A DNA stretch of 64,000 nucleotides from Candidatus Phycosocius bacilliformis. GTDB taxonomy: Bacteria > Pseudomonadota > Alphaproteobacteria > Caulobacterales > Aquidulcibacteraceae. This document shows positions 1-64,000 of this stretch, piece after piece. Location of the stretch: NCBI RefSeq assembly GCF_003112735.1, contig NZ_BFBR01000003.1, forward strand, positions 124,001 to 188,000, in the 5' to 3' direction. Each line of letters begins with the position of its first letter. The first letter of the stretch is position 1. The notes under the pieces were generated by a model. The model was given only the letters and a program-made list of their open reading frames with translations, did not search any database and had not been told where the DNA came from. A program made the translations under genes and the position numbers.

Positions 1-512
1 AATAGGGGGTGCAGCACCAGGGTGGCAGCCGCCACGCACAGGCTGGCCGCCACGCCATTCATCCGCGACACCCCAACCGCACTGGAACCCAAGAGCGGCC
101 AGATGGCCGCGATCAGCAGCAGCCCAATAGTGAGCCCACTCAATCCGGCAAAGCCCAATCCGGCCCCCGCCCATAAGACCGGGATTGCCACACTTTGCTG
201 GCCTTGGTTGGCCAGACTGGTCAGGAGAAAAATGGCGCAGAGACAAGCTGACAGCCAGACCAGAGCAACAATCAGTCGAATATCGGCGAATTGTAGGGCC
301 GGGACGAGCAAAATCGCGACCAGTAAAGCCAATAGGCCACTGACCCATTGAGCAGGCACCAGCGACGGGCCAGCCCGTGGCCACACCTTCTCGCCGAGGC
401 CGGAATCAGCCAATTCTGTTTGTTGTGCTACGTCCACGCCATTTTCTAACCGATCGGCTGGATAAAGTCGCCCCAGTTCGCGTGACAGGTGAAACCAGAC
501 TCCTGAAAACAT
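1..512 (-). CDS. Partial membrane protein of unknown function (runs off left edge)
   Basis: An open minus-strand frame of 170 codons starts at ATG 512 and has no stop before the window edge, so the C-terminus is missing. About 55 mostly polar residues come first, then at least four hydrophobic segments rich in Leu, Ala, Ile and Val separated by very short loops, so it is an integral inner-membrane protein with a cytoplasmic-looking N-terminal tail. It is divergent from the exported-protein gene starting at 591, leaving a 78-bp shared promoter region. There is no clear Shine-Dalgarno sequence before the ATG, so the start is uncertain. I do not recognise the family. Confidence 0.6.
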   Translation of the reverse strand, partial: MFSGVWFHLSRELGRLYPADRLENGVDVAQQTELADSGLGEKVWPRAGPSLVPAQWVSGLLALLVAILLVPALQFADIRLIVALVWLSACLCAIFLLTSLANQGQQSVAIPVLWAGAGLGFAGLSGLTIGLLLIAAIWPLLGSSAVGVSRMNGVAASLCVAAATLVLHPL

Positions 513-590
513 GAGTTGGTTGTGATTTATTCACAAACGCAGGGCCATAAGGTCGGTTTCTGTCTGCTGGGGCGCACGGAGGAAAGATCA

Positions 591-1676
591 ATGCAACGCA
601 AATGGCTGGCCTTTGTTTTCGCGGGTTTGTTGGCTGGAACAGGCCTGATGATCCATGCCGATGCCGCAGCTCAACAGCGCCCCAAAGCCGGCGCACCCAA
701 AGCGGCAGCCAAAAAAGCCCCTGCCCGAAAGGCAGCGCCAAAAGCCACCAAGGCAGCCCCGAAAGTCACAACTGTGCCTGCTGGCATTCTGATACCTCCC
801 GGTGCCAACACGTTGGGCGCACATGCCGCCCTCTATGCCGCCTATGCGAACGATGTGAACGGTTTGTCGGTCGGTAGCATTACAACAGGACGGGGCCTGA
901 CAGTGTCAACTGAAAGGATTGCACGCCATCTCAATTCGGACCGTCTGGCCCTTGGCATTATTGCCTATGGGGCGGCTTGGGCGGCCAGCGAACCTGAGTT
1001 TGTGACAGAAGTGCGCAAGGCTGAAGCGACCATGGGCCGCGATGCTCTGATCGCACGACTGCGGTCGGACATCACTTTTGCCCGCAGCCTGCCAGGCGGT
1101 GAACAAGCTGCCCAATCAGCTGCCCGTGTCGTGCTGGCCGACGCTGCCCGCATCCAGACCCAAGGGGATGCCTTCAAGCAGGCAGCTTATGACTGGCAAC
1201 GCTTTGCTTGGGCAAAGGCAAGTACTGCCGATTCTAAAGCACGCAATGCGGCGCTGCGTGCTTTGGTCCCTCCCCCCCCACTCGCCGCACCTTCAGTGAC
1301 CTTTTCAACTTTACCAGATGCCAATCCGACCAGTCAGTCGCGCCAAGTCCGCACCCAAGTGCTGCAGCGGGGTCTCAATATTTCCACCCCCGCCGCACGT
1401 GAGGCAATCGTTTTGACCGACCCGATCCGGCCTTACTCCCCGATTGATCGCATGGTTGCAGTTGCGGCTTTAACCGCCATCGGGGCCCCCAGCGACCGCA
1501 AGGAAGACACCGAAGCCCTGATGCGGGATCCCCGCTTGGTCAGCTGTGTGAATTCCTCGCGTCTGAACATGCAGATGTGTAATGCAGCCACCAAACAACC
1601 CTATGAGCGTTCCTTCTGTCTGGCCGAGCACCCTTTGGGTGAGATTGCCAAATGCATGGCCAAGGTGGTGCGTTAG
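591..1676 (+). CDS. Exported Ala/Lys/Pro-rich protein, unknown function
   Basis: This 361-residue protein begins with a clear Sec signal peptide (Met-Gln-Arg-Lys, a hydrophobic core, cleavage near Ala-Asp-Ala-Ala-Ala at about 22-27). A low-complexity stretch of Lys, Ala and Pro follows (about 28-62), then a soluble Ala-rich domain. The C-terminal 45 residues contain four Cys, which could form disulfides in the periplasm. The start at 591 is chosen over an upstream in-frame codon at 516 because a strong ribosome site (GGAGGAAAG, 578-586) precedes it and the signal peptide starts there. The family is not recognised; the Lys/Ala/Pro linker suggests a spacer near the envelope, which is inference. 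Confidence 0.8.
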   Translation: MQRKWLAFVFAGLLAGTGLMIHADAAAQQRPKAGAPKAAAKKAPARKAAPKATKAAPKVTTVPAGILIPPGANTLGAHAALYAAYANDVNGLSVGSITTGRGLTVSTERIARHLNSDRLALGIIAYGAAWAASEPEFVTEVRKAEATMGRDALIARLRSDITFARSLPGGEQAAQSAARVVLADAARIQTQGDAFKQAAYDWQRFAWAKASTADSKARNAALRALVPPPPLAAPSVTFSTLPDANPTSQSRQVRTQVLQRGLNISTPAAREAIVLTDPIRPYSPIDRMVAVAALTAIGAPSDRKEDTEALMRDPRLVSCVNSSRLNMQMCNAATKQPYERSFCLAEHPLGEIAKCMAKVVR

Positions 1677-1775
1677 GGTCTGTCACCTTGTTTCCTGAAG
1701 TGCCGCATTCTGTATGCCGAAAGTCGACTGCTCGATTTCGGCCCAATGTTCTGAATTGAAAGCCTGACTGCAAGC

Positions 1776-2201
1776 ATGACCGATGCCCGTCTTGAGGAGC
1801 TGATTGAGGAATTCTCCTTCCTGGATGATTGGGAGGAGCGTTATCGCTATGTCATTGATCTGGGTCGGGGTTTGCCGCCGTTGCCGTCTGAGGAGAAGCT
1901 TGATGTGGCCAAGGTTCGCGGGTGTGCCAGCCAGGTATGGCTGATTTCCAACCTTGATCCTGACAGTGGCCATATCCAGTTTCGCGGTGAATCTGATGCT
2001 GCCATTGTGCAAGGTCTTTTGGCGATTTTGATCCGGCTTTATTCAGACCGCCCAGCCCATGAGATTTTGAACCTGGATGCAGCCAGCGCCTTTCAAGCAT
2101 TGGGCTTAGGGGAGGCTTTGAGCCCACAACGCTCCAATGGGCTGAAAGCTATGGCGTTGCGGATCCAAGATGTCGCCCGGGACGCAAAAGCGGCCGGTTG
2201 A
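1776..2201 (+). CDS. sufE: Cysteine desulfuration protein SufE
   Basis: SufE accepts persulfide sulfur from the cysteine desulfurase SufS and passes it to the SufBCD scaffold during iron-sulfur cluster assembly in the cytoplasm. The protein has the usual length (141 residues). The acceptor cysteine is Cys50 in Val-Arg-Gly-Cys-Ala-Ser-Gln-Val-Trp, the family signature. The N-terminal helix with Phe-Leu-Asp-Asp-Trp-Glu-Glu-Arg-Tyr is also typical. No other suf gene is nearby, so it stands alone here, as sufE often does in alphaproteobacteria. Confidence 0.95.
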   Translation: MTDARLEELIEEFSFLDDWEERYRYVIDLGRGLPPLPSEEKLDVAKVRGCASQVWLISNLDPDSGHIQFRGESDAAIVQGLLAILIRLYSDRPAHEILNLDAASAFQALGLGEALSPQRSNGLKAMALRIQDVARDAKAAG

Positions 2202-2284
2202 ATTTTCCTCTGTTTGGGGCGCTCAAGGCTCGCGGCTGGCGTGAAGCGAGGTTTAGGCAATTCTTGGTGCCTTTTCGCCATGAG

Positions 2285-2313
2285 ATCCCGGATCGGCTAA
2301 CACCGTCCGGGAT
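2285..2313. repeat. Intergenic inverted repeat (8-bp arms, 13-nt loop)
   Basis: The arms ATCCCGGA and TCCGGGAT are perfect complements around a 13-nt loop, between sufE and the convergent DnaA-like gene. No T-run follows on either strand, so it is not a classical intrinsic terminator. It resembles GC-rich palindromic elements scattered between genes in many alphaproteobacteria, but I saw no second copy in this window. Confidence 0.5.
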
Positions 2314-2349
2314 GACAACGACCCGAAAAAATTACCCCCAACTGCATCG

Positions 2350-2700
2350 TCAAGCTGCTTGCTGATCGGGCAAAAAGCGTGGTGCCGGGGCTGCGCGCAG
2401 GGCAGCTTCCAGCTGGTCGAGCATGTCATCTAAATGCGGATCATCGCGGCGATCTTCTATGAGATGACAAGCATAAGCCACGGTTGAGCGGTCGCGGCCA
2501 AAAGCAATCGCAACCCGGTGCAGGCTTAAGCCAAAGGCGACGTGGGTGAGATACATCGCCGTCTGGCGCGCAAAAGCGTGCTGCGCAGTGCCCCGATCAG
2601 GCACCAAAAGATCACCCTTAATGCCCAGGGCAAAGGCTGCGGCCTCGCAGGCAAAACGGGCCCGGGCACAATCAAGCATATGGCGTTCATCTGGCTTCAT
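2350..2700 (-). CDS. DnaA domain-IV-like DNA-binding protein
   Basis: This 116-residue protein resembles only the C-terminal DNA-binding domain (domain IV) of the replication initiator DnaA. Residues 44-80 carry the Ala-Arg-Gln-x-Ala-Met-Tyr-Leu helix, the Gly-Leu-Ser-Leu turn and Gly-Arg-Asp-Arg-Ser-Thr-Val, matching the DnaA-box recognition loop Gly-Arg-Asp-His-Thr-Thr-Val. No AAA+ ATPase domain is present, so it cannot initiate replication itself. Start 2700 is preferred because GAGGTGGG lies just upstream; an upstream in-frame start at 2775 would add 25 atypical residues. Related stand-alone proteins are common in alphaproteobacteria, usually without an assigned function. Confidence 0.8.
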   Translation of the reverse strand: MKPDERHMLDCARARFACEAAAFALGIKGDLLVPDRGTAQHAFARQTAMYLTHVAFGLSLHRVAIAFGRDRSTVAYACHLIEDRRDDPHLDDMLDQLEAALRAAPAPRFLPDQQAA

Positions 2701-2849
2701 GGTTTTCCCACCTCGGTCAATGCCCACAGACTGACATGGCCGGAACACGCAGAGGATGGATGGGAAACTATCCAACCGTCAGCCTGTCGACACCGACAGG
2801 GTATGGCCGTCTTTGACGTGAGGGCGGGGTGCAAATCGAGCCAAACACA

Positions 2850-2881
2850 AACAAAAAGCGCGGCCCGTTGCCGGACCGCGC
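2850..2881 (-). terminator. Intrinsic terminator of the groESL operon
   Basis: Read on the minus strand, a 10-bp GC stem (GCGCGGTCCG / CGGGCCGCGC, one G-T wobble) with a GCAA tetraloop is followed by CTTTTTGT. It lies beyond the three tandem repeats after groEL, so those repeats are expected to be part of the groESL mRNA 3' end. Confidence 0.85.
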
Positions 2882-2892
2882 CACTTGTTTGA

Positions 2893-4794
<1,902 letters not shown>

Positions 4795-4819
4795 TCAAGT
4801 TATTCAGAAAGAGGAAGGA

Positions 4820-5110
4820 TTAGGATTCGATGACGCCGAGGACGTCGGCTTCCTTCATGATCAGAAGATCATCACCGTCGATCTTCACTTCCGTGCCGGA
4901 CCATTTGCCGAACAGGATGCGATCGCCAACCTTCAAGTCGAGCGCAATCCGGTCGCCGTCTTCGTCGCGGGCCCCTGGGCCAACAGCGACAACTTCGCCT
5001 TCCTGTGGCTTTTCTTTGGCGGTGTCGGGGATGATGATCCCGCCTTTGGTTTTGGTTTCTTCTTCAACGCGCTTTACCAGCACGCGATCGCCAAGCGGAC
5101 GAAATGCCAT
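4820..5110 (-). CDS. groES: Co-chaperonin GroES (10 kDa)
   Basis: GroES is the heptameric lid of the GroEL chamber. The protein is 96 residues, the standard length, starts [10 protein letters not shown] and contains the mobile loop [11 protein letters not shown] (about 16-27) that docks onto GroEL. AGGGAGC sits 8 nt before the ATG. It is first in the groES-groEL operon. Confidence 0.99.
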
Positions 5111-5180
5111 TTGACTTGCTCCCTACAAGGCTTGTCAGTTTCAGAAAATGAGTGTCGTCCAATCGGCCGGACGGTGCGCC

Positions 5181-5207
5181 TTAGCACTCACCCTTGCCGA
5201 CTGCTAA
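5181..5207 (-). promoter_or_regulatory. CIRCE operator (HrcA binding site)
   Basis: The inverted repeat TTAGCACTC - 9 nt - GACTGCTAA matches the CIRCE consensus (TTAGCACTC-N9-GAGTGCTAA) with one mismatch in the second arm. It lies 71 bp upstream of groES in its leader, the standard place for repression by HrcA. The repressor gene itself is not in the window. Confidence 0.95.
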
Positions 5208-5216
5208 CACAGCGTG

Positions 5217-5245
5217 CAGGTAGGGATGCCCCATTGACGTGTCAA
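5217..5245 (-). promoter_or_regulatory. Probable groESL promoter
   Basis: On the minus strand TTGACA (5240-5245) and TACCTG (5217-5222) are separated by 17 bp, directly upstream of CIRCE, so transcription would start in or just before the operator. The -10 box is weak. An RpoH-type reading of the same region cannot be excluded. Confidence 0.6.
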
Positions 5246-5387
5246 CAGGGCGACTGGGCAAAAAAATGCAGTGGCTCGCAAGGAAGGAAGCGCCGTCGGT
5301 GTGCCGCTTGATTTCTGGGTATGCAGAACTGCGCTTCGCCCCAATGCACTGGCTGACATGAGCCCTTTGAGTGCCTATGTGGCCCCC

Positions 5388-6248
5388 ATGACTGATACAC
5401 CCCTTACCCTCGTCAAAGCTTGGACCGCGGCGCGCAAACGTCTGGAGGCAGCCGGCATCGACACGCCTGTGATCGATGCGCGTATTTTGTTGTTAGCGGC
5501 AGCCGAGATTGACCGCGCGGTTCTGATCGGAGACCCCCACCGCGTGCTGTCACCAGAGGCACAGGCGCGGTTTGACGCCTATGTTGCCCGGCGCGAGGCG
5601 CGCGAACCGGCTGCCCATATCGTTGGCAAGAAAGGGTTCTGGACGCTGGATCTCATCAGCGACCGACGTGGATTGGTGCCGCGTCCAGAGACTGAGGTGA
5701 TTGTCGATATCATTCTCAAGGCCCATGCGGTGGATGTGCCCAACCGCATACTTGACTTGGGTGTCGGCTCTGGAGCGATCCTGCTCGCGCTGTTGGCGGA
5801 AAGACCCAGTTGGACTGGCGTTGGGGTGGATCAGTCGGAAGAGGCCCTTGAGCTGGCCCGTGAAAATGCCGCTCTGCATGGCCTGAGCGCGCGCCTCGAC
5901 CTGCGCCAAGGTGATTGGCACCACGGCATTGACGAGCGCTTTGATATTGTGGTGTCAAATCCGCCCTATATCCCCTCCGACGTCATTGAAACCCTGCAAG
6001 AGGAAGTGCGCTTGCACGATCCGCGCCTCGCACTCGATGGCGGAAGCGACGGCTTGGACCCCTATCGCACCCTATTTGAGGCCTTGCCGGGCCTTTTGAA
6101 ACCCGAAGGCCTGTTTGCATTCGAGTTTGGGATCGATCAGGCAAATGTGATCATGGCCATGGCCCAGGCCGTCCCTGAACTGACGAATCTTCGTGTGATC
6201 AAAGACTTATCAAATATTGATCGCGTGATTATGGGAACACGCCTCTAA
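5388..6248 (+). CDS. prmC: Peptide chain release factor N5-glutamine methyltransferase
   Basis: PrmC methylates the Gln of the Gly-Gly-Gln motif in release factors RF1 and RF2 using S-adenosylmethionine, tuning translation termination. From the chosen start the protein has 286 residues, the family norm. It shows the N-terminal helical domain with Ala-Gly-Ile-Asp-Thr-Pro near 22-27, Pro-Arg-Pro-Glu-Thr-Glu near 98-103, the SAM-binding Asp-Leu-Gly-Val-Gly-Ser-Gly (123-129) and the catalytic Asn-Pro-Pro-Tyr (191-194). An ATG at 5358 and a GTG at 5271 are also in frame; none has a good ribosome site. It usually follows prfA, which is absent here. A DUF4167 gene, a common neighbour, comes after the TonB receptor. 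Confidence 0.93.
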   Translation: MTDTPLTLVKAWTAARKRLEAAGIDTPVIDARILLLAAAEIDRAVLIGDPHRVLSPEAQARFDAYVARREAREPAAHIVGKKGFWTLDLISDRRGLVPRPETEVIVDIILKAHAVDVPNRILDLGVGSGAILLALLAERPSWTGVGVDQSEEALELARENAALHGLSARLDLRQGDWHHGIDERFDIVVSNPPYIPSDVIETLQEEVRLHDPRLALDGGSDGLDPYRTLFEALPGLLKPEGLFAFEFGIDQANVIMAMAQAVPELTNLRVIKDLSNIDRVIMGTRL

Positions 6249-6394
6249 TGCTGCCGCTTGACCTTGCGTATTTAGGCAATTGAGCCCGGATATTGGCCAA
6301 AAAACAGCTTTACAGATTTATGAAGCAGTCGCACACTTTCCTCGCCTGAAGCGGATCCACCCAAAAAAGGAGCGCACGGGCAAGGGAGGACAGA

Positions 6395-9373
6395 ATGAGT
6401 AGAAACGCTTTGCGAAGCGGGGCAAGCGCCCTGCTGGCTATCTTTATGACAACGGGCGCAACACAGGTTTTTGCGCAAACAGCCACCAGTGATGAAGCCC
6501 CCAAGAAAGAAGTGGAAGTCGTGGTCGTCACCGGGACCTTTATCCGGGGCACCTCGGAGAGTGCGTCTCTACCCGTCAATGTCATCAGTTCTGCTGACCT
6601 TGAAAAGGCTGGCACGCCCAGCACTGTGGAACTGATCAAACTCCTCAATGTTTCAAGTGGTGTGCAGGGTGATACCAACCAATTTGACTCCCGGGCGCAG
6701 GGTAATGAAGGCGCAGGCTCGGTCAATTTGCGTGGGATTGGCCCCGAGCGTACCCTCGTTCTGCTCAATGGTCGCCGCATGGCCTATAATCCGTTCGGTT
6801 TGGTCGGCACGGTGGTTGATACCAATCTGATCCCGTCGGCGGCAATTGGTCGGGTTGAAGTCCTCAAAGACGGTGCTGCGGCAACCTACGGCTCTGACGC
6901 AGTCGCCGGGGTGGTCAATTTCATTACCCGGACCAATCTGGAGGGCTTTGAAGTCGGTGGCGACTACAAGGCCATCGATGGTTCAGATGGCAATTACACG
7001 GCCTCGCTTGCGTGGGGACATAAGACCGATCGGGCTAAACTTTTCGTCTCACTTGGCCTGCAAAAAAAGACCGAATTGCCCGTTACGGCGCGTGACTGGG
7101 CTAATCGCGACTATCTGTCCAATCCCGAAGGTGGTTGGTCGGCTGCTGGTAATCCCGGCACCTACATCGCCATTGGTCCCACGGGAGGCCCCGTATCACT
7201 GCCAACACGGGAACCCAATTGCACCCCGCTTGGTGGATTTGCTGGCTTCAGCGGTTCGACGCCGGTCTGTTTCTTCCATTTCACGCCCTATGATAATCTG
7301 GTGGAAAAAGAAGAACGCTCGCAATTCTTTGCCAGTGCGGACGTCACCATTAATGAAAATCACGCCCTGCATGGGGAGATTTTGATTTCAAACACCAATA
7401 CGCCGGAATGGAAAACCTCACCCAGCTATGCCTTCTTACAGGCACCCTCGGCACAGGCTTTGCCAACGCCGTCCGGTCTGCCCGGCCGCTTCTTCGTCCC
7501 GGCAACCAACCCAGGCTATATTGACCTCTTGGCCAAGAATCCCGGGCTTTTCCCTGCCAGTGCGATTGGCGTCAATATGCTAGCCTATCGGCCATTCAGC
7601 TATGGCGGGAATCCAAAGTTCACCAGCAGCGACCCACGTGGTGGCTCGCAGGGCGAACGCAGCTTTGAAGCTGTGCGCGTTTCGGTTGGGCTCAAAGGCA
7701 AGCTGACCGAAAGCATCAATTATGATGTCAATCTGGCCGCCATGGACGATACCGGCATTCGCACAGGCTATGACGTTCTGGTCAATCGGTTCCAGCTGGC
7801 TTTGCGCGGCCTAGGTGGTCCAAACTGCAATGTGGCTGCCAATACGCCCGGCGCAAACGGGTGCCAATGGTTCAGCCCGTTTGGAACTGCGATCCCCGGC
7901 AATTCGGTAACCGGGGTGGTCAATCCTCAGTATAATGCCGCTTTGGGCGCAGCCAATGCCGCGCTTGTTGATTGGTTCTACCCAGAGGTGCGCACCAAAC
8001 AGACCTCCAGCTTGGTGGTGTTTGATGCCGTTCTCAATGGCGAGCTTGGGATTCAGCTTGGTGACGGGCCAATCGGCTGGGCGGCTGGCTACCAGTACCG
8101 CAAAAATTCCTTCCGGTCTGACTTCAGCAAGTTCTCCGATTTGACCCAGCAGCCTTGCGTGTCATCGCCGGACTTCAACAATAATGTCTGTGCGGCCATC
8201 ACCGGGCCAACTGTGTTCTTGTCTGGCTCGTTTCCGGCCAATGTTAGTGCGGATGTGAATGCGGCCTTCTTCGAGTTGCGCCTGCCATTCTCTGAACGGT
8301 TTGAGGCTCAAATCGCCGGGCGTTATGAGGACTTTGGCGGCAAGGTCGGCTCGACCTTCAATCCGAAATTGTCGGCGAAATGGCAGATGACAGATACATT
8401 TGCCTTGCGTGGGTCAACCAGCACGACCTTCCGGGCACCATCGGTCTCCAACATTCAGCCAACCTCGGTGACCACACTGCAAAGCATTCTCGGCACTTTC
8501 CGCGCCGTGGATATCTTTGGCAACCCGGACTTGGAACCTGAAACAGCGACAACCTACAATGTGGGCGCGTTGTTTGACTCAGGCCATTTGCGTGCATCGG
8601 TCGATTATTGGCGGTTTGATTTCGACAATCCGATCGTGAACGAACCAATCGCGGGCCTTGTCGCCGCCCTGTTCCCAACCACAGGGGCCGGCAATTGCGG
8701 CAACTCAGCTTTTGCTGCCATCCAGGCCAAATTCACCTTCTCCGGGGGTGTCTGCAACTCGGCCAACATCTCGCGGTTGAATACCACGGTGATCAACGGC
8801 TCACCGCTCCTGACAGACGGGATTGATGTCAGCATCGACTATATGTTCGAGAATGTGATGGGTGGCGATCTCAAGCTCGGGCTCGATGCCACCTACACCA
8901 TGAGCTATGACATTGACGCGCTGTTTATCGGCGGGGTGAAAGTCGCCGAACCCCTTGATGCGGTCGGCAAGCTCAACTTCCAGACAACTGCCTATCCGCT
9001 TCCCCAATATAAAGGCACGCTCTATGGGCTTTATGAAACGGGCGGACACAGCTTGCGGCTGGCGATGAATTTCATCGACGAATATGAAGATCAGCGCACC
9101 GCGCCCTTTGCCGCAAGCCTCAATTATAGCGCCACGGCTGGGACAACAGCGGTGATTTCCAGCGGCAAGACGATCAAGGGCTGGCAATCATTCGATCTCA
9201 ATTATCGTTGGGCGATGGACAATGACCTGACCTTCACCTTCGGGATTGAGAATATTCTCGATCGGGATCCAAGCTTTGCCCGTCTTGAACTCAATTATGA
9301 CCCCTTCACAGGCAATCCCTTGGGCCGCACCTATAAGATCGGCCTGAAAAAGGCCTTTGGTGGTCCGAAGTAA
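6395..9373 (+). CDS. TonB-dependent outer-membrane receptor
   Basis: This 992-residue protein imports a large or scarce substrate across the outer membrane using TonB energy. It has a signal peptide ending near Ala27, an N-terminal plug starting about residue 45 (Val-Val-Val-Thr-Gly-Thr, a TonB-box-like stretch, then Leu-Asn-Gly-Arg-Arg and Val-Leu-Lys-Asp-Gly-Ala-Ala-Ala-Thr-Tyr-Gly), and a long beta-barrel ending in a hydrophobic Lys-rich C-terminus. AGGGAGGACAG precedes the ATG. The overall pattern fits the expanded Caulobacter/sphingomonad receptor family, whose members often take up oligosaccharides or other nutrients. The substrate cannot be told, and no neighbouring uptake or catabolic genes point to one. 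Followed by an intrinsic terminator. Confidence 0.96.
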   Translation: MSRNALRSGASALLAIFMTTGATQVFAQTATSDEAPKKEVEVVVVTGTFIRGTSESASLPVNVISSADLEKAGTPSTVELIKLLNVSSGVQGDTNQFDSRAQGNEGAGSVNLRGIGPERTLVLLNGRRMAYNPFGLVGTVVDTNLIPSAAIGRVEVLKDGAAATYGSDAVAGVVNFITRTNLEGFEVGGDYKAIDGSDGNYTASLAWGHKTDRAKLFVSLGLQKKTELPVTARDWANRDYLSNPEGGWSAAGNPGTYIAIGPTGGPVSLPTREPNCTPLGGFAGFSGSTPVCFFHFTPYDNLVEKEERSQFFASADVTINENHALHGEILISNTNTPEWKTSPSYAFLQAPSAQALPTPSGLPGRFFVPATNPGYIDLLAKNPGLFPASAIGVNMLAYRPFSYGGNPKFTSSDPRGGSQGERSFEAVRVSVGLKGKLTESINYDVNLAAMDDTGIRTGYDVLVNRFQLALRGLGGPNCNVAANTPGANGCQWFSPFGTAIPGNSVTGVVNPQYNAALGAANAALVDWFYPEVRTKQTSSLVVFDAVLNGELGIQLGDGPIGWAAGYQYRKNSFRSDFSKFSDLTQQPCVSSPDFNNNVCAAITGPTVFLSGSFPANVSADVNAAFFELRLPFSERFEAQIAGRYEDFGGKVGSTFNPKLSAKWQMTDTFALRGSTSTTFRAPSVSNIQPTSVTTLQSILGTFRAVDIFGNPDLEPETATTYNVGALFDSGHLRASVDYWRFDFDNPIVNEPIAGLVAALFPTTGAGNCGNSAFAAIQAKFTFSGGVCNSANISRLNTTVINGSPLLTDGIDVSIDYMFENVMGGDLKLGLDATYTMSYDIDALFIGGVKVAEPLDAVGKLNFQTTAYPLPQYKGTLYGLYETGGHSLRLAMNFIDEYEDQRTAPFAASLNYSATAGTTAVISSGKTIKGWQSFDLNYRWAMDNDLTFTFGIENILDRDPSFARLELNYDPFTGNPLGRTYKIGLKKAFGGPK

Positions 9374-9395
9374 GGCTTAAATCTCTTCTGGCTGG

Positions 9396-9432
9396 CGGCC
9401 CGACCTTTCACCGGTCGGGCCGTTTGCTTTTG
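9396..9432 (+). terminator. Intrinsic terminator after the TonB-dependent receptor
   Basis: Arms CGGCCCGACC and GGTCGGGCCG flank a short loop and are followed by a T-rich stretch (TTTGCTTTT), 22 bp after the receptor stop codon. Confidence 0.85.
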
Positions 9433-9894
9433 TTGATGCATCAACAGATTGGGGCCTTTTCAATCCGGTTTAATCAGGCTATATCGATTTTGTTCATGAT
9501 GCAGCCTGACGGTTTCAATACCGGCTGGGGGGTCTGCAATGGACAGCGGCACACCATCAACTCTAGCCCCAACCTCCTGCTCATTTCTGGTCTCTGGCAA
9601 CTGCCTTGATATCAGGACTCTGCATTTCGAGGCTTGTGGAATCAGGGAAATGATCGTGTGACAGCAGGCAGTCATTAAGGCGTTGAAATCCGTCTTCGGA
9701 TCAAGTGTCGACGATAACTGTTGTAAAGGGCGGTTGTTCAGGCCTCATCGTTGGGTCCTGCAGTCCCCATCATATTCAAAACCTACGTGTTCGCTTTTGG
9801 TAAGAAACTTGACACGCAGGAACCATGAGACCGGCTCAACAGCTTGCTCGTGGCAGGACATGGCAGATTTAGCCAAGAAACATACAGGGCTTGC
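9433..9894. other. Gene-free stretch with a perfect 16-bp palindrome
   Basis: I see no convincing gene in these 460 bp; short open frames on both strands lack family-like sequence. It begins with the perfect palindrome TGTTGATGCATCAACA (9431-9446), which directly follows the terminator T-run. The rest probably carries the promoter and leader of the DUF4167 gene, but no clear -35/-10 pair was picked out. Confidence 0.4.
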
Positions 9895-10740
9895 ATGATG
9901 AAGCGCCAACGCGGTCGAGGACGTAATCCAGGCCAAAAACCACAGAATAACAATCCCAATCGCGCCTATGAGTCGAACGGACCTGACATTAAGGTACGTG
10001 GTTCGGCCCAAACCGTCTTTGAAAAATACCAACAGCTCGCCCGTGACGCTAATAGTGCCGGGGACCGCGTGCTGGGGGAAAACTATCTCCAACACGCCGA
10101 ACATTATTTCCGCGTTCTGCGCGCGATGCAGCCCACCTTTGTGCCGCGCAGCGATATGATGATCGCGGGCTATGATGACGACGCCGATGAGGGTGATGAA
10201 GCCGCTGACGGGGTTGAGGGCGCAGAAGCTGACGGCGGAGAAGCTGGCGAAGCCACCGGCCAGCCCGACTTCAATCCAGCACGCCCCCCGCGTGAGAATC
10301 GCTTTGAAGGCAATCGCGCAGAAGGCCGCAATGACGGTGATGAGGATCGTTTCGGTCGTCGCCGGCGCCGTCGTCGTGATCGGTTTGGCAATGAAGGCCC
10401 CTATCAGGCCAATGGCGGGGATGAAGGCCAGGGTGAGCCATCTCGGCCAATCCGCCATGAAGGTCGGCCCGAGACAGGCGGTGAGGGTGGTTTTGCTGGC
10501 AATGGCGAGGGTTTCGTCCGCAGCTTAAGTGCCCCACCGAGCGATTTTGCCGAAGTGGCGAGCTTTAGTGAACCACAGGAATTTGGTGCGAACCCAGAGG
10601 CTGGTCCAACACGTGAGCGGCGGCCACGGCCACCCCGCGCACCGCGTGCGCCTCGGCCTGACAAGGGCGAAGATACCGCATTTGGCGGGGAATTACCTGC
10701 TTTCCTCACTGCGCCAGTGCCGACACCCTCGGCTGATTGA
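9895..10740 (+). CDS. DUF4167 domain protein, probable nucleic-acid-binding
   Basis: The protein has about 281 residues. The N-terminus is basic (Arg-Gly-Arg-Gly-Arg-Asn-Pro-Gly), then comes the DUF4167 domain (about 25-85) with Val-Phe-Glu-Lys-Tyr and Ala-Glu-His-Tyr-Phe-Arg-Val-Leu. After that the chain is low complexity: an acidic Asp/Glu/Ala/Gly stretch, a run of seven Arg, then Pro/Arg-rich sequence. DUF4167 is an alphaproteobacterial family of unknown function often encoded near prmC, as here. The basic ends suggest RNA or DNA contact, which is inference. Start is ATG 9895 or the adjacent ATG 9898. Confidence 0.9.
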   Translation: MMKRQRGRGRNPGQKPQNNNPNRAYESNGPDIKVRGSAQTVFEKYQQLARDANSAGDRVLGENYLQHAEHYFRVLRAMQPTFVPRSDMMIAGYDDDADEGDEAADGVEGAEADGGEAGEATGQPDFNPARPPRENRFEGNRAEGRNDGDEDRFGRRRRRRRDRFGNEGPYQANGGDEGQGEPSRPIRHEGRPETGGEGGFAGNGEGFVRSLSAPPSDFAEVASFSEPQEFGANPEAGPTRERRPRPPRAPRAPRPDKGEDTAFGGELPAFLTAPVPTPSAD

Positions 10741-10746
10741 GGCAGA

Positions 10747-11361
10747 ATGGTGATGGTGAGTCTCACGCGTCATATGATTGCTGTCGGCCTTTTGGCTGCA
10801 AGCATGGGGCTGAGCGGGTGTGGACCGGCAGCGACGACGCAATCCAAAGCTAACCAAACTGCCGCCACTGGCAATCAGGACCAATTCCCACTGGCCAGCC
10901 TCGGCATTATCAACGCCAAACTCCGCACTCCGGTGGCTGGGCGACCAAGTGCCGGCTATCTGGGGATAGAAAACCAAGGTCAAGAGGCAGATCGCCTTAT
11001 GGCTATCACCTCGCCTGACTTCGGCCGTGTTGAAATGCACGACACCCAAAGTGATGGCGGTATGAAGAAAATGGTCAAGCTCGATGGGGTTGAGATTGGT
11101 CCCGGCAACACGGTGGACTTTGCCCCAGGCGGCAAGCATCTGATGCTGTTTGAGCCAACACGACCACTCAAGAATGGCGATACTGTCTCCATGGAATTGA
11201 CCTTTGCCAACGCCGGGCCAATGACCATCCGCTTTACTGTGCTCGACGAGATCCCGCGTCAGCCCTCGGGCATGGGTGATATGGACCATAGTAAGATGGA
11301 CCATTCCCAGATGGACCATTCGGGCATGGATCATGGCGCGATGGACGCTCCTAAGCAGTAA
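10747..11361 (+). CDS. PCu(A)C copper chaperone lipoprotein with Met-Asp-His tail
   Basis: PCu(A)C proteins hold Cu(I) in the periplasm and deliver it, for example, to the CuA centre of cytochrome oxidase. This 204-residue protein has a lipobox (Leu-Ser-Gly-Cys25), so it is probably lipid-anchored. The family copper motif is exact: His98-X10-Met109-X21-His131-X-Met133. The C-terminus (179-200) adds five Met-Asp repeats, four of them Met-Asp-His, which resemble extra metal-binding tails. An in-frame ATG at 10753 could also be the start. It begins 6 bp after the DUF4167 stop, so the two may be cotranscribed. Confidence 0.93.
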   Translation: MVMVSLTRHMIAVGLLAASMGLSGCGPAATTQSKANQTAATGNQDQFPLASLGIINAKLRTPVAGRPSAGYLGIENQGQEADRLMAITSPDFGRVEMHDTQSDGGMKKMVKLDGVEIGPGNTVDFAPGGKHLMLFEPTRPLKNGDTVSMELTFANAGPMTIRFTVLDEIPRQPSGMGDMDHSKMDHSQMDHSGMDHGAMDAPKQ

Positions 11362-11428
11362 GGTTCAGATGCGGGGTTGCTGACCGCAGGGTCTAGCCTG
11401 TGGGGCACCAGCCCGCTAAACCCTGTGT

Positions 11429-12385
11429 GTGAGCATTCCGTTAGACGCCCAGCCGCGAAACCCCGTCGACCGTGCCCCTGCTGCATGGCAACCCTATCTG
11501 CGACTGTCGCGCTTTGACCGGCCGATTGGGTTCTGGCTGTTGGCGCTGCCGTGTTTTATGGGGCAGTTTCTGGGTCGGGCCGGTATTGGGTTTTCCCTCT
11601 ATGATCTATTGTTGATGGGCCTCTGGATTGTGGGCTCGATTGCCATGCGCGGGGCTGGATGCAGCTTTAACGACTGGGTTGACCGCGATATTGATGCCCA
11701 AGTCGAACGAACAGCAGGCAGGCCGCTGCCAGCTGGCCTGATCAGCCCGCGGCAGGCCTTGGCGTGGACACTTGCCCAATGCTTCATTGGACTGCTGGTT
11801 TTGCTGGCCCTGCCCGCCCCAGCCCAAATCGTGGCTTTGTGCGCCATTCCGATGGTCGCGGCTTATCCCTTTATGAAGCGCATCACTTGGTGGCCGCAAT
11901 TGTGGCTTGGCCTGACTTTCAACTGGGGGGTTCTGGTTGGCTATGTCGCGGTGATGGGAAGTCTGGACCCTGCAGCGCTGGCACTTTATGGGGCCTGTGT
12001 GGCTTGGACGATTGGCTATGACACGCTCTATGCCCAGCAAGACATGGAAGATGATGCTCTGGTCGGGGTGAAATCCACCGCCCGCCTGTTTGGTGATCAA
12101 GCCCGCCGCTGGGTTGGCCGTTTCTACCTTGCTGCTTTTGGGCTCGTAGGGCTGGCCTGCATACTCGCCGAACAGGCCTTGGCTGCCCGCATTGTCGGTC
12201 TGGCAGGTGGATTGGCGTTTGGCTTGCATCTGTGGGGGCAGGTCCGGCAAATCCCTGCTACCGGACCCGCGGAAGATCCGCTTGGCCTGTTTAAGTCCAA
12301 CAAGATTGCGGGGCTAATTCTGGTGGCGGGATTATTGGTTCAAGCCGGCATTGGCTGGCTATTGTCGATGAGAGGCTTAGCATGA
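11429..12385 (+). CDS. ubiA: 4-Hydroxybenzoate octaprenyltransferase
   Basis: UbiA prenylates 4-hydroxybenzoate, the second committed step of ubiquinone synthesis, in the inner membrane. The 318-residue protein has about eight membrane segments and both Asp-rich diphosphate/Mg motifs: Asn81-Asp-Trp-Val-Asp-Arg-Asp-Ile-Asp89, and Asp-Thr-Leu-Tyr-Ala-Gln-Gln-Asp-Met-Glu-Asp-Asp around 203-214. Start codon is GTG. Its stop overlaps the next gene by 4 nt. A UbiD decarboxylase homologue for the following step lies at 19205-20746. Confidence 0.96.
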   Translation: MSIPLDAQPRNPVDRAPAAWQPYLRLSRFDRPIGFWLLALPCFMGQFLGRAGIGFSLYDLLLMGLWIVGSIAMRGAGCSFNDWVDRDIDAQVERTAGRPLPAGLISPRQALAWTLAQCFIGLLVLLALPAPAQIVALCAIPMVAAYPFMKRITWWPQLWLGLTFNWGVLVGYVAVMGSLDPAALALYGACVAWTIGYDTLYAQQDMEDDALVGVKSTARLFGDQARRWVGRFYLAAFGLVGLACILAEQALAARIVGLAGGLAFGLHLWGQVRQIPATGPAEDPLGLFKSNKIAGLILVAGLLVQAGIGWLLSMRGLA

Positions 12386-12996
12386 GTGGGGATTTGGCGG
12401 CTCTATGTCCGGTGATGGCCCGTCTGGTAGACACCCATGGCCCCTGCCCGATCCCAACCCGAGAAAGCCAAAGCGCTTATCAAAGCCTGTTCCGCGCCAT
12501 CGTCTATCAACAGCTGTCAGGTAAGGCCGCAGGCACTATTCTGGGCCGGGTCCTGACCCTGTGTGGCGATCCAAACAATGCGCCCGATCCGGCCCACTTC
12601 CTGAGCCATTCTGATGAGGCCTTGCGCGGGTGCGGCCTATCTCGACAAAAGATCGCAGCCTTGAAGGATTTGTCGGTCAAGCGCCAGGACGGTATCGTGC
12701 CAGACAGTGCGGAAATCGACCATCTGCCAGATGAGGATATCATCACCCGCCTGACACAGGTGCGCGGGGTCGGCCAATGGACCGTTGAAATGTATCTTAT
12801 GTTCACCCTTGGCCGTCCGGATGTGTGGCCGGTGGATGATCTGGGCGTGCGCAAGGGCTGGATGTTGGCCTATGGCCTGCCAGAAATGCCGAAGCCCAAG
12901 GCCTTTAAGACCATGGCTGACCATTTGCGTCCCTTTCGGACCCAAGCTGCATGGTATTGCTGGCGGGCGGTCGATACGGTGACCCCAGATGCTTAG
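12382..12996 (+). CDS. DNA-3-methyladenine glycosylase II (AlkA/HhH-GPD family)
   Basis: This base-excision repair enzyme removes alkylated purines from DNA. The 204-residue protein has the helix-hairpin-helix Leu-Thr-Gln-Val-Arg-Gly-Val-Gly-Gln-Trp-Thr (124-134) and the Gly/Pro-rich loop with the catalytic Asp in Trp-Pro-Val-Asp-Asp-Leu (149-154, probably Asp153). It lacks the extra N-terminal domain of E. coli AlkA, like the shorter bacterial homologues. ATG overlaps the ubiA stop, so translation is likely coupled. Confidence 0.93.
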   Translation: MSGDLAALCPVMARLVDTHGPCPIPTRESQSAYQSLFRAIVYQQLSGKAAGTILGRVLTLCGDPNNAPDPAHFLSHSDEALRGCGLSRQKIAALKDLSVKRQDGIVPDSAEIDHLPDEDIITRLTQVRGVGQWTVEMYLMFTLGRPDVWPVDDLGVRKGWMLAYGLPEMPKPKAFKTMADHLRPFRTQAAWYCWRAVDTVTPDA

Positions 12997-13669
12997 GCGT
13001 GTGACCTTGCCCGTGCTTGCCCTTGCGGCGCTGACAAGTTGCGCGGCATTGAACCCTGTCGAGCCTGCAACACCTGGTGCAGCTTTGATTGGGTCGTGGG
13101 ACAATCTGGCACAAATGGCTGCCGCACCCGACGACCTCAAACGCCAGCCCACCATTGGAGGGGCTTGGCTTGATGCCCAATATGCCACCTTTCATGCGGT
13201 GCACACCCCAGCTTTAGCTGGCCCACACGAGCAATCCATCTATCTGGTCTGGCGCAAGGATGGGCCGTATGGGCCAATCAGCCGCCAGCGCCTTTGGGTG
13301 TTTCGTCCCCAGAAGGATGGCGGTCTGATCATGGATTTCTATGCCTTTAAGACACCCGAAATCCTCGCCAATTTGTCGCCCACTGCACCAGCCTTTGGCG
13401 CACTCACGCCTGAGGACCTGATCAGCTATGGCCCAGCTTGCAGCCTGCCTGTGATCCGAACAACGCGTGGCTGGACCGCTTCCATTCCGCCAAGCTGCAC
13501 CATAACGGCCACCAGGTCAGGTCGCCGCATGACGCTGTCAGCCACGCTGACGCTGACGGGCGGCACATTCAGCTATGAGGAGAAAGGTGTTCTGGAATCG
13601 GGTGACTTGGCGTTCAAAGTTCCAGGCGGCCCCGCATATGTCTTCAACCGAAAAGGACCTGCATCATGA
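12989..13669 (+). CDS. CpeT/CpcT-like lipoprotein
   Basis: The 226-residue protein starts with a lipoprotein signal (Leu-Thr-Ser-Cys18). The mature part resembles the CpeT/CpcT fold: an opening Gly-Ser-Trp-Asp-Asn-Leu-Ala-Gln, a central Ile-Tyr-Leu-Val-Trp, and Arg-Gln-Arg-Leu-Trp-Val-Phe, the counterpart of the family Tyr-Arg-Gln-Arg-Leu-Tyr. In cyanobacteria this family attaches bilins to phycobiliproteins; no phycobilisome genes are here, so the role in this organism is unknown. It overlaps the glycosylase gene by 8 nt and the next gene by 4 nt, so all are probably in one transcript. Confidence 0.8.
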   Translation: MLRRVTLPVLALAALTSCAALNPVEPATPGAALIGSWDNLAQMAAAPDDLKRQPTIGGAWLDAQYATFHAVHTPALAGPHEQSIYLVWRKDGPYGPISRQRLWVFRPQKDGGLIMDFYAFKTPEILANLSPTAPAFGALTPEDLISYGPACSLPVIRTTRGWTASIPPSCTITATRSGRRMTLSATLTLTGGTFSYEEKGVLESGDLAFKVPGGPAYVFNRKGPAS

Positions 13670-14226
13670 CCCTGCTTATTCTTGGACTGCTTGTCTTCCT
13701 TGGCGCGCATGCCTTCGTCCGTTTTCGTGGCCCGCGCGAGGCTTTGGCCGGATCATTGGGGGCCCAGCCCTATCGAGGCGTTTTTTCGCTGGTGAGTTTG
13801 GCGGGCTTTGTGCTGCTGATCTATGGCTATGGCCAATATCGCGCCGCGGGGATGATCCCGGTTTGGACCCCGCCAACATTTCTGTCCCACATCAGCCTCA
13901 TCCTGATGTTGCCGGTAATGGTTCTGTTGGTCTCGGCCTATAGTCCGGGCAAGATCAAGGCAATGGTGGTTCACCCAATGCTGGCAGCGGTCAAAATCTG
14001 GGCGCTCGCCCATTTGCTCGCCAATGGCGATCTGGGTTCCATGCTCTTGTTCGGCAGCTTTTTTGCCTGGGCTCTGTTTGCCCGTATCCGCTTAGGCAAG
14101 GCAGAGCGGGTGACAATGCCAATGGGTCGGGGCGATTGGATCGCACTGGGTCTTGGCACTGCCGTATGGCTGGGCTTTATGGCAGGTCTGCACAAAATCC
14201 TGATCGGCGTGCCGGTCATCAGCTAA
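13666..14226 (+). CDS. NnrU-family membrane protein
   Basis: The 186-residue protein has five or six membrane segments and family landmarks Pro-Met-Leu-Ala-Ala-Val-Lys-Ile-Trp-Ala-Leu-Ala-His-Leu near 105-118, with the conserved His in the membrane. NnrU is linked to nitric-oxide-related denitrification genes in some bacteria but is widespread in non-denitrifiers; a plant relative acts in carotenoid isomerisation. No denitrification genes are present, so the substrate is open. ATG overlaps the previous stop by 4 nt. Confidence 0.88.
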   Translation: MTLLILGLLVFLGAHAFVRFRGPREALAGSLGAQPYRGVFSLVSLAGFVLLIYGYGQYRAAGMIPVWTPPTFLSHISLILMLPVMVLLVSAYSPGKIKAMVVHPMLAAVKIWALAHLLANGDLGSMLLFGSFFAWALFARIRLGKAERVTMPMGRGDWIALGLGTAVWLGFMAGLHKILIGVPVIS

Positions 14227-14267
14227 AGTCAGATTGCTTCGACCATCAATTCAGGCACACTGGCCAC

Positions 14268-15194
14268 ATGGCAGCACCCACAATCGACCCCAAAACCATT
14301 TTCACGCCCCAGGAATGGGAGGATTTACGTCGTCGCAATGACTGGATCGGACTGGGATTGGTGGCCCACGCTTGGGCTCTGATCGGACTTGCTGTGGCCC
14401 TATTCGCGTTGGCCCCCAATCCGCTAACCTGGCTGATCGCGGTAATGGTGGTCGGTGCGCGCCAATTGGGTTTGGCGATTTTGATGCATGAGGCGGCCCA
14501 TGGCGGCCTTTCCAAACACCAAAAGCTCAATGATTTTGTTGGCCATTGGCTATGCGGTGTGCCTGTGGGAGCTTCTCTGCATCGCTACCGGCCCTATCAT
14601 CTGGGCCATCATCGTCATACCCAACAAGCCGAGGATCCCGATCTTGGCTTGGCCGCCCATTTTCCAATCACCAAAGCGAGTTATCGGCGTAAATTGTTGC
14701 GTGACCTGACCGGCCAGACCTTCTTCAAACAGACACTCGCCCCGCTTATGGGTGTTTTGGCGGCCCCCGCTCAAGCCAGCTCGCAAGCCCGCCAAGCAGC
14801 AACAACTTATCTGGCCGGGCAGGTCGGTATCTTCATAGTGTTTCTCGCGGCAGGTCAGGGCTGGGCGTTTCTTTCCATCTGGCTTTTTGCCCAAGCCACG
14901 TGGTATCCAGCGGTGACGCGCCTGCGCAATATTGGCGAACATGCCTGTGCTACGCCAGACCCATCTGACCCCTGGAAGCTGGCCCGGACGACCCATGCCA
15001 ATCCGCTCGAAAGGCTATTGATCGCACCTTATTGGGTGCATTTTCACGCCGAACATCATTTGTGGATGTACATCCCCTGCTATCGACTGGAAGCGACACA
15101 CAAACTGCTCAAAGCCAAGGGCTTGACCGAGAAAATGGAGATCAAGCAGGGCTATGGCCAAATCCTAGCGCTGGCAACAGCCCGGCAAGCCTGA
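14268..15194 (+). CDS. Membrane fatty acid desaturase
   Basis: This di-iron integral membrane enzyme inserts a double bond into an acyl chain. The 308-residue protein shows all three His boxes: His74-Glu-Ala-Ala-His78, His111-Leu-Gly-His-His115-Arg-His117, and His258-Phe-His260-Ala-Glu-His263-His264. Hydrophobic segments lie between the boxes. The ATG at 14268, 41 bp after the NnrU stop, is used because upstream in-frame codons run through the NnrU gene. Substrate could be a membrane lipid or a carotenoid-like molecule. Confidence 0.93.
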   Translation: MAAPTIDPKTIFTPQEWEDLRRRNDWIGLGLVAHAWALIGLAVALFALAPNPLTWLIAVMVVGARQLGLAILMHEAAHGGLSKHQKLNDFVGHWLCGVPVGASLHRYRPYHLGHHRHTQQAEDPDLGLAAHFPITKASYRRKLLRDLTGQTFFKQTLAPLMGVLAAPAQASSQARQAATTYLAGQVGIFIVFLAAGQGWAFLSIWLFAQATWYPAVTRLRNIGEHACATPDPSDPWKLARTTHANPLERLLIAPYWVHFHAEHHLWMYIPCYRLEATHKLLKAKGLTEKMEIKQGYGQILALATARQA

Positions 15195-15246
15195 CCTGAT
15201 ACAACTGCCTGTTTCTGGCGCGTTTGAGGACCCGTTCGTCCCGACT

Positions 15247-15492
15247 TCACCGCCCAGCTGATGGGGCCACCGTTATAGGAACGGGGACCGGATTTGCTTG
15301 CAATGGCGGCAAACCACCAAAATCGCTGACCCCACTCGACTGACTTTGGTCAATAATAGAACGGTCGGCCATAACAGATGCGGACCCTGCCTGGTCAGAG
15401 GCCGACGGGCTCACCAAAGAAGTCTTAGTTGTGGCACAAGCCGACACGGCTGCAGCAGACATCAATGCTGTAATCAAAAGCGCTTTTCTCAT
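15247..15492 (-). CDS. Small exported lipoprotein, unknown function
   Basis: An 81-residue protein begins Met-Arg-Lys-Ala-Leu-Leu-Ile with a lipobox Val-Ser-Ala-Cys at about 16-19. The remainder is Ser-, Pro- and Ala-rich and looks disordered. The start at 15492 places the signal peptide correctly; an upstream in-frame codon (15555) would add 21 non-signal residues. It is convergent with the desaturase and divergent from the methyltransferase. No family recognised. Confidence 0.65.
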   Translation of the reverse strand: MRKALLITALMSAAAVSACATTKTSLVSPSASDQAGSASVMADRSIIDQSQSSGVSDFGGLPPLQANPVPVPITVAPSAGR

Positions 15493-15645
15493 GACAGACC
15501 TGATCCATTCTCTAAACAATTGACGAAAATTTATATTTCTCATCATGCTAAGCAAGCAATACTAATTGTCAACCTAAAATTTTATTTGCTTTGGCCGTAT
15601 GTAGGAATGTCTTGCGAAAGAGACTTATGGGCTGGATGGTTGGGT

Positions 15646-16293
15646 ATGACTGACAACGCATTGGCGAATTTCATCACCACCCACACATGCCCTGACCGGC
15701 CACCACATTGCCCCGAGATTGTGCTGCATTTGGCGAGTGAAGCCGTCGCTTTATGGCAATTGAGTGCGGACGAATTAGACCAGCAAGGGCTGCCATTACC
15801 TTTTTGGGCCTTTGCATGGGCAGGTGGCCAGGCTTTGGCCCGCTATCTGCTTGATCATCCCAAACGTGTCCAAGACAAGCACGTTTATGACATCGCGTCA
15901 GGCTCTGGCTTGGTCGCCATTGCGGCAAAAATGTCTGGTGCAAAGCAAGTAACAGCGGTCGATATTGATCCTTATGCGATCGCAGCTGTCGGCCTCAATG
16001 CGTCATTAAATCAGGTCGATCTTGCGACCTATCAGGGTGACCTCATCGGCCAAATTTTGCAAACTGATGTGTTGTTGGTTGGCGATCTTTTTTATGAGCG
16101 AGAGATCGCAGAGCCCTTGTTCGCGTGGCTCAGACAATGCCAACAGGCAGGGATCTTGGTTCTGATCGGTGATCCTGGGCGAACTTATCTTCCGAAAGCG
16201 GGCCTAAAGGAATTGGCTTGCTATTCGATTCCAGTGTCGCGTGAATTGGAAGATCAAGATATCAAAGTGACTCGTGTTTGGGGGCTTGCTTGA
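15646..16293 (+). CDS. Class I SAM methyltransferase, ETFB-lysine/METTL20-like
   Basis: The 215-residue protein has the SAM-binding motif Tyr-Asp-Ile-Ala-Ser-Gly-Ser-Gly-Leu-Val-Ala (near 82-92), an acidic loop (Val-Asp-Ile-Asp-Pro-Tyr) and the post-motif Val-Gly-Asp-Leu-Phe-Tyr-Glu. The Asp-x-Phe-Tyr-Glu element is typical of the family that methylates a lysine of electron-transfer-flavoprotein beta; other members are annotated only as nicotinamide N-methyltransferase-like. Start 15646 fits the usual domain length. Substrate is inferred from the family, not from context. Confidence 0.85.
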   Translation: MTDNALANFITTHTCPDRPPHCPEIVLHLASEAVALWQLSADELDQQGLPLPFWAFAWAGGQALARYLLDHPKRVQDKHVYDIASGSGLVAIAAKMSGAKQVTAVDIDPYAIAAVGLNASLNQVDLATYQGDLIGQILQTDVLLVGDLFYEREIAEPLFAWLRQCQQAGILVLIGDPGRTYLPKAGLKELACYSIPVSRELEDQDIKVTRVWGLA

Positions 16294-16384
16294 CCCGCAA
16301 CCGCTTGTTCGATTGAAGAACATCCCAATCAGCCTACATGTGTGGCGTTATGCACACCGCACGAGACCGGTCAGGGGAAACGAC

Positions 16385-17251
16385 ATGAAGAAATGGTTTG
16401 CAGCTGTTCTGGCCTTGCTAACACTGGGTGCCTGCTCTGGGCCGCAAGTCCTGAACTTGGTAGCCCAAACACCCGGCCCTGTCATACGCGATGTCGCCTA
16501 TGGCCCCCTGCCCCGTCAGAAGTTAGACATTTATGCGCCTAAGGTAATCCGGCCCGATACGCCAGTTTTGGTCTTCTATCATGGTGGGTCGTGGCAATAT
16601 GGTGCCAAGGAAGATTACAAGTTTCTGGGCTCGACCTTTGCCGCACGCGGCATTCAGACGGTGGTGGTCAATTATCGCCTGCACCCGGAGGTGATTTTCC
16701 CTGGCTTTGTTGAAGATGGTGCCAAGGCGCTGGCCTATGTCCAGTCCAACATCTCAGAAGGTCGCCCTGTCTTTATCGCGGGCCACTCTGCCGGGGCCCA
16801 TATTGCCGCAATGATTGCACTTGACCCCACGTTCTTGGCCGCCGATGGCACAAATGTTTGCCAGGCTGCGAAGGGCGTGATTGGCATCGCCGGACCCTAT
16901 GATTTCACCCCGGTTGAGCCTGTGTTTAAGCGCATTTTCCCCGCCGAGATTCTGCCGAACACCAAACCCATCAACTTTGTTGCCAATCCGGCCCCGCCCA
17001 TGCTGTTGTTGCATGGCACCAAGGATACCACTGTTTTGCCCAAGCGCAGCGAAGAGCTCGCCGCAGCATTGCGTCAAAAAGGTAATCAGGCAGACGTGAA
17101 ACTCTATCCTGGTGTCGACCATCTTTATATTTTGGGGGCGTTGTCGCCGGTTGTGCGCCGGACCGCGCCCACGCTGGCAGACATTTTGGCCTTCATTGAG
17201 GCCCAAAAGGCAGCGGGCTATCCGGGCTGTCGCCAGAGAGACAAATCCTGA
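16385..17251 (+). CDS. Alpha/beta-hydrolase lipoprotein (carboxylesterase type)
   Basis: The 288-residue protein carries a lipobox (Leu-Gly-Ala-Cys17), so it is probably anchored in the periplasm. The catalytic features are complete: oxyanion His66-Gly-Gly68, nucleophile elbow Gly133-His-Ser135-Ala-Gly137, an Asp in His-Gly-Thr-Lys-Asp and a His in Gly-Val-Asp-His. The His-Gly-Gly form places it with hormone-sensitive-lipase/BD-FAE-type esterases. AGGGGAAACGAC precedes the ATG. Natural substrate unknown. Confidence 0.9.
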   Translation: MKKWFAAVLALLTLGACSGPQVLNLVAQTPGPVIRDVAYGPLPRQKLDIYAPKVIRPDTPVLVFYHGGSWQYGAKEDYKFLGSTFAARGIQTVVVNYRLHPEVIFPGFVEDGAKALAYVQSNISEGRPVFIAGHSAGAHIAAMIALDPTFLAADGTNVCQAAKGVIGIAGPYDFTPVEPVFKRIFPAEILPNTKPINFVANPAPPMLLLHGTKDTTVLPKRSEELAAALRQKGNQADVKLYPGVDHLYILGALSPVVRRTAPTLADILAFIEAQKAAGYPGCRQRDKS

Positions 17252-17640
17252 TGCGCCGCTATGACCCTTTGGCCCGCAATGTGCTGGGCGGGCCCTTGGA
17301 AACCTGTTCGCTCAATCCACTCACAGGCTGGTTTCGCAATGGCTGTTGTGAAACCGAAGGACTCGATCACGGCACCCATGTGGTTTGCGCGATCATGACT
17401 GAGGCTTTCCTCGCCCATCAGCTCGATGTCGGCAATGATCTTGTGACGCCGCGCCCGGAATATCGCTTTGCGGGCCTCAAGCCCGGCGACCGCTGGTGTG
17501 TGTGCTTAAGCCGGTGGAAGCAGGCCCTTGATGCGGGGTGCGCACCACCCGTTCATCTGGAAGCCACTCATGAAGAAGCCCTCGTCGTGGTGCCCTTGGA
17601 CATACTCAAAACCTATGCCGTGATCGCCAAAGACCCATGA
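17251..17640 (+). CDS. DUF2237 family protein
   Basis: The 129-residue protein matches this family nearly end to end: Asn-Val-Leu-Gly-Gly-Pro-Leu-Glu-x-Cys-Ser, then Asn-Gly-Cys-Cys-Glu-Thr, Val-Cys-Ala, Gly-Asn-Asp-Leu-x-Thr-Pro, and Pro-Gly-Asp-Arg-Trp-Cys-Val-Cys. The set of conserved Cys could bind a metal, but the function is not established. It overlaps the esterase stop by 1 nt and the following acetyltransferase by 4 nt, giving a three-gene unit. Confidence 0.93.
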   Translation: MRRYDPLARNVLGGPLETCSLNPLTGWFRNGCCETEGLDHGTHVVCAIMTEAFLAHQLDVGNDLVTPRPEYRFAGLKPGDRWCVCLSRWKQALDAGCAPPVHLEATHEEALVVVPLDILKTYAVIAKDP

Positions 17641-17945
17641 GCCCACCTGCCCAACCTGTTTATGAAGATTTAGGTGCAGGTCGCGCACGACTTGTGCTGG
17701 TCGCACACTTAGCCCGACAGACGGGCCTGTGTACCATCACATGGTTCGACAGGGCCGACGGTGTGCGCGTGATTGACCATACTTTTGTCCCTTCTGCGCT
17801 GAATGGTCAGGGACTGGCCGGTCAGTTGACACAAGCAGCGCTGGATCAAGCCCGCGCTGATCGCATGCGCGTGGTTGCACACTGTTCCTATGTCGCGGCC
17901 TGGATCAAACGCCACCTGGAGTATCAAGACCTGCTCTGCGACTGA
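17637..17945 (+). CDS. Small GNAT-type N-acetyltransferase (YjdJ-like)
   Basis: The 102-residue protein is the compact one-domain acetyl-CoA-binding form: a strand with Ile-Asp-His-Thr-Phe-Val, then Leu-Asn-Gly-Gln-Gly-Leu-Ala-Gly-Gln-Leu (the acetyl-CoA pyrophosphate loop, counterpart of Arg-Gly-x-Gly), and a final Val-Val-Ala-His-Cys-Ser-Tyr-Val strand-helix. Its acceptor is unknown. Its stop codon directly abuts that of the convergent P-loop kinase gene, with a hairpin across both. Confidence 0.88.
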   Translation: MSPPAQPVYEDLGAGRARLVLVAHLARQTGLCTITWFDRADGVRVIDHTFVPSALNGQGLAGQLTQAALDQARADRMRVVAHCSYVAAWIKRHLEYQDLLCD

Positions 17946-17960
17946 TCAATCTGTGATCAG
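17942..17960. terminator. Hairpin spanning abutting convergent stop codons
   Basis: CTGATCA - ATCTG - TGATCAG forms a perfect 7-bp stem over the TGA of the acetyltransferase (17943-17945) and the TGA of the opposite gene (17946-17948). No T-run follows on either side, so if it terminates transcription it is not a classical rho-independent site. Confidence 0.4.
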
Positions 17961-18452
17961 GCACCCATTCAAGGCTGACATCTCTTCCCTGTTGGGGACT
18001 TCCCACATTGTTTCGACAAAATCGAACATTTCGCGGTCGACAGTGAGGGAGAAAGTTTCCCCCTTGTCGGCATTACGGGCTTGGACCCGCCCCCAGCGCA
18101 CCTCGACCGGCACATCAAGTACATGCAGCACGACCGGAATGCCACGCTCTTTAGCCACATCGGCAAAGCGGCGGCGATGGTCTGCAGTGGTAAAGCCAAG
18201 GTCAAGAATGGCATGTCGGCCCAGCCCAATGGCTTGAAGCGCCATCTCGGTGATCATGGCTTCGCAGCGGCCAATACGCGCCATCGTCCAGTCAAACTCG
18301 ATAGGTTGGGGGCTGTCGGGCCAGAAAAGCTCAACCATCCAACGATCGATCGCCAGATAGAGGCCGGGCAAGTCGGCTGCCAACTTGCGGCTATAGGTTG
18401 ATTTGCCAGCTCCAGTGGAGCCGCAAACCAAATGAAAAGCGGGATCAGTCAA
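17946..18452 (-). CDS. P-loop ATPase/kinase of the zeta-toxin-like AAA family
   Basis: The 168-residue protein has a Walker A loop Gly11-Ser-Thr-Gly-Ala-Gly-Lys-Ser-Thr19 and a later Asp-Leu-Gly-Phe strand that could be Walker B. The layout (single P-loop, then a lid with Arg-Trp-Gly-Arg-Val-Gln-Ala-Arg) is that of small nucleoside/aminoglycoside-like kinases often annotated as AAA family ATPases. Substrate is unknown. It is translationally coupled to the upstream DUF2239 gene (4-nt overlap) and so shares its doubled operator. Confidence 0.85.
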   Translation of the reverse strand: MTDPAFHLVCGSTGAGKSTYSRKLAADLPGLYLAIDRWMVELFWPDSPQPIEFDWTMARIGRCEAMITEMALQAIGLGRHAILDLGFTTADHRRRFADVAKERGIPVVLHVLDVPVEVRWGRVQARNADKGETFSLTVDREMFDFVETMWEVPNREEMSALNGCLITD

Positions 18453-19051
18453 TCGGCGTCTCCAGTTGCATCAGGCGGGGCGAAGGCCCTTTGACTGAGC
18501 TGAGTCACATGGGCAAGGACATCAGATGGCCAATCTGCACTCAATGCGGCAAAGCGTACAGCATCGCCGGCAAACAAGGCGCGGCTGGCTTCTTCAAACC
18601 CCGCGGCATTACCGACCATCGCTGACATGAAGCGATATAGGCTTTCACGGCCAACCCGTTGGGTTTGATTGGTTTGAGAGCTGCGGCGCGCTGCCTCGAC
18701 CAGTTTGCGCAGCGTCACGCTGGCCCCGCCGGGCTGTTGGGCCAGCCAATCCCAATGGCGCGGCAGCAAGGTTACCTCGCGCGCGGCCACCCCCAGCTTG
18801 GGCCGACCGGCCTTGCGTGGCACCGTCACCTCGGCTTGTGGCAAACGGGCAACCACATCGGCCACACTACCGCGCAGATCAAGATCAATCGGCTGGCTTG
18901 TGTCGGCATCAAAAACCAAAACAGGCTTTGCGTCTGGCCGGTCTTGATAGGTGCGTATGCTGGCAGCCACCTCCCGCAAGGGCCCAAAAGCAATCATCGT
19001 GTCGCCGGCGAAGGCAACAGCCGAGGTGTGTGCAGCATAGGTCATTTTCAT
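18449..19051 (-). CDS. DUF2239 family protein
   Basis: The 200-residue protein carries the family block [19 protein letters not shown], then Gln-Pro-Gly-Gly-Ala-Ser-Val. The function of DUF2239 is not established; the block is basic and could contact nucleic acid. The ATG at 19051 is chosen because an upstream in-frame start (19087) lies within the promoter/operator sequence. First gene of a two-gene operon with the P-loop kinase. Confidence 0.88.
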
Positions 19052-19062
19052 CGTCCATATTT

Positions 19063-19120
19063 TTACCCGGATAAAATATCCAGACAAAATACCGCTGTCA
19101 ATATTACCCGGATAAAATAT
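19063..19120 (-). promoter_or_regulatory. Promoter with two direct copies of a dyad operator
   Basis: TTACCCGGATAAAATAT occurs at 19063-19079 and again at 19104-19120, 41 bp apart (about four helical turns). Each copy contains the near-palindrome TTATCCGGGTAA on the minus strand. On that strand a good sigma-70-type promoter sits between them: TTGACA (19096-19101), 17 bp, TATTTT (19073-19078). One copy overlaps the -10 box and the other lies just upstream of -35. The arrangement suggests cooperative repression of the DUF2239/kinase operon; the regulator is not identified. The upstream copy is also 84 bp from ubiD on the other strand. Confidence 0.75.
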
Positions 19121-19204
19121 ACAGCGTGTGGTGCAAACCCGGTCTGCACATCAAGGGATGACCTGATCCCCGCTGCGGACTACATCAGTCGGGATGGAGG
19201 ACTT

Positions 19205-20746
19205 ATGGCCTATAAAAGTATGCGCGACTTCATGGCGCGGTTGGAGAGCGAACAGAAACTGGTGCGTGTGACCGAACCGGTGTCGACCATTCTGGAGATG
19301 ACCGAAATCCAGACCCGGCTTCTGGCCACAGGTGGACCCGCGACCCTCTATGAAACCCCGCTGCTGGCCGATGGCACACAAGCCAGCATGCCGGTCTTGA
19401 GCAATTTGTTCGGCACGGTTGAGCGGGTGGCTATGGGTGTGACCATGGATGGCAAGGACCGCCGAACCGCCCAAGACTTGCGCGAAGTTGGCGAGCTTTT
19501 GGCCTTTTTGCGCCAACCAGAACCCCCGCGTGGTCTCAAGGAAGCGTTTGACCTATTGCCCTTGGCCAAAACCGTGATGCAGATGCGCCCCAATACACTG
19601 TCAGGTGGGATGTTTGCCAAAGCGCCGTGTCAGGAAGTGGTATGGGAAGGAGCCGACATTGATCTCTCCCGCCTGCCGATCCAGACATGCTGGCCGGGGG
19701 AGCCTGCCCCTCTCATCACGTGGCCGCTCATTGTCACCAAAGGGCCAAGCCAGAGCCGCCAAGACAATTACAATCTCGGCATTTATCGCATGCAGCAATT
19801 GGGCAAAGATCGCACCATCATGCGTTGGTTGGCCCACCGCGGCGGGGCTCAGCATTTCAAGCGTTGGAAAGATACCAAGCCCGAGCCCCTGCCGGCGGCC
19901 GCAGTCATTGGTGCCGACCCCGGCACTATTCTGGCCGCCGTGACGCCTGTGCCAGACACGTTGAGCGAATATCAATTCGCCGGCTTGATGCGAGGTCGCA
20001 AGCTTGATCTGGTGCCGTGCAAGACCATTCCCATCGAAGTGCCCGCCGAGGCCGAAATCATAATCGAAGGCCATGTGCTGCTGGATGAATATGCCGATGA
20101 AGGCCCTTATGGCGACCATACCGGCTATTATAATTCTGTCGAAAAGTTTCCGATCTTCCAGGTCTCGTGCATCACGATGCGCAAAGACCCAATTTATCTG
20201 TCCACATTCACAGGCCGCCCTCCGGATGAACCTTCGGTGCTAGGTGAGGCCTTGAACGAGGTGTTTATCCCGCTTTTGCAACAGCAATTCCCTGAGATCA
20301 CCGACTTCTGGCTACCGCCTGAAGGCTGTTCATACCGGATCGCCGTCATTTCGATGAAGAAGGCCTATCCTGGTCATGCCAAGCGGGTGATGATGGGGGC
20401 GTGGAGCTTCCTACGGCAATTCATGTACACCAAATGGATCATTGTGGTGGATGATGACATCAATGCCCGAGACTGGAAGGATGTGATGTGGGCGGTGTCG
20501 ACCCGGATGGATCCGGCCCGCGATATCACGCTGGTCGACCGCACCCCGATTGATTATCTTGACTTTGCCAGCCCTGAAAGTGGTCTGGGTTCCAAGATCG
20601 GGCTTGATGCCACCAATAAGATTCACCCCGAAACCCATCGCGAATGGGGCGAGGAAATCCGAATGGAGGCGCGCATTATCGAGGCTGTCACGGAAAAATG
20701 GGGTCGGCTGGGTCTCCCGGGAAGCGGCAAGCCGATCTGGAAATAA
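19205..20746 (+). CDS. ubiD: UbiD family decarboxylase
   Basis: UbiD removes the carboxyl group of 3-polyprenyl-4-hydroxybenzoate in ubiquinone synthesis, using the prenylated FMN cofactor made by UbiX. The 513-residue length is standard. Cofactor and metal site elements are visible: Asn188-Tyr-Asn-Leu-Gly-Ile-Tyr-Arg195, and Asp294-Glu295 to Glu299-Gly-Pro-Tyr-Gly-Asp, where the Glu residues are the expected catalytic ones. GGATGGAGG precedes the ATG. ubiA is at 11429-12385; no ubiX is in the window. Related decarboxylases act on other aromatic acids, so the ubiquinone role is likely but not certain. Confidence 0.93.
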
Positions 20747-20772
20747 TCAGCTGGGTCGACATAAGCCCCCCA

Positions 20773-21027
20773 TCAGGCGAGCAAGTTCACCTGCTGGGCG
20801 GGATTTGTGCCGGAGCGGGAAATAGCCTGTGAGGCTTGGGTTGGATCAGACTGACCCACCCGCTGCGCCAATTGCCCTCCCCAGTCGACCGCCGCGCCAA
20901 ATCGAGCCTGCGCATGCGCCTTTTCTGATCCTTGCGGCCCGTCTTTGGGGTGTGCTGGATCAATATTCTTCTTGGCATTGGCGACATCTGTGCAATCCCG
21001 GCACATATAGCCATTGACGATTTCCAT
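20773..21027 (-). CDS. Small conserved-looking protein with CxxC motif
   Basis: An 84-residue protein begins Met-Glu-Ile-Val-Asn-Gly-Tyr-Met-Cys-Arg-Asp-Cys and continues with Asp-Pro-Ala-His-Pro-Lys-Asp-Gly-Pro. CAGGAG lies 8 nt before the ATG. The Cys pair could bind zinc; the rest is polar and looks disordered. Similar openings occur in uncharacterised alphaproteobacterial proteins as far as I recall. It is convergent with ubiD. Function unknown. Confidence 0.65.
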   Translation of the reverse strand: MEIVNGYMCRDCTDVANAKKNIDPAHPKDGPQGSEKAHAQARFGAAVDWGGQLAQRVGQSDPTQASQAISRSGTNPAQQVNLLA

Positions 21028-21154
21028 CCTGCAACTCCTGTCTCTTGCCTTGACAGGGTATTTTTACGCGCTGGTGAAGCTCGCGGTTACAGCCATGATT
21101 TTACGTTGTTTTCACGAAGAAATCATGGTTGACAGAAGGTTAAGAAGCGTCAAC

Positions 21155-21325
21155 TCACAGACCATCGCGGGCGGGTGGAACGTCAACAAAGCCGGAATAA
21201 TCCACCATGCGCTGGGGTAGCAATTCCTCAAACTGCTCGCCCATCACGCGCGCCAGCTTGAGTCCCAGATAAAGCCCAATTCCTGCCAGGGCCAACAGAA
21301 TAAGCGTTGCCAAGAAACCAGCCAT
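21155..21325 (-). CDS. Small single-pass membrane protein
   Basis: A 56-residue protein with one long hydrophobic helix at 4-24 and a polar C-terminal tail ending Pro-Pro-Ala-Arg-Asp-Gly-Leu. AGGGAGGG lies 8 nt before the ATG at 21325, which is why this start is preferred to an in-frame one at 21361. No family recognised. Confidence 0.6.
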   Translation of the reverse strand: MAGFLATLILLALAGIGLYLGLKLARVMGEQFEELLPQRMVDYSGFVDVPPARDGL

Positions 21326-21498
21326 GATCACACCCTCCCTGTGATGAACCAAGGCTAACAAAGTTTTGCTGCCATCGGATAAAGCGGGTCGATCTGTTTT
21401 GGGGTTCGGGTTTCACCGATCCTTAAGGGCTGGTTTGCGGGGTGATTAATGCTAGGTATGGTCACAAAATCTCTTGTGTCATCATAAAGGGTCGATCC

Positions 21499-21888
21499 AT
21501 GTCCGCAGCCCCTGCTTTTGCTTTATATGCCGGTTTAAACGTGGCGATCATTCTGATCCTCATTGTCCAAGTGATCAGGCTGCGCCGTCGGGAAAAAGTC
21601 AGCCTTGGAGATGGCGGGTCGCCTGCCTTGCTGCGGGCCATCCGGGCCCACGCCAATGCCACAGAAATTGCCCCGATTGCTCTGATCGGCTTGGCAGCTC
21701 TGGTCATGGTTCAATCCCCGGTCTGGGTGATCCATGTGGGCGGAACGTGCCTGACCCTCGGCCGGGCGTTGCATGGTTATGGTTTAAGCCAACAGGATGG
21801 GCCATCCTTTGGTCGGATGGCCGGGATGATCTTATCCCTGACTGCCTTGATCTGGATCGGCATTTTTTGTTTGCTGGCTGCGATTTGA
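21499..21888 (+). CDS. MAPEG family membrane protein
   Basis: The 129-residue protein has four membrane segments and the family block Arg-Ala-His-Ala-Asn-x-x-Glu (near 51-58), which lies in the glutathione-site region of this family, plus Gly-Arg-Ala-Leu-His-Gly-Tyr-Gly. MAPEG proteins in eukaryotes are glutathione transferases or leukotriene synthases; bacterial ones are poorly defined, with roles suggested in detoxification. AAAGGGTCG precedes the ATG at 21499. Confidence 0.9.
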   Translation: MSAAPAFALYAGLNVAIILILIVQVIRLRRREKVSLGDGGSPALLRAIRAHANATEIAPIALIGLAALVMVQSPVWVIHVGGTCLTLGRALHGYGLSQQDGPSFGRMAGMILSLTALIWIGIFCLLAAI

Positions 21889-21995
21889 CAAGATTTTCAA
21901 AGCATTGTGCCGAATAGTGGTTCGCATTTCTTAAGATCTATGGATCGCTGGCTTGCTTTGAAGACACCGCACGCTGCGCCAACTATTCAGACACA

Positions 21996-22026
21996 AAAAG
22001 ACCGCTGCGCGGCGCAGCGGTCTTTT
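21996..22026 (-). terminator. Intrinsic terminator, near symmetric
   Basis: GACCGCTGCGC and GCGCAGCGGTC form an 11-bp stem with A-run and T-run flanks (AAAAA and TTTT), so it can act for the Gly-rich protein gene on the minus strand and probably in the other direction as well. Confidence 0.85.
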
Positions 22027-22059
22027 CGGCCCCCATTGCGCCAAAGGCGCAAATTATGA

Positions 22060-22977
22060 TCAGAACACGCCCTGACCGACCCCACCATCCACGAACATGG
22101 ATGAGCGGAATGTCGCTTGTTGCTGGCGCACGACTTGACGTGTGTTGGTGAAGGTCTCGGTCCGCGTGACTTTCGCATATTTGATACCGGGGCCAAAGCG
22201 GCGCAGCAAGGAACGCTCGTTGCAATCGGCTTCTGGCTTTTGTGCGACGCACTGGACCGAGCCTGCCAATTCATTGGCTTTGCGGCGATAGACCAAGGCC
22301 TGACCCTTTTGGCACGACATGGTGCTGCCACCATCGAAGCTGGTTTGGCCATTGATGACCTTTCCGACGGTAATTTCCATACGGGTCCCTGCCATGCAGC
22401 GGAAGACCTCGCCATCAAATTCCGCACCAATATCGGCGTCGCCATTGGTACGGGAGGCAGGGTGCGGCATGCCACGATCATCCATACAGACTGCACGGAT
22501 CGCCACAGTTTCAGTTACCGTCCGTGTATCTTCGAACTGTTCCATCACAGTCTGGGCTTGCTCGCCGCCAACTTGCAGCCCGTCAATAATGCCGGCAGTA
22601 ACGGGGGCAGGCGACACAAAGCTGCCACCACCACCGCCAATATAGACACCCCCGCCGCCACCACCGGAGCCGCCAATAATGGTGGTGCTGCCGCCAACAA
22701 ATGTGTTGCCGCCGACTGTGACATTGGTGCCACCAAAATAACTGCCGCCGACATTCACGTTCACGTTGGGGCCAGGAACATAGACATTGGGAACACCGAT
22801 GATGTGGCCATTCGCTGACCCACAGCAGCCGCCCGATGGTCCCTTTACAACTGGGATATTGGTCGTGTGGTTGCCACCACCGCCGCCGCACGTGTTGCAA
22901 CCCCCTGCTTGTGCCGCACTCGCCATGCCGATGAAGGCCAGGGTCATGGCAGTCATGTATCGAATTGAAACACTCAT
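22060..22977 (-). CDS. Gly-rich exported protein, unknown function
   Basis: The 305-residue protein has a signal peptide ending Ala-Ser-Ala-Ala-Gln-Ala (about 23). Residues 25-120 are a Gly/Val/Asn-rich repeat region with Cys pairs (Gly-Gly-Cys-Asn-Thr-Cys, Gly-Gly-Cys-Cys) and alternating Val/Gly typical of extended beta or fibre-like sequence. Residues about 140-305 form a denser domain with Cys in Val-Cys-Met-Asp, Phe-Arg-Cys-Met, Met-Ser-Cys and Gln-Cys-Val. It stands alone, with its own terminator. A surface or envelope role is inferred; no family recognised. Confidence 0.75.
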   Translation of the reverse strand: MSVSIRYMTAMTLAFIGMASAAQAGGCNTCGGGGGNHTTNIPVVKGPSGGCCGSANGHIIGVPNVYVPGPNVNVNVGGSYFGGTNVTVGGNTFVGGSTTIIGGSGGGGGGVYIGGGGGSFVSPAPVTAGIIDGLQVGGEQAQTVMEQFEDTRTVTETVAIRAVCMDDRGMPHPASRTNGDADIGAEFDGEVFRCMAGTRMEITVGKVINGQTSFDGGSTMSCQKGQALVYRRKANELAGSVQCVAQKPEADCNERSLLRRFGPGIKYAKVTRTETFTNTRQVVRQQQATFRSSMFVDGGVGQGVF

Positions 22978-23137
22978 TGTCGGGCTCTCCGAATTATCTG
23001 CCCTAAGCCAGCAATATCGGTGCCATTTTCGCGCCTGTGGCGAGCCTTACCACCACAGCTAGCTTTAACGGTTTGGCACAAGACGTGCGCATGCCTGGTC
23101 GGGTTGTCCATGGACGACCCGCAAAGAGGTCAAGACA

Positions 23138-23683
23138 ATGCAATATGGTGCCCTTCATCCTGAAAGCCGTGCTTTCCTCAGCTCCTGGCAAGCCCTTAAT
23201 GGGTTGAACGATCATGCCAATTCCGGCGTGTCTATGTCCAAGGATGCTGCCAATCTGGTCGAGCGCATCTTTCTGGCGCAGCGGACACAAGAAGGGGTCT
23301 TCACTTTCCGTACGATTGGGTCTGAACTGAAGCTGTGGACCGGGCGTGACCTGCGCGATCACGATGTTTCCAGCCTTTTTCATGGCACCGACCGCCCGTT
23401 GATGCGCGGCTTGATGGATGCAGCCATGGCTGCCCCCGGCCCGGCACTGGCCCGCTCAGCAGCCTTTGGAGCAGGCTTTGGCCAGCGTACGGAGGTCGAA
23501 TGGGTGCTGTTGCCTTTGGTCGACAAAAGCGGGATTGAGCGCATACTCGGTCTGTTCCAGCCCATTAATCAGGCCAACTCAATTTCCAAGCCAGTCCTGC
23601 GATTTTCCTTGACCGCTTTATTGCCACCGCTGCCAGAAATGCCCGTCCGTCCTGGTTTGCGACTGGTCGTTAATCGCGGCTAG
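23138..23683 (+). CDS. Single PAS-domain protein (PF07310-like)
   Basis: The 181-residue protein is a lone PAS-like domain: Phe-Thr-Phe-Arg-Thr-Ile-Gly-Ser-Glu-Leu (about 54-63), Gly-Arg-Asp-Leu and a beta strand Val-Glu-Trp-Val-Leu-Leu-Pro-Leu. This type includes Caulobacter MopJ, a single-domain PAS protein tied to motility and cell-cycle control; I cannot say it is the orthologue. No output domain is present, so any effect would be through protein contact. AAGAGGT precedes the ATG. It is convergent with the ABC exporter, 7 bp away. Confidence 0.82.
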   Translation: MQYGALHPESRAFLSSWQALNGLNDHANSGVSMSKDAANLVERIFLAQRTQEGVFTFRTIGSELKLWTGRDLRDHDVSSLFHGTDRPLMRGLMDAAMAAPGPALARSAAFGAGFGQRTEVEWVLLPLVDKSGIERILGLFQPINQANSISKPVLRFSLTALLPPLPEMPVRPGLRLVVNRG

Positions 23684-23690
23684 TCCAGCC

Positions 23691-25532
23691 TTAGGATTGG
23701 AATTGCAGGGCAGCAAGCTCTGCATAAAGACCACTTTGGGCAATCAAGGCCTCATGGGTCCCTTGCTCAACAATGCGGCCCTGATTGAGCACAAGGATTT
23801 GGTGTGCTCGACGGACTGTGGACAGGCGATGGGCAACCACGATTGTGGTGCGATTGGTCGCAAAGCGGTCCAGCGCCTCTTGAACCCTCGCCTCAGAATC
23901 TGAATCCAGTGCGCTGGTCGGCTCATCAAGCAACAGGATTGGACTGTCACGCAGGATGGCCCGGGCAAGCGACAAGCGCTGACGCTCGCCACCGGAAAGG
24001 CGGGTACCGCGCGGGCCGACGCGTGTCTCAACGCCCTCAGGAAGCCGGTCAACGAAATCACAGGCAGCTGCGGCCAGTGCCGCGCGAATGGCCTCTTTGC
24101 TGGCCCCGGCCAGACCCATGGCAACATTGTCCGCAATAGTGGTGTCAAACAATGTCGCGTCTTGGCTCACCAACGCACAATGCTGCCGCAAACTCGCCAA
24201 TGTGACGGTGCGGACGTCATGCCCATCAATCCGGATGTGGCCGTTAGCCGGATCATATAAGCGCGGGATCAAGTTCAAAATCGTGGATTTACCCGATCCT
24301 GAGGGCCCAACCAGCGCCAAAGTCTGACCGGGCTCTGCAACAAAATCAATCCGATCCAAGGCACGCGCCCCGTTCGGCCAGACCAGCCCCACGTCCTTGA
24401 ACTCAATCCGCCCCCGTCCACGTGGCAACGCGGCGGCATCGGGGGCATCAGCAATCTTTGGAGCCTCATCCAGCACCGCAAAAAAGCGTTCAAGGGCCGA
24501 CAGACCCTCTTGCAACACACTATTTAGCCCACCCAAGCTGCGGATCGATTGCGCAGCCATCAAAAGGGCCGCGATGAAAGCAGTAAGCGTGCCGACGCTG
24601 GCGGCACCCTGGGTGATGCGGAAGCCAGCAAAAGCAAACACCCCGGCGATCGCCACCCCGCCCAAGACTTCTAAAATCGGATCGACCCGGCCCTTCTGCT
24701 CAGCCATTTTCAACAGAAGACCCATGCGGACCGATAAGGCAGATCCGACCCGTTTGGTTTCCGCGGCTTCCAGCCCATAGGTCTTGACCAAGCGAATACC
24801 GCCTAGGCTTTCTTCCACCACCCCGGCCAAATCAGCCGCTTGGGCTTGAGCGCGCGCGGCGGTCTTGCGCAATCGTGCGCCGATCATTGACACAGGCCCA
24901 ATCGCCAAGGGCAGAATAACAAGACAGACGACCGCCAATTGCCAGTCACCCAAAATCATCACGATGATGACGCCCACAAGGGTCAAAACATCGCGCACCA
25001 AACTATTGGCAGCCCGCAATACAGCTTCACGTACAGCATTGATGTCATTCAAAAAACGGGCTGAAAAGGCACCTGACGGCTCCCCACTCAAGCGGGCAAA
25101 ATCAAGGCTGAGCAATTTGGCAAAAAGATCCTGCTGCAGCTTGGTCGTCGCCGCCAGCGCGATTTGGTTGGTCATCACAGTGGACGCATAAAGCGCCACA
25201 CCCTTAACAAAGGTTGCCGCAATAATCGCGATTGGCCCAGCCACAACCATGGCGGCAGGGGTTAAGCCTGGCACAATAGGATCTGGTGGGGCCGCTTCGC
25301 TGCCAGCCTTCAAGCTGGTCCCCAAACTGGCCAAAGCGTCAATGACTTTGCCGAAAAGCCACGGATAGGTGGCAGAGGCCGCAGCCACCACCGCCATCAA
25401 GACCGTGGCAATCACCAATCCGCCAATATGGGGCTTAAGCCAGCCCGACCAAAAGCGGACCAACAGGTCGCGGCTGCGCCCGGTTGGGTGCGCTCGCGGA
25501 GTTGATGTGGTGGGATTAGTGATCTTCGTCAT
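23691..25532 (-). CDS. ABC exporter, MsbA-like half transporter
   Basis: This 613-residue protein joins a six-helix membrane domain (about 35-330) to an ATPase domain. The ATPase has Walker A Gly409-Pro-Ser-Gly-Ser-Gly-Lys-Ser-Thr417, the signature Leu-Ser-Gly-Gly-Glu-Arg-Gln, Walker B Ile-Leu-Leu-Leu-Asp-Glu-Pro and the His switch in Val-Ala-His-Arg. Such dimers export lipid A core, lipids or drugs. The gene overlaps the upstream DUF4170 gene by 17 bp, a common alphaproteobacterial neighbourhood, but the cargo cannot be read from sequence. Confidence 0.94.
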   Translation of the reverse strand: MTKITNPTTSTPRAHPTGRSRDLLVRFWSGWLKPHIGGLVIATVLMAVVAAASATYPWLFGKVIDALASLGTSLKAGSEAAPPDPIVPGLTPAAMVVAGPIAIIAATFVKGVALYASTVMTNQIALAATTKLQQDLFAKLLSLDFARLSGEPSGAFSARFLNDINAVREAVLRAANSLVRDVLTLVGVIIVMILGDWQLAVVCLVILPLAIGPVSMIGARLRKTAARAQAQAADLAGVVEESLGGIRLVKTYGLEAAETKRVGSALSVRMGLLLKMAEQKGRVDPILEVLGGVAIAGVFAFAGFRITQGAASVGTLTAFIAALLMAAQSIRSLGGLNSVLQEGLSALERFFAVLDEAPKIADAPDAAALPRGRGRIEFKDVGLVWPNGARALDRIDFVAEPGQTLALVGPSGSGKSTILNLIPRLYDPANGHIRIDGHDVRTVTLASLRQHCALVSQDATLFDTTIADNVAMGLAGASKEAIRAALAAAACDFVDRLPEGVETRVGPRGTRLSGGERQRLSLARAILRDSPILLLDEPTSALDSDSEARVQEALDRFATNRTTIVVAHRLSTVRRAHQILVLNQGRIVEQGTHEALIAQSGLYAELAALQFQS

Positions 25533-25776
25533 CCGGAGTTGGGCCGTCTGGGTCGATCAGACGATGAGCGTGAATAACGAAATAGCGCATATGGGCATTG
25601 TCGACGGTGCGCTGAGATGCACTTTTCCACGCGTCGCGCGCCTCGGCATAATTGGGATAGGCACCAACAAAATCCATCGCCTTCAGGTCGCGGAATTCGA
25701 CGGTTTCCAGATCCTGGACCTCACCGCCAACAACAAGATGGAGCAATTGCTTTTTTGCAGACGCTTTATTGGGCAT
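25516..25776 (-). CDS. DUF4170 domain protein
   Basis: An 86-residue protein with the family core His-Leu-Val-Val-Gly-Gly-Glu, Val-Gly-Ala-Tyr-Pro-Asn-Tyr-Ala-Glu-Ala and Arg-Tyr-Phe-Val-Ile-His-Ala-His-Arg-Leu. DUF4170 is small, cytoplasmic and uncharacterised. It lies between the phosphatase (7 bp) and the ABC exporter (overlap), so the four genes from pmbA to the exporter look like one operon. Confidence 0.92.
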   Translation of the reverse strand: MPNKASAKKQLLHLVVGGEVQDLETVEFRDLKAMDFVGAYPNYAEARDAWKSASQRTVDNAHMRYFVIHAHRLIDPDGPTPDDEDH

Positions 25777-25783
25777 AAAGACC

Positions 25784-26572
25784 TCACGATAGTTTCACAT
25801 GGTGGACCCGTTCGATCAGCAAGGGATGCAGGGGTTTGCCTGCCACCACCAAACTTTTTTGAACAGGTACCGGCTGATTGTAAACAAAGGCTGCACCTTC
25901 ATGCGTTGTCGCCAAAGCCCCCGCTTCAGCAACAATCACGGCAGCAGCGGCAAGATCCCAATCGCTTTTAGCAGACAAAGCGATGGCCCCATCATATTGG
26001 CCAGCGGCCACCAGACACATGCGATAGGCGATGGAATTGCGCGATACGACGTCCATGTCCGGCCAAGGCCGCGGCCAAGCTGGATGGCGAAACATGCCTG
26101 GGTCACCCAGCATGGCACAGCCCTCAAGGCGATCCACCTCACTGGGGGCAATGGCGACCCCGTTCAATCGGGCACCCCCGCCCAAAGCCGCCTCAAACAT
26201 TTCCCCAGTTGCAGGATTGAAGACCACACCCAAAACCGGTTCGCTATCAGCCAAAAGACCAATACAAACCGAGAAATGCGGCTTGGCTTTGATAAAAGCG
26301 CGTGTGCCGTCGATGGGATCAACCACCCAACAAAAGCGGGCACTTTGCCGGGATTGATCATCGGCTGTTTCTTCTGACAGCCAGCCATAGCTGGGACGAT
26401 TGGCGAGCAATCGTTCTTTCAACAGGGCATCAATCGCCAAGTCGGCATCGCTGACCGGATTGTTCGGCGACTTGTCCCGCACGTCCATCTCGGTGCCGAA
26501 ATAACGCATTGCAACGGCACCTGCCTCAGTCGCAGCTTCCAAAGCCAACGCCAGATCAGCAGCCAAGTCCAT
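25784..26572 (-). CDS. cysQ: 3'(2'),5'-bisphosphate nucleotidase, CysQ-like (IMPase family)
   Basis: CysQ hydrolyses 3'-phosphoadenosine 5'-phosphate, recycling the by-product of sulfate assimilation and sulfotransfer. The 262-residue protein shows the lithium-sensitive phosphatase motifs in order: Trp-Leu-Ser-Glu-Glu-Thr, Trp-Val-Val-Asp-Pro-Ile-Asp-Gly-Thr (metal-binding Asp/Asp) and Ser-Asp-Trp-Asp-Leu-Ala. The ATG at 26572 follows the pmbA stop by 2 bp; an earlier in-frame start (26620) overlaps pmbA. An inositol-monophosphatase activity is the main alternative. Confidence 0.88.
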   Translation of the reverse strand: MDLAADLALALEAATEAGAVAMRYFGTEMDVRDKSPNNPVSDADLAIDALLKERLLANRPSYGWLSEETADDQSRQSARFCWVVDPIDGTRAFIKAKPHFSVCIGLLADSEPVLGVVFNPATGEMFEAALGGGARLNGVAIAPSEVDRLEGCAMLGDPGMFRHPAWPRPWPDMDVVSRNSIAYRMCLVAAGQYDGAIALSAKSDWDLAAAAVIVAEAGALATTHEGAAFVYNQPVPVQKSLVVAGKPLHPLLIERVHHVKLS

Positions 26573-26574
26573 GT

Positions 26575-27912
26575 TCAGGCCCCGGCGATGGTCATGGATG
26601 GCACAAGAAGGCTTGGACATTGCAATGATGACCGACCGTCATAATCATTGCCCGCAACCAAGCGCGCATAAATGTCGAGCATATTGCCAGCTACTGTAAT
26701 CTCATTGACGGGTCGGACAATCTCGCCATTCTCAAACCAGAGCCCTGACACCCCGACCGAATAATCCCCGGTATTGGGGTTGAAGCTCGGGGACAATGTC
26801 TCCACCACGCGCAAACCGGTGCCAGCCTCTTTCTGCAGGCCCGCCACATCAAGGCGACCGGGCAGCACCCGCACATTCGACGAGCTAATGCCAGGTGACC
26901 CGCCTGGATTGAGACTGGCATGGCCCGTAGAGGTCAGTCCCAATTGCCGCGCGCTGGATTGGTTGAGGAGCCAAGTCTGCAGCACACCATCGGTGACCAG
27001 ATTGCGCGCCGCAACCGGCAGCCCCTCGCCATCGAAAGGATGCGATGACCAACCACCCTGCTCTAGGGGATCGTCGGTAATGGTAAAGCCTGGGGCAAAG
27101 ACTTGTTGGTGCAGTTTGTCGCGCAAAAACGACACACCACGGGCAATGGCAGCCCCCGAAATCGCCCCCAAGAAAAAGCCGATCAGCCGACTTGCAACCC
27201 GGTTTTCAAAAATCACCGGGGCTGTGCAACTCTCCAGCTTGGTCGCCCCCATACGGGCCAGCGTGCGTTCTGCCGCGCGTCGACCAATCGCGTCTGAGGC
27301 GCGCAGATCTTTCACAAAGCGGCTGGAATCACTATCCCAATCGCGCTCCTTATGGTCATCCTTTTCGGCCAATGTAGATAAGCCAACTCCCCATGACGTC
27401 CCGCGATAACCACCTCGGAACCCATTGCTGGCCCCGTAAAAGACCTGGCTGGCTCCCCATTCAGCACCAGCGCCACCTGAATTCGTGATGCCAGGAATGG
27501 CCAGCGCAGCCGCTTCGCTTTCAAGCGCACGGGCTTCGAGACTGGCTATGTCAGGCTCGGTCTCATCCCACAGCGACAGGTCGACTGGATCACGTGCGAG
27601 CTCGTTAGGCTCAGGCAAGCCGCACCATGGGTCTTCTGCGGCTGCTTTGGCCATCGCCACCACCCGCTCGGCCAAACTATCCAAGGCCGCGAGACTGAAA
27701 TCAGACGTCGATGCCCCTGCCTGCTTCTTGCCAATCAGAACCCGAAGGCCAGCCGACCGGCTCTCCTCACTCTCAACGGCTTCCAAATGGCCAAGACGGA
27801 CAGAAACCGACAAGCTCTTGCGGTCAACGCAGGCCGCATCAGCCCCTTCAGCTCCAAGGGCTTTGGCACGAGACAATAGCCGATCGACGGCTGCTTCTAA
27901 ATGTTCACTCAT
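26575..27912 (-). CDS. pmbA: TldD/PmbA-family metalloprotease component (PmbA/TldE)
   Basis: PmbA (TldE) pairs with TldD to form a protease that processes modified peptides and degrades unfolded small proteins. The 445-residue length is normal. Family landmarks include Val-Ile-Phe-Glu-Asn-Arg-Val-Ala-Ser-Arg-Leu, His-Pro-Phe-Asp-Gly-Glu-Gly and the C-terminal Gly-Leu-Trp-Phe-Glu-Asn-Gly-Glu-Ile. In this pair the catalytic zinc motif sits in TldD, so PmbA itself lacks His-Glu-x-x-x-His, consistent with what is seen. tldD is not in the window. Confidence 0.95.
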   Translation of the reverse strand: MSEHLEAAVDRLLSRAKALGAEGADAACVDRKSLSVSVRLGHLEAVESEESRSAGLRVLIGKKQAGASTSDFSLAALDSLAERVVAMAKAAAEDPWCGLPEPNELARDPVDLSLWDETEPDIASLEARALESEAAALAIPGITNSGGAGAEWGASQVFYGASNGFRGGYRGTSWGVGLSTLAEKDDHKERDWDSDSSRFVKDLRASDAIGRRAAERTLARMGATKLESCTAPVIFENRVASRLIGFFLGAISGAAIARGVSFLRDKLHQQVFAPGFTITDDPLEQGGWSSHPFDGEGLPVAARNLVTDGVLQTWLLNQSSARQLGLTSTGHASLNPGGSPGISSSNVRVLPGRLDVAGLQKEAGTGLRVVETLSPSFNPNTGDYSVGVSGLWFENGEIVRPVNEITVAGNMLDIYARLVAGNDYDGRSSLQCPSLLVPSMTIAGA

Positions 27913-28161
27913 AGCTCACTTCTAGAGCGCGTTTCGTCCAAAGCGAAGCCACTTGCGCACTCAGCCCTGCGTGAATCCAGTGACACCGCGAGGCCAGGGA
28001 CCAGGGATCTCCTTGATTAATTCATGGCTCATCGGCCCCACTGAGGCCGGTTTATCTGGCTGACAATCTTAGTCTGAGCAGGGCTGGCAAAATCCAGTCT
28101 GCATCTTGTAAGATTCCAATCCCAGTTTCAAAGCCTTGTCATCCGTGGGACACAACACGCC

Positions 28162-29841
28162 TTGAGCACCCCTAAAGATCAGAATTTCTTTGATTGCAGC
28201 CTGTTGGCACCCGATGGCCGTATTCTGCAAGATGAGGCGGGTTGGCTTGGCAATCTTTCCCATGAGGTCCGGCTGAACTTGTGCCGGATGGCGGGCCAAT
28301 CCCCTTCTGAAACGAGCTTTGATCTGGTGGAGAGCTCGGGCAATCAGATCTTTCCGGTCGCCATGGCCCAAACAGAAGCAGCCAGCCATTGGGCGATCCC
28401 ACACGCTCGAACAGCCAGGCAAATTGATCCAAGCACAATCTGGGTTTGCCGCCTATCACCCAGTGCGGTCCAGGGTCGACTGGCCCATTTCGCCCAAGCA
28501 TTCGGCTTACCGCCTGCGGTTGGACGGGTCCTGCATGCCCTCTATGTGCATTGCGACGTCAAGAAAGCCGCCCAGATTGCTGGCGTGAGTTTCCATACCG
28601 CGCGGGATTATTTGCAGCAGGCCCGACAGGTGACATGGACGCCTAATCTAGCCCGACTGATCACTTGGTCGGCACTTGGGACTTTGGAAACAGTTGCCCG
28701 CGGGGAAAGTGATCACCCGGCTGGTGCGCTCTTTTCTCTTTCTGCCCGCCAGCGTGACTTGGCTGCCCGGATCGCCGACGGTGCCAGCCGCAGCCAAGCC
28801 GCAGCAGAGCTCGGGATTTCCTATGCAGTTGCCAAAAAGGAATTGGCCGAAATTTACGTCGCGACCGGGGTCAATAATGCCATTGGCTTGGCCAAGGTTC
28901 TGGCAGAATTGCGCAGCTTGGCGATGGCCACAGGCTTGGGTAAGGCTGACGACCCATATCCTCCCCCGCCAAGCCGCACGCTGATAGCGACCGACAAGAC
29001 GGGTCGAAAAATTGTCGCCAGTGATTATGGCCCCCTCGGCGGCAAACCAGTACTGGTCCTCCATAATGGGATGAATTGCCGTGGTGTGGACCGTGCGCTG
29101 GTGGCAGCTTTGCAGAATGCGGGATATCGCCCGATTTCACCAGATCGGCCAGGCTATGGTGACACCGATCCAGCCCCGCCAACCATCCTTGGGGCTGACT
29201 ACTACAAACTCTGCGCGGCCGATCTCATATGCTTGTGCGCCCAGATGGGCTGGGACAGATTGGATGTCATCGCCCATGGACCAACCCCTCTTGTGCTGAC
29301 TTTACTCGAAGAAGCACCGACGCTGGTGCAAGCGGCTGTGGTGGACGCCCCAGAGCCAGATTCAGGTTATGGGGCTGCCGCCCAAGGCATGATCCCAGCT
29401 ATGAAGCGGCATTTTTTTAAGCGGCCTTGGGCGGTGGCTTCAGTTGCGCGCATTCTCACCAATTTGGCCAGTCATGCCCGTCTTGCGACATTGATGCGTG
29501 AATGGACCGCCAACAGTCCCGCTGACCGAGTGGCGATGGAAAACCCAGCTCTTTTGATGGACTTTTACCGCAAGATTCTGCCATTCCGCAGTGGCCAGAT
29601 CGACGGGTTTGTGCGCGAACAAGTCCTTCAAGCAACACTTGGCCCACCCAAAACCAGCTTGCGCGGGGCCGGCGTAACCTTGCTGATCGGCAAGACGGAC
29701 TTCATGCATGATGGGGCAGAAACCCGTGACTATTGGCAAGCTCTTCTACCTGAGGCGCGCATTCACCTGATTGAGGATGCTGGCCGCTTCATTTCCTATT
29801 CCCATCCAGATCGGGTGGTTGAGGCTTTGCTGGCGGCATAG
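28162..29841 (+). CDS. PAS-like/double-HTH regulator fused to a catalytically dead hydrolase fold
   Basis: The 559-residue protein has four parts. Residues about 1-105 look like a divergent PAS sensor. Two LuxR-type helix-turn-helix units follow: 115-155 (Phe-Gly-Leu-Pro-Pro-Ala-Val then Ala-Gly-Val-Ser-Phe-His-Thr-Ala-Arg) and 192-250 (Leu-Ser-Ala-Arg-Gln-Arg-Asp-Leu then Leu-Gly-Ile-Ser-Tyr-Ala-Val-Ala-Lys). Residues about 275-559 have an alpha/beta-hydrolase fold, with the start His301-Asn-Gly303. The nucleophile elbow reads Ala371-His-Gly373-Pro-Thr, so the Ser is Gly; the catalytic His position reads Gly541-Arg542-Phe, so the His is Arg; an Asp (513) remains. A ligand-sensing, non-enzymatic hydrolase domain controlling DNA binding is inferred. 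The start is a TTG at 28162; the first ATG is 28288. Confidence 0.85.
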   Translation: MSTPKDQNFFDCSLLAPDGRILQDEAGWLGNLSHEVRLNLCRMAGQSPSETSFDLVESSGNQIFPVAMAQTEAASHWAIPHARTARQIDPSTIWVCRLSPSAVQGRLAHFAQAFGLPPAVGRVLHALYVHCDVKKAAQIAGVSFHTARDYLQQARQVTWTPNLARLITWSALGTLETVARGESDHPAGALFSLSARQRDLAARIADGASRSQAAAELGISYAVAKKELAEIYVATGVNNAIGLAKVLAELRSLAMATGLGKADDPYPPPPSRTLIATDKTGRKIVASDYGPLGGKPVLVLHNGMNCRGVDRALVAALQNAGYRPISPDRPGYGDTDPAPPTILGADYYKLCAADLICLCAQMGWDRLDVIAHGPTPLVLTLLEEAPTLVQAAVVDAPEPDSGYGAAAQGMIPAMKRHFFKRPWAVASVARILTNLASHARLATLMREWTANSPADRVAMENPALLMDFYRKILPFRSGQIDGFVREQVLQATLGPPKTSLRGAGVTLLIGKTDFMHDGAETRDYWQALLPEARIHLIEDAGRFISYSHPDRVVEALLAA

Positions 29842-29885
29842 GCTTACCCCCCTCAAATGGTGATGGCAAACCACTCCGCGCGTGT

Positions 29886-30752
29886 ATGCTCGCGGTGACA
29901 AATGGACATGACGGTTTGACACACGTACTTTCTGATCCAGTCAAATTGGGTTCGGCTCGAAAGACTGGATTTGGCGATAGGCTATTGGCTGCAACGGTTT
30001 TTGCGCTGTGCTTAACTGGGCTAACCAGCCCAGTCCGTGCCCATGTCGTCGAATATGAAGTCCAAAAACCTGAAGGCGCGCCAGATGGTCTTTGGATGCG
30101 CAGCTATCGAACGTGTGAGATCGTCTCACGCGGCGGGGCCCCCGATGCCAAACTGGTCTGTGGTTACCCGCTCGGCTGGAAGCTGACTGATCGCAGCGGC
30201 AAAGTCCTGTTTCCGAACGAGGGTTTTATCCCCTATCCAGCCACTTGGGCTTTTTCCACCGATGTTGGCGTGATCGATATGGGGCCTGAGCTTTCGGTCC
30301 TCAACTTGACCACATGGACTCACGTGGAATTGGTGTTTGACCGCTTGGAAGCAGTGCCAGCGGCCCTTGGGTTTGAGCTTTTGGCTTGGATTTGGACAAA
30401 AGATCGAGCAGCGGCAGTGGTCATGAACAATGGCCAGCTTTTGCAGCTGCACACCCCGGCCGATTTTGCGACCGCCGAAGCCAATACAGACACGCGATGT
30501 CGGCGGATTGGTATGATTGCAGCACTCGATCTGGGTAATCTGAAGCATCGCCATTGGCATGCCCTCCGGCGCCTGCCGCGCTCTCAGTCTGCCTCCGGGT
30601 CTGGGACATGCCCGGCTGAAGCAAGAGAGATTATTGCAGGACAGGATGACGCGGGCTGGCGCTGGCTTGACCCCGCCACATTATTGCCCCGCGATGAGAC
30701 GGTGTATGCCTCACCGAAAGCAATTTTATCCCAAGCGATCACTAACCCCTGA
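29886..30752 (+). CDS. Exported protein of unknown function
   Basis: The 288-residue protein has a hydrophobic signal segment at 32-52 (Leu-Leu-Ala-Ala-Thr-Val-Phe-Ala, cleavage after Val-Arg-Ala), set behind an unusually long polar N-terminus, so the true start may be further in. The mature part begins His-Val-Val-Glu-Tyr-Glu-Val and has four Cys (in Thr-Cys-Glu, Val-Cys-Gly, Arg-Cys-Arg and Thr-Cys-Pro), perhaps two disulfides. It lies 44 bp after the PAS/HTH/hydrolase gene on the same strand and could be cotranscribed. No family recognised. Confidence 0.7.
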   Translation: MLAVTNGHDGLTHVLSDPVKLGSARKTGFGDRLLAATVFALCLTGLTSPVRAHVVEYEVQKPEGAPDGLWMRSYRTCEIVSRGGAPDAKLVCGYPLGWKLTDRSGKVLFPNEGFIPYPATWAFSTDVGVIDMGPELSVLNLTTWTHVELVFDRLEAVPAALGFELLAWIWTKDRAAAVVMNNGQLLQLHTPADFATAEANTDTRCRRIGMIAALDLGNLKHRHWHALRRLPRSQSASGSGTCPAEAREIIAGQDDAGWRWLDPATLLPRDETVYASPKAILSQAITNP

Positions 30753-31089
30753 AGCATTGAGCATGCCGTCCAGCAGGTCCTCACATGGCATTGAGGTGAG
30801 CCAATCAATCATGAAGCCAATAATGATGTCCAAAGTGTCCGGACCATGGCTACGACTGGGCTGGAACATTGTCCATCGCGTGCCCAAGTTCGTGCGAGCA
30901 GGCCCAAAAGCCGCATGAGGCGCTCTGGCCAACATGGCAGATGACCATATCGGCGTCCAAGGTGATATCCTGACGTTGAAATCCCCACCAACAGGCGCTG
31001 ACCCACCTCTTGTCTTGCCAAGAGCGATGTGCGGAGGTCAGCCTCTGCAAGCGCAGCGAAATTGACCCCTTTGGTCTCAGAGCCTTGGC
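30753..31089. other. 337-bp gap with a short frame encoding His-Glu-Leu-Gly-His
   Basis: No gene is supported. On the minus strand the reading frame of the upstream gene (stop 31090-31092) continues open after its TGA to a TAG near 30850, and that stretch encodes Cys-x-x-His-Glu-Leu-Gly-His, a zinc-peptidase-like motif. There is no good start codon or ribosome site, so chance or gene remnant are both possible. The rest of the gap is featureless to me. Confidence 0.35.
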
Positions 31090-31530
31090 TCAGCTGACAT
31101 TGCAGGCGCGTTGGCGGGAGATGATTTGCTGATAAGCGCGATCTGCCTCTGCTGCGGTTTTGAACGGCATAAAGTGACTGGCTTGACGCGATGAGAAGGT
31201 CTCCATCTCACCGGCTTGAATGCAGGTCTGCTCATTCCGACACGTGATCTTGAGAATGAAGAAGCCCGCCTCTTCGCTTGGCGCGGCAACATGCACATCC
31301 TTCAGCGCAAGCTTCCACCGCCCCCACACAGCATTACGGCCAAAGCTCAGGTCCAGAATGCCATTCTCAAGGGTGGCCTGATGATAGGGTACAAGCCCAT
31401 CTAGCCGCAGGGCTTCAGCACAGGCCAAGGTGCGCTCTTCGGCTTGTGTTGCTGCCAAAGTGCTGCTGGGGACAACCACCAACAGACACACTCCGGCCAT
31501 CCATCGCTGAACCATATGTCGACTGATCAT
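31090..31530 (-). CDS. Small exported protein, unknown function
   Basis: A 146-residue protein with a signal peptide (Trp-Met-Ala-Gly-Val-Cys-Leu-Leu-Val-Val-Val, cleavage near Thr-Leu-Ala-Ala at about 27). The mature domain is short with four Cys (two near the middle: Ile-Thr-Cys-Arg-Asn-Glu-Gln-Thr-Cys). AGGAGGAT lies 7 nt before ATG 31530, fixing the start. It lies downstream of another exported protein gene, overlap avoided by this start, so they are probably an operon. Family not recognised. Confidence 0.72.
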   Translation of the reverse strand: MISRHMVQRWMAGVCLLVVVPSSTLAATQAEERTLACAEALRLDGLVPYHQATLENGILDLSFGRNAVWGRWKLALKDVHVAAPSEEAGFFILKITCRNEQTCIQAGEMETFSSRQASHFMPFKTAAEADRAYQQIISRQRACNVS

Positions 31531-31562
31531 GTCGGGTATCCTCCTGCTTCTAGGCGGGGCCC

Positions 31563-32339
31563 TCATGGCGGACTGGCTGCAGTCAGGGCATCGCCATGGG
31601 GAATGTCGCGCGGCTTTTGGCGATAATATGACTCCAGCACATAATAGAGTTCGCTGGGTTGGCTGTCGGGTCCCAAATGCTCAAGCATCACCGACCAAGT
31701 CGCATGATAGCGCAACAATGGCTCGGCCGTATCACTGGGCATTTCCGCCACTTGCACGCTTTCGGTACCCCTGACAGTGATGTCGCGTGCTTGGCCATAA
31801 AGAGGATTGCTGGCCCGCTGCCGCCCCTTCACGCCAGGTCCATAGGGGTCGGGCCCATTGAGCGGAATCAACGTCGTTTCAGGCGGCAAAGGCCGAAAAA
31901 GATCGGGGCCATCCTTCAGCATCTGGTCGATCAGAGCCACTGCGTCGGCATGCGCGCGTGTAAAAGCCCGGCTCTTGTCGCGCGTTTGGGCAGTCAAGGT
32001 CACCGAGCAATAATCCGCCTTGCCCTCAAACACATTAATGGTGATGGTGCCTTCAGGCAGAATACGCATCATGCGGATCAGATTGTGGCCGGGGATCGCA
32101 GTGGGCCAGGGCAGTGTTTCCTCGGCAGTGGGCTCGCGATAGCCGTCATTCTGGAGAAGCGCGCTGCGGCGCAAATCCTCCTGGCCACCACCGATCATCC
32201 AGGCTTCACAATGATTGGCATAGGCCTCTCGCGCGGCTTGCACATAGGCCGAATTGTCTGGCGGGGTTTGCGCCCCGGCCACACCCGCCATGCCCGACAA
32301 TCCCCCCAGCCAGATCGCATATTTCCGCACCGCTCTCAT
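31563..32339 (-). CDS. Exported protein, unknown function
   Basis: A 258-residue protein with a signal peptide ending Gly-Val-Ala-Gly-Ala (about 24). The mature part contains Asn-His-Cys-Glu-Ala-Trp-Met-Ile-Gly-Gly-Gly-Gln-Glu and later Tyr-Cys-Ser-Val-Thr-Leu. AAGGAA lies 8 nt before the ATG at 32339; the TTG directly before it (32342) is not needed. First gene of a minus-strand pair with the 146-residue exported protein, 221 bp from the divergent kup operon. Family not recognised. Confidence 0.78.
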   Translation of the reverse strand: MRAVRKYAIWLGGLSGMAGVAGAQTPPDNSAYVQAAREAYANHCEAWMIGGGQEDLRRSALLQNDGYREPTAEETLPWPTAIPGHNLIRMMRILPEGTITINVFEGKADYCSVTLTAQTRDKSRAFTRAHADAVALIDQMLKDGPDLFRPLPPETTLIPLNGPDPYGPGVKGRQRASNPLYGQARDITVRGTESVQVAEMPSDTAEPLLRYHATWSVMLEHLGPDSQPSELYYVLESYYRQKPRDIPHGDALTAASPP

Positions 32340-32560
32340 CAAGGTTCCTTGCGCGACATAGGCCCAAAATGGCCAAAGGCTATCGCCTTACCATGAGCTG
32401 TCATCGCCATTTGAGGGGTATTGGCTGGAAGAGGTGGGATTAGCATGTCCCGGCTTCCTTACCAGCGACTTTATGGTTTCTTTATTACCAGATCCCGATT
32501 TCACATGGAAGCTTTACGCGGTCCCATGGTCTGGCTCTCTGGCCGTTCCGGAGACCTTCA

Positions 32561-34492
32561 ATGACAAACCAACGCCCATCTCCTGCCGATGGATCAAGAG
32601 CGCCCAAACCTCAACATACAGCCATTCTGACCATTGGTGCCATTGGTGTGGTCTTTGGCGATATTGGTACCAGTCCACTATATGCCTTTCGCGAAGCTTT
32701 GGCCCAAGCTGCCGGTGGCGGCATCACGCAGGCGGAAATCTTTGGCGTGCTAAGTTTGGCTCTTTGGGCATTGATCTTGGTGGTCACGGTCAAATATGTC
32801 AGTTTTCTTATGCGCGCCGATAATCATGGCGAAGGGGGCGTTTTGTCGCTCATGGCTTTGGCGCGTCGAGCAACAGGCGGCAGATGGGCCTTTGTCACTT
32901 TGCTCGGAGCCATGGGCGCAGCCTTATTCTATGGTGATGCCATTCTCACTCCGGCGCTGTCGGTTCTTTCCGCTGTGGAGGGCTTAAAATCAGTCCCAGC
33001 TGTCGCGCCGCTATTGAGCCATAACATGATTATAGCCATGGCCATTGCCTTGCTTGTCGTCCTGTTCTTGATCCAAAGCTCAGGAACGGCAGCTGTTGCG
33101 GGCTGGTTCGGGCCAATCTGCGTAGTTTGGTTTCTAGCCATAGGGACGGTCGGACTTTTCAACATGCTGGCAGCGCCACAAATCCTGTCAGCATTAAATC
33201 CGATGTACGGAATCGAGTTTCTGCTGACCCACGGCAAAGTAGGACTCCTTGTCATGGGCGCGGTTTTTCTGACCGTAACGGGGGCGGAAGCGCTGACAGC
33301 CGATATGGGTCATTTTGGCCGTTTCCCGATCCAACTTGGCTGGTATCTGCTCGTGTTCCCTTCACTAACCCTGAACTACTTCGGGCAAGGTGCATTCGCG
33401 CTATTGCAACTTGAAGCCGCCGCCGCCCAAGGACTTAACCTACAGCCAGCCGACTGGTTCTTTCTGATGACCCCGGAATGGTTCAGACTGACGATGGTGG
33501 GCCTGGCCACAGCGGCCACCATCATCGCAAGTCAGGCCGTCATCACCGGTGCCTTTTCCTTGACCCAGCAAGCTGTCCTTTTGGGCCTGCTGCCGCGCAT
33601 GACGCTGCGCCAAACCAGTGCCAGCCATTCGGGTCAAATCTACCTGCCTGCGATCAACTGGTTATTGGCCCTAGGTGTTTTGATCCTGATCCTAAGCTTC
33701 CAAACATCGTCCAAGATGGCTGCTGCGTATGGTATTGCCGTGACCGGCACCATGGTTGTGACCACAATGCTGGCCTTTTTGGTCGTATGGAAATTGTGGC
33801 AGTGGTCATTGGTCAAGGCTGTGGCAATCATTCTGCCGCTCTTGGCTCTGGACATGTTTTTCTTCGGGGCGAACATCCTGCGCGTGGCCGAAGGTGGCTG
33901 GGTACCGCTTGTCGTGGGCCTGTTGATAGCCGGCCTGATCGGGATTTGGGCACGCGGGCGGGCATTTCTTGCCGCTCAAGCGAGCCGTGAGACGGTTAAG
34001 ACAAGTGATTTGGTGACTAATCTCGCCAAGACTCCCATCCCCACTGCTCGCGGTACCGCAGTCTTTCTCACAGCGGATCCTGAGCTTGCCCCACCAGCAC
34101 TTCTACACAACCTAAAGCACAATCAGGTTTTGCATCAAAACAACATCCTATTGACAGTGCGCACGTCAACTGAACCCCATGTGGCATCGAACAAGCGCCT
34201 GATTGTTGAATGCTTAGATGAGCGCTTTTCTCGCGCCACCTTGCATTATGGCTACATGGAAAGCCCAGATGTACCAACTGATTTGCATCGAGATGGGCAG
34301 GTCCCGATCCCTGCACACGGCATTTCATTCTTTGTCAGTCGCAACAGTCTGGCACCAAGCGCTGAGGTAGGCCTACCCTTGTGGCAAGCAGTTATTTATA
34401 GTTTCCTGCACCGCAATGCTGCAGATCCAACCGCCTTCTTCCAAATTCCTCCTGACCGCGTTGTGGAACTGGGCTCTCGGGTGCGGGTTTGA
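32561..34492 (+). CDS. kup: Low-affinity potassium transporter Kup
   Basis: Kup imports K+ with protons in the inner membrane. The 643-residue length is usual. The N-terminal signature Gly-Val-Val-Phe-Gly-Asp-Ile-Gly-Thr-Ser-Pro-Leu-Tyr-Ala-Phe (28-42) and Asp-Asn-His-Gly-Glu-Gly-Gly (87-93) are exact, about twelve membrane segments follow, and a cytoplasmic domain ends the chain. It is first in a kup-kdpD-kdpE unit: the next gene starts inside its stop codon (TGATG). Confidence 0.97.
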   Translation: MTNQRPSPADGSRAPKPQHTAILTIGAIGVVFGDIGTSPLYAFREALAQAAGGGITQAEIFGVLSLALWALILVVTVKYVSFLMRADNHGEGGVLSLMALARRATGGRWAFVTLLGAMGAALFYGDAILTPALSVLSAVEGLKSVPAVAPLLSHNMIIAMAIALLVVLFLIQSSGTAAVAGWFGPICVVWFLAIGTVGLFNMLAAPQILSALNPMYGIEFLLTHGKVGLLVMGAVFLTVTGAEALTADMGHFGRFPIQLGWYLLVFPSLTLNYFGQGAFALLQLEAAAAQGLNLQPADWFFLMTPEWFRLTMVGLATAATIIASQAVITGAFSLTQQAVLLGLLPRMTLRQTSASHSGQIYLPAINWLLALGVLILILSFQTSSKMAAAYGIAVTGTMVVTTMLAFLVVWKLWQWSLVKAVAIILPLLALDMFFFGANILRVAEGGWVPLVVGLLIAGLIGIWARGRAFLAAQASRETVKTSDLVTNLAKTPIPTARGTAVFLTADPELAPPALLHNLKHNQVLHQNNILLTVRTSTEPHVASNKRLIVECLDERFSRATLHYGYMESPDVPTDLHRDGQVPIPAHGISFFVSRNSLAPSAEVGLPLWQAVIYSFLHRNAADPTAFFQIPPDRVVELGSRVRV

Positions 34493-35931
34493 TGATGCCT
34501 GATCTTCGAGCCAAAAGTGCTGACCGAACAATTTCGCTTGGCTTTGCTCTACTTATCACTTTCGGTCTCGGTTGGGCTGGAATCATATGGCCTAACTTGG
34601 GCACTGCCAATCTCGCGCTTCTTCTCCTGATCCCAGTTGTCTTGGCGGCCTCTGGTGGCGGAAGAGTTTTGGGTCTTGGATTAGCTATCCTGGCTGGAGC
34701 GGTCTTTAACTTTGTTGCGCTTGAGCCACGGCTCACCTTCGCGATCGCTAAGTCAGGGGATCTGGTGACTTTGGGGGTATATGTGCTGGTTGCTGTTGTA
34801 GCCGCATCTGTCTCCGCTCGCCTTGCAGCCGCGGGCGACCGCGCAAGGGAGGATGCAACCGACAGCGCATTGTTTTCGGCAATGACCCATCAGCTTCTCT
34901 CAGCTAGTACACGAGAGCTGATTATTGAAGTTGCCGTCCGCGCGGTTACAAATTGCACGTCTTTCGGTTGTGCCATTGCAGAAACCAATCACGATCTCGC
35001 CCCACCCGGCAGTCAAGATGAGGCCGCCGCCCGCTGGGCCATTGTTCATCGAGACGTCACCGGACGCGGATTACCTCTGTTTTCAGATGCCTCAGCTATT
35101 TATGTCGCCGCTCGCACAGGCCGTCGGGCTCTTCTGGCTCGGATTGACGGTGCTGGTTTGCCCGATGCGCGCCTTGGCTTAGTTAGAAAGATAATCGATG
35201 AAGCGGCAGACGCGCTCGATCGGATAGAACTTGCGGCGCGGATGGAGGCTGACCAACGCAAAGCAGATGCACAAACCATGCGCCGAGCAATTTTTGCTTC
35301 CATTGGCCACGATTTGCGCACCCCAATGACGGCGCTTCGGGCTGGCCTTGAAGGTTTGAGCGGCCATGATCCAACCCAAACCGAACTCTTGCGCGCCGAT
35401 GCTCTCCGTCTTGAGCGCACACTGCACAATTTGCTTGAGCTCGCTCGGCTTGAGGTCAACGATCGATTACCGATCGTCTGCAGCATTGACTTAACCGACA
35501 CAATTGATGCAGCGATTGATGCATTGCCAGTCACGACAAAGGATCGAGTCCATATCTGGATTGGAGACGAGACCCCACTCATTCAAAGCGACCCCATTAT
35601 GCTCCACCATATTGTCGTCAATCTTTTGGAAAATGCGGCGAAATACAGCCCGGCATCAAGCAATATAGAGGTGCGAGCTGAATCGGCGGATGGGGGTGCG
35701 AGGCTTGTCATTCTGGATGAGGGCCCAGGAATTGATGACGATGTGGCCGATTTATTTGGTCTGTTCAGACGTGGGACACATGGGGACCGGGCACCAGGGT
35801 TAGGGGTTGGACTTTCGGTGGTGGATGCATTCGCCCGTGCCTTGGGGCACATTGTAACGGTTAGAAACCGACCAACAGGAACAGGCGCAGAATTTGTTGT
35901 GGAGTTTTACGGCGAGCCGCCAAAGTCATGA
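34492..35931 (+). CDS. kdpD: KdpD-like sensor histidine kinase lacking the N-terminal domain
   Basis: KdpD senses K+ or osmotic state and phosphorylates KdpE. This 479-residue version has the KdpD membrane region (DUF4118, four segments at about 14-110), a GAF-like linker and the kinase core: His273 in Ser-Ile-Gly-His-Asp-Leu-Arg-Thr-Pro, the N box Leu-Leu-Glu-Asn-Ala-Ala-Lys-Tyr, and Gly-rich loops Asp-Glu-Gly-Pro-Gly and Gly-Leu-Gly-Val-Gly. The cytoplasmic KdpD/Usp N-terminal half of E. coli KdpD (about 895 residues in total) is missing. The ATG overlaps the kup stop, so its likely role is K+ control of kup. The gene looks less GC-rich than its neighbours. Confidence 0.9.
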   Translation: MMPDLRAKSADRTISLGFALLITFGLGWAGIIWPNLGTANLALLLLIPVVLAASGGGRVLGLGLAILAGAVFNFVALEPRLTFAIAKSGDLVTLGVYVLVAVVAASVSARLAAAGDRAREDATDSALFSAMTHQLLSASTRELIIEVAVRAVTNCTSFGCAIAETNHDLAPPGSQDEAAARWAIVHRDVTGRGLPLFSDASAIYVAARTGRRALLARIDGAGLPDARLGLVRKIIDEAADALDRIELAARMEADQRKADAQTMRRAIFASIGHDLRTPMTALRAGLEGLSGHDPTQTELLRADALRLERTLHNLLELARLEVNDRLPIVCSIDLTDTIDAAIDALPVTTKDRVHIWIGDETPLIQSDPIMLHHIVVNLLENAAKYSPASSNIEVRAESADGGARLVILDEGPGIDDDVADLFGLFRRGTHGDRAPGLGVGLSVVDAFARALGHIVTVRNRPTGTGAEFVVEFYGEPPKS

Positions 35932-36629
35932 GCGCCGCCATCCTCATTGTCGATGACGAGGCCCACATCTTGAGGTTATTGCGGGCAGTAGTTGAGCGAG
36001 GTGGACATCACGTTGTTACAGCCACAAATGGGCGTGAAGCGCTTCATCTTGCCCGCACGTCCTCCCCGCCTGTGGCATTGCTTGATCTTGGTTTGCCAGA
36101 CAGGGATGGAATTGAGCTCGTAAAGCAATTTACAGATTTGGGAATAAGTGTCATCGTGGTGTCTGCACGAGACGACATCAGCGAGAAGATTGCCGCCCTT
36201 GACCTCGGTGCGGCTGATTATGTTGTTAAACCATTTGATACCGATGAGCTCTTGGCTAGACTGCGCGCGACATTACGAAGCCGCACACCGCAAAGACGTC
36301 GCGTTGATGTGCTTCAGCTGGGTGATGTGAGGCTTGATCTTGGAGCGCGTCGCATCCAGCGCAATCAGTCAGAAGTCCACCTCGCTCCGAAAGAATATGC
36401 GCTTCTCGATTTGCTAGCCCGGCATGCAGGAAGGGTGTTGACTCACGCGCAATTGCTGCGTGAGGTTTGGGGGCCGGCACACGAAAAGGACATCGAATAC
36501 TTGCGGGTCGCCGTCCGCGCGATACGACAGAAAATCGAGCCAGTTCCTTCCCGTCCGACCTTCATAAGAAATGAACCCGGAATTGGCTATCGCCTCATGG
36601 TACCAGAAGCGCCGGCGGAAGGCCTCTAA
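35928..36629 (+). CDS. kdpE: KdpE-like OmpR/PhoB-family response regulator
   Basis: The 233-residue protein has a receiver domain with the acidic pair Asp9-Asp10, phospho-acceptor Asp53, Ser79 and Lys101, then a winged-helix DNA-binding domain (about 130-230) with Pro-Lys-Glu-Tyr-Ala-Leu-Leu and Asp-Ile-Glu-Tyr-Leu-Arg-Val. It overlaps the kinase gene by 4 nt, so the pair is a cognate two-component system. Target promoters are not visible here; the kup operon itself is the natural candidate because no kdpFABC pump genes are present. Confidence 0.95.
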   Translation: MSAAILIVDDEAHILRLLRAVVERGGHHVVTATNGREALHLARTSSPPVALLDLGLPDRDGIELVKQFTDLGISVIVVSARDDISEKIAALDLGAADYVVKPFDTDELLARLRATLRSRTPQRRRVDVLQLGDVRLDLGARRIQRNQSEVHLAPKEYALLDLLARHAGRVLTHAQLLREVWGPAHEKDIEYLRVAVRAIRQKIEPVPSRPTFIRNEPGIGYRLMVPEAPAEGL

Positions 36630-36690
36630 AGGTCATTTTGGATCAGTCGGGCGCTCGTTTCACGGGTTTGGGCTGAGCTGGCTTTCAGGC

Positions 36691-37296
36691 TCAGATCGCT
36701 GCATCAATCTGGGCTTCTGCCTGCGCAATGGCGAATGGTGCGTCCCAGGCCACGCCCTCGGCGCGCAAGACGGTTACGTCAGGAATTCCAAAGAACACCA
36801 TCATATGACGCAGATAGGGGGCAAGGAAATCCTCCACCTCTTGCGGGCCTGAGGTATAAATGCCCCCGCTGGACAGTAGGAAAACAGCCGAACGTGCATG
36901 GGCCAAACCCTGTCGCTTGCCATCAATATAGGCAAACGTCATGCCGGGACGACTGACATGGTCAATCCAGGCCTTCAAAGGTGTTGGCACGGTGTAATTA
37001 TGAATGGGTGTCGCCACGATCAATGTGTCGGCAGCCTGAAATTCGCCAACCAATTGATCAGACACATCAAGCTCGCGCGCCTGTTCTGGCGTACGGGCAT
37101 CCGGCGGCAGGAACATGGCGGTGATGAATTCCGCACTGAGATTGGGCAAGGCATTTTCCGGCAAGGTCAAGTCGCGGATCGTCAAGGTTTCATCAGGAAA
37201 CCTGACCTTCCGGCGGGCAAGATATCGATCGAGCATGGCCCGAGAAACGGAGGCAGCACCATTCGGGCTGGCGATGAGAACAAGAGCATGGGCCAT
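36691..37296 (-). CDS. azoR: FMN-dependent NADH azoreductase (flavodoxin fold)
   Basis: AzoR-type enzymes reduce azo compounds and quinones with NADH through bound FMN. The 201-residue protein has the FMN phosphate loop near the N-terminus (Ser-Pro-Asn-Gly-Ala-Ala-Ser-Val-Ser), Pro-Ile-His-Asn-Tyr-Thr-Val-Pro-Thr-Pro-Leu-Lys-Ala-Trp-Ile-Asp and Gly-Met-Thr-Phe-Ala-Tyr, all family landmarks. It is 79 bp downstream of the short-chain dehydrogenase on the same strand, so both may respond to the same TetR regulator. Confidence 0.9.
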   Translation of the reverse strand: MAHALVLIASPNGAASVSRAMLDRYLARRKVRFPDETLTIRDLTLPENALPNLSAEFITAMFLPPDARTPEQARELDVSDQLVGEFQAADTLIVATPIHNYTVPTPLKAWIDHVSRPGMTFAYIDGKRQGLAHARSAVFLLSSGGIYTSGPQEVEDFLAPYLRHMMVFFGIPDVTVLRAEGVAWDAPFAIAQAEAQIDAAI

Positions 37297-37375
37297 CTGA
37301 TTTTCCTTTCGTCCTGTGTTGTAGGCCCCGGGGTTTGCCTAAGTGCCGGGGGCGAAGTGGGGAGGCGTTGGCGGG

Positions 37376-38200
37376 TCAATTCACAGTGGGGTTCGCGCCG
37401 CCATCGACACGCAGGTTTGCGCCGTTGATGAAGTCGGACTGTGGGCTTGCAAGGAAAGCCACCGCCCGGGCAATGTCGTCGGGACGACCAAGACGCCGTG
37501 TTGGTGTGTTCAGCACATGGGTGGCCGCATTATGCTCGATCACGTCCCAATCCTCACCCCAACCAAAACTTTGTGACCAGCCGCGGATCATGGGTTCGAC
37601 TGCGGGGGTACGAACCAGACCGGGTGAGACCGCATTGACCGTAATGCCCGTGCCGGCCAGCAGCCGCGAGAGACTGACCATCTGGTTCAAATTGGCCGCT
37701 TTTGTCAGGGAATATTGTGGGAAGGCTTCGCGTGGCATTGCAGCAGCAACCGAGCCGAGCATGACGACCCTCCCCCAGCCGCGGTCCTTCATTTGCGGCA
37801 CAATCCGGCGAACCATTCTGAACACCGAATTGACATTGGCCTCATAAAGCGCGCTGGCCTGAGATGCGCCCAAATCTGTCAACCAATCGCCGGGGGCGGG
37901 CGCTTTAGGCGCAATCAGCAGGCCGGCATTATTGACCAGAATATCAATCCCGCCGAACGCCGCCAGTGCCGCACCAGCCACCTGATCCGCTCCAGCCTCG
38001 GTCGACACATCCCCCACGGCACCGGCCGCCCTAAACCCGTCGCGGGTCAGCTCTGCCACCCCGTCAGCAACCGCCTCGGTGCGCCGACCATGCACAATCA
38101 CAGCCGCGCCTTCCCGCGCCAGAAGCCGCACGATCGCCGCCCCGATCCCACTGGTGGACCCGGTCACGAGGGCATTTTTGCCTGCCAGTTGCAAATCCAT
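37376..38200 (-). CDS. Short-chain dehydrogenase/reductase
   Basis: A classical SDR of 274 residues: NAD(P)-binding Thr13-Gly-Ser-Thr-Ser-Gly-Ile-Gly20, Asn90-Asn-Ala-Gly93, catalytic Ser150, Tyr163 and Lys167. The substrate is unknown. It is divergent from the TetR gene at 38289, with a perfect inverted repeat in the 88-bp gap, so induction by its own substrate or a related electrophile is plausible. Confidence 0.93.
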   Translation of the reverse strand: MDLQLAGKNALVTGSTSGIGAAIVRLLAREGAAVIVHGRRTEAVADGVAELTRDGFRAAGAVGDVSTEAGADQVAGAALAAFGGIDILVNNAGLLIAPKAPAPGDWLTDLGASQASALYEANVNSVFRMVRRIVPQMKDRGWGRVVMLGSVAAAMPREAFPQYSLTKAANLNQMVSLSRLLAGTGITVNAVSPGLVRTPAVEPMIRGWSQSFGWGEDWDVIEHNAATHVLNTPTRRLGRPDDIARAVAFLASPQSDFINGANLRVDGGANPTVN

Positions 38201-38237
38201 GCCAATCTCCTTATCATGATGATCATCATCATTAATT

Positions 38238-38259
38238 ATTCATGATGGCTGTCATGAAT
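38238..38259. promoter_or_regulatory. Probable TetR operator
   Basis: ATTCATGA - TGGCTG - TCATGAAT is a perfect 8-bp inverted repeat with a 6-bp spacer. It lies between the divergent SDR and TetR genes, where an autoregulated TetR protein would bind. Further TCATGAT-like half-sites (38214-38233) adjoin it. Confidence 0.75.
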
Positions 38260-38288
38260 AGTGTCAAGGGGGGGTCAACAGGCAGCGC

Positions 38289-38834
38289 ATGAAGGTTTCG
38301 GCAGAGCAGAAGGCGCAGAACCGCAAAGCCATCCTAGAAACGGCAGGGCGGCTCTTGCGCATCAAGGGACCAGAGGGGCTCGGCGTGGCCGAAGTTATGG
38401 ATGGGGCCGGGCTGACCCATGGCGGCTTTTACGGCTATTTTCCGTCAAAGGAGCAATTGGCGGCCGAAACCGTTGCCCAGGCATTGGCGGAGGCAACCAG
38501 CTATGCCGGAAGCGCCGTTGATGACGCGGGCTTTGAGGCTTTCCTGTGTGGCTATCTTTCAACACCGCATCTGGACGATGTTGAGGCGGGTTGCCCGATC
38601 GCAGCTACCCTGTCAGACATTCCCCGACAGCCCCAAGCGGTGCGCGCGGCATTTGCAGCAGGTATGGAAAACTATCTTAAGGCCACCACAAAAGGGCATG
38701 ACCGCCAGACCGCCCTCGCACGGCTTGCCGCCATGATCGGTGCCCTCGCCCTTGCCCGCGCCCTGCAGGGTGAAGATCGCCCATTGGCTGAGGAGATCCT
38801 TGCCGCCGTCCGTGAGGATGATCGGGCGGGGTGA
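38289..38834 (+). CDS. TetR-family transcriptional regulator
   Basis: The 181-residue protein has the N-terminal helix-turn-helix at about 28-58 (Val-Met-Asp-Gly-Ala-Gly-Leu-Thr-His-Gly-Gly-Phe-Tyr-Gly-Tyr-Phe-Pro-Ser-Lys) and a short ligand-binding domain with a Cys at 102-103 region (Ala-Gly-Cys-Pro-Ile-Ala), a pattern seen in electrophile-responsive members. Its probable targets are itself and the divergent SDR-azoR pair through the palindrome at 38238-38259. Confidence 0.92.
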   Translation: MKVSAEQKAQNRKAILETAGRLLRIKGPEGLGVAEVMDGAGLTHGGFYGYFPSKEQLAAETVAQALAEATSYAGSAVDDAGFEAFLCGYLSTPHLDDVEAGCPIAATLSDIPRQPQAVRAAFAAGMENYLKATTKGHDRQTALARLAAMIGALALARALQGEDRPLAEEILAAVREDDRAG

Positions 38835-38907
38835 GCACCATGGCCACGACACCCACCGCACCGCAATCGCACATGCGGGCTTGATGTCTGAAAAAACAGG
38901 GAAAAAC

Positions 38908-38998
38908 TGGCGGAGACGGAGGGATTCGAACCCTCGGTGCCCTTTTGGAGCACGCTCATTTAGCAAACGAGTGCCTTCAGCCTCTCGGCCACGTCTCC
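38908..38998 (-). tRNA. tRNA-Ser (anticodon GCT)
   Basis: The minus strand folds as a class II tRNA: acceptor arms GGAGACG and CGTCTCC, the D arm GCCGAGAGGC, an anticodon arm CTCGT-TTGCTAA-ATGAG giving anticodon GCT, a long variable arm as required for serine, and the T arm with GGTTCGAATCC. The discriminator is G and the CCA end is encoded (38908-38910). It reads AGC and AGU codons. Confidence 0.97.
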
Positions 38999-39152
38999 GC
39001 GCTGGGCTCTGATAGCCCGATCATCGGGGGCAGAGCAAGACCGCCTGATCAGTCAAGCTGCACTGGCCCGTCATGATGGATGGGCTGCATGGGCATAAGC
39101 AGGATGGCATTGTCGTTAACAGGGCGTCTACTCCCGTCTGCTATGCTTGGGT

Positions 39153-40664
39153 ATGAATTATTTTTCGGCCATGGACGGGGCTGATCCTGTGACAACCCCA
39201 CCCCAAGAGCCGCCGCTGGTCGGCGCGCGCAAGGCCGCGCGTGGGGCACGTTGGTATCGCTCCAGTTTCGGCAAGGCCATGAACTTCATCGATCTTCTGG
39301 TCATCCTAGCCAGCATGGCAGTGGTGCTGGCTGTGATTTCCCATGCCGGGTTGTTGCACACTTCGTTGGCGGATTGTTTGCCGATGGGATTTGGCGGGCT
39401 GGTCTTGTGGTGGGTCCTGCGTGAGCATGACTTGTACCGCTTTGATGTGGAACCCAAAGTGACCGACCATGGCCTAAAGACTTTGGGCGCGATTATTCTG
39501 GCGGTCCCTGCCGCCGCTCTGGTCGGGGCAGTTCTGGCGACACTTATTGGCCGCCATCCAAGTCACGGGGCCTGGGAAGCCGGTGTGGCCAGCCTGTTGG
39601 CGGGATCATTAATCCTCGGTCTGCACTGCCTTTTGGCTCTCGTATTGAGCCTGATGAACCGGGCAGGTCTGTTTTCCTTAAATGTGGTGATCGTCGGGGC
39701 CACACCTTTGGCCCATCGTCTCATCGAGGAAGCCCATGCGCAGGGCGGGGATTTGACCATTCTAGGGGTCTTTGATGACCGACTGGAACGTGCAGGCCCC
39801 TTGCCCCACCATGTGCCCCTGCTGGGCGACCTGAACGATCTGATGGAATGGTCGCATTTGCCTCGGATTGACCGGGTGATTGTGGCGGTGTCCAGCACAG
39901 CCCAAAGCCGGGTCCTGCATTTGGTCAACCGCTTACGGGCCATGCCCAACAAATTGGTGCTTGCCATCGATATGCAGGGCTTTGACAGCGAGGGGACCAC
40001 GATTGGCCGCATGGGCAGCCTACCAGTTGCTTATGTGTCGGGTGCCCCCGAAGATGCCCGTCGGGCATTCTGGAAGCGGGTGCAGGATCTGGTGCTGGGC
40101 ACGATCATCCTCATCCTGGTCAGTCCGATCATGGTTTTGACTGGGCTCGCAATCAAACTGGACAGTCCCGGGCCGATTTTTTTCCGGCAGACTCGTCATG
40201 GCTTCAATAACCAACCGTTTTTGTGTTGGAAGTTCCGCTCCATGCGGGTGGAAACTGCCGATGCCACGGCCAGCCTTCAGGTCCAAAAGGACGATCCCCG
40301 TGTGACCTTTATTGGTCGCTTCATCCGCAAGACGTCGTTGGATGAATTGCCCCAATTGTTCAATGTGCTGGGGGGATCGATGTCGCTGGTTGGGCCGCGG
40401 CCCCATGCCATTGGCATGAAAACAGGCGAACAGGACAGCCAAGCCTTGGTGGCCGAATATGCCCACCGTCACCGCATTAAGCCGGGCATGACAGGTTGGG
40501 CTGCAATCAATGGATCGCGCGGGCCGGTGCATACTGCCGAAGACGTAGCCGCACGTGTGGCCTTTGATTTAGCCTATATCCGCACAGCCAGCTTCTGGTT
40601 TGACCTGTGGATTATGGTGCGAACCCTGCCGGCCCTGATGGGTGACAAGAGTAAGATCCGGTGA
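39153..40664 (+). CDS. hfsE: Undecaprenyl-phosphate sugar-1-phosphate transferase (HfsE-like)
   Basis: This enzyme primes polysaccharide synthesis by moving a hexose-1-phosphate to undecaprenyl phosphate. The 503-residue protein has four or five N-terminal membrane segments (about 35-170), a Rossmann-like middle part, a further membrane segment and the C-terminal transferase domain with Lys-Phe-Arg-Ser-Met, Asp-Glu-Leu-Pro-Gln-Leu-Phe-Asn-Val and Leu-Val-Gly-Pro-Arg-Pro. The start is ATG 39153 (a TTG at 39147 is also in frame). It heads a plus-strand run of three overlapping genes. HfsE assignment rests on the whole locus. Confidence 0.88.
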   Translation: MNYFSAMDGADPVTTPPQEPPLVGARKAARGARWYRSSFGKAMNFIDLLVILASMAVVLAVISHAGLLHTSLADCLPMGFGGLVLWWVLREHDLYRFDVEPKVTDHGLKTLGAIILAVPAAALVGAVLATLIGRHPSHGAWEAGVASLLAGSLILGLHCLLALVLSLMNRAGLFSLNVVIVGATPLAHRLIEEAHAQGGDLTILGVFDDRLERAGPLPHHVPLLGDLNDLMEWSHLPRIDRVIVAVSSTAQSRVLHLVNRLRAMPNKLVLAIDMQGFDSEGTTIGRMGSLPVAYVSGAPEDARRAFWKRVQDLVLGTIILILVSPIMVLTGLAIKLDSPGPIFFRQTRHGFNNQPFLCWKFRSMRVETADATASLQVQKDDPRVTFIGRFIRKTSLDELPQLFNVLGGSMSLVGPRPHAIGMKTGEQDSQALVAEYAHRHRIKPGMTGWAAINGSRGPVHTAEDVAARVAFDLAYIRTASFWFDLWIMVRTLPALMGDKSKIR

Positions 40665-42109
40665 TGGGCCGCCACCTTTTGGCCTATCTGGCCCCCAATC
40701 TGGCGCTGGCGCTGAGCAGCTTCGGCATGGTCGCGATTCTGACCCGATTGTTGAGCGATGACGCCTATGGCCGATACACACTCGTCTACGCGGCCATGAC
40801 ATTGGCGCAGTATATTTCGGTGGTCTGGATTGAGGCAGCTGCGGCACGCTTTTATGCGGAAGCGGCTGAAAAAGGCGAAAAGCCCGCGCATTTCGCCACC
40901 TTGCTCAAGCTGTTTAGTTGGTGCGCTGGCGGCTTTGCTCTGGTCTCGATTGCCGCTTTGCTGCTATGGCCAGCCGATGTGAATCTGAAGATCGTGATCG
41001 CAATCGCCTTTGGCAGTGTTATCACCCGGTCGCTCATCAAGATTGCGCTGGAAACCCGCCGCATGGCCCAGGAAGCCACACGTTATGCCGTGGTTGAGAC
41101 GCTGCATATTGGCTTAGGTTTTGGGCTGGGTATTAGTGCCGTCATTTTGTTTGCCATGGGCCCAGAAGGCCCGTTTATTGGCATGCTGATCGCTTCCCTG
41201 ATCGTCCTCCTGATAGAAGGGCCCGCCTTGTTTTTGGCCGCACGGGCTGGCGCGTTTCAGCCTGAACGGGCGCGCGCCTATTTGGCTTATGGTGCCCCGC
41301 TCGCCGGTGGCCTGATCCTCAGTCTAGCGCTGACCAGTGGTGACCGTTTTGTCATCGCTGCCTTTCTCGGTGAGGGCGATGTGGGGGCCTATTCGGCGGG
41401 CTATCAGGTTGGGGCACGGATTCTCGACATCATTTTTACCTGGGGGGCGGCGGCTGTAACTCCAATCCTCATCGCCGCCTATGAACGCGGTGGACCTGCT
41501 GCTGCGGTCAAGGCGGCCCACCAAGGCTATGTTGTCCGCCTGGGTATTGGTGCCCCGGCTGCCTTGGGACTTGGCCTGCTCGCCGCCCCAATATGCGAAT
41601 TCCTAATCGGGGAAGCTCTGCGTGACCGGGCAGTCCAAATCGTGCCGTGGATCGCTTTTTCAGCACTATTGGCCGGCATGTGCGACTATTTCTCAGAAGC
41701 CTTCATGCTGTCGAAAAAGGCCTTACAGCGCGCTATTTTGCTCTTGGTGCCCGTCATCACCAATTTGGGACTGAATGTCATGCTGTTGCCGAGCTTCGGG
41801 CTGATGGGGGCGGCCTATGCCAATGTGGCCTCCTATGGCGTTGGTATGATGATGCTGGCCATTGTCGGGCGACGCTATGTCGCTTTGCCGATCCCACTCG
41901 ACCAGACCTTAAAGATCGCGCTTGCCTGCGGGGGTATGGCAGGGGTGGTTCTTGCGGTGCCATCAATCGGCCCGCTGCCTGATCTCATCATCAAGTCGGC
42001 CGTGGGCGGGCTGAGCTATGGCGTGTTTGTCATTCTGCTGGATGTGGCTGGCGCACGCAGCTTTGCTCGATCGCTTTGGGCGCGCTGGGCACGGAGGCAT
42101 GTGGCATGA
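40661..42109 (+). CDS. hfsF: Polysaccharide flippase (Wzx/HfsF-like)
   Basis: The 482-residue protein is almost entirely hydrophobic, with about twelve to fourteen membrane segments, and starts with the MATE/Wzx-like pattern Leu-Thr-Arg-Leu-Leu-Ser-Asp-Asp-Ala-Tyr-Gly-Arg-Tyr. It would flip the lipid-linked repeat unit to the periplasmic face. It begins with GTG 40661 or ATG 40664 across the stop of the priming transferase, and its own stop overlaps the next gene by 4 nt. Confidence 0.88.
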   Translation: MMGRHLLAYLAPNLALALSSFGMVAILTRLLSDDAYGRYTLVYAAMTLAQYISVVWIEAAAARFYAEAAEKGEKPAHFATLLKLFSWCAGGFALVSIAALLLWPADVNLKIVIAIAFGSVITRSLIKIALETRRMAQEATRYAVVETLHIGLGFGLGISAVILFAMGPEGPFIGMLIASLIVLLIEGPALFLAARAGAFQPERARAYLAYGAPLAGGLILSLALTSGDRFVIAAFLGEGDVGAYSAGYQVGARILDIIFTWGAAAVTPILIAAYERGGPAAAVKAAHQGYVVRLGIGAPAALGLGLLAAPICEFLIGEALRDRAVQIVPWIAFSALLAGMCDYFSEAFMLSKKALQRAILLLVPVITNLGLNVMLLPSFGLMGAAYANVASYGVGMMMLAIVGRRYVALPIPLDQTLKIALACGGMAGVVLAVPSIGPLPDLIIKSAVGGLSYGVFVILLDVAGARSFARSLWARWARRHVA

Positions 42110-43035
42110 GCGGCGAGCACATCCATGACAATGGCGTTCAGGCCGCTACGTCTGTCGCGCTAAGCGTTGCCATGCCATTCTTTCGCAACGACCCCTGCCC
42201 GCTCATCAGCATGCTCACCAATCAAGTTGGGCTTTTGCCGGTTGAATTGCTGCTGGTAGATGACGGTTCAGGCAGCCCAGCCCTGACACGGGCGGTTACG
42301 GACCTGCTGGATGAGGTGCCAGCCCCAGCAAAGCTCATCACACTGACCCATAATCAGGGGCGCTCGGCTGCCCGAAACCGCCTGATCGCGGCAAGCACCG
42401 CCCCCTTCATCCTCTTTCTTGATTCAGACATGGCACCTGATCGTCCAGATTTTCTGGCCCAATGGGTCAAGCTGGCTCAAGCCGACCAGACTGCCATCGC
42501 CTATGGCGGATATTCGACCTTGCAAATACCCGATTGTGCGGCTCTGGCCTTGGCCAAACATATTGCTGAAGGCAGCGATTGTGATCCAGCGGCAGCACGC
42601 CAGCATCGCGGGCCATTGGCGCTGGCGACATCCAACCTTTTGGTCCGCAAGTCGATCCTTGCTGACATCCCGTTTGACACCGACTTTATCGGTTGGGGCT
42701 GGGAAGATGTGGATTGGGCTCTGAGGGCAGCGGCACAGGGTCATTTTGTCAGCCATGTGGATATACCGGCCACCCATCTGGGACTGGATGAAGCCGCCGT
42801 CTTGCTGGACAAGTTCGCCAAGGCTGCAGGCAATTTTCGCCGCATGGTAGACCGGCATCCAGAGATGGCAGCATTGCGGAGCACGCAGATGGCGCGCTTG
42901 ATGAAACACATCCCGGCGCGGGGCCTCCTCAAAGCATTCATGCGGGCTATCGCCTTGGCAGAATGGCTGCCGATCGGCTTGCGGGCCTTTGCCGCCCGCC
43001 TCTGGCGCGCCCTGTGGGCGGCCGAAGCGCTTTAA
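42106..43035 (+). CDS. hfsG: Family 2 glycosyltransferase (HfsG-like)
   Basis: The 309-residue protein is a GT-A glycosyltransferase that adds a sugar to the lipid-linked unit. It has Leu-Leu-Leu-Val-Asp-Asp-Gly-Ser (48-55), the metal-binding Asp106-Ser-Asp108 and the catalytic Trp-Gly-Trp-Glu199-Asp200. ATG 42106 overlaps the flippase stop. Its stop codon overlaps the stop of the convergent polymerase gene by 4 nt. HfsG in Caulobacter extends the holdfast chain; the same role is inferred here from position. Confidence 0.88.
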   Translation: MSGEHIHDNGVQAATSVALSVAMPFFRNDPCPLISMLTNQVGLLPVELLLVDDGSGSPALTRAVTDLLDEVPAPAKLITLTHNQGRSAARNRLIAASTAPFILFLDSDMAPDRPDFLAQWVKLAQADQTAIAYGGYSTLQIPDCAALALAKHIAEGSDCDPAAARQHRGPLALATSNLLVRKSILADIPFDTDFIGWGWEDVDWALRAAAQGHFVSHVDIPATHLGLDEAAVLLDKFAKAAGNFRRMVDRHPEMAALRSTQMARLMKHIPARGLLKAFMRAIALAEWLPIGLRAFAARLWRALWAAEAL

Positions 43036-44183
43036 CGTCGGATCGGCGCGCGCGGAGGCAGATGGGCTGGACGGGGTGAAGCTGGTCTTGGAATAGGCTG
43101 CGATGGACTGACAGCCGTGGGTCGAACACTTTCGGCGCGCAGGCCAAAGCTCACTCCCGCCATCAGCGCAATCCAAGGTCCAGCAATCAACACAGAGTCT
43201 GAGAGGCTCAAAAGACCCACAACACTGGCAGTCCAAACAGCAAGGACAAACACCCCATCAGGTCCCTCCTGGCCAAGCCCGAACAGGATCCGAAACGTAC
43301 TCACCATCAGCCAGATAGCAACGATAAACCCGCCAGCCAGGCCAAGCCCACCCCAGAAGCCATCCGTCCATGTCGAGCCGACAACCCCTAATCCATAGCC
43401 CAATAGGCTGGGCCCGGTGTCGCTCATGAGATTAAGCTCAATCGGCCCGAACAAAAAACCGAAGGTCAGCGCGACAATCAAAAAGGCCACCAAAATGGCG
43501 ACATGGATTGGCGTCCAAATAATGCGGGCGCCCAGCCACGTCCAAGCCAAGCCAACCAAGCCTGCAAGCCCGCCTATTGCTGGGGCCAACAACGCCACCC
43601 AATGTCCAGAGAGGCCGCATATAACTGCCACCACAACTGTCCAAGCCAGCCACACCCAGCGCCAGCGACCGCGCGTCACCGCCGCCCATAAACCCCCAAT
43701 CAGCGCAAAACTGAGGTCGGCTTCGGCGATGTCTGGTAATGCGGCCGGATTGGTGAAGGCTTGACTGGCGACCATATGTCCCAGAACCATCATGACCCCG
43801 GCACTGGCAATGAGATGGGCATAAAGGCGACTGGAGAATTGGCCCGCCACAACCCAGCCAAAAATCCAGACCAGCACGACCAACAAGCCATTCTGTAGCG
43901 CCAAAGCCGGATCTACGGCCCACAGGGTGGAGGCGAGACAGACAGCCAAGACAAAGAGGGTTTCAAGCCGCGCACGGGCCAGCGGCCAGAAATACTCCCA
44001 CCGCACCGCAAAACCCACAAGGCCCAGCGCGGCAATCCCAGCCTTGAGCAACACGGCCCCGGCGGGGGCTTCAGCCATGCCAGCAGCGCCGGGCCATAAG
44101 CGCCAGGCGGCTGCGCTGAAACTGGCCAAAGCCAGCGCCAGCACCCCAAGGTCCCAGCGTACAGATGAGGTGCGGTTTGCCAC
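43032..44183 (-). CDS. Polymerase-like membrane protein of the polysaccharide locus (Wzy/HfsC-type)
   Basis: The 383-residue protein has about ten membrane segments rich in Trp and a larger periplasmic loop, ending in a Pro/Arg-rich cytoplasmic tail. The segment pattern and position fit an O-antigen-ligase/Wzy-type polymerase, although key residues of that fold cannot be assigned by eye. It lies 4 bp after the HfsB-like gene and in the order expected of hfs loci (hfsA, hfsB, then polymerase). Confidence 0.72.
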   Translation of the reverse strand: MANRTSSVRWDLGVLALALASFSAAAWRLWPGAAGMAEAPAGAVLLKAGIAALGLVGFAVRWEYFWPLARARLETLFVLAVCLASTLWAVDPALALQNGLLVVLVWIFGWVVAGQFSSRLYAHLIASAGVMMVLGHMVASQAFTNPAALPDIAEADLSFALIGGLWAAVTRGRWRWVWLAWTVVVAVICGLSGHWVALLAPAIGGLAGLVGLAWTWLGARIIWTPIHVAILVAFLIVALTFGFLFGPIELNLMSDTGPSLLGYGLGVVGSTWTDGFWGGLGLAGGFIVAIWLMVSTFRILFGLGQEGPDGVFVLAVWTASVVGLLSLSDSVLIAGPWIALMAGVSFGLRAESVRPTAVSPSQPIPRPASPRPAHLPPRAPIRR

Positions 44184-44187
44184 TATG

Positions 44188-44862
44188 TCAGGCCTGTCGG
44201 CGGAGCTTAAACCCAGAGGATGCGGTTTCAGTCACCACGATTCCGAGACAGCGTCCACCGCGACCGATAATCTCATCGCGCAGATCAATGGACTCCCGCA
44301 CATCGCTGATCTGGCTATCGATTACCAGAATGACGCCATCCATGTCCGGGACCAAGGCTAACCCCGCGCGAGAATATTCCAGCGCCGGGGCGTCAACCAC
44401 TGTCATGTCAATCGCCTTGCGCACCGCTTGCCAATAAGAGGGCGCCGGACTGACCTGCATTTTCTGACCGGCTTGCAAGGCAGCGCGGTTGAAGCGGCTG
44501 ACGAAAAGCTTTGGCACGGGGGTTCGAAAACTCACCAAAGCCCCCTCACCCTGGCTGCCATCGGCCGCTTTGGGCTGGGCTCGCCAGAATGGCTGGGTGG
44601 CAAATGTCATATCGAAGGGGCCCTTCATGGCAGCTTGTTCGCCGCCATAGGCAGCAAACTGGCCAGGTCCGAAGAAATCCAAATCGACGAGCCAAGCTGC
44701 GCGCGCAGCGCGGGCGGCAGCCACTTCAGCAAAAGCGCGTGCGACCTCAGAAATGCCCACATCCGACCGCGCACCAACAAACATGACCGCAGCCCCGCCC
44801 CCGCCGGTTGCTGCTGCAACCGCGGACCAGACTCCGTTCATCTGCGCCTGAATGCTGGCCAT
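44188..44862 (-). CDS. hfsB: HfsB-like P-loop partner of the chain-length protein (degenerate)
   Basis: The 224-residue protein resembles the cytoplasmic ATPase half of Wzc/BY-kinases but with altered sites. The expected Walker A (Gly-x-x-x-x-Gly-Lys-Ser/Thr) reads Gly-Ala-Arg-Ser-Asp-Val-Gly-Ile-Ser-Glu, so the catalytic Lys is missing. Ala-Trp-Leu-Val-Asp-Leu-Asp-Phe resembles Walker A', and Val-Val-Asp-Ala-Pro Walker B. There is no Tyr-rich tail. It follows the HfsA-like gene after a 165-bp gap and probably acts as a structural partner; kinase activity is unlikely. Confidence 0.82.
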   Translation of the reverse strand: MASIQAQMNGVWSAVAAATGGGGAAVMFVGARSDVGISEVARAFAEVAAARAARAAWLVDLDFFGPGQFAAYGGEQAAMKGPFDMTFATQPFWRAQPKAADGSQGEGALVSFRTPVPKLFVSRFNRAALQAGQKMQVSPAPSYWQAVRKAIDMTVVDAPALEYSRAGLALVPDMDGVILVIDSQISDVRESIDLRDEIIGRGGRCLGIVVTETASSGFKLRRQA

Positions 44863-45027
44863 CGAATCCCCATTTCACGCACTTGAAGGACGAGTGTCTG
44901 ACCAGAACCGGACTCATGAAGCGGAAACTGGCCTGCGCGTGTCATTGGCTGAGTGCACCCTATATTTCAACCAGATTCGATCAATCCCGATACGGGCCCT
45001 TCTGCGCGAAGACCAGCGGCATCGCGC

Positions 45028-46509
45028 TCAGCGCGCCACAACTGCCAAGACCGGCAGCCCCAAGGTTCGCCCGACAGATGCTGCGGTCGGGAAATTGGAT
45101 CGGGCAAAGGCCCGGATACCCCCCGCTGCCAAGGCGGTAATGCCGGCAAAGAAGATGGCCAACATCGCAAGTTCGCGCTTCCAGCTCTTGCCGCGCGTGG
45201 GTACGGTCGCCCGTTCAATGACCCGAATATTCTCATTCGATGTGCGACTAATTTCATTTTGCGCTTGGGAGGAAGCTTCCCGCGTTGAGAATTGGCGGAC
45301 TTGTTCTTCTAAAATAGCCTTGCGCCGCATCAGATCATCAAACATCGGTTTGGCTTGGCTTAATTGAACAGCACGCGCCTGCAATTGGGCGACCTGGGCC
45401 TCAAGAATCGCTTCGCGTTGGGTCAGTGCTTCAACTTCCGCAGCATTGCGCGCCCGGTCGGCGGCCAATGTATCGCGGACGGGATTGGCCCCAGTCTTGG
45501 TTGTACCTGCGGCGCGACCTTGTTCGGATTGCAGCACAGCATCGAGAGCCTCGATCCGCCGACGCATGTCCTGAACAGGTTGGCTTTGATCGGTATAGCG
45601 GGTCTGCAGCTCTGCCAATTGCGTGGTCAATTCCAGCCGCCGCCGCGAGGTGTCGGTTTCAAACGACAGGCGTACTTCACGGGGTTCATTGCGAAAGCTG
45701 CGATCACTCGACGCATACCGGCCCTCGGCCTCACGCAGGCGCGACTGCACGTTTAGCAAATCAGCGCGGGCGCTGCTGAGCAAGCCCTGCAATGCCTGTC
45801 GCTCGGCTTCGAAGTCGGCAACGCCATTGGCCCCCAGAAATGCCGTCACCTCACCTTCGACTTCTTGCAAGCGCGTCTCGAACTCGCTGCGCTGAACTTT
45901 GAGCGAGCCTGTCAAATCCTCAAACAAGACTTCACGGCGATAGGACAGATATTCGTCAATCATCGCGTTGAGGACTTTTGCCGCCACAGCGGGGTCCTTG
46001 GCGCGATAGCTGAGCTTAATCACGGTTGTATTGGCAGTGGCGTCGGCGGTAAAATTGCGCTGAAACTGATCGACGCCGAAGGCGATACGCCGCTCTGGCG
46101 TATCTGGGCCTTGGCTAACGCGTATTTCCTCAGGCCCAAACACTTGGTCAAGGCCAATTTTACGAATCACCCGCTCAGCCACTTGGGCGGACTTGATGAC
46201 TTCGACTTCGGATTGAACGATTTGTTCCTGCTTGGGGGCACTCCCCCCGCCTGCATCCCCGACCGTTGGACGAAACACATATTCCTGTCCCAACAAAATC
46301 GACAGGCGTGCACCGGCGACATAGGTCTTTTGCTGCGTGCTGGCCAAGGCGATGCCAATGGCAGAAATCAGCACAAAAACAATCAGCATGAGCCATTTTT
46401 CGCGCCACAAAAGGCTGATGACATCGGCCAAATCAAGCTGCGGACGCGCATAGCCAATCGGTGCCATGCCGCCTGAGCGAGGATATGTTGGGCCCGACTG
46501 GTAAGTCAT
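45028..46509 (-). CDS. hfsA: Polysaccharide chain-length/co-polymerase protein (Wzz/GNVR, HfsA-like)
   Basis: The 493-residue protein has a first membrane helix at about 37-57, a large periplasmic part with long coiled-coil helices (about 190-420) and a second membrane helix at about 440-465. The Wzz domain opens at about 28 and the GNVR element lies just before the second helix. No kinase domain is attached; its role is taken by the separate HfsB-like protein. It is divergent from the export lipoprotein gene. It would set chain length and link synthesis to export. Confidence 0.9.
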   Translation of the reverse strand: MTYQSGPTYPRSGGMAPIGYARPQLDLADVISLLWREKWLMLIVFVLISAIGIALASTQQKTYVAGARLSILLGQEYVFRPTVGDAGGGSAPKQEQIVQSEVEVIKSAQVAERVIRKIGLDQVFGPEEIRVSQGPDTPERRIAFGVDQFQRNFTADATANTTVIKLSYRAKDPAVAAKVLNAMIDEYLSYRREVLFEDLTGSLKVQRSEFETRLQEVEGEVTAFLGANGVADFEAERQALQGLLSSARADLLNVQSRLREAEGRYASSDRSFRNEPREVRLSFETDTSRRRLELTTQLAELQTRYTDQSQPVQDMRRRIEALDAVLQSEQGRAAGTTKTGANPVRDTLAADRARNAAEVEALTQREAILEAQVAQLQARAVQLSQAKPMFDDLMRRKAILEEQVRQFSTREASSQAQNEISRTSNENIRVIERATVPTRGKSWKRELAMLAIFFAGITALAAGGIRAFARSNFPTAASVGRTLGLPVLAVVAR

Positions 46510-46649
46510 TCAAAGTTCCGCGCGTGGCCGAATCTGGACAAGCATTTTGCTAACCTTATCCGTTAATCAACCATTACTCATTAACGAAACGTTTAACGAT
46601 TGGGTTTCTAACAAAGTCACCAAATCTTTGCCTATGGGACTGATCCAAC
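46510..46649. promoter_or_regulatory. Divergent promoter region of the hfsA- and hfsD-like genes
   Basis: This 140-bp AT-rich gap holds several GTTAA elements. TTAA (46581-46584) and TTAA (46593-46596) are 8 bp apart, one more than the CtrA consensus TTAA-N7-TTAA, with GAAACGTTT between. No clear -35/-10 pair was fixed for either gene. CtrA or another cell-cycle regulator is only a possibility. Confidence 0.4.
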
Positions 46650-47453
46650 ATGCCAAACAAACCTGCTGTCAGGTCACACGGCTGGACATCACGCGTCCGA
46701 CTGGCACTGTCTGTGGGTCTTGGGCTGTTTGTGAGTGCATGTGCGCCGCGCGGCTATGTCGATGCCTTGCGCACGGAAGGGGCCCAATGGCGCACACCTG
46801 GCAGCGTGGCAACCATTGAGTTTCCGGCCGTCGCAACATTTCCCAGCTGGACATCTCAGGATGAAGCCTATCGTTTGTTTCCCGGTGATGTCATTGATTT
46901 TCAGTCCATTGGCGCACCAGAAATTAATCGCAAACTGACCGTGGCCCCCGATGGGCGCATCCACCCGCCCATGCTAGCGCCCATGATGGCGGGGGATCGG
47001 ACATTGGATGACCTTAAATCGGATCTGGAAAGCCAGTATGGAGCGCTGCTTCGTAATCCGGTTGTGACTTTGGCCCCTGAAAGTTTCGCCTCACAGAAAT
47101 TCTATGTCGGCGGCGAGGTTGCCAAGCCCGGAATCTATGATCTGACCGGCGAGACAGACCCCCTGCAAGCAATCGTGCTGGCCGGGGGCTTTCTGAACTC
47201 TGCGCGCCGCGAGGAAGTGGTTGTCCTGCGCCGAGGTGCAGGCGGACAGCCCTTCATGCGGATCTATAATCTCAAATCCGCTTGGTCCAGCCAAGCCTTA
47301 ATGGCCGAATTGCCGCGCCTGCGTCGGTTTGACGTGGTTTGGGTCCCCAAGTCGACTGTGGCAGAACTGGGTCTGTTCACCCAGCAATTCGTTCGCGACG
47401 CGTTGCCCGTCACCATTGGCTTCAATTACAGCATCGGTAATAATTTTCGCTAA
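46650..47453 (+). CDS. hfsD: Polysaccharide export outer-membrane lipoprotein (Wza/HfsD-like)
   Basis: The 267-residue protein begins with a lipobox (Phe-Val-Ser-Ala-Cys31). The poly-export domain follows (about 75-155: Pro-Gly-Asp-Val-Ile-Asp then Val-Ala-Pro-Asp-Gly-Arg-Ile), then one SLBB domain (Phe-Tyr-Val-Gly-Gly-Glu-Val-Ala-Lys-Pro-Gly). It lacks the long C-terminal helix-forming region of E. coli Wza, so a separate pore component may be needed. It forms the outer-membrane end of the route. Confidence 0.92.
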   Translation: MPNKPAVRSHGWTSRVRLALSVGLGLFVSACAPRGYVDALRTEGAQWRTPGSVATIEFPAVATFPSWTSQDEAYRLFPGDVIDFQSIGAPEINRKLTVAPDGRIHPPMLAPMMAGDRTLDDLKSDLESQYGALLRNPVVTLAPESFASQKFYVGGEVAKPGIYDLTGETDPLQAIVLAGGFLNSARREEVVVLRRGAGGQPFMRIYNLKSAWSSQALMAELPRLRRFDVVWVPKSTVAELGLFTQQFVRDALPVTIGFNYSIGNNFR

Positions 47454-47506
47454 GTCCACGTTTGAATCGGCCAGCCACACCGATGGCAGCCATTCCTTAG
47501 CAAAAC

Positions 47507-47788
47507 TTAGTTAGCGGAGCGCTGCAGCCATTCGCGGGCAGCACGTTGGGCTGCTGAGACCTGTGTTTGTGTCATCATGGCGGTCAATTCCTGACGACGC
47601 AGCTTGGCTTCCTCATCGCCGCGCATTGCGGCAATATTGAACCACTTGTGAGCTTCAACATAGTCGATTTCTGCACCCACACCGGTTGCATGCGACAGAC
47701 CCAGTGCAAACAAATCCAAGCCGGCATCACCGGGTTCAACGTCGCTGGCCATCACCATTGGTGCGGCAGTGCTCATATCAAAAGCCAT
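47507..47788 (-). CDS. Sel1-like repeat protein (short)
   Basis: The 93-residue protein contains one and a half Sel1-type repeats: Leu-Phe-Ala-Leu-Gly-Leu-Ser-His-Ala-Thr-Gly-Val-Gly then Val-Glu-Ala-His-Lys-Trp-Phe-Asn-Ile-Ala-Ala-Met-Arg-Gly-Asp. Such helical repeats bind other proteins. It faces the hfsD-like gene across 53 bp. Partner unknown. Confidence 0.85.
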   Translation of the reverse strand: MAFDMSTAAPMVMASDVEPGDAGLDLFALGLSHATGVGAEIDYVEAHKWFNIAAMRGDEEAKLRRQELTAMMTQTQVSAAQRAAREWLQRSAN

Positions 47789-48012
47789 CTTTATCCCCTA
47801 ACCTTATTGGCCCTTTTCTGGGCCCGGTTCTTGTTGTCATCGCACACCTGTTTGCGGCGTCCGTGAGAACAATCTGAAGGCGGATAGTGAATCGAATCTT
47901 CTCAAGACCTTGCTATAAAATGAATTTCAGTACTTTTTGCGTAAACAGGTGGTTCACAACAAGGCATGTGATTCACATATCCTTCAAAACCTTTAGAAAG
48001 AGATTGACAAAC

Positions 48013-48327
48013 GTGCCCTTTTTCGAGCCCGACGATGCCAGCGCCCTGTCGACTGACAATCTCGATGTCAGCGCAACAATCGACCTCAATGGCAAGGGTG
48101 CGGTGGAGGCGCTGGCGCTTGTGGAGGCGGCCTTGCAGGAGCATCGTTCAACCGACGAGGTCCGTCTGTGGTTTCGGTTTGACCCGCCCCGCCCCGGTGG
48201 TGGTGAAACGCTGTTTCAGCCCGTCGGGCGGCGTCTGCGCGAAGGGATTGCGCAAGGCATTCTTGTGCGCGCCATGCCGACCCAAGCCGGTGGCTGGATT
48301 GTCAGACTGGCGGCAAAGGTGCGATAG
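48013..48327 (+). CDS. Small protein of unknown function upstream of thrB
   Basis: A 104-residue protein from a GTG at 48013; an upstream in-frame ATG (47887) would add 42 residues with no clear support. The order of strands and helices (Ile-Asp-Leu-Asn-Gly near the start, a helix, Val-Arg-Leu-Trp-Phe-Arg-Phe, and a final Gly-Gly-Trp-Ile-Val-Arg-Leu) recalls a degenerate Smr domain, which is inference. Its stop is 6 bp before thrB, so the two may be cotranscribed. The 224 bp before it hold no other gene. Confidence 0.55.
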   Translation: MPFFEPDDASALSTDNLDVSATIDLNGKGAVEALALVEAALQEHRSTDEVRLWFRFDPPRPGGGETLFQPVGRRLREGIAQGILVRAMPTQAGGWIVRLAAKVR

Positions 48328-48333
48328 TCGGCC

Positions 48334-49299
48334 ATGGCCGTCTATACAGAACCCAGTGACGATGAACTTGCCGCCTTATTGCGCGGCTGGGGCCTAGAAG
48401 GCCTGCGCAATTTTAAAGGTATTGCCGAGGGGGTCCAGAACTCAAACTTTCTGGTCGAAGCCCATCAGGGCCGCTTCATCATGACGATTTACGAAAAGTC
48501 CGTCGCGTTGGAGGACCTGCCCTTTTATCTTGGCCTGACCGAGCAGGCGGCGAATGCGGGCCTACCAGCAGCCCGCCCCATCCGGACAACGGATGGCCTG
48601 CTGACACAAATGATCCGAGGCAAGCCCACGGCCCTGTGCAGCTTTCTCGACGGGGTTTCTACAAAACGACCACCGGCCAGTCATGCCCGCGCGGTTGGGG
48701 CCGCTTTAGCGCGTTTGCATCAGGCGCTGTCGGATTTTTCAGGCACGCGCGCCAATGACCTAGGACCGCGGGACTGGCCTAGTCTCTGGAAAGGACGGTC
48801 TCGCCAGGCCGAGGCGCTCGAACCAGGGATCGCTGCCGCAGTAGATACCGATCTGGCCTTATTTCGCACTGATTGGCCGACAGATCTGCCCAAAGGGATA
48901 ATTCACGCAGACCTATTTCCAGACAATGTTTTGTTTCTGGGCGATGAGGTCAGCGGGCTGATCGACTTTTATTTCGCCTGCAATGATTTTTTGGCCTATG
49001 ACGTGGCGGTCATGCTGAACGCGTGGTGCTTTGAAGCCAATGGGCGGGAATTTGATCTGGTCAAAGGGCGGGCCTTGATCTCAGGCTATGAAAGTGTACG
49101 CCCGCTGAGCCAAGCTGAACGGGACGCACTGCCCATTTTGGCGCGTGGGGCGGCTCTGCGCTTTTTCCTGACCCGGTTGGTTGATTGGATGACCCCGATG
49201 GACGGGGCATTGGTGCGCAAAAAAGACCCCCGCGATTATGCTGGGCGGCTGGCATTTCATCGGGCAGCGCGCAGTGCGGCTGATTATGGCGCACCCTGA
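48334..49299 (+). CDS. thrB: Homoserine kinase, APH-fold type
   Basis: ThrB phosphorylates homoserine on the way to threonine. This 321-residue protein is of the aminoglycoside-phosphotransferase fold used in alphaproteobacteria, not the GHMP fold of E. coli. It shows Gly-Val-Gln-Asn-Ser-Asn-Phe-Leu-Val (32-40), the catalytic loop Ile-Ile-His-Ala-Asp-Leu-Phe-Pro-Asp-Asn and the metal site Leu-Ile-Asp-Phe-Tyr. Related choline or sugar kinases share the fold, but the motif set fits ThrB best. Confidence 0.9.
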   Translation: MAVYTEPSDDELAALLRGWGLEGLRNFKGIAEGVQNSNFLVEAHQGRFIMTIYEKSVALEDLPFYLGLTEQAANAGLPAARPIRTTDGLLTQMIRGKPTALCSFLDGVSTKRPPASHARAVGAALARLHQALSDFSGTRANDLGPRDWPSLWKGRSRQAEALEPGIAAAVDTDLALFRTDWPTDLPKGIIHADLFPDNVLFLGDEVSGLIDFYFACNDFLAYDVAVMLNAWCFEANGREFDLVKGRALISGYESVRPLSQAERDALPILARGAALRFFLTRLVDWMTPMDGALVRKKDPRDYAGRLAFHRAARSAADYGAP

Positions 49300-49383
49300 C
49301 CAGCGCCTTGTTTGCGACGTCTCGAACCTGACTTCCGACTTTGGGCTGAAACACTGTATGAGAGCTGCGCGCAGCCTGGTGCG

Positions 49384-50190
49384 TCAACGGCTCGTAAAAG
49401 CACTCGAGCTGTCCAGCCAAGCCGCCACAGTGGCGACAATGTCGTCATCCTGCACCAATGCGCGATGGCCAAAGCCGTCCACCCCCCAAAAGCGGGCACC
49501 GGGCCAGGCTTTGGCTGCCCGCTCACCTTCATTTGCCGGGCATTGTGCATCATCGGCCGAGTGGATGAATAAAGCTTCGGCCTGCATGTGCGGGGCAGCA
49601 GCGGCCAAGTCAAAGAAGCGGCCTTCGTCATGGCCTAAGGCCAAAGCCGCCGATATCAAGTCTTCGGGGACATCATAGCGCCGCCAGGCGCGCTCAAACT
49701 GACGGGCTTGGGCCACGGGCGGGGCGATCAGAACCACCCGAGCAAGTTTGAGACCGTCCAGCATGGCCCGGGTGATGGCTGGCCCGCCAAAGGAGTGCGT
49801 TGCCGCCCCTGCAAACGGGCCGAAACGCCGGTCCAGCGTCAGGATGGCTTCAGCTGCCAATTCCAGACTGCAGCGATCGCCCTCACTATGGCCGTGACCC
49901 GGCAGGTCGAACGCCACCACGCTGCGTCCACGTTCGGCCAAAAGTGCGATCAGGGGGGTCCATAGACTGGTATCATCCTCCCAACCATGAACCAAAAGGA
50001 CTGGCGGATCGGCATAGCGTGCCCCAAGCAGGTGCCACACGGCAATCTTGCCAGAACCCGTCTCAATCATCTCATGTTCGGCTTGATGCAACAGGGGGCT
50101 GACACGTGGTACCGCGCGGCGCTTGGGTTGACCGGATTGGTTCAAAAGATGCTTGGCATGATTGGCAACGTCGTTCATGACAGTGCCCAT
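49384..50190 (-). CDS. Alpha/beta-hydrolase
   Basis: The 268-residue protein has the N-terminal oxyanion segment Leu-Leu-Val-His-Gly-Trp-Glu, nucleophile elbow Thr-His-Ser-Phe-Gly-Gly (the first Gly is Thr), a Ser-Ala-Asp-Asp acidic turn and Gly-Phe-Gly-His at the catalytic His position. All three catalytic residues are present, in contrast to the fused hydrolase at 28162-29841. Start is 50190 or the in-frame ATG at 50178. Substrate unknown. Confidence 0.85.
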   Translation of the reverse strand: MGTVMNDVANHAKHLLNQSGQPKRRAVPRVSPLLHQAEHEMIETGSGKIAVWHLLGARYADPPVLLVHGWEDDTSLWTPLIALLAERGRSVVAFDLPGHGHSEGDRCSLELAAEAILTLDRRFGPFAGAATHSFGGPAITRAMLDGLKLARVVLIAPPVAQARQFERAWRRYDVPEDLISAALALGHDEGRFFDLAAAAPHMQAEALFIHSADDAQCPANEGERAAKAWPGARFWGVDGFGHRALVQDDDIVATVAAWLDSSSAFTSR

Positions 50191-50240
50191 GTAACTTCAC
50201 TGCCGCTTTGGCAAGATCATGACGAAACGGAAACCCCAGT

Positions 50241-51008
50241 ATGGATGACACTTTGTTCCCCGCAGCCACCATCCTGTTGGTTCGCGACGGGGCCGACGGG
50301 CTTGAAGTGTTGATGGTCGAGCGCCACGCCAATATTGGCTTTGCGGGTGGGGCCATGGTGTGGCCGGGCGGCAAGATCGAACCTGCCGATTATGACGCGG
50401 GGTGGCTGGAGGCTGCCGATGGGCTGGAGGGCCTTGATGCAGACGAGCGCGCGGCACGGGTTGCTGCTTTGCGCGAGGCCTATGAGGAAACCGGCATTCT
50501 GCTGGCAACCCGAGATGGCTCACCCATCGGAGCCCAAGCGCTTGACCTAACCGCGATGCGTAAGCGGGTCGACCAAGATGCCAGCCTGTTTCAGCCTTTG
50601 GTGCGCGGTCATGGCCTGCGGCTGGCCACCACCAGTTTGCAGCCGTTTGCGCGCTGGATTCCGCCACCGGCCCTGCACAAGCGCTTTGACACCCGCTTTT
50701 TCTTGGCCCCAGTGCCAGAAGGGCAAGACGGGGTGCAAGATGGTAGTGAGGCTGTTGATCTGGTGTGGATCAAACCTCAAGCCGCGCTGGACGATCTGGC
50801 AGCGGGTCGGCGCAAAATCATTTTCCCAACAGCCCGCAATCTGGAGCTTTTGGCTTTGTCAAAAAGTGCAGCAGGCGCTTTGGCTGATGCGGCGGCCCGG
50901 CCGCAAGGCATCGTTCAGCCCGTGATCGAAGACGGTGTTCTCAAGATTCGCACCGATCTGGGCTATCCGGTGACAGAGGAAAAGCTTGATACCGCGATGC
51001 GCGGCTGA
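50241..51008 (+). CDS. NUDIX hydrolase
   Basis: The 255-residue protein has a split NUDIX box: Gly-Gly-Lys-Ile-Glu (about 42-46) and, after an insert of about 35 residues, Ala-Leu-Arg-Glu-Ala-Tyr-Glu-Glu-Thr-Gly (the catalytic Arg-Glu-x-x-Glu-Glu). The long spacing fits the NUDT19-like branch, which hydrolyses acyl-CoA or related diphosphates. It is 22 bp upstream of the dienelactone hydrolase gene. Confidence 0.9.
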   Translation: MDDTLFPAATILLVRDGADGLEVLMVERHANIGFAGGAMVWPGGKIEPADYDAGWLEAADGLEGLDADERAARVAALREAYEETGILLATRDGSPIGAQALDLTAMRKRVDQDASLFQPLVRGHGLRLATTSLQPFARWIPPPALHKRFDTRFFLAPVPEGQDGVQDGSEAVDLVWIKPQAALDDLAAGRRKIIFPTARNLELLALSKSAAGALADAAARPQGIVQPVIEDGVLKIRTDLGYPVTEEKLDTAMRG

Positions 51009-51030
51009 GGCCAGAGGGAGGCTTTAGGAC

Positions 51031-51684
51031 ATGGGTTTGATTGAACTTGGCAGCGGGATTCCCGCCCTTTTCGAGCCTGCGCACGGCAAGAAACGGCGCG
51101 GTGGCCTCATAGTGGCGCAAGAAATCTTCGGCCTCAATGCCAATATCAAGGCCTTGTGTGCGCGGTTTGCCGGGGATGGTTTTGACGTGGTGGCCCCGGC
51201 GTACTTTAACCGCATCGAAGCAGACTTTATTGCCCCCTATGATCAGGACGGTATTGCCAAGGGCCTCGCAGCCGTGCGCGACACGCCTTGGGATCAAGTC
51301 ACTCGTGACACCCAAGCGGCCATCGACCATTTGGGCCAAACGCATTCACGCATCTTTGTGACGGGTTTTTGCTGGGGCGGAACGGTGGCCTGGGTCGCGG
51401 CTTGCCGCTGTCACAGCCTGACAGCTGCGTCGGGCTTTTATGGCCGGATGATCAATATGTTTCTGGCCGAGACCCCACGTGTGCCCATTCATTTGCATTA
51501 TGGGGATTCTGATTCAGGCATTCCACTTGCTATGGTTGACGAAGTTGCCGCCGCCCATCCGCAGGTCCCGATCCATATTTATCCGGCCGGCCATGGCTTT
51601 TTTTCTGATCGTGGAAAGGATTATGCGCCCGAGCAAGCTGATCTTGCCTGGTCCCGCACGCTGGATTTGTTTGATCACACTTGA
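51031..51684 (+). CDS. Dienelactone hydrolase family protein
   Basis: The 217-residue protein has the Cys-type nucleophile in Gly112-Phe-Cys114-Trp-Gly-Gly, an Asp in Gly-Asp-Ser-Asp and a His in Gly-His-Gly-Phe, the triad of this family. Dienelactone hydrolases act in chloroaromatic degradation, but many family members have broad esterase activity. AGGGAGG lies 13 nt upstream. No catabolic genes accompany it. Confidence 0.92.
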   Translation: MGLIELGSGIPALFEPAHGKKRRGGLIVAQEIFGLNANIKALCARFAGDGFDVVAPAYFNRIEADFIAPYDQDGIAKGLAAVRDTPWDQVTRDTQAAIDHLGQTHSRIFVTGFCWGGTVAWVAACRCHSLTAASGFYGRMINMFLAETPRVPIHLHYGDSDSGIPLAMVDEVAAAHPQVPIHIYPAGHGFFSDRGKDYAPEQADLAWSRTLDLFDHT

Positions 51685-53112
51685 TCAGAAGGTGCGTGTG
51701 AGAGCGACAAAGCCATAATTGCTGTTTCCTTGCCGCGATGCATTGGGTGCTGTCTTAGCGAACCGACCTTGTATCAACGTGGCTGCACCGACTTCAAGCT
51801 GCAGTTTCCCCGGATCAATCCAATAGCGGGCACGCCAATCCCAACTGTGGCCAATGAATTTGCCTGATTGGCCTTGACGGTCACGCACTTGGGCAATCAC
51901 CCATGCATCACGAGCTTGGTCAAGAAAGGCCGCCTTGTAAGTCAGACGAGAATCCCAGCGTGCATTGGGCCTGACTTCAAGCCGCCACCCAGGCGCGTTG
52001 ATATTGGCCGGTGCCAAAGGGCCGTAAATACCGGTATGCCCAAAGTCGGTGCGCCGCCCGCCAAACAATCGTTCAAACTGGTCGAACTTGGCATCATTGG
52101 GATTGCGATCCCCCGTGGCATAATCCCAATCAAGCGCCAAGCGTGGCTGCCACGGGGCGTCAAACGTATAGCCCAGATGCACATGGGCCATGCCTGCCCG
52201 CACTTTTAAGTCCGTAACATCGGTCGCAGCTGAACTGGCCCGCCGCGTTCCGGTTCGATAGGCAGTTTCAAACTCAAAATCCCATTGCCCCCGGCGCGGT
52301 GGCCGGATCAAGCGAAAGCCTGGCTGAAGATAGTCACGATTGGGTGTGGCGACCTTGGCGCTGTCTTTTTCTGACAATTGATAGACGAATAGCTCAAGAT
52401 TGGTGCGCGGCAGAAGATCTGCCAACACATTGGCCCGAATGTAATGAAGGCCGAGAAAAACACGCGACCATTCTTCTTTGTCGAGCTGGATTTCATCTTT
52501 CTGGAGGCTGGCAAAATCAGTCGGCAAGCGGCCAACTGGAACAACAGCCAACGCATGAAACATATCCCCGCGCGCATTGGTTGAGTTCCAGTAGCCGCCG
52601 GTGAAGTTCAAGATCACATTTGACATGTCGACCCGCTCTAGGATGCGGCGACTGCCAATGTCGAGGGTTTGCCGACCCAGCTTCAGGCGGGCCTGATTAT
52701 GGCCGAGCACTTTAGCGATTCCGGTCTGACTGGCGTCGAAATTCGCGTAGAATTGCAGAATATCGAGAGCATTGACCGCGCTATTGCTGGTCGGCGAGCC
52801 GGCATCATCATAGAAATGGCGACTATCTTGCACCTCAAAGCCGAGATTGACCTTATCAAAGCGGGCTTCAGCGAGAACCAGGGTGCGCAGTGCGAGGGCT
52901 TGGTCACCTCCGCGTCCGCCCGCGCGGAATTGGCCGTCCACACTCTCATAGCGCATGCGCGCTTCACCCGAAATATTCAGCCAGTCCGGCAGGCCGGTTG
53001 CTGCGGCCTCTGCAGCCGGTGCTGGTATCACCAAGGGTGTTACGCCTTGGGCCATTGCAGCGCTGGAAAAAAACACGATGCCAGCGACAAGGGCAGCAAA
53101 AGTTTGGGTCAA
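51685..53112 (-). CDS. Alginate-export-type outer-membrane porin
   Basis: The 475-residue protein has a signal peptide (cleavage near Ala-Met-Ala, about 21) and a beta-barrel of the AlgE/alginate-export type: Gly-Glu-Ala-Arg-Met-Arg-Tyr near the start, Leu-Lys-Leu-Gly-Arg-Gln, and Tyr-Ala-Thr-Gly-Asp-Arg-Asn-Pro-Asn-Asp followed by Phe-Asp-Gln-Phe. It ends with a Phe as outer-membrane barrels do. Real substrate unknown; a generic anion or sugar-acid channel is possible. Confidence 0.9.
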   Translation of the reverse strand: MTQTFAALVAGIVFFSSAAMAQGVTPLVIPAPAAEAAATGLPDWLNISGEARMRYESVDGQFRAGGRGGDQALALRTLVLAEARFDKVNLGFEVQDSRHFYDDAGSPTSNSAVNALDILQFYANFDASQTGIAKVLGHNQARLKLGRQTLDIGSRRILERVDMSNVILNFTGGYWNSTNARGDMFHALAVVPVGRLPTDFASLQKDEIQLDKEEWSRVFLGLHYIRANVLADLLPRTNLELFVYQLSEKDSAKVATPNRDYLQPGFRLIRPPRRGQWDFEFETAYRTGTRRASSAATDVTDLKVRAGMAHVHLGYTFDAPWQPRLALDWDYATGDRNPNDAKFDQFERLFGGRRTDFGHTGIYGPLAPANINAPGWRLEVRPNARWDSRLTYKAAFLDQARDAWVIAQVRDRQGQSGKFIGHSWDWRARYWIDPGKLQLEVGAATLIQGRFAKTAPNASRQGNSNYGFVALTRTF

Positions 53113-53244
53113 AGGGTGCGTCCTGTCCTCTGTAGGCGGACAAATTGCCAGACCAGTGCGGTCAAGCGCGAGGCTCGTTCCTTAACCCAAACCGCCTCTT
53201 CGATGCAAAGCCTTGTGTCACAAAAACGTGACACAACTGACACA

Positions 53245-54588
53245 TTACAAACCAAGCGCCAACGCAAAGGCGAATTGGGCCTTTGCCGCCTCTGATTTGG
53301 CGGTCACTTCCGCGCTCTGTGCGTCAAAAGCAGCCCGCTCTGCGGTCAAGACATCCAAAAAGCCCGATAGGCCAGAAGTGTAGCGCACGCGCGCCAGCCT
53401 GGCCTGATCCAAAGCGGATGCCACATTGGCAGCTTGGGCCGCAGCACTGACTTCGCCCAAGCGAACGGCGGAGGCTTGGGTCTCCAAATCCGCCATCGCA
53501 TCAAGAACCGTCTTTTGGTAATTGGCGGCTTCGGTCTCAGCCTGCGCACCTGCCAATTTAGCCAATCCACGCAGGCGACCAAAATCAAACAGGGTCATGG
53601 CGGCCGTGCCTGCCACGCTGTTGGAAGCCACCCAAGCGCCCGCCCCGGCATCGGTCGTCAAGCCTTGAGCGGTAATTGACAAACTGGGCAGACGGTCACG
53701 GAAAGCGGCGCGCGCATCAAGTCCAGCTGCCCGCAACCGCCATTGCGCGGCGACAAGATCGGGGCGCGCCGATAACCAATCCTGGGGACTGCGAACCGCC
53801 TGACGGGAGTCAAGTTGTGGAATTGCCGCCACAGGGGCCAACAATATCGCCAGACTGCCCGGTTTATCACCAATCAGAGCCTCTAGTCCAAGCCGGGAAG
53901 CAACTTGGGCTTGACGGAATGATGGCAGGCGGGCGGCAATTGCATCGCGATTGCTGGTGGCTTGTGCCACGCCCAGTCCGGTTTCAAGGCCGGCAGCCTG
54001 ACGGGCCTTTGCCAGATTTAAGCTCTCATTGGCGCTGGCAAGGCTGGCTTCGGTGACAGCCACTTGGGCCTGCGCAGCCCGATAACTGATATAGAGTTGG
54101 GCCAGAGTATTGCGGGTCAGGCTGGCCGTACGGCGCGCTTCCAATTGGGCTGCCTCAAGACTGGCGCGGCTCGCGCCAGACCGGGCGCGATTGGCACCAA
54201 ACAGGTCGATCGGTACAGTCAAACCAGCCGCCCCAACCTTGTTGATGGTCTGATCTGCGCCATCTGTTTCGCTTTGTGTGGTGGTCGCCGTGAGGGTAAG
54301 ATTGGGCAAGAGTGCTGCACGGGCTACCATCAGCCGCGCCTCGGCCTCCTTCAAGCGACTTTGGGCAATCGCCAAATCTGGACCCTCGGCCACACGAGCA
54401 AACAATTCTGTCAGGACCGGGTCGGGCGTGACAATCAGAGCAGGCAGATTTTGGGCCTCTTGCCAGCTGTCTGGCAGGCTTTGCCGCGCGGCGATTTCAG
54501 CGTTGGCCACAGGCGAGGTCGCACACCCTGCCAACATGAGGGTCATCGCGGCGAGGGCGGTTACAGCGGAAAAGGACCGGCGGCTCAT
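53245..54588 (-). CDS. Outer-membrane efflux lipoprotein (NodT/TolC family)
   Basis: The 447-residue protein has a lipobox (Leu-Ala-Gly-Cys22) and two repeats of the long helical hairpin plus strand typical of this trimeric outer-membrane channel. It is the last gene of a four-gene operon and overlaps the adaptor gene by 4 nt. With the adaptor, ATPase and permease it completes an envelope-spanning export route. Confidence 0.93.
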   Translation of the reverse strand: MSRRSFSAVTALAAMTLMLAGCATSPVANAEIAARQSLPDSWQEAQNLPALIVTPDPVLTELFARVAEGPDLAIAQSRLKEAEARLMVARAALLPNLTLTATTTQSETDGADQTINKVGAAGLTVPIDLFGANRARSGASRASLEAAQLEARRTASLTRNTLAQLYISYRAAQAQVAVTEASLASANESLNLAKARQAAGLETGLGVAQATSNRDAIAARLPSFRQAQVASRLGLEALIGDKPGSLAILLAPVAAIPQLDSRQAVRSPQDWLSARPDLVAAQWRLRAAGLDARAAFRDRLPSLSITAQGLTTDAGAGAWVASNSVAGTAAMTLFDFGRLRGLAKLAGAQAETEAANYQKTVLDAMADLETQASAVRLGEVSAAAQAANVASALDQARLARVRYTSGLSGFLDVLTAERAAFDAQSAEVTAKSEAAKAQFAFALALGL

Positions 54589-55871
54589 TTGCCATTCCCC
54601 GCTGCTGGCTTAAGGGTCTCAGCCCGTTTGATGGGCCGAGCGGTGACGAAGACATCCATTTGCTGGCCGACAAAGGCCTGAACGCCAGCCGGATTGAAGG
54701 CATAAATCGCCTCAACCACGCGGGTATCCACCCGCTCAGCCCCGCCATTGAGGTTCTTCTTCGGCAAGGCTTGCGGCTCAAAGCGGACAAAGGTCAGCGG
54801 GATGCGACGCGTGGCGTCACCGCGCAGACTGCCTTGCGCCGGCGCACCGGCTGCCACACGGGCGGCATCTTCTTCGTCAATCTGAACACGGACATGCATC
54901 GGGTTGACGGCCCCCATCGCCACCAGCGGGTCGGCCAGAGGGCCTGCACTGGCAAACTCTCCCACCCGGATGTTCAGCCGAAGCACTTGGCCGGCAATCG
55001 GTGCGCGCACTGTCAAACGGTCGAGGTCGGTCGCTGCGACTTTGGCTTGGGCCTGAGCTTGGGCAGCCCCGGCACGGGCCGCCAGCGCGGTTTGTTGACC
55101 CTCACTCACCGATGCACGGGCGCTGGCACTGGTTGCGCGGGCTGCTGCAAGACGGGCTTGGGCATCACCCAGGCCACCCCGGGCCGCCAGAAGCCCGCCT
55201 TCGGCTTCAATCACTGCCGCGCGGGCCTGATCGGCCGCAGCCTTGGCCCGTTCCATGGCAAAGCGGGCGCGATCCCGCTCATCGGTTGAGACAGCGCGTG
55301 GGTCAGACAAATTGGTATAAAGACCAAGGCGGGCCTGGGCATCAGCGAACGCCAATTGTGCCGCATCTGCCGCCGCCCGCGCACTTGCCAACCGACCTTC
55401 AGCCTGGGTCAGGGTACCGCGTGCGGTGGTAACACCGGCTTCAGCTTGCGCAATACCTGCAGCCGCATTGGCGGCATTGGCTTGTAAACCCGGCACCCGG
55501 CTTGCACTGGCCGCGCTATTGGCACGCGCCTGATCGGCCGCTGCCCGCTGGGCCTCAAGATTGGCCCCCAAAGCCCGATCATCCAGCCGGAACAAAGGTG
55601 CCCCGGCTACAACTTGATCGCCTGGCTTCACAAAAACCTCGCGGACGACGCCGGAGAGCTCAGATCCAACCTCGATCACCTCGCTGGAGGGTTCGATCAG
55701 GCCAAGGGCAGCAACAACAGAGCCTTGGGACTCAGGGGCGCTTGCCGGGGCTGCTGGTGGTGCGGCCCCGGCCTTATCCGGCGGGGACAGAGTGAGAATC
55801 GCAAAGCCAATCAGACCAGTAGCCCCGATTGGCAGAGCAAGGCGACGCAGAAGTTGAGGTGTGACTTTCAT
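54585..55871 (-). CDS. Periplasmic adaptor (HlyD/membrane fusion protein)
   Basis: The 428-residue protein has an N-terminal membrane anchor (about 8-27), then biotinyl-lipoyl halves around a very long Ala/Arg/Gln-rich coiled coil (about 95-260), then a beta-barrel domain. This length of coiled coil fits DevB-type adaptors of ABC exporters. Start ATG 55871 follows the ATPase stop by 4 bp; an in-frame start at 55910 overlaps that gene. Confidence 0.92.
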   Translation of the reverse strand: MKVTPQLLRRLALPIGATGLIGFAILTLSPPDKAGAAPPAAPASAPESQGSVVAALGLIEPSSEVIEVGSELSGVVREVFVKPGDQVVAGAPLFRLDDRALGANLEAQRAAADQARANSAASASRVPGLQANAANAAAGIAQAEAGVTTARGTLTQAEGRLASARAAADAAQLAFADAQARLGLYTNLSDPRAVSTDERDRARFAMERAKAAADQARAAVIEAEGGLLAARGGLGDAQARLAAARATSASARASVSEGQQTALAARAGAAQAQAQAKVAATDLDRLTVRAPIAGQVLRLNIRVGEFASAGPLADPLVAMGAVNPMHVRVQIDEEDAARVAAGAPAQGSLRGDATRRIPLTFVRFEPQALPKKNLNGGAERVDTRVVEAIYAFNPAGVQAFVGQQMDVFVTARPIKRAETLKPAAGNGK

Positions 55872-55875
55872 GGTT

Positions 55876-56595
55876 TCAGACCTTTTGGGGAGGAGATGAT
55901 GAGAGCCCATCGTCGATCACACGGCCGTCTTCCATGCGGATGATGCGATCGGCGAAGGAGAAAATGCGGTCGTCATGGGTGACAACCAGAACCGCGCGCT
56001 TGGGATCGTCGGCGGCCTCATCCAGGAGTGCCATGACCGCCTGTCCAGAAGCGGCATCAAGTGCGGCTGTTGGTTCATCGCACACCACAAGGGCGGGATT
56101 ATGTGCCAGAGCGCGGGCGATGGCGACGCGCTGTTGCTGACCGCCTGACAATTGACGGGGGAATTTGGCCAGATGTGGACCAAGCCCCAGATGCGTCAGG
56201 ACACGACCAGATTGGTTTAGCGCATCTTCCCAGGCAACCCCGTCTGCAATCAGCGGAATGGCGGCATTTTCGGCCACGCTGAGCGTTGGAATGAGGTTAT
56301 ATTGCTGGAAGATAAAGCCGATCTTGCGGCGGCGGAAGCGCACCAGATCATCCGTTCTGAGCCGGTCGAGACGCTCATTCATCACCGTCACAGTGCCAGA
56401 GGTAGCTGACAACGTCCCCGACAGGATCGACAGGACTGTGGTCTTGCCGCAACCCGATGGGCCAACCAACATGGTCATTTTGCCATAGTCGATCCCCATG
56501 GAAATGCCATGGAGGACGCGAACCACGTCATTCCCGCTGGGAAACTCCTTGATTACCTGATCAATGATGGCGGCTTGGGAGGAAGTGGGAGTCAT
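55876..56595 (-). CDS. ABC transporter ATPase (LolD/DevA type)
   Basis: The 239-residue protein has Walker A Gly45-Pro-Ser-Gly-Cys-Gly-Lys-Thr-Thr53, the Q-loop Phe-Gln-Gln-Tyr-Asn-Leu, signature Leu-Ser-Gly-Gly-Gln-Gln-Gln and Walker B Val-Val-Cys-Asp-Glu-Pro. The Val-Val-Cys-Asp-Glu-Pro-Thr-Ala-Ala-Leu-Asp form groups it with MacB/LolD/DevA-type exporters. It sits 3 bp after the permease and is coupled to the adaptor. Confidence 0.94.
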   Translation of the reverse strand: MTPTSSQAAIIDQVIKEFPSGNDVVRVLHGISMGIDYGKMTMLVGPSGCGKTTVLSILSGTLSATSGTVTVMNERLDRLRTDDLVRFRRRKIGFIFQQYNLIPTLSVAENAAIPLIADGVAWEDALNQSGRVLTHLGLGPHLAKFPRQLSGGQQQRVAIARALAHNPALVVCDEPTAALDAASGQAVMALLDEAADDPKRAVLVVTHDDRIFSFADRIIRMEDGRVIDDGLSSSPPQKV

Positions 56596-56598
56596 GGT

Positions 56599-57795
56599 CT
56601 AGCCCCTGAAAACGACGGCCGGATCAAGTTTGAGGACTTTGCGGACGCTGACATAGGCCGAGCCCACCACAATCAGCATGACCAGGACGGCGGAGCCGAA
56701 AACAATCTCGCCCAAGGCTTTGAACCCGCGCAGGCTGGGGTCTGCTTGGCCGAAATACAAGAAAGCCGCCGTGCCCCCGATACCAATGCCATAGCCGATG
56801 AAGCCGACCAGCAAGGCTTGGCTCAAAACCATGAGGAGGATTTGCTGATTGGTGACGCCAATCGCCTTGAGCGCGCCAAAATTCTTCAGATTCTCGGCCA
56901 CGAACATGGCCAGCGTCAAAGCGGTAATCACCACAGCCACCAGAATGCCCAGTCCGATGGCAGCACCAAACGAAATCGGAATGCCGGTGTTTTCAACGAT
57001 GAATTGCGTGCCTGCGGCGGCAAATTGCTGTCGGGTTAGGGCTTTGAGCCCGGTGACCTCGGTAATATGGCGCGCGAGTTGTTCAGGCTCCACACCGGGT
57101 TTTGCACCGACCAGCACGAAAGACAATTTGTTGCGTTCCGGCGGAGTGATGGCGATGGCATCAGTATATTTCATGTAAAGCGTTGGTAGACCGCTGAAAT
57201 TGGCCAAAGCTGTGGTGAGACCGGAAATCACCACCCGATTATCATTGATCTCAACCACTTCCCCGATCGGATTACGGCCATCAGCCCAGATCAGATTGAT
57301 CTTGTTGGCATCCAAAATGGCGGCATTGCGGCCACGGATCGCCGCCATGCTATTGGCCAGATTGTCTTCTGGCAGACCGACCATCGACTGATTATCGACG
57401 CCCACCAAAGTGATAGCAGCGATATTGCCTTGGCTTGTTTTCACCGTCGCGGTGGAGCGTGCATACGGCACCGCCCACGCCACGCCATCGACTGATCGGA
57501 CACGATACAGACTTTGGTCGCTCATCGGCTGACCCTGGTCCGGCTGCTTCACCCGTGGGTCCATGACCCAGACCTGTGCCTGACGCACGTCAAGAACCGG
57601 ATTGGCACCCCAGGTCAACAAGCCAACAAAGATCGAAGCTTGTTGGCTCATCAGCAAGGTGGAAAAGCCGATGCCGAACACCAAGCCGAAATATTTGACT
57701 GGATCGCCCATCAACATCTTAAGCGCAATCGCGACCATACCAAGCATGGTCGGCGCATCATTGTGTGAACTTGGCGGTACTTTCCCGCTCATCAT
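56599..57795 (-). CDS. ABC transporter permease (FtsX/DevC type)
   Basis: The 398-residue protein has one N-terminal membrane helix, a large periplasmic domain and three C-terminal helices, the MacB/FtsX topology. The opening (Leu-Met-Gly-Asp-Pro-Val-Lys-Tyr-Phe) resembles DevC. AGGAA lies 7 nt before the ATG at 57795 (a second ATG at 57792); an earlier in-frame start at 57837 is less likely. It leads the minus-strand operon and is divergent from the TetR gene. Confidence 0.92.
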   Translation of the reverse strand: MMSGKVPPSSHNDAPTMLGMVAIALKMLMGDPVKYFGLVFGIGFSTLLMSQQASIFVGLLTWGANPVLDVRQAQVWVMDPRVKQPDQGQPMSDQSLYRVRSVDGVAWAVPYARSTATVKTSQGNIAAITLVGVDNQSMVGLPEDNLANSMAAIRGRNAAILDANKINLIWADGRNPIGEVVEINDNRVVISGLTTALANFSGLPTLYMKYTDAIAITPPERNKLSFVLVGAKPGVEPEQLARHITEVTGLKALTRQQFAAAGTQFIVENTGIPISFGAAIGLGILVAVVITALTLAMFVAENLKNFGALKAIGVTNQQILLMVLSQALLVGFIGYGIGIGGTAAFLYFGQADPSLRGFKALGEIVFGSAVLVMLIVVGSAYVSVRKVLKLDPAVVFRG

Positions 57796-57858
57796 GGATT
57801 TCCTGGTGGCTGGCGACCGGAACAAACAGGCGGTCATAAGGGGACTGGAAATTTATAT

Positions 57859-57909
57859 ACCGAACTGTTAAGTTCAGTAAAAACACCTTACTTAACTGAA
57901 CGGTTCAGT
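57859..57909. promoter_or_regulatory. Probable TetR operators between the exporter and tetR genes
   Basis: Two dyads occur: ACTGAAC-G-GTTCAGT at 57895-57909, a perfect 7-bp inverted repeat, and ACCGAAC-N6-GTTCAGT at 57859-57878 (one mismatch). The first ends at the base before the ATG of the TetR gene (57910). With no ribosome site left in that space, the TetR mRNA may be leaderless or weakly translated. Confidence 0.72.
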
Positions 57910-58590
57910 ATGTCAATAGCGGATGAGACAGAAAATCTACCGAACGGTATGAATGCGCAGCGCCCTTCAGGTCGCTTGGGTCGTCCGGTTGATCCCGCCA
58001 AAGAGGCCAAAATCCTCGAAGCGGCACGTTCGGCCTTTCTTGAACATCCCTATGACCGGATCAGCATGGACGCTTTGGCCTCCCGTGCTGGTGTGTCCAA
58101 GGTCACTTTATACGCCAAATACAAGTCAAAGGATCAGTTGTTCGTTGCAGCCATGAGTGTGGGCTGCAACCAGATTTATGAGCGGGCGATGCTGGAAGCC
58201 GAGGCGGGCAAGCCCCTGGCTGAAACCCTGTTGCGCCTGGGTGTTGATTTCGTCACCATGATGCTGGAGCCTGAGATTTCAGCCCTTCATGGTGTGATGA
58301 TGCAGGCTTTGGCGACGCGACCAGAATTGCCGCGCGCTTTTTTCGAGCGTGTTGTCCATCGGTCGACACAAATCTTGGCAGATGCCCTCGCTTTGGCCAA
58401 CAAGCGGGGCGAAATTGCCTGCGATGACCACTATCGGGCAGCGGTACAGTTTATCGCCATGGTTCAAGGTGAGTTTCGCTACAAACAAGAGTTAGGGATT
58501 GCGAGCGGCGTTGATGAGGCCGAGCTCACGACGTTTGTGGCCTCCTGTGTCCAAGTTTTCCTGCGCGGCTATGCCAAAACGCCGCGCTGA
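57910..58590 (+). CDS. TetR-family regulator, probable repressor of the divergent exporter
   Basis: The 226-residue protein has a helix-turn-helix at about 48-75 (Ile-Ser-Met-Asp-Ala-Leu-Ala-Ser-Arg-Ala-Gly-Val-Ser-Lys-Val-Thr-Leu-Tyr-Ala-Lys-Tyr) and an AefR/TetR_C-like ligand domain. Its position and the dyads between it and the exporter operon indicate self-regulation and exporter control; the inducing compound is unknown. Confidence 0.92.
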   Translation: MSIADETENLPNGMNAQRPSGRLGRPVDPAKEAKILEAARSAFLEHPYDRISMDALASRAGVSKVTLYAKYKSKDQLFVAAMSVGCNQIYERAMLEAEAGKPLAETLLRLGVDFVTMMLEPEISALHGVMMQALATRPELPRAFFERVVHRSTQILADALALANKRGEIACDDHYRAAVQFIAMVQGEFRYKQELGIASGVDEAELTTFVASCVQVFLRGYAKTPR

Positions 58591-58663
58591 GAAAGCACGT
58601 CGAACTTAACCGGCATTTCACGCTTGATCACTATAAACGAAGGAAGTGGCCGAGGAACATCCC

Positions 58664-59161
58664 GTGTCGAACCCTTGCTTGAAATGCCCAACCCAACAAA
58701 GCTGTTGTCGCGAACTGCATGGCCTTAAGGTCAATGAGGACGAATTCTCGCGCTTGTTTGCCGGCAAAAGCGACCATCTGACCGTGGTGAAAAAAGGCAA
58801 GCTCTATGAGCTATCGTCGCATGGCAAAGGGCCATGTCCGAATTGGGATGGGCACTGCCAAGCCTATGGTACCCGCCCGATGGATTGTGATCTGTATCCC
58901 TATACCATCGGCAATGTGTTTGAGGGCAAAGGCGAGGTTTACGCCACCTACCACAGCCGCACCGAATGCCCACTTTCAGACGAACTCTTAGGCCCACGTG
59001 AAAAGGCCGAAGCCCTGATCTATAATTTTCTCAAGGCGACCTATGGCGAGACGGCCAAAGTCACGGTGCGCTATGACGAAGGGGCAGCCCGTGTCTATCA
59101 TCTTGCACGACGCGCCATGGCCAAGGCCCAGCGCGTTTTGACGGGCGATGGATCACAGTAG
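58664..59161 (+). CDS. YkgJ-family Cys-cluster protein
   Basis: The 165-residue protein has the family cluster Cys5-Leu-Lys-Cys8 and Cys14-Cys15 near the N-terminus, then Gly-Pro-Cys-Pro, Gly-His-Cys-x-x-Tyr and Pro-Met-Asp-Cys-Asp-Leu-Tyr-Pro. These Cys could bind zinc or an iron-sulfur cluster; the family function is not settled. GTG 58664 is chosen because GAGGAAC sits 7 nt upstream; a GTG at 58646 is the alternative. Confidence 0.88.
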   Translation: MSNPCLKCPTQQSCCRELHGLKVNEDEFSRLFAGKSDHLTVVKKGKLYELSSHGKGPCPNWDGHCQAYGTRPMDCDLYPYTIGNVFEGKGEVYATYHSRTECPLSDELLGPREKAEALIYNFLKATYGETAKVTVRYDEGAARVYHLARRAMAKAQRVLTGDGSQ

Positions 59162-59181
59162 AACCGCGCGGCGCGCTGTCC

Positions 59182-60051
59182 TCAAGTCGACAGAACGCGA
59201 CCGGCAATCGCCGACAATTTCGCCACCAACTCCCGATCGCGCGCCTCTGGGGCGGTGATCAAGGCATAGTCTAGGCACGTATCAATGGGCGAAGCGGGCC
59301 GAGGAAGGTTCTTCAAACGCCGCGCCATTTCAGCCACCAATGTCTTGGCCTTGGTCGAATTGGCATGCATGACTTCCAAAATGGCTGACACTTCTACCGC
59401 GGCATGATCCTCATTCCAGCAATCATAATCGGTGACCATACACACTGCCGCATAAGGCAATTCGGCTTCACGGGCGAGCTTGGCTTCTGGCATATTGGTC
59501 ATGCCGATCACCGAACACCCCCAGGATCGATAGAGATTACTCTCAGCCAAAGTCGAAAACTGCGGCCCCTCCATCACCAGATAGGTCCCGCCTTCGGTGA
59601 CATCGGCCCCTGCCTTACGTGCCGCTTCGGCTGCAAGCCCTGCCAAGCGCGGACAGATCGGATGGGCGACCGAGACATGGGCCACCAGGCCCGTGCCGAA
59701 AAAGCTTTTGGCACGCGCAAAAGTTCGATCAATATATTGGTCGACCACAACAAAATGACCGGGTGGCAATTCCTCTTTAAGCGATCCCACCGCAGAAATT
59801 GACAAAATGTCGGTCACCCCTGCCCGTTTGAGGACATCAATATTGGCCCGGCTATTGAGGTCGGAAGGTGAAATCCGGTGCCCGCGGCCATGCCGGGGCA
59901 GGAAGACAACGCGCTGGCCATCAAGCTCGGCATCGAACACCTGATCGGAGGGCTCACCCCATGGGCTGTCGATCGTGCGCCACTGCCCTGTCAGGCCCGG
60001 AATGTCGTACAGACCCGAGCCACCAATGACCCCAAGCACCCATTCTGACAC
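59182..60051 (-). CDS. mtnP: S-methyl-5'-thioadenosine phosphorylase
   Basis: MTAP splits methylthioadenosine, the by-product of polyamine or homoserine-lactone synthesis, into adenine and methylthioribose-1-phosphate for methionine salvage. The 289-residue protein starts Gly-Val-Ile-Gly-Gly-Ser-Gly-Leu-Tyr and has the phosphate site Pro-Arg-His-Gly-Arg-Gly-His, Glu-Gly-Pro-Gln-Phe-Ser-Thr and Thr-Asp-Tyr-Asp-Cys-Trp. GTG 60051 follows GGATGAGAA. Upstream gene ends 4 bp before. Confidence 0.95.
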   Translation of the reverse strand: MSEWVLGVIGGSGLYDIPGLTGQWRTIDSPWGEPSDQVFDAELDGQRVVFLPRHGRGHRISPSDLNSRANIDVLKRAGVTDILSISAVGSLKEELPPGHFVVVDQYIDRTFARAKSFFGTGLVAHVSVAHPICPRLAGLAAEAARKAGADVTEGGTYLVMEGPQFSTLAESNLYRSWGCSVIGMTNMPEAKLAREAELPYAAVCMVTDYDCWNEDHAAVEVSAILEVMHANSTKAKTLVAEMARRLKNLPRPASPIDTCLDYALITAPEARDRELVAKLSAIAGRVLST

Positions 60052-60055
60052 GTTC

Positions 60056-60757
60056 TCATCCTTCCTTGCGCCAGCGCACAATATCCTTGCGGCACGCTTC
60101 TAATGTGGCCAAGCGCCGCTGCATGAGGGCATTTGGATTTTTTGAGCTTGCCAATTCGCGCTGCCCTTGGCGGGCAAAAGCATCATAGTCAGCGCGGAAA
60201 CGCGGTTCACCCCGCACGGTCGAGGCCGCCAGCACCATGGGCTGCATCGCATCGCTCAAGGCCATGATTTCGCGCGCCACATTGACAACTTGGGCAGGCG
60301 CACCGGGGCGACTGGCCTGGATCCGGGTGATCGCCCCCATGAAGTCCGCCGTACCATAGCATTGCACCAAGCGCGTATAATCGGTTGCCACGTTGAAATT
60401 AGGGGCAATCTGGCGGGCAATCTCTTCCTTGCTGAGCGGTCCGGCGGGCATCTCGGGGACAGCGGGTCCTGCAGCGGGCGGGACAATACTGGTCATATCC
60501 GGGGCCAATGGTGCCGCGGGTGCGGTGGGATCCACGACCGGGGGAAGCTCGAAGCGCTTAGTCTCTAAAGGCGCGTAAAGCGGTGTGTCGGCTGGCTTGC
60601 GCCCCAGATTTACCGTCACTTCCGGCATAGCAGGTGTTGTCACCTCAGCAGGCGCGGGAACTTGGGCAGGATCAGGCGTCACAGTCTGGCTTTGGGCCCA
60701 ACCAGCAGGCCCTGATGCCAAGGCCGCCACCGCGACCAGAGAGGCAATGCGTTTCAT
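60056..60757 (-). CDS. Exported protein of unknown function
   Basis: The 233-residue protein has a signal peptide (cleavage near Gly-Trp-Ala-Gln, about 21), a long Pro/Ala-rich linker (25-105) and a C-terminal helical domain with Tyr-Thr-Arg-Leu-Val-Gln-Cys-Tyr-Gly and Leu-Glu-Ala-Cys-Arg-Lys. The two Cys may pair. It directly follows the cytochrome P450 gene (1-nt overlap) and precedes mtnP, so the three appear cotranscribed. Family not recognised. Confidence 0.8.
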   Translation of the reverse strand: MKRIASLVAVAALASGPAGWAQSQTVTPDPAQVPAPAEVTTPAMPEVTVNLGRKPADTPLYAPLETKRFELPPVVDPTAPAAPLAPDMTSIVPPAAGPAVPEMPAGPLSKEEIARQIAPNFNVATDYTRLVQCYGTADFMGAITRIQASRPGAPAQVVNVAREIMALSDAMQPMVLAASTVRGEPRFRADYDAFARQGQRELASSKNPNALMQRRLATLEACRKDIVRWRKEG

Positions 60758-62043
60758 CAGTCCATCACATAGCGGATCGGCAGATTTTTAAGACCACCGA
60801 CAAAATTAGCTTCTGAGAGCTTGGGTTCGCCTGCAAATTCGACCGATTTGAGGCGAGCCAGCAATTCTTCCCAGAAGATACGCATTTCAAGCTTGGCCAA
60901 ATGCTGACCCAAGCACAAATGTGCGCCATAACCAAAAGCCAAATGCTTGTTGGGCGACCGGTCGATGCGGAAAGCATATGGGTCGTCAAACACCTCTTCA
61001 TCACGATTGCCAGAGGGATAGGACAGCATAAGCCAGTCACCCTTTCTGATCGTCTGGCCGCGCAATTGATAGTCCGCCGTGGCTGAGCGCATAAAGTGGC
61101 GCACCGGGGTTGCCCAGCGGATCGATTCATCGACCAAGCCTGCGATCAAGCTGGGATCCTTTTTGACCAAGGCAAATTGTTCAGGATTGGCAATGAGACC
61201 ATACATGCCCGCAGCGGTTGATGATGAGGTTGTGTCATGGCCGGCGGTAGCTACGATCGTGTAATAGCTCACGGCTTCAAACGCCCCGATCGGCTCGCCG
61301 TCGAGCTTGGCATTGGCGATCACGGTGGCGACATCCTCGGTGGGATTGGCGCGGCGGGCCTCGGTGATCTGATTAAAATACATGAAGAAGTCCATCAGGA
61401 CAGCCTGAATGTCGGCCAAGGCCTTTTGCTCGTCCTGCAATTCCCCGCCTGAACGGTTCATCTCAGGATCCTGCGCGCCAAACAATTCCTGCGTGAGCTT
61501 GAGCATGCGTGGCTCATCGACTTCAGGCACACCCAAAATTTCCATAATGACGCGGAGCGGGAAATAGAGCGCGATATCATTGAGGAAGTCGCATTGGCCA
61601 CCCATGTCAGCCATGCGGTCGACATACATGCGGGCGATTTTGCGGATTTGATCCTCAAGTTTGCGCAAGTTTTGCGGCATGAACCAAGCTTGGGTCATCA
61701 TGCGGTATTTGGGATGGTCGGGTGCATCCATCTGCACCAAGGTGCGGATCAAATGGGGCGAGCCACCTGTTTGCTTGCGGACCTTGGCATCAACTGTTTT
61801 GGTGGTCAGGGTCGTGGGCAATTCGCCGCTGAGAAACAGTTCATTCTGCCGGCTGATCTCAAGAATATCAGCGTGTTTGGAGACAAACCAAAACGGCGCG
61901 AAATCGTCCATCTGGGTCTTGGCCAGCGGGTAGTCCGCCCGGATCCGCGCAAATGTTGCATCCATATAGGACTGATCCGCATAGGTCTTTGGACTGACAA
62001 CCGCGCGGGCAAGGTCGTCTGGTAGGATCGGATCGTGCGACAT
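60757..62043 (-). CDS. Cytochrome P450
   Basis: The 428-residue soluble P450 has the I-helix Ala267-Gly-His-Asp-Thr-Thr272, the Glu306-x-x-Arg309 pair and the heme loop Phe370-Gly-Tyr-Gly-Ala-His-Leu-Cys377-Leu-Gly with the axial Cys. CAGGGAGC precedes the ATG. No ferredoxin, reductase or biosynthetic partner is near, so the substrate (terpene, alkane and steroid hydroxylation are usual for this class) cannot be assigned. Confidence 0.95.
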   Translation of the reverse strand: MSHDPILPDDLARAVVSPKTYADQSYMDATFARIRADYPLAKTQMDDFAPFWFVSKHADILEISRQNELFLSGELPTTLTTKTVDAKVRKQTGGSPHLIRTLVQMDAPDHPKYRMMTQAWFMPQNLRKLEDQIRKIARMYVDRMADMGGQCDFLNDIALYFPLRVIMEILGVPEVDEPRMLKLTQELFGAQDPEMNRSGGELQDEQKALADIQAVLMDFFMYFNQITEARRANPTEDVATVIANAKLDGEPIGAFEAVSYYTIVATAGHDTTSSSTAAGMYGLIANPEQFALVKKDPSLIAGLVDESIRWATPVRHFMRSATADYQLRGQTIRKGDWLMLSYPSGNRDEEVFDDPYAFRIDRSPNKHLAFGYGAHLCLGQHLAKLEMRIFWEELLARLKSVEFAGEPKLSEANFVGGLKNLPIRYVMD

Positions 62044-62171
62044 GGCTCATGCTCCCTGACGTCCGGTACAGGCCGGACCGCTTTTGTCAGCACGATGTGA
62101 CTGCCCTCCCCTCAAGGGTCAAGGGCACAGGCCGACAAAAAGATGTCACAACCCGTATCGCTCCGACCTGC

Positions 62172-62918
62172 TTAACTGGGTTCGCGGGGCAGAGAATTGA
62201 CGACACGTACGCCCCCCGTCTCAATCGACACGACATAGCGCGTACCAAAGACTTCACACACTTTGTCGTCGCCCAAAGTGCATTGCCCGCTGGCGACCTT
62301 GGCACCCTTGAGGCGATAGTCGAAATAGACGGTGTTTGCGAAGGAATTGCGGAGGACAACGTCGAGGGGTTCGGCTGGCATCAGATCACCCGGCCCCAAT
62401 TCATACGGGGTTGGGGGAATGGGTGCGAGGCCTTGCAAGCGACCGCCATAAATGGTGCGACCGAGCCGCACGTCTTCAGTCACATAACCGGCGTCGAAAT
62501 TCCCATCATCATTGAGGTCACGGAAGCATTGCGCGCGCCGCACGCCCTGATCAGGCTGCATGGGCGTACAGAAGGCCACACCATTATCAACTTGAACTTG
62601 AAACAAGACCGTGCCGGTGGGGACAGATTGAGGATAGCTGCCACGCCGCGGAATGGTGTCGACTTTAAGACGGGCGGTCTTGTCGGTGGTCACGTCAAAA
62701 CGCGCGAACACATTGCCATTCTTGACAAATTCCCCCGGCTGACTGGAGCTAATCGGCTTAGCTTGAAATCTGAAGTCAATGTCGGGCATCCGCAAGAGCT
62801 TGCCTGCTTGGGCTCGCTCATTCCGGGTTGGGGCTGGATCTGCCATGACAGAGGTCGACACCAAACTCGCGGCCGCAACCACCACAGCCATCCACGTCAA
62901 ATCATGCAATTTAGACAT
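62172..62918 (-). CDS. Exported protein of unknown function
   Basis: The 248-residue protein starts at ATG 62918 (GGGGAG 9 nt upstream) with a signal peptide ending Val-Met-Ala-Asp (about 25). The mature domain contains Phe-Arg-Asp-Leu-Asn-Asp-Asp-Gly-Asn-Phe-Asp-Ala-Gly, an EF-hand-like Asp loop that could bind calcium, and three or four Cys. Lone gene; family not recognised. Confidence 0.75.
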   Translation of the reverse strand: MSKLHDLTWMAVVVAAASLVSTSVMADPAPTRNERAQAGKLLRMPDIDFRFQAKPISSSQPGEFVKNGNVFARFDVTTDKTARLKVDTIPRRGSYPQSVPTGTVLFQVQVDNGVAFCTPMQPDQGVRRAQCFRDLNDDGNFDAGYVTEDVRLGRTIYGGRLQGLAPIPPTPYELGPGDLMPAEPLDVVLRNSFANTVYFDYRLKGAKVASGQCTLGDDKVCEVFGTRYVVSIETGGVRVVNSLPREPS

Positions 62919-63088
62919 CAAGTATCTCCCCAGAGGCCTGCCAGAGGCCGCGCAGGCCTGCCAATATCGGCTGAGGGTGCCGACTGGCTCTCGCACCGTC
63001 TCGCCTCACCCACGGCTCATGTGTCGCATTTCGACCAACAACGCCACTTACAATGATGTAAGATTGCGACTGCTTGGTGGGCAGAAGT

Positions 63089-63493
63089 TTAGCTGGCGAT
63101 CACACGTGTGATTGGCCAGACGGCGATGGCAAGCCCGATAATCACTTCAATCGCGACCGATCGAACCACATGGCTGTGTTGGGTATGAGAATCCAAGCTG
63201 AAAGAAAGATAACGGCCAAGTGCGGTGAACAGCCAACCTGCAGCCAAGATCGCACAGGCCGCAACACCAACCGGCTCCCGCCAAAGTGCCAAACAGATCA
63301 AGGCTGACAGGTGCAAACCAAGGAACATACCGCCAAAGGTGGCTCGGAATTCTGAATAGCCTTCAGGCTGGCCATTTTCTGGCTGCAATCGAACTAGCCG
63401 GCCCGCCCAAGTTGGATCGAACATGCCCTTAATCCCCAGACCAACACCAAACGCCAATGTTCCAGCGGAAATAAAGTAGATGATGTCATCCAT
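63089..63493 (-). CDS. Small membrane protein, DUF4345-like
   Basis: The 134-residue protein has four membrane segments and the block Gly-Tyr-Ser-Glu-Phe-Arg-Ala-Thr-Phe-Gly-Gly-Met-Phe-Leu-Gly-Leu-His, which matches the DUF4345 pattern. Function is unknown for the family. It is divergent from the DUF1801 gene across 86 bp. Confidence 0.8.
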   Translation of the reverse strand: MDDIIYFISAGTLAFGVGLGIKGMFDPTWAGRLVRLQPENGQPEGYSEFRATFGGMFLGLHLSALICLALWREPVGVAACAILAAGWLFTALGRYLSFSLDSHTQHSHVVRSVAIEVIIGLAIAVWPITRVIAS

Positions 63494-63579
63494 CGGTCGG
63501 CCTCGAAATAAGCGGGGTCAAAACATGTCTGACTATGATATAGGGTCCATTGGTAAAAATTCCTCCAACCCAGGTGCAG

Positions 63580-64000
63580 ATGATGGCGGAAAAACTTCTC
63601 GATTTGACACCCTACCCAGCAGTTCTGGCATTCGTGGACGGGATTTCTCCGGTGGCCCGTCAGGATGAAGCCAAACAATTGGTGGCAATGTTTGCACGCG
63701 CCAGTGGGCAAGCGCCGCATATGTATGGCAGTGCGATCATTGGCTTTGGCACATATCACTACCGCTATGACAGCGGTCGCGAGGGAGAAGCACCGCGTGT
63801 TGCCTTTTCACCGCGCAAGGCCAAGCTGGTGCTCTATCTGCATCTCGAACGCACGGGGGCCGATCAGCTCTTGGCCAAACTCGGCAAACACAGCACCGGC
63901 AAGGGCTGCCTTTACATCAACAAATTGTCCGACATTGATCTGGCAGTACTGGAAGACATCGTCGCTTTGAGCTTTCAGACCATGGCCCAAGCCTATCCGA
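63580..64000 (+). CDS. DUF1801 domain protein (partial, cut at the right edge)
   Basis: The visible 140 residues include Gly-Thr-Tyr-His-Tyr-Arg-Tyr-Asp-Ser-Gly-Arg-Glu-Gly and Val-Ala-Phe-Ser-Pro-Arg-Lys-Ala-Lys-Leu-Val-Leu-Tyr, both typical of DUF1801. Members are about this length, so only a few residues are missing. An ATG at 63583 directly follows the chosen one; the ribosome site AGGTG lies upstream. Function unknown; possible binding of small molecules is reported for the superfamily. Confidence 0.88.
   Translation, partial: MMAEKLLDLTPYPAVLAFVDGISPVARQDEAKQLVAMFARASGQAPHMYGSAIIGFGTYHYRYDSGREGEAPRVAFSPRKAKLVLYLHLERTGADQLLAKLGKHSTGKGCLYINKLSDIDLAVLEDIVALSFQTMAQAYP

Follow-up and report, generated by a model that had tools for sequence, protein, structure and literature searches.

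Transitions from enzyme to receptor are known from a few plant examples. The alpha/beta-hydrolase fold is also used in signalling by RsbQ, and among PAS/LOV-LuxR regulators, EL222 combines a flavin LOV domain with one helix-turn-helix (HTH) unit and has no hydrolase domain. In the gibberellin receptor GID1, the catalytic His has been lost, with Ser and Asp kept and used as ligand contacts (PMC3531792). The GID1 relatives KAI2 and D14, in which the hydrolase fold is likewise used in signalling, keep the triad (PMC3531792).

We analyzed a stretch of 64,000 nucleotides from Candidatus Phycosocius bacilliformis (contig NZ_BFBR01000003.1, positions 124,001 to 188,000; the window), which contains a gene whose product carries a PAS-like domain, two HTH units and a hydrolase fold. 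The features discussed here are listed below with positions in the window; relatives that share both HTH units are referred to as tandem-HTH members.

28162-29841, forward strand: regulator gene, 559 a.a., TTG start (orthologues start within two residues of this position)
28189-28455, forward strand: PAS-like N-terminal domain, residues 10-98, beta-beta-alpha-beta-beta-beta in the AF2 model
28495-28689, forward strand: first HTH unit (HTH1), residues 112-176, divergent LuxR-type HTH (AF2 helices 100-172; hhalign to HTH2)
28717-28929, forward strand: second HTH unit (HTH2), residues 186-256, LuxR/GerE-type HTH (GerE match; family profile against EL222)
28975-29838, forward strand: alpha/beta-hydrolase-fold domain, residues 272-559 (Pfam, AF2, Foldseek)
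29080-29082, forward strand: Arg307 on the oxyanion-side loop, invariant in 32/32 tandem-HTH members
29272-29286, forward strand: nucleophile elbow A371-H372-G373-P374-T375, in which G373 (29278-29280) replaces the nucleophile
29698-29700, forward strand: Asp513, the kept acid, present in 21/21 relatives carrying R542
29785-29787, forward strand: Arg542 replacing the catalytic His, Arg in 21/32 aligned tandem-HTH members
29886-30752, forward strand: predicted exported protein, rich in beta structure and without a Pfam match (a homologue adjoins the orthologous regulator in genome G176)

The C-terminal half of the regulator, described in the initial annotation as a recognisable alpha/beta-hydrolase, belongs to that superfamily by both fold and profile. 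Pfam Abhydrolase_1 matched residues 296-549 above the cut-off (E 2e-10), and the AF2 model of the 559 a.a. protein (built from 78 aligned sequences; pLDDT 90.8) displayed, in order, a PAS-like part, a linker helix and two HTH units, followed by an entire alpha/beta-hydrolase fold that carries a helical lid. Foldseek comparison of this model returned epoxide hydrolases, BphD and esterases, with TM scores of about 0.6-0.7 by target length. Residues 371-375 and 541-543 read as the annotation had claimed, with Gly at 373 and Arg at 542 in place of Ser and His, and the predicted structure places the first within the nucleophile elbow (strand 367-372, a turn, then helix 375-384) and the second in the loop of the catalytic His (G541-R542-F543, following strand 533-537). 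Consistent with this placement, independent phmmer alignments match residues 372/373 to the His-Asp in the elbow of epoxide hydrolases with solved structures. The window protein lacks two of the three catalytic residues: Gly373 stands where an active hydrolase has its elbow nucleophile (Ser, Cys or Asp) and Arg542 where it has its catalytic His, with the acid after strand beta-7 kept as Asp513. The annotation left open whether these substitutions are conserved among homologues, and both were found in all six close orthologues; given this recurrence (6/6), we rejected chance or sequencing error at 373/542.

In the original description of the N-terminal half, the PAS label is the weaker element: the predicted topology agrees with it, but Pfam PAS matches were weak and confined to 3/78 relatives, with none in the window protein itself. 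The two HTH units are on firmer ground. HTH1, which alone showed no clear family, is homologous to HTH2 (hhalign 98.6%, E 4.9e-16), and HTH2 matched GerE (E 0.0064 for the window fragment, 7e-5 for the orthologue L038), with its family profile matching the LuxR-type HTH of EL222 at 3.5e-10. In the Pfam comparison of the window protein, the hydrolase match lay above the cut-off and the HTH matches were weak, with GerE scoring 16.5 bits for the fragment against a cut-off of 23.5; nonetheless, GerE was matched at E <= 0.01 by 61 of the 78 relatives, which places the unit among the GerE/LuxR-type HTHs. Given HTH1 is a homologous repeat of HTH2, and HTH2 is of the GerE/EL222 type, two tandem LuxR-type units are supported, as first claimed. 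We found no inverted repeat suggestive of a palindromic operator in 27900-28180, and no convincing alignment between the upstream regions of the orthologues and that of the window.

Relatives came from profile searches covering the order (398 genomes) and the class (385 genomes), and from loci found by a contig scan with a three-orthologue alignment; as the genome searches scored few candidates per genome, absence from a genome is no proof. The contig scan found no locus with the single window protein as query and four with the three-orthologue alignment, one being that of G340 and two originating from Erythrobacteraceae MAGs. In a tree of the hydrolase domain with the catalytic columns removed, the 31 tandem-HTH proteins formed one clade (99% SH-aLRT), and the window protein fell in a six-member orthologue group (100%) within an 18-member subclade (99%).

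Two findings were named at the outset as speaking against a non-catalytic domain: homologues of the same architecture that keep Ser and His, and an intact triad elsewhere in the domain. The former were not seen in the tandem-HTH clade, where none of the 31 proteins with readable catalytic positions has a complete triad (0/31). Regarding the latter, an alternative conserved nucleophile was sought across the aligned tandem-HTH set and none was found, the only conserved Ser/Cys being S287 on strand beta-2. The catalytic positions instead read Gly(Ala/Thr/Asp)-Asp-Arg in 21 members (the Gly-Asp-Arg members), including the 6/6 close orthologues; Asp513 and Arg542 are invariant across these 21, and both are kept throughout the 18-member subclade of the window protein. 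In the remaining 11 members of the aligned set of 32 (10 against 21 in another set), both the acid at the Asp513 position and the His/Arg are lost, a split which largely follows the tree and hence does not reflect many independent events. As read from the alignment, these data fit an exchange of the Asp-His pair for an Asp-Arg pair in the tandem-HTH clade. Beyond the catalytic positions, H301, R307, R329, D354 and D455 are conserved in 32/32 members, and the conservation around what was once the active site speaks for a retained pocket.

Some members of the clade display features of their own. About ten (L024, L036, L030, L037, L047, L066 and others) carry Arg-Asp at the elbow, so that an Asp lies at or beside the nucleophile position, with acid and His lost. 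Members with an Asp at or beside that position number 11 in all; these may have some activity, though none has the His. Three divergent paralogues each were noted in genomes G038, G075 and G195, those in G038 and G075 being dispersed, and adjoining copies occur as L065/L040 (G185:C3:1841-5326) and L037/L061 (G195:C5:105069-110013). Several paralogues per genome would fit a receptor repertoire. One tandem-HTH gene, L049/L070 (G186:C1:950179-951452), is split over two frames near the elbow, which reflects either disruption of this copy or a mistake in the assembly.

Searching with single-HTH fusions, in which one LuxR-type HTH precedes the hydrolase fold, widened the sampling across the phylum and yielded a sister set of 82 proteins with readable positions, which branch apart from the tandem-HTH clade in the tree. 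Most have lost the nucleophile and/or the His: the nucleophile is replaced by Ala, Gly, Val, Thr, Met, Leu, Gln, Asn, His, Glu and others, and the His most often by Gln. A complete triad, with Ser, Cys or Asp as nucleophile, is present in 7/82, among them L106, L137, L139, L148 and L153 (Ser-Asp-His) and L138 (Cys-Asp-His), meaning these fusions span all stages from an intact triad to complete loss. The triad-keeping fusions look like the enzymatic starting state. L137, L139, L148 and L153 (from f189, a different family of the phylum), as well as L106, each have an intact Ser-Asp-His beside close relatives lacking Ser or His, and such groups possibly represent a natural series of enzyme-to-sensor stages. 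A further single-HTH clade (L069, L051, L053, L055, L050, L071 and L073) keeps Asp and His, with Leu, Met or Val as nucleophile.

Of the most similar hydrolases in which no HTH was aligned, 25/27 have an intact triad, and one of the two exceptions (L164, 642 a.a.) probably has an unaligned HTH. Given this proportion, catalytic loss goes with HTH fusion; taken with 0/31 in the tandem and 7/82 in the single-HTH proteins, it indicates that the HTH-fused enzyme domain has been repeatedly disarmed with its fold kept, bearing in mind that these are counts of sequences rather than of independent events and that the sample was drawn according to similarity with the query family. The recurrent catalytic loss in relatives from many bacteria suggests that an old enzyme became a small-molecule sensor.

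Catalytic residues were lost with the fold kept, the loss is conserved, and two HTH units are fused to the domain; the protein is therefore probably a transcription regulator of the one-component type that contains a receptor-like domain, much as originally supposed, and in which the non-catalytic hydrolase fold would act as a ligand (or conformational) sensor. Such a domain would sense its ligand, or a conformation, through the vestigial active-site pocket, where an Asp513-Arg542 pair would take the place of Asp-His and Gly373 that of the nucleophile. Ligand binding would then alter the binding of operator DNA by the tandem LuxR-type HTH units, one possible target being the adjacent exported-protein gene.

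The placement of a PAS-like domain ahead of the HTH units in the AF2 model, together with the match of the HTH profile to EL222, itself a PAS/LOV-HTH regulator, would also suit a protein in which the N-terminus senses the signal and the dead hydrolase serves as a structural or dimerisation module, or as a protein-interaction surface. We consider this division of labour unlikely, given that all 21 Gly-Asp-Arg members retain H301, R307, R329, D354, D513 and R542 without exception, whereas the PAS-like part contributes almost none of the invariant columns of the family. It is distinctly improbable that the domain is still enzymatic through an unusual catalytic set (e.g., His301/Asp354, or residue 306 as nucleophile), with catalysis coupled to regulation. 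In favour of such a set, H301 and D354 do not vary, 19/21 Gly-Asp-Arg members have Ser, Thr or Cys at position 306, and intact-triad relatives exist among the single-HTH fusions; however, conservation singles out no one nucleophilic residue, the other 11 tandem-HTH members have Gly at position 306, and neither the canonical nucleophile nor the His remains. Finally, a hydrolase half decaying without function in the manner of a pseudogene, with the HTH half alone of consequence, would suit the wide variation of catalytic residues among single-HTH relatives but is very improbable given that 31 tandem-HTH members, drawn from several families, have open frames of full length, that only one interrupted copy (G186) was seen, and that the Asp513-Arg542 pair is retained in 21/21 and R307 in 32/32.

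The regulator gene is flanked by a divergent pmbA-like gene and by the exported-protein gene (29886-30752), for which an operon with the regulator had been suggested. Homologues of the exported protein occur in 5/398 genomes of the order, the window's own included. In two of these five carriers, the gene lies beside an orthologous regulator, downstream on the same strand in the window and convergent in G176, and no such regulator was found in the stretches read from the other three. The operon arrangement is thus not conserved, as the genes are convergent in the only other genome having both side by side, and the adjacency suggests a functional link rather than a conserved operon. The model of the exported protein is beta-rich and of low confidence (pLDDT 69), and its fold gave no significant Foldseek match. 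Of the neighbours of tandem-HTH genes, 14/56 were scored as exported proteins, versus 20/109 of those of single-HTH genes, using a crude signal-peptide rule which misses the window's own exported protein. Three adjoining predicted exported-protein genes lie by the regulator (window 29886-32342), located at 29886-30752 on the forward strand and at 31090-31566 and 31563-32342 on the reverse strand. In five congeners, the nearest homologues of the flanking pmbA and kup genes do not lie side by side. A plasmid origin of the locus was rejected, there being no plasmid match, as was a phage origin, for which PHROGs returned a generic esterase match only.

We found no family or structure in Pfam, NCBIfam or the PDB that corresponds to the whole fusion, whether tandem- or single-HTH; the PDB matches listed each cover one part, and none spans HTH and hydrolase. 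Nor was an HTH-hydrolase fusion described in the open-access full texts searched. More broadly, the relatives may form a Pseudomonadota-wide family of small-molecule receptors, which would have arisen by fusion of an active hydrolase to a LuxR-type HTH followed by stepwise and repeated catalytic loss, the tandem-HTH clade having largely fixed Gly-Asp-Arg. On this account, for and against which we see the balance as roughly even, they would represent, in bacteria, one-component equivalents of the hydrolase-derived plant hormone receptors, with triad-bearing intermediates surviving. If true, they would constitute an unrecognised class of ligand-sensing regulators, members of which automatic annotation may call hydrolases, and a large HTH-fused bacterial family whose triads range from intact through half-lost to fully lost would make the order of events directly testable.

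Among known proteins, stand-alone epoxide hydrolases, BphD and esterases share the fold and core motifs of the C-terminal domain but have an intact triad and no HTH. RsbQ and D14/KAI2-type proteins are separate proteins with a complete triad, whereas the window protein has lost Ser and His and is fused to HTH units. The likeness to EL222 and other PAS/LOV-LuxR regulators lies in the combination of a PAS-like domain with a LuxR-type HTH. The single-HTH LuxR-hydrolase fusions likewise place a LuxR HTH ahead of a hydrolase fold with the triad mostly lost, and differ in carrying one HTH rather than two and in their substitutions. With GID1, the nearest parallel in function, the window protein shares an alpha/beta-hydrolase fold, turned receptor in GID1 and probably so here, and the loss of catalytic residues (PMC3531792); however, GID1 signals via protein partners and lacks a DNA-binding domain, while here both Ser and His are gone and the domain is HTH-fused. 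The L069-type single-HTH clade shows the opposite partial loss to that of GID1. The parallel with the gibberellin receptor drawn in the initial annotation therefore holds at the level of function and fails at that of residues, as GID1 retains Ser and Asp (PMC3531792) and the window protein retains the acid alone, with Gly as nucleophile.

Follow-up and report, generated by a model that had tools for sequence, protein, structure and literature searches.

Among the closest described relatives of the locus studied here is the kdpFABC-kdpDE system of E. coli, with which it shares a homologous KdpD membrane and kinase core, KdpE, and an overlap between kdpD and kdpE. The transporter is the KdpFABC ATPase in E. 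coli and Kup in the window (the whole 64-kb stretch of DNA that was analysed). A direct-repeat KdpE site, TTTATA-N5-TTTACA, is described 5′ of the E. coli transporter operon (PMC3264566), and similar repeats lie 5′ of the window kup. For the N-terminal domain of E. coli KdpD, atypical serine-kinase activity towards KdpB and inhibition of the Kdp pump are described (PMC11018627); the window KdpD lacks a counterpart of E. coli residues 1–395, which hold the serine kinase and Usp domains. KdpD domain content is likewise variable in the survey of Silberberg et al. 2024, which describes histidine-kinase parts lacking the KdpD domain and partnered by a separate KdpD/Usp protein, and a serine-kinase domain kept in almost all versions from pump-annotated species (PMC11018627). 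Unlike the cases described there, the window genome has neither the pump (no KdpA) nor the serine-kinase domain.

Carriers of the Kup/HAK/KT type are usually encoded by stand-alone genes, whereas the window kup, which encodes a full-length member with both Pfam domains (K_trans and K_trans_C), is the first gene of a putative operon with kdpDE. The kup of Sinorhizobium fredii is not known to adjoin kdpDE. KdpE of that species is described as binding the kdpFABC promoter and not the kup promoter (PMC9239096), which counts against KdpE control of the window kup. Titles and abstract openings of the open-access papers searched described no kup-kdpDE operon, and exact-phrase queries likewise returned nothing.

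The kup-kdpD-kdpE locus and its genome

The three genes lie in the order kup, kdpD, kdpE with overlapping ends, as re-checking of coordinates and frames in the window confirmed (Table 1). The kup stop codon (TGA, 34490–34492) shares one base with the kdpD ATG at 34492, and the kdpD end and kdpE start share a four-base ATGA, so that the stop-start overlaps reported in the initial annotation were borne out; alternative kdpD starts are TTG at 34489 and ATG at 34495. Both these overlaps and the conservation of the trio in relatives point to a single, probably co-transcribed operon.

Table 1. Features of the kup-kdpD-kdpE locus, in window coordinates
Feature	Position	Strand	Sequence or basis
KdpE-type direct repeat 1 (candidate)	32470..32486	+	TTTATG-N5-TTTATT, start 91 bp 5′ of kup ATG
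KdpE-type direct repeat 2 (candidate)	32502..32518	+	CACATG-N5-TTTACG, start 59 bp 5′ of kup ATG
kup, potassium uptake permease, 643 aa	32561..34492	+	Pfam K_trans 544 bits, Kup tree
short kdpD, 479 aa	34492..35931	+	Pfam, solved-structure profile matches, structure model
kdpE, OmpR/PhoB-type response regulator	35928..36629	+	Pfam, NCBIfam KdpE model, best solved match 4kny

The window KdpD contains the four-helix DUF4118 membrane domain, a GAF-position segment, HisKA and HATPase_c, and its profile matches to solved chains were the E. coli KdpD membrane domain (2ksf) and KdpD kinase (6lgq). On the KdpD tree, it fell in a starred 30-row set with full-length KdpDs from kdpFABC operons. The PF02702 serine-kinase domain is described as KdpD-specific. 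As PF02702 is absent, like the Usp region, and the score of the NCBIfam KdpD equivalog model was 138 bits, with the cut-off at 1123, the protein is termed KdpD-derived rather than a full KdpD. The reported absence of the cytoplasmic N-terminal domain therefore stands for both protein and genome, while its description as a domain that binds regulators is replaced by a more specific one, a serine kinase acting on KdpB. The window KdpE has receiver and winged-helix domains, with E. coli KdpE as its best solved-chain match; the NCBIfam KdpE equivalog model gave 198 bits, short of the 325 set as cut-off. It has arginines at the positions of E. coli R193 and R200, both described as required for DNA binding (PMC3264566), and N at the position of E. 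coli T215, a point against the proposed regulation by KdpE. The NCBIfam Kup models gave 644 and 515 bits for the window Kup, under their cut-offs of 883 and 540. The label "low-affinity" given to such a carrier derives from E. coli Kup.

The host is a freshwater bacterium, probably of the genus Aquidulcibacter to judge from its named relatives. Family searches covered the whole genome (3.33 Mb, 21 contigs, 100% complete), and the KdpA, PF02702, TrkH and Kup searches detected their positive controls in known genomes, among them E. coli. No KdpA, taken as the marker of kdpFABC, was found in the genome, nor was PF02702 or TrkH. The initial annotation had proposed absence of kdpFABC, and had named a kdpFABC operon elsewhere as evidence against its reading; the KdpA search revealed none. 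As the genome lacks KdpA, the locus does not belong to a canonical Kdp system with its KdpFABC pump. Two Kup copies are present, of which the window kup is the second, and the genome carries another short KdpDE pair without an adjoining transporter.

The operon was less GC-rich than its surroundings, as first noted: its GC content was 0.547, segments of equal size across the 64 kb averaged 0.573, and 1.2% of these overlapping segments had a GC content equal to or below that of the operon. Among 43 other ORFs, GC3 was below that of kdpD in one, below that of kdpE in one and below that of kup in four. The suggestion of transfer, for which GC is weak evidence by itself, gained support from the trees, since the window operon was placed with sphingomonad copies on the Kup and KdpD trees; the other Kup of the genome grouped with relatives from its own genus and family. 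An orthologous trio occurs in three of eight congeners, each with two Kup copies; the other five each have a single Kup, which in one of them is only a contig-located fragment. The operons of the three congeners further support transfer, since their surroundings contained none of 15 other genes tested from the window. The neighbouring gene at 37376–38200 had no match at 1e-60 in the eight congeners, and thus no insertion boundary could be drawn. An island bounded by a tRNA found no support, as the 3′ end of tRNA-Ser (38908–38998) is not repeated in the window.

Recurrence of kup-linked KdpDE and loss of the N-terminal domain

That the sensor pair is linked to kup and not to the Kdp pump, as the initial annotation had pointed out, is real, and such linkage recurs in relatives, in different arrangements and with different KdpDE lineages. 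Among 120 classified loci, the N-terminal domain was absent from KdpD in 43/43 pairs beside kup and present in 34/34 beside kdpABC, counts that are not rates because many loci were fetched for length or for KdpA. Nine of the 120 loci had no recognisable KdpD-KdpE pair, including L166 (kup-linked with a broken kdpD), and were set aside before counting, and the duplicates L139, L140 and L142 and short automatic loci were likewise dropped. Short pairs adjoining neither kup nor kdpABC made up 34 of the 120, and therefore the N-terminal domain can be lost without kup alongside. Ten neighbouring proteins scanned at eight of these loci revealed no common transporter. In one genus, the kup-linked KdpDs are mini-KdpDs of 350–364 aa, consisting of membrane domain and kinase, in which the GAF-position segment is lost as well.

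Less selected counts came from a scan of named genomes and from a PF02702-KdpA survey. In the named genomes with a window-type KdpD, scanned with a five-sequence alignment as query, kup adjoined 26 of 30 loci; 25 of these were kup-kdpD-kdpE in one direction, one was divergent, and N-terminal similarity was lacking in all 26. Two of the 30 were full-length beside kdpABC and two adjoined neither. A scan of genome contigs with the window KdpD alone as query returned no loci. The PF02702-KdpA survey took in 398 genomes of the order. Of its 71 strong PF02702 matches (E below 1e-70, weaker matches having been dropped before counting), 69 lay less than 10 kb from KdpA, and both exceptions were within 1.5 kb of a contig end. 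A class-wide survey of 385 genomes, 79 of them with a match at 1e-50, added one more kup-linked locus (L219) among 20 fetched, and these 20 held no further kup-linked case from outside Sphingomonadales and Caulobacterales.

Four or more changes between the two linkage states are needed on each of the trees, for KdpD, KdpE and Kup alike, the Kup tree giving four with L127, which adjoins a mini-KdpDE, labelled linked. A single origin, with kup-linked sequences as one clade, was rejected on the three trees (p-AU 9e-33, 8e-45 and 5e-47, respectively); the KdpD test used a 36-row subset of the 85-row tree, from which L050, L101, L105 and L166 had been excluded as long-branch or incomplete. These results also disfavour chance linkage. 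The relatives thus point to repeated origins of one and the same rewiring, accompanied on every occasion by loss of the pump-inhibiting domain.

Direct repeats 5′ of kup

The region 5′ of the predicted target operon carries candidate KdpE sites in the form of two half-sites in direct repeat with an 11-bp period, repeat 2 beginning 32 bp downstream of the start of repeat 1. Repeat 1 is kept in all three congeneric orthologues, and its 15-base core had no other match in the 64 kb with one mismatch allowed, for a pattern composed after the repeat had been seen. A matrix built from four Aquidulcibacter kup promoters ranked the published E. coli kdpFABC KdpE site first within its 11-kb region, and that site is among the 14 of 25 kdpA loci in which the top match of the whole locus, on both strands, lay within 500 bp 5′ of kdpA. 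The top match was also 5′ of kup in locus L040. With the E. coli site added to the matrix, 22 other kup loci were scanned, and 17 of them had the top match within 330 bp 5′ of kup. Repeat 1 was not the top match in the remaining 11/25 kdpA loci and 5/22 kup loci.

Seven kup/kdpDE intergenic regions from another lineage gave a matrix for which repeat 2 was the top match in the 64 kb (19.9 versus 13.5 for the next match). A pattern search in 318 genomes was a further basis for repeat 2. In the form CACATGG-N3-4-TTTAYG, the repeat is common to the window lineage and a divergent Caulobacterales lineage. Matrix scans recognised neither repeat 5′ of kup in a third lineage (L043, L045). Of five newly fetched sister kdpFABC loci, three have a relative of repeat 2 5′ of kdpA (rank 1 in L172 and L174, rank 2 in L175); L170 and L173 have none, nor does a sixth, L046. 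As such a relative precedes kdpA in sister loci, repeat 2 is perhaps no more than that lineage's own KdpE site.

Proposed function and alternatives

From its sequence, kup-kdpD-kdpE is probably a self-contained K+-starvation operon, an inducible Kup under a stripped KdpDE. KdpD without serine-kinase and Usp domains would use its membrane and GAF-position region to detect low K+, and would phosphorylate KdpE, and phosphorylated KdpE would bind both upstream direct repeats and increase transcription of kup and of its own regulators. The induced Kup would substitute for the KdpFABC pump in K+ uptake. With no KdpB partner here, the serine kinase would have no substrate, hence perhaps its loss. The operon would have entered Aquidulcibacter from a sphingomonad-type source. 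Such a stripped KdpD is possibly a poor switch, because E. coli derivatives without the N-terminal domain are described as responding to K+ limitation with no shut-off at high K+ (PMC2714519).

The pair could instead answer a signal other than K+ (e.g. osmotic stress, a PTS-Ntr partner or pH), with kup as the output of that response. The GAF-position segment is the most variable part of KdpD between lineages and entirely absent in six mini-KdpDs, and a GAF domain in S. fredii is described as binding PtsN proteins (PMC9239096); however, 43 of the 77 classified short pairs have a K+ carrier as their partner gene, and the best solved-structure matches are KdpD and KdpE, which makes a non-K+ signal rather unlikely. 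We regard as equally improbable a single ancient kup-kdpDE operon in which kdpDE was repeatedly replaced from kdpFABC operons, so that the repeats would be old and the rewiring would have happened once. Repeat 2 is indeed common to the window and divergent Caulobacterales lineages, whose KdpDE and Kup sit elsewhere on the trees, but the Kup tree also needs four changes and rejects a single clade of linked Kup, the gene arrangement varies (co-directional, divergent and convergent), and the relative of repeat 2 is found before kdpA in sister kdpFABC loci.

That the juxtaposition has no regulatory meaning, kdpDE merely riding with kup and having their target elsewhere, would fit the genome's other, transporter-less KdpDE pair; it is very hard to reconcile with recurrence from at least four KdpDE lineages in three arrangements and with KdpE-type repeats immediately 5′ of kup.

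For the family as a whole, we would give about even chances that the serine-kinase domain is kept only beside the pump and was lost independently, four times or more, as KdpDE was taken over by an additional Kup, and that the kup-linked KdpDs are therefore natural K+ sensors pared down to membrane domain, GAF-position segment and kinase, in one genus reduced to 350–364 aa of membrane domain and kinase. The K+ sensor would then lie in or near the four helices, and among the alternative outputs of KdpDE in Sphingomonadales and Caulobacterales, a KdpE-driven Kup would be the most frequent.

The K+-sensing site of KdpD and the role of its N-terminal domain have been debated through engineered E. 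coli truncations; the kup-linked KdpDs would be natural truncations made repeatedly by evolution, with the sensor kept beside a different transporter. If this is true, the loss pattern would be independent support for the model of a serine kinase of KdpB, the mini-KdpDs would offer a small natural sensor for testing, and many pairs annotated as "DUF4118 sensor kinase plus response regulator" beside kup in Sphingomonadales would gain a function, the control of an inducible Kup.

The kup-kdpD-kdpE operon and the potassium systems of its host

At 32561-36629, kup, kdpD and kdpE follow one another head to tail, the first two overlapping by one base and the last two by four. The Kup product contains both Kup domains. 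Counted from the ATG at 34492, KdpD is 479 aa long. Its N terminus lies just ahead of the first membrane helix, and the protein is made up of the DUF4118 membrane domain, an intervening segment and a histidine kinase core; Pfam did not find PF02702, the KdpD N-terminal domain, in it. In the family alignment, the phospho-acceptor histidine H273 and motifs N, G1 and G2 fall in invariant columns. The AlphaFold model of KdpD (24 sequences, mean pLDDT 80, pTM 0.56) contained long membrane helices, the kinase core and an alpha/beta segment (about residues 160-219) in the place of the GAF domain of E. coli KdpD. As Pfam recognised no GAF domain in this segment and Foldseek matched the model best to kinase cores, the label GAF is positional.

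The host genome (3.33 Mb, 21 contigs, 100% complete) carries two Kup, one in the operon and one at another place; genome-wide searches found no KdpA, PF02702 or TrkH/KtrB-type protein. Among eight congeners, G006, G007 and G008 also possess the trio (identities 82-83% for Kup, 66-69% for KdpD and 74-75% for KdpE) and two Kup each, and G001-G005 lack the trio and have one Kup each, that of G001 being a fragment only.

Positions of the operon, its candidate regulatory repeats and adjoining features in the window
Feature	Position	Description
repeat 1	32470-32486	half-sites 11 bases apart; conserved in four Aquidulcibacter copies
repeat 2	32502-32518	half-sites 11 bases apart; conserved in four Aquidulcibacter copies
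kup	32561-34492	+ strand
kdpD	34492-35931	+ strand
kdpE	35928-36629	+ strand
short-chain-dehydrogenase-like gene	37376-38200	label given by eye
tRNA-Ser	38908-38998	2.3 kb from the operon

Domain loss and the partner transporter

Across 398 genomes of the same order, Caulobacterales, KdpA scored above the family cut-off in 71 and strong PF02702 matches (E below 1e-70) occurred in 70; 69 of the 71 strong matches lay within 10 kb of KdpA, and the other two were each less than 1.5 kb from the end of a contig. When 120 loci were classified, many of them chosen for length or KdpA so that the ratios are not rates, the N-terminal domain was absent from all kup-linked pairs (43/43) and present in all kdpABC-linked pairs (34/34); 34 loci had short pairs adjoining neither, and nine had no recognisable KdpD-KdpE pair. 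No near-identical pairs (1500 bases, 97%) occurred among 119 fetched loci.

The kup-linked kdpD of L166 (Sphingopyxis sp. MAG), outside the class counts, is apparently broken into two pieces. At L042 (G034:C54), the KdpD N-terminal and C-terminal parts form separate open frames downstream of kdpC, and at G290:C2:264130-264757 a PF02702 match is divided between two frames, with a TAG within the core match; sequencing error, a real split or decay would look alike in these two.

Scanning named genomes with the window-type KdpD yielded 30 loci, 25 of which were co-directional kup-kdpD-kdpE (Aquidulcibacter, Novosphingobium, Sphingomonas, Sphingopyxis, Sphingobium, Stakelama, Sandarakinorhabdus and further MAGs); one, in Phenylobacterium, had kup and kdpDE divergent, two had full-length KdpD adjoining kdpABC, and two were others. 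Further kup-linked pairs in the order were divergent (L090, L091, L093, L094, L107, L108, L168), convergent (L040) or co-directional with a quite different KdpD (L043, L045). A second Kup was present at another place in the in-order kup-linked genomes searched for Kup (G029, G034, G050, G140, G257, G276, G188, G334, G355). Within one genus of the host's family, kup is divergent from kdpE and a KdpD of 350-364 aa in six of seven fetched loci (L239-L244), the seventh, L245, not being kup-linked. HisKA starts nine residues past the end of DUF4118 in the two of these mini-KdpDs tested with Pfam, indicating that the GAF-position segment is gone; since all six form one clade, adjoining L090 and L093, this second loss occurred once.

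In the unrooted KdpD tree (85 rows), starred branches force each of the four changes that the kup-linked rows require. Sphingomonad kdpFABC-linked KdpDs are the neighbours of the window/sphingomonad lineage, and L043/L045 sit beside the kdpFABC-linked KdpD from their own genus. L046, L078, L080 and L081 neighbour the divergent Caulobacterales lineage, and L040 adjoins a set of ten full-length KdpDs from its own family. Six changes, four of them forced, are required in the KdpE tree and four in the Kup tree, both unrooted. A single clade of linked sequences was rejected by AU tests for KdpD (36-row subset, p 9e-33), KdpE (p 8e-45) and Kup (p 5e-47). The N-terminal domain was probably lost rather than gained, because full-length KdpD occurs in 6 of 14 control genomes of distant phyla and because gaining one and the same domain several times is less probable.

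Signs of horizontal transfer

Sequence comparisons support transfer of the operon. None of 15 other window genes tested was found around the trio of G006-G008. In the Kup tree, the operon Kup clusters together with 27 linked copies, most of which come from Sphingomonadales, and adjoins a Sphingomonas Kup; the second Kup groups with those of its own genus and family. Outside Aquidulcibacter, the closest trio belongs to two MAGs (L141, L143) that carry a Sphingomonadales label, and GC and GC3 of the operon are low relative to the neighbourhood. Novosphingobium sp. PP1Y carries kup-kdpD-kdpE on plasmid Lpl (L055), typed as conjugative, and a close relative of its KdpD and Kup occurs in N. mathurense (L153). 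The adjoining dehydrogenase-like gene had no match at 1e-60 in the eight congeners. A tRNA-Ser gene lies nearby; no second copy of its 3′ end was found in the window, and a tRNA-bounded island is not supported.

Promoter repeats and a working model

Two blocks upstream of kup, whose repeats start 32 bases apart, are kept in four Aquidulcibacter copies with differing flanks, and are putative KdpE sites. When a matrix was built purely from the four Aquidulcibacter repeat-1 sites, the E. coli KdpE site, TTTATA-N5-TTTACA (PMC3264566), ranked 1 among about 22,000 positions. This matrix had its whole-locus best match upstream of kdpA in 14 of 25 loci and, in L040, upstream of kup. After addition of the E. 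coli site, the best match fell upstream of kup in 17 of 22 other kup loci, and in the remaining five the upstream match ranked 2, 2, 3, 4 and 8; the chance expectation, from the share of positions examined, is about 1.5 to 2% of loci. With a matrix built on seven intergenic regions between divergent kup and kdpDE, repeat 2 of the window ranked 1 in the 64 kb, and scores reached at most 13.1 in housekeeping-kup loci versus at least 27 in L120 and L127, both adjoining kdpDE. The 318 genomes searched contained 17 matches of the repeat-2 pattern, spread over 16 of them: 12 before kdpDE-linked kup and five within long open frames. The reversed pattern had no match in the 318. In the sister kdpFABC loci of the divergent lineage, L172, L174 and L175 had a related sequence as best or second-best match, and in L170, L173 and L046 none was found.

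The host genome carries a second short KdpDE pair on contig G000:C8 (L036:6499-8671, minus strand), with no adjoining transporter and a flagellin gene downstream; related pairs occur in G001 and G006. The repeat-1-like sequence TTTATAAATTCTTTATG at L036:6201, between kdpE and the flagellin gene, was the locus best match.

The gene families of the operon are already known and kup-kdpDE is common in sphingomonad genomes; a search of titles and abstract openings in an open-access library found no description of it. A large published survey of KdpD domains drew on species whose Kdp pump is annotated (PMC11018627), so pump-less KdpDs lay outside it. KdpE control of Kup is not general, as KdpE of S. 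fredii does not bind the kup promoter there (PMC9239096). In the operon, low K+ would most probably activate the stripped KdpD, and phosphorylated KdpE bound to both repeats would raise kup-kdpD-kdpE expression. Truncated E. coli KdpDs respond to K+ limitation and show no repression at high K+ (PMC2714519), so stripped KdpDs must either be leaky or have a different means of switching off. The N-terminal domain of E. coli KdpD phosphorylates Ser162 of KdpB and so turns the pump off (PMC11018627); where the pump is absent, it has no known task, which would account for its loss wherever KdpDE serves kup.
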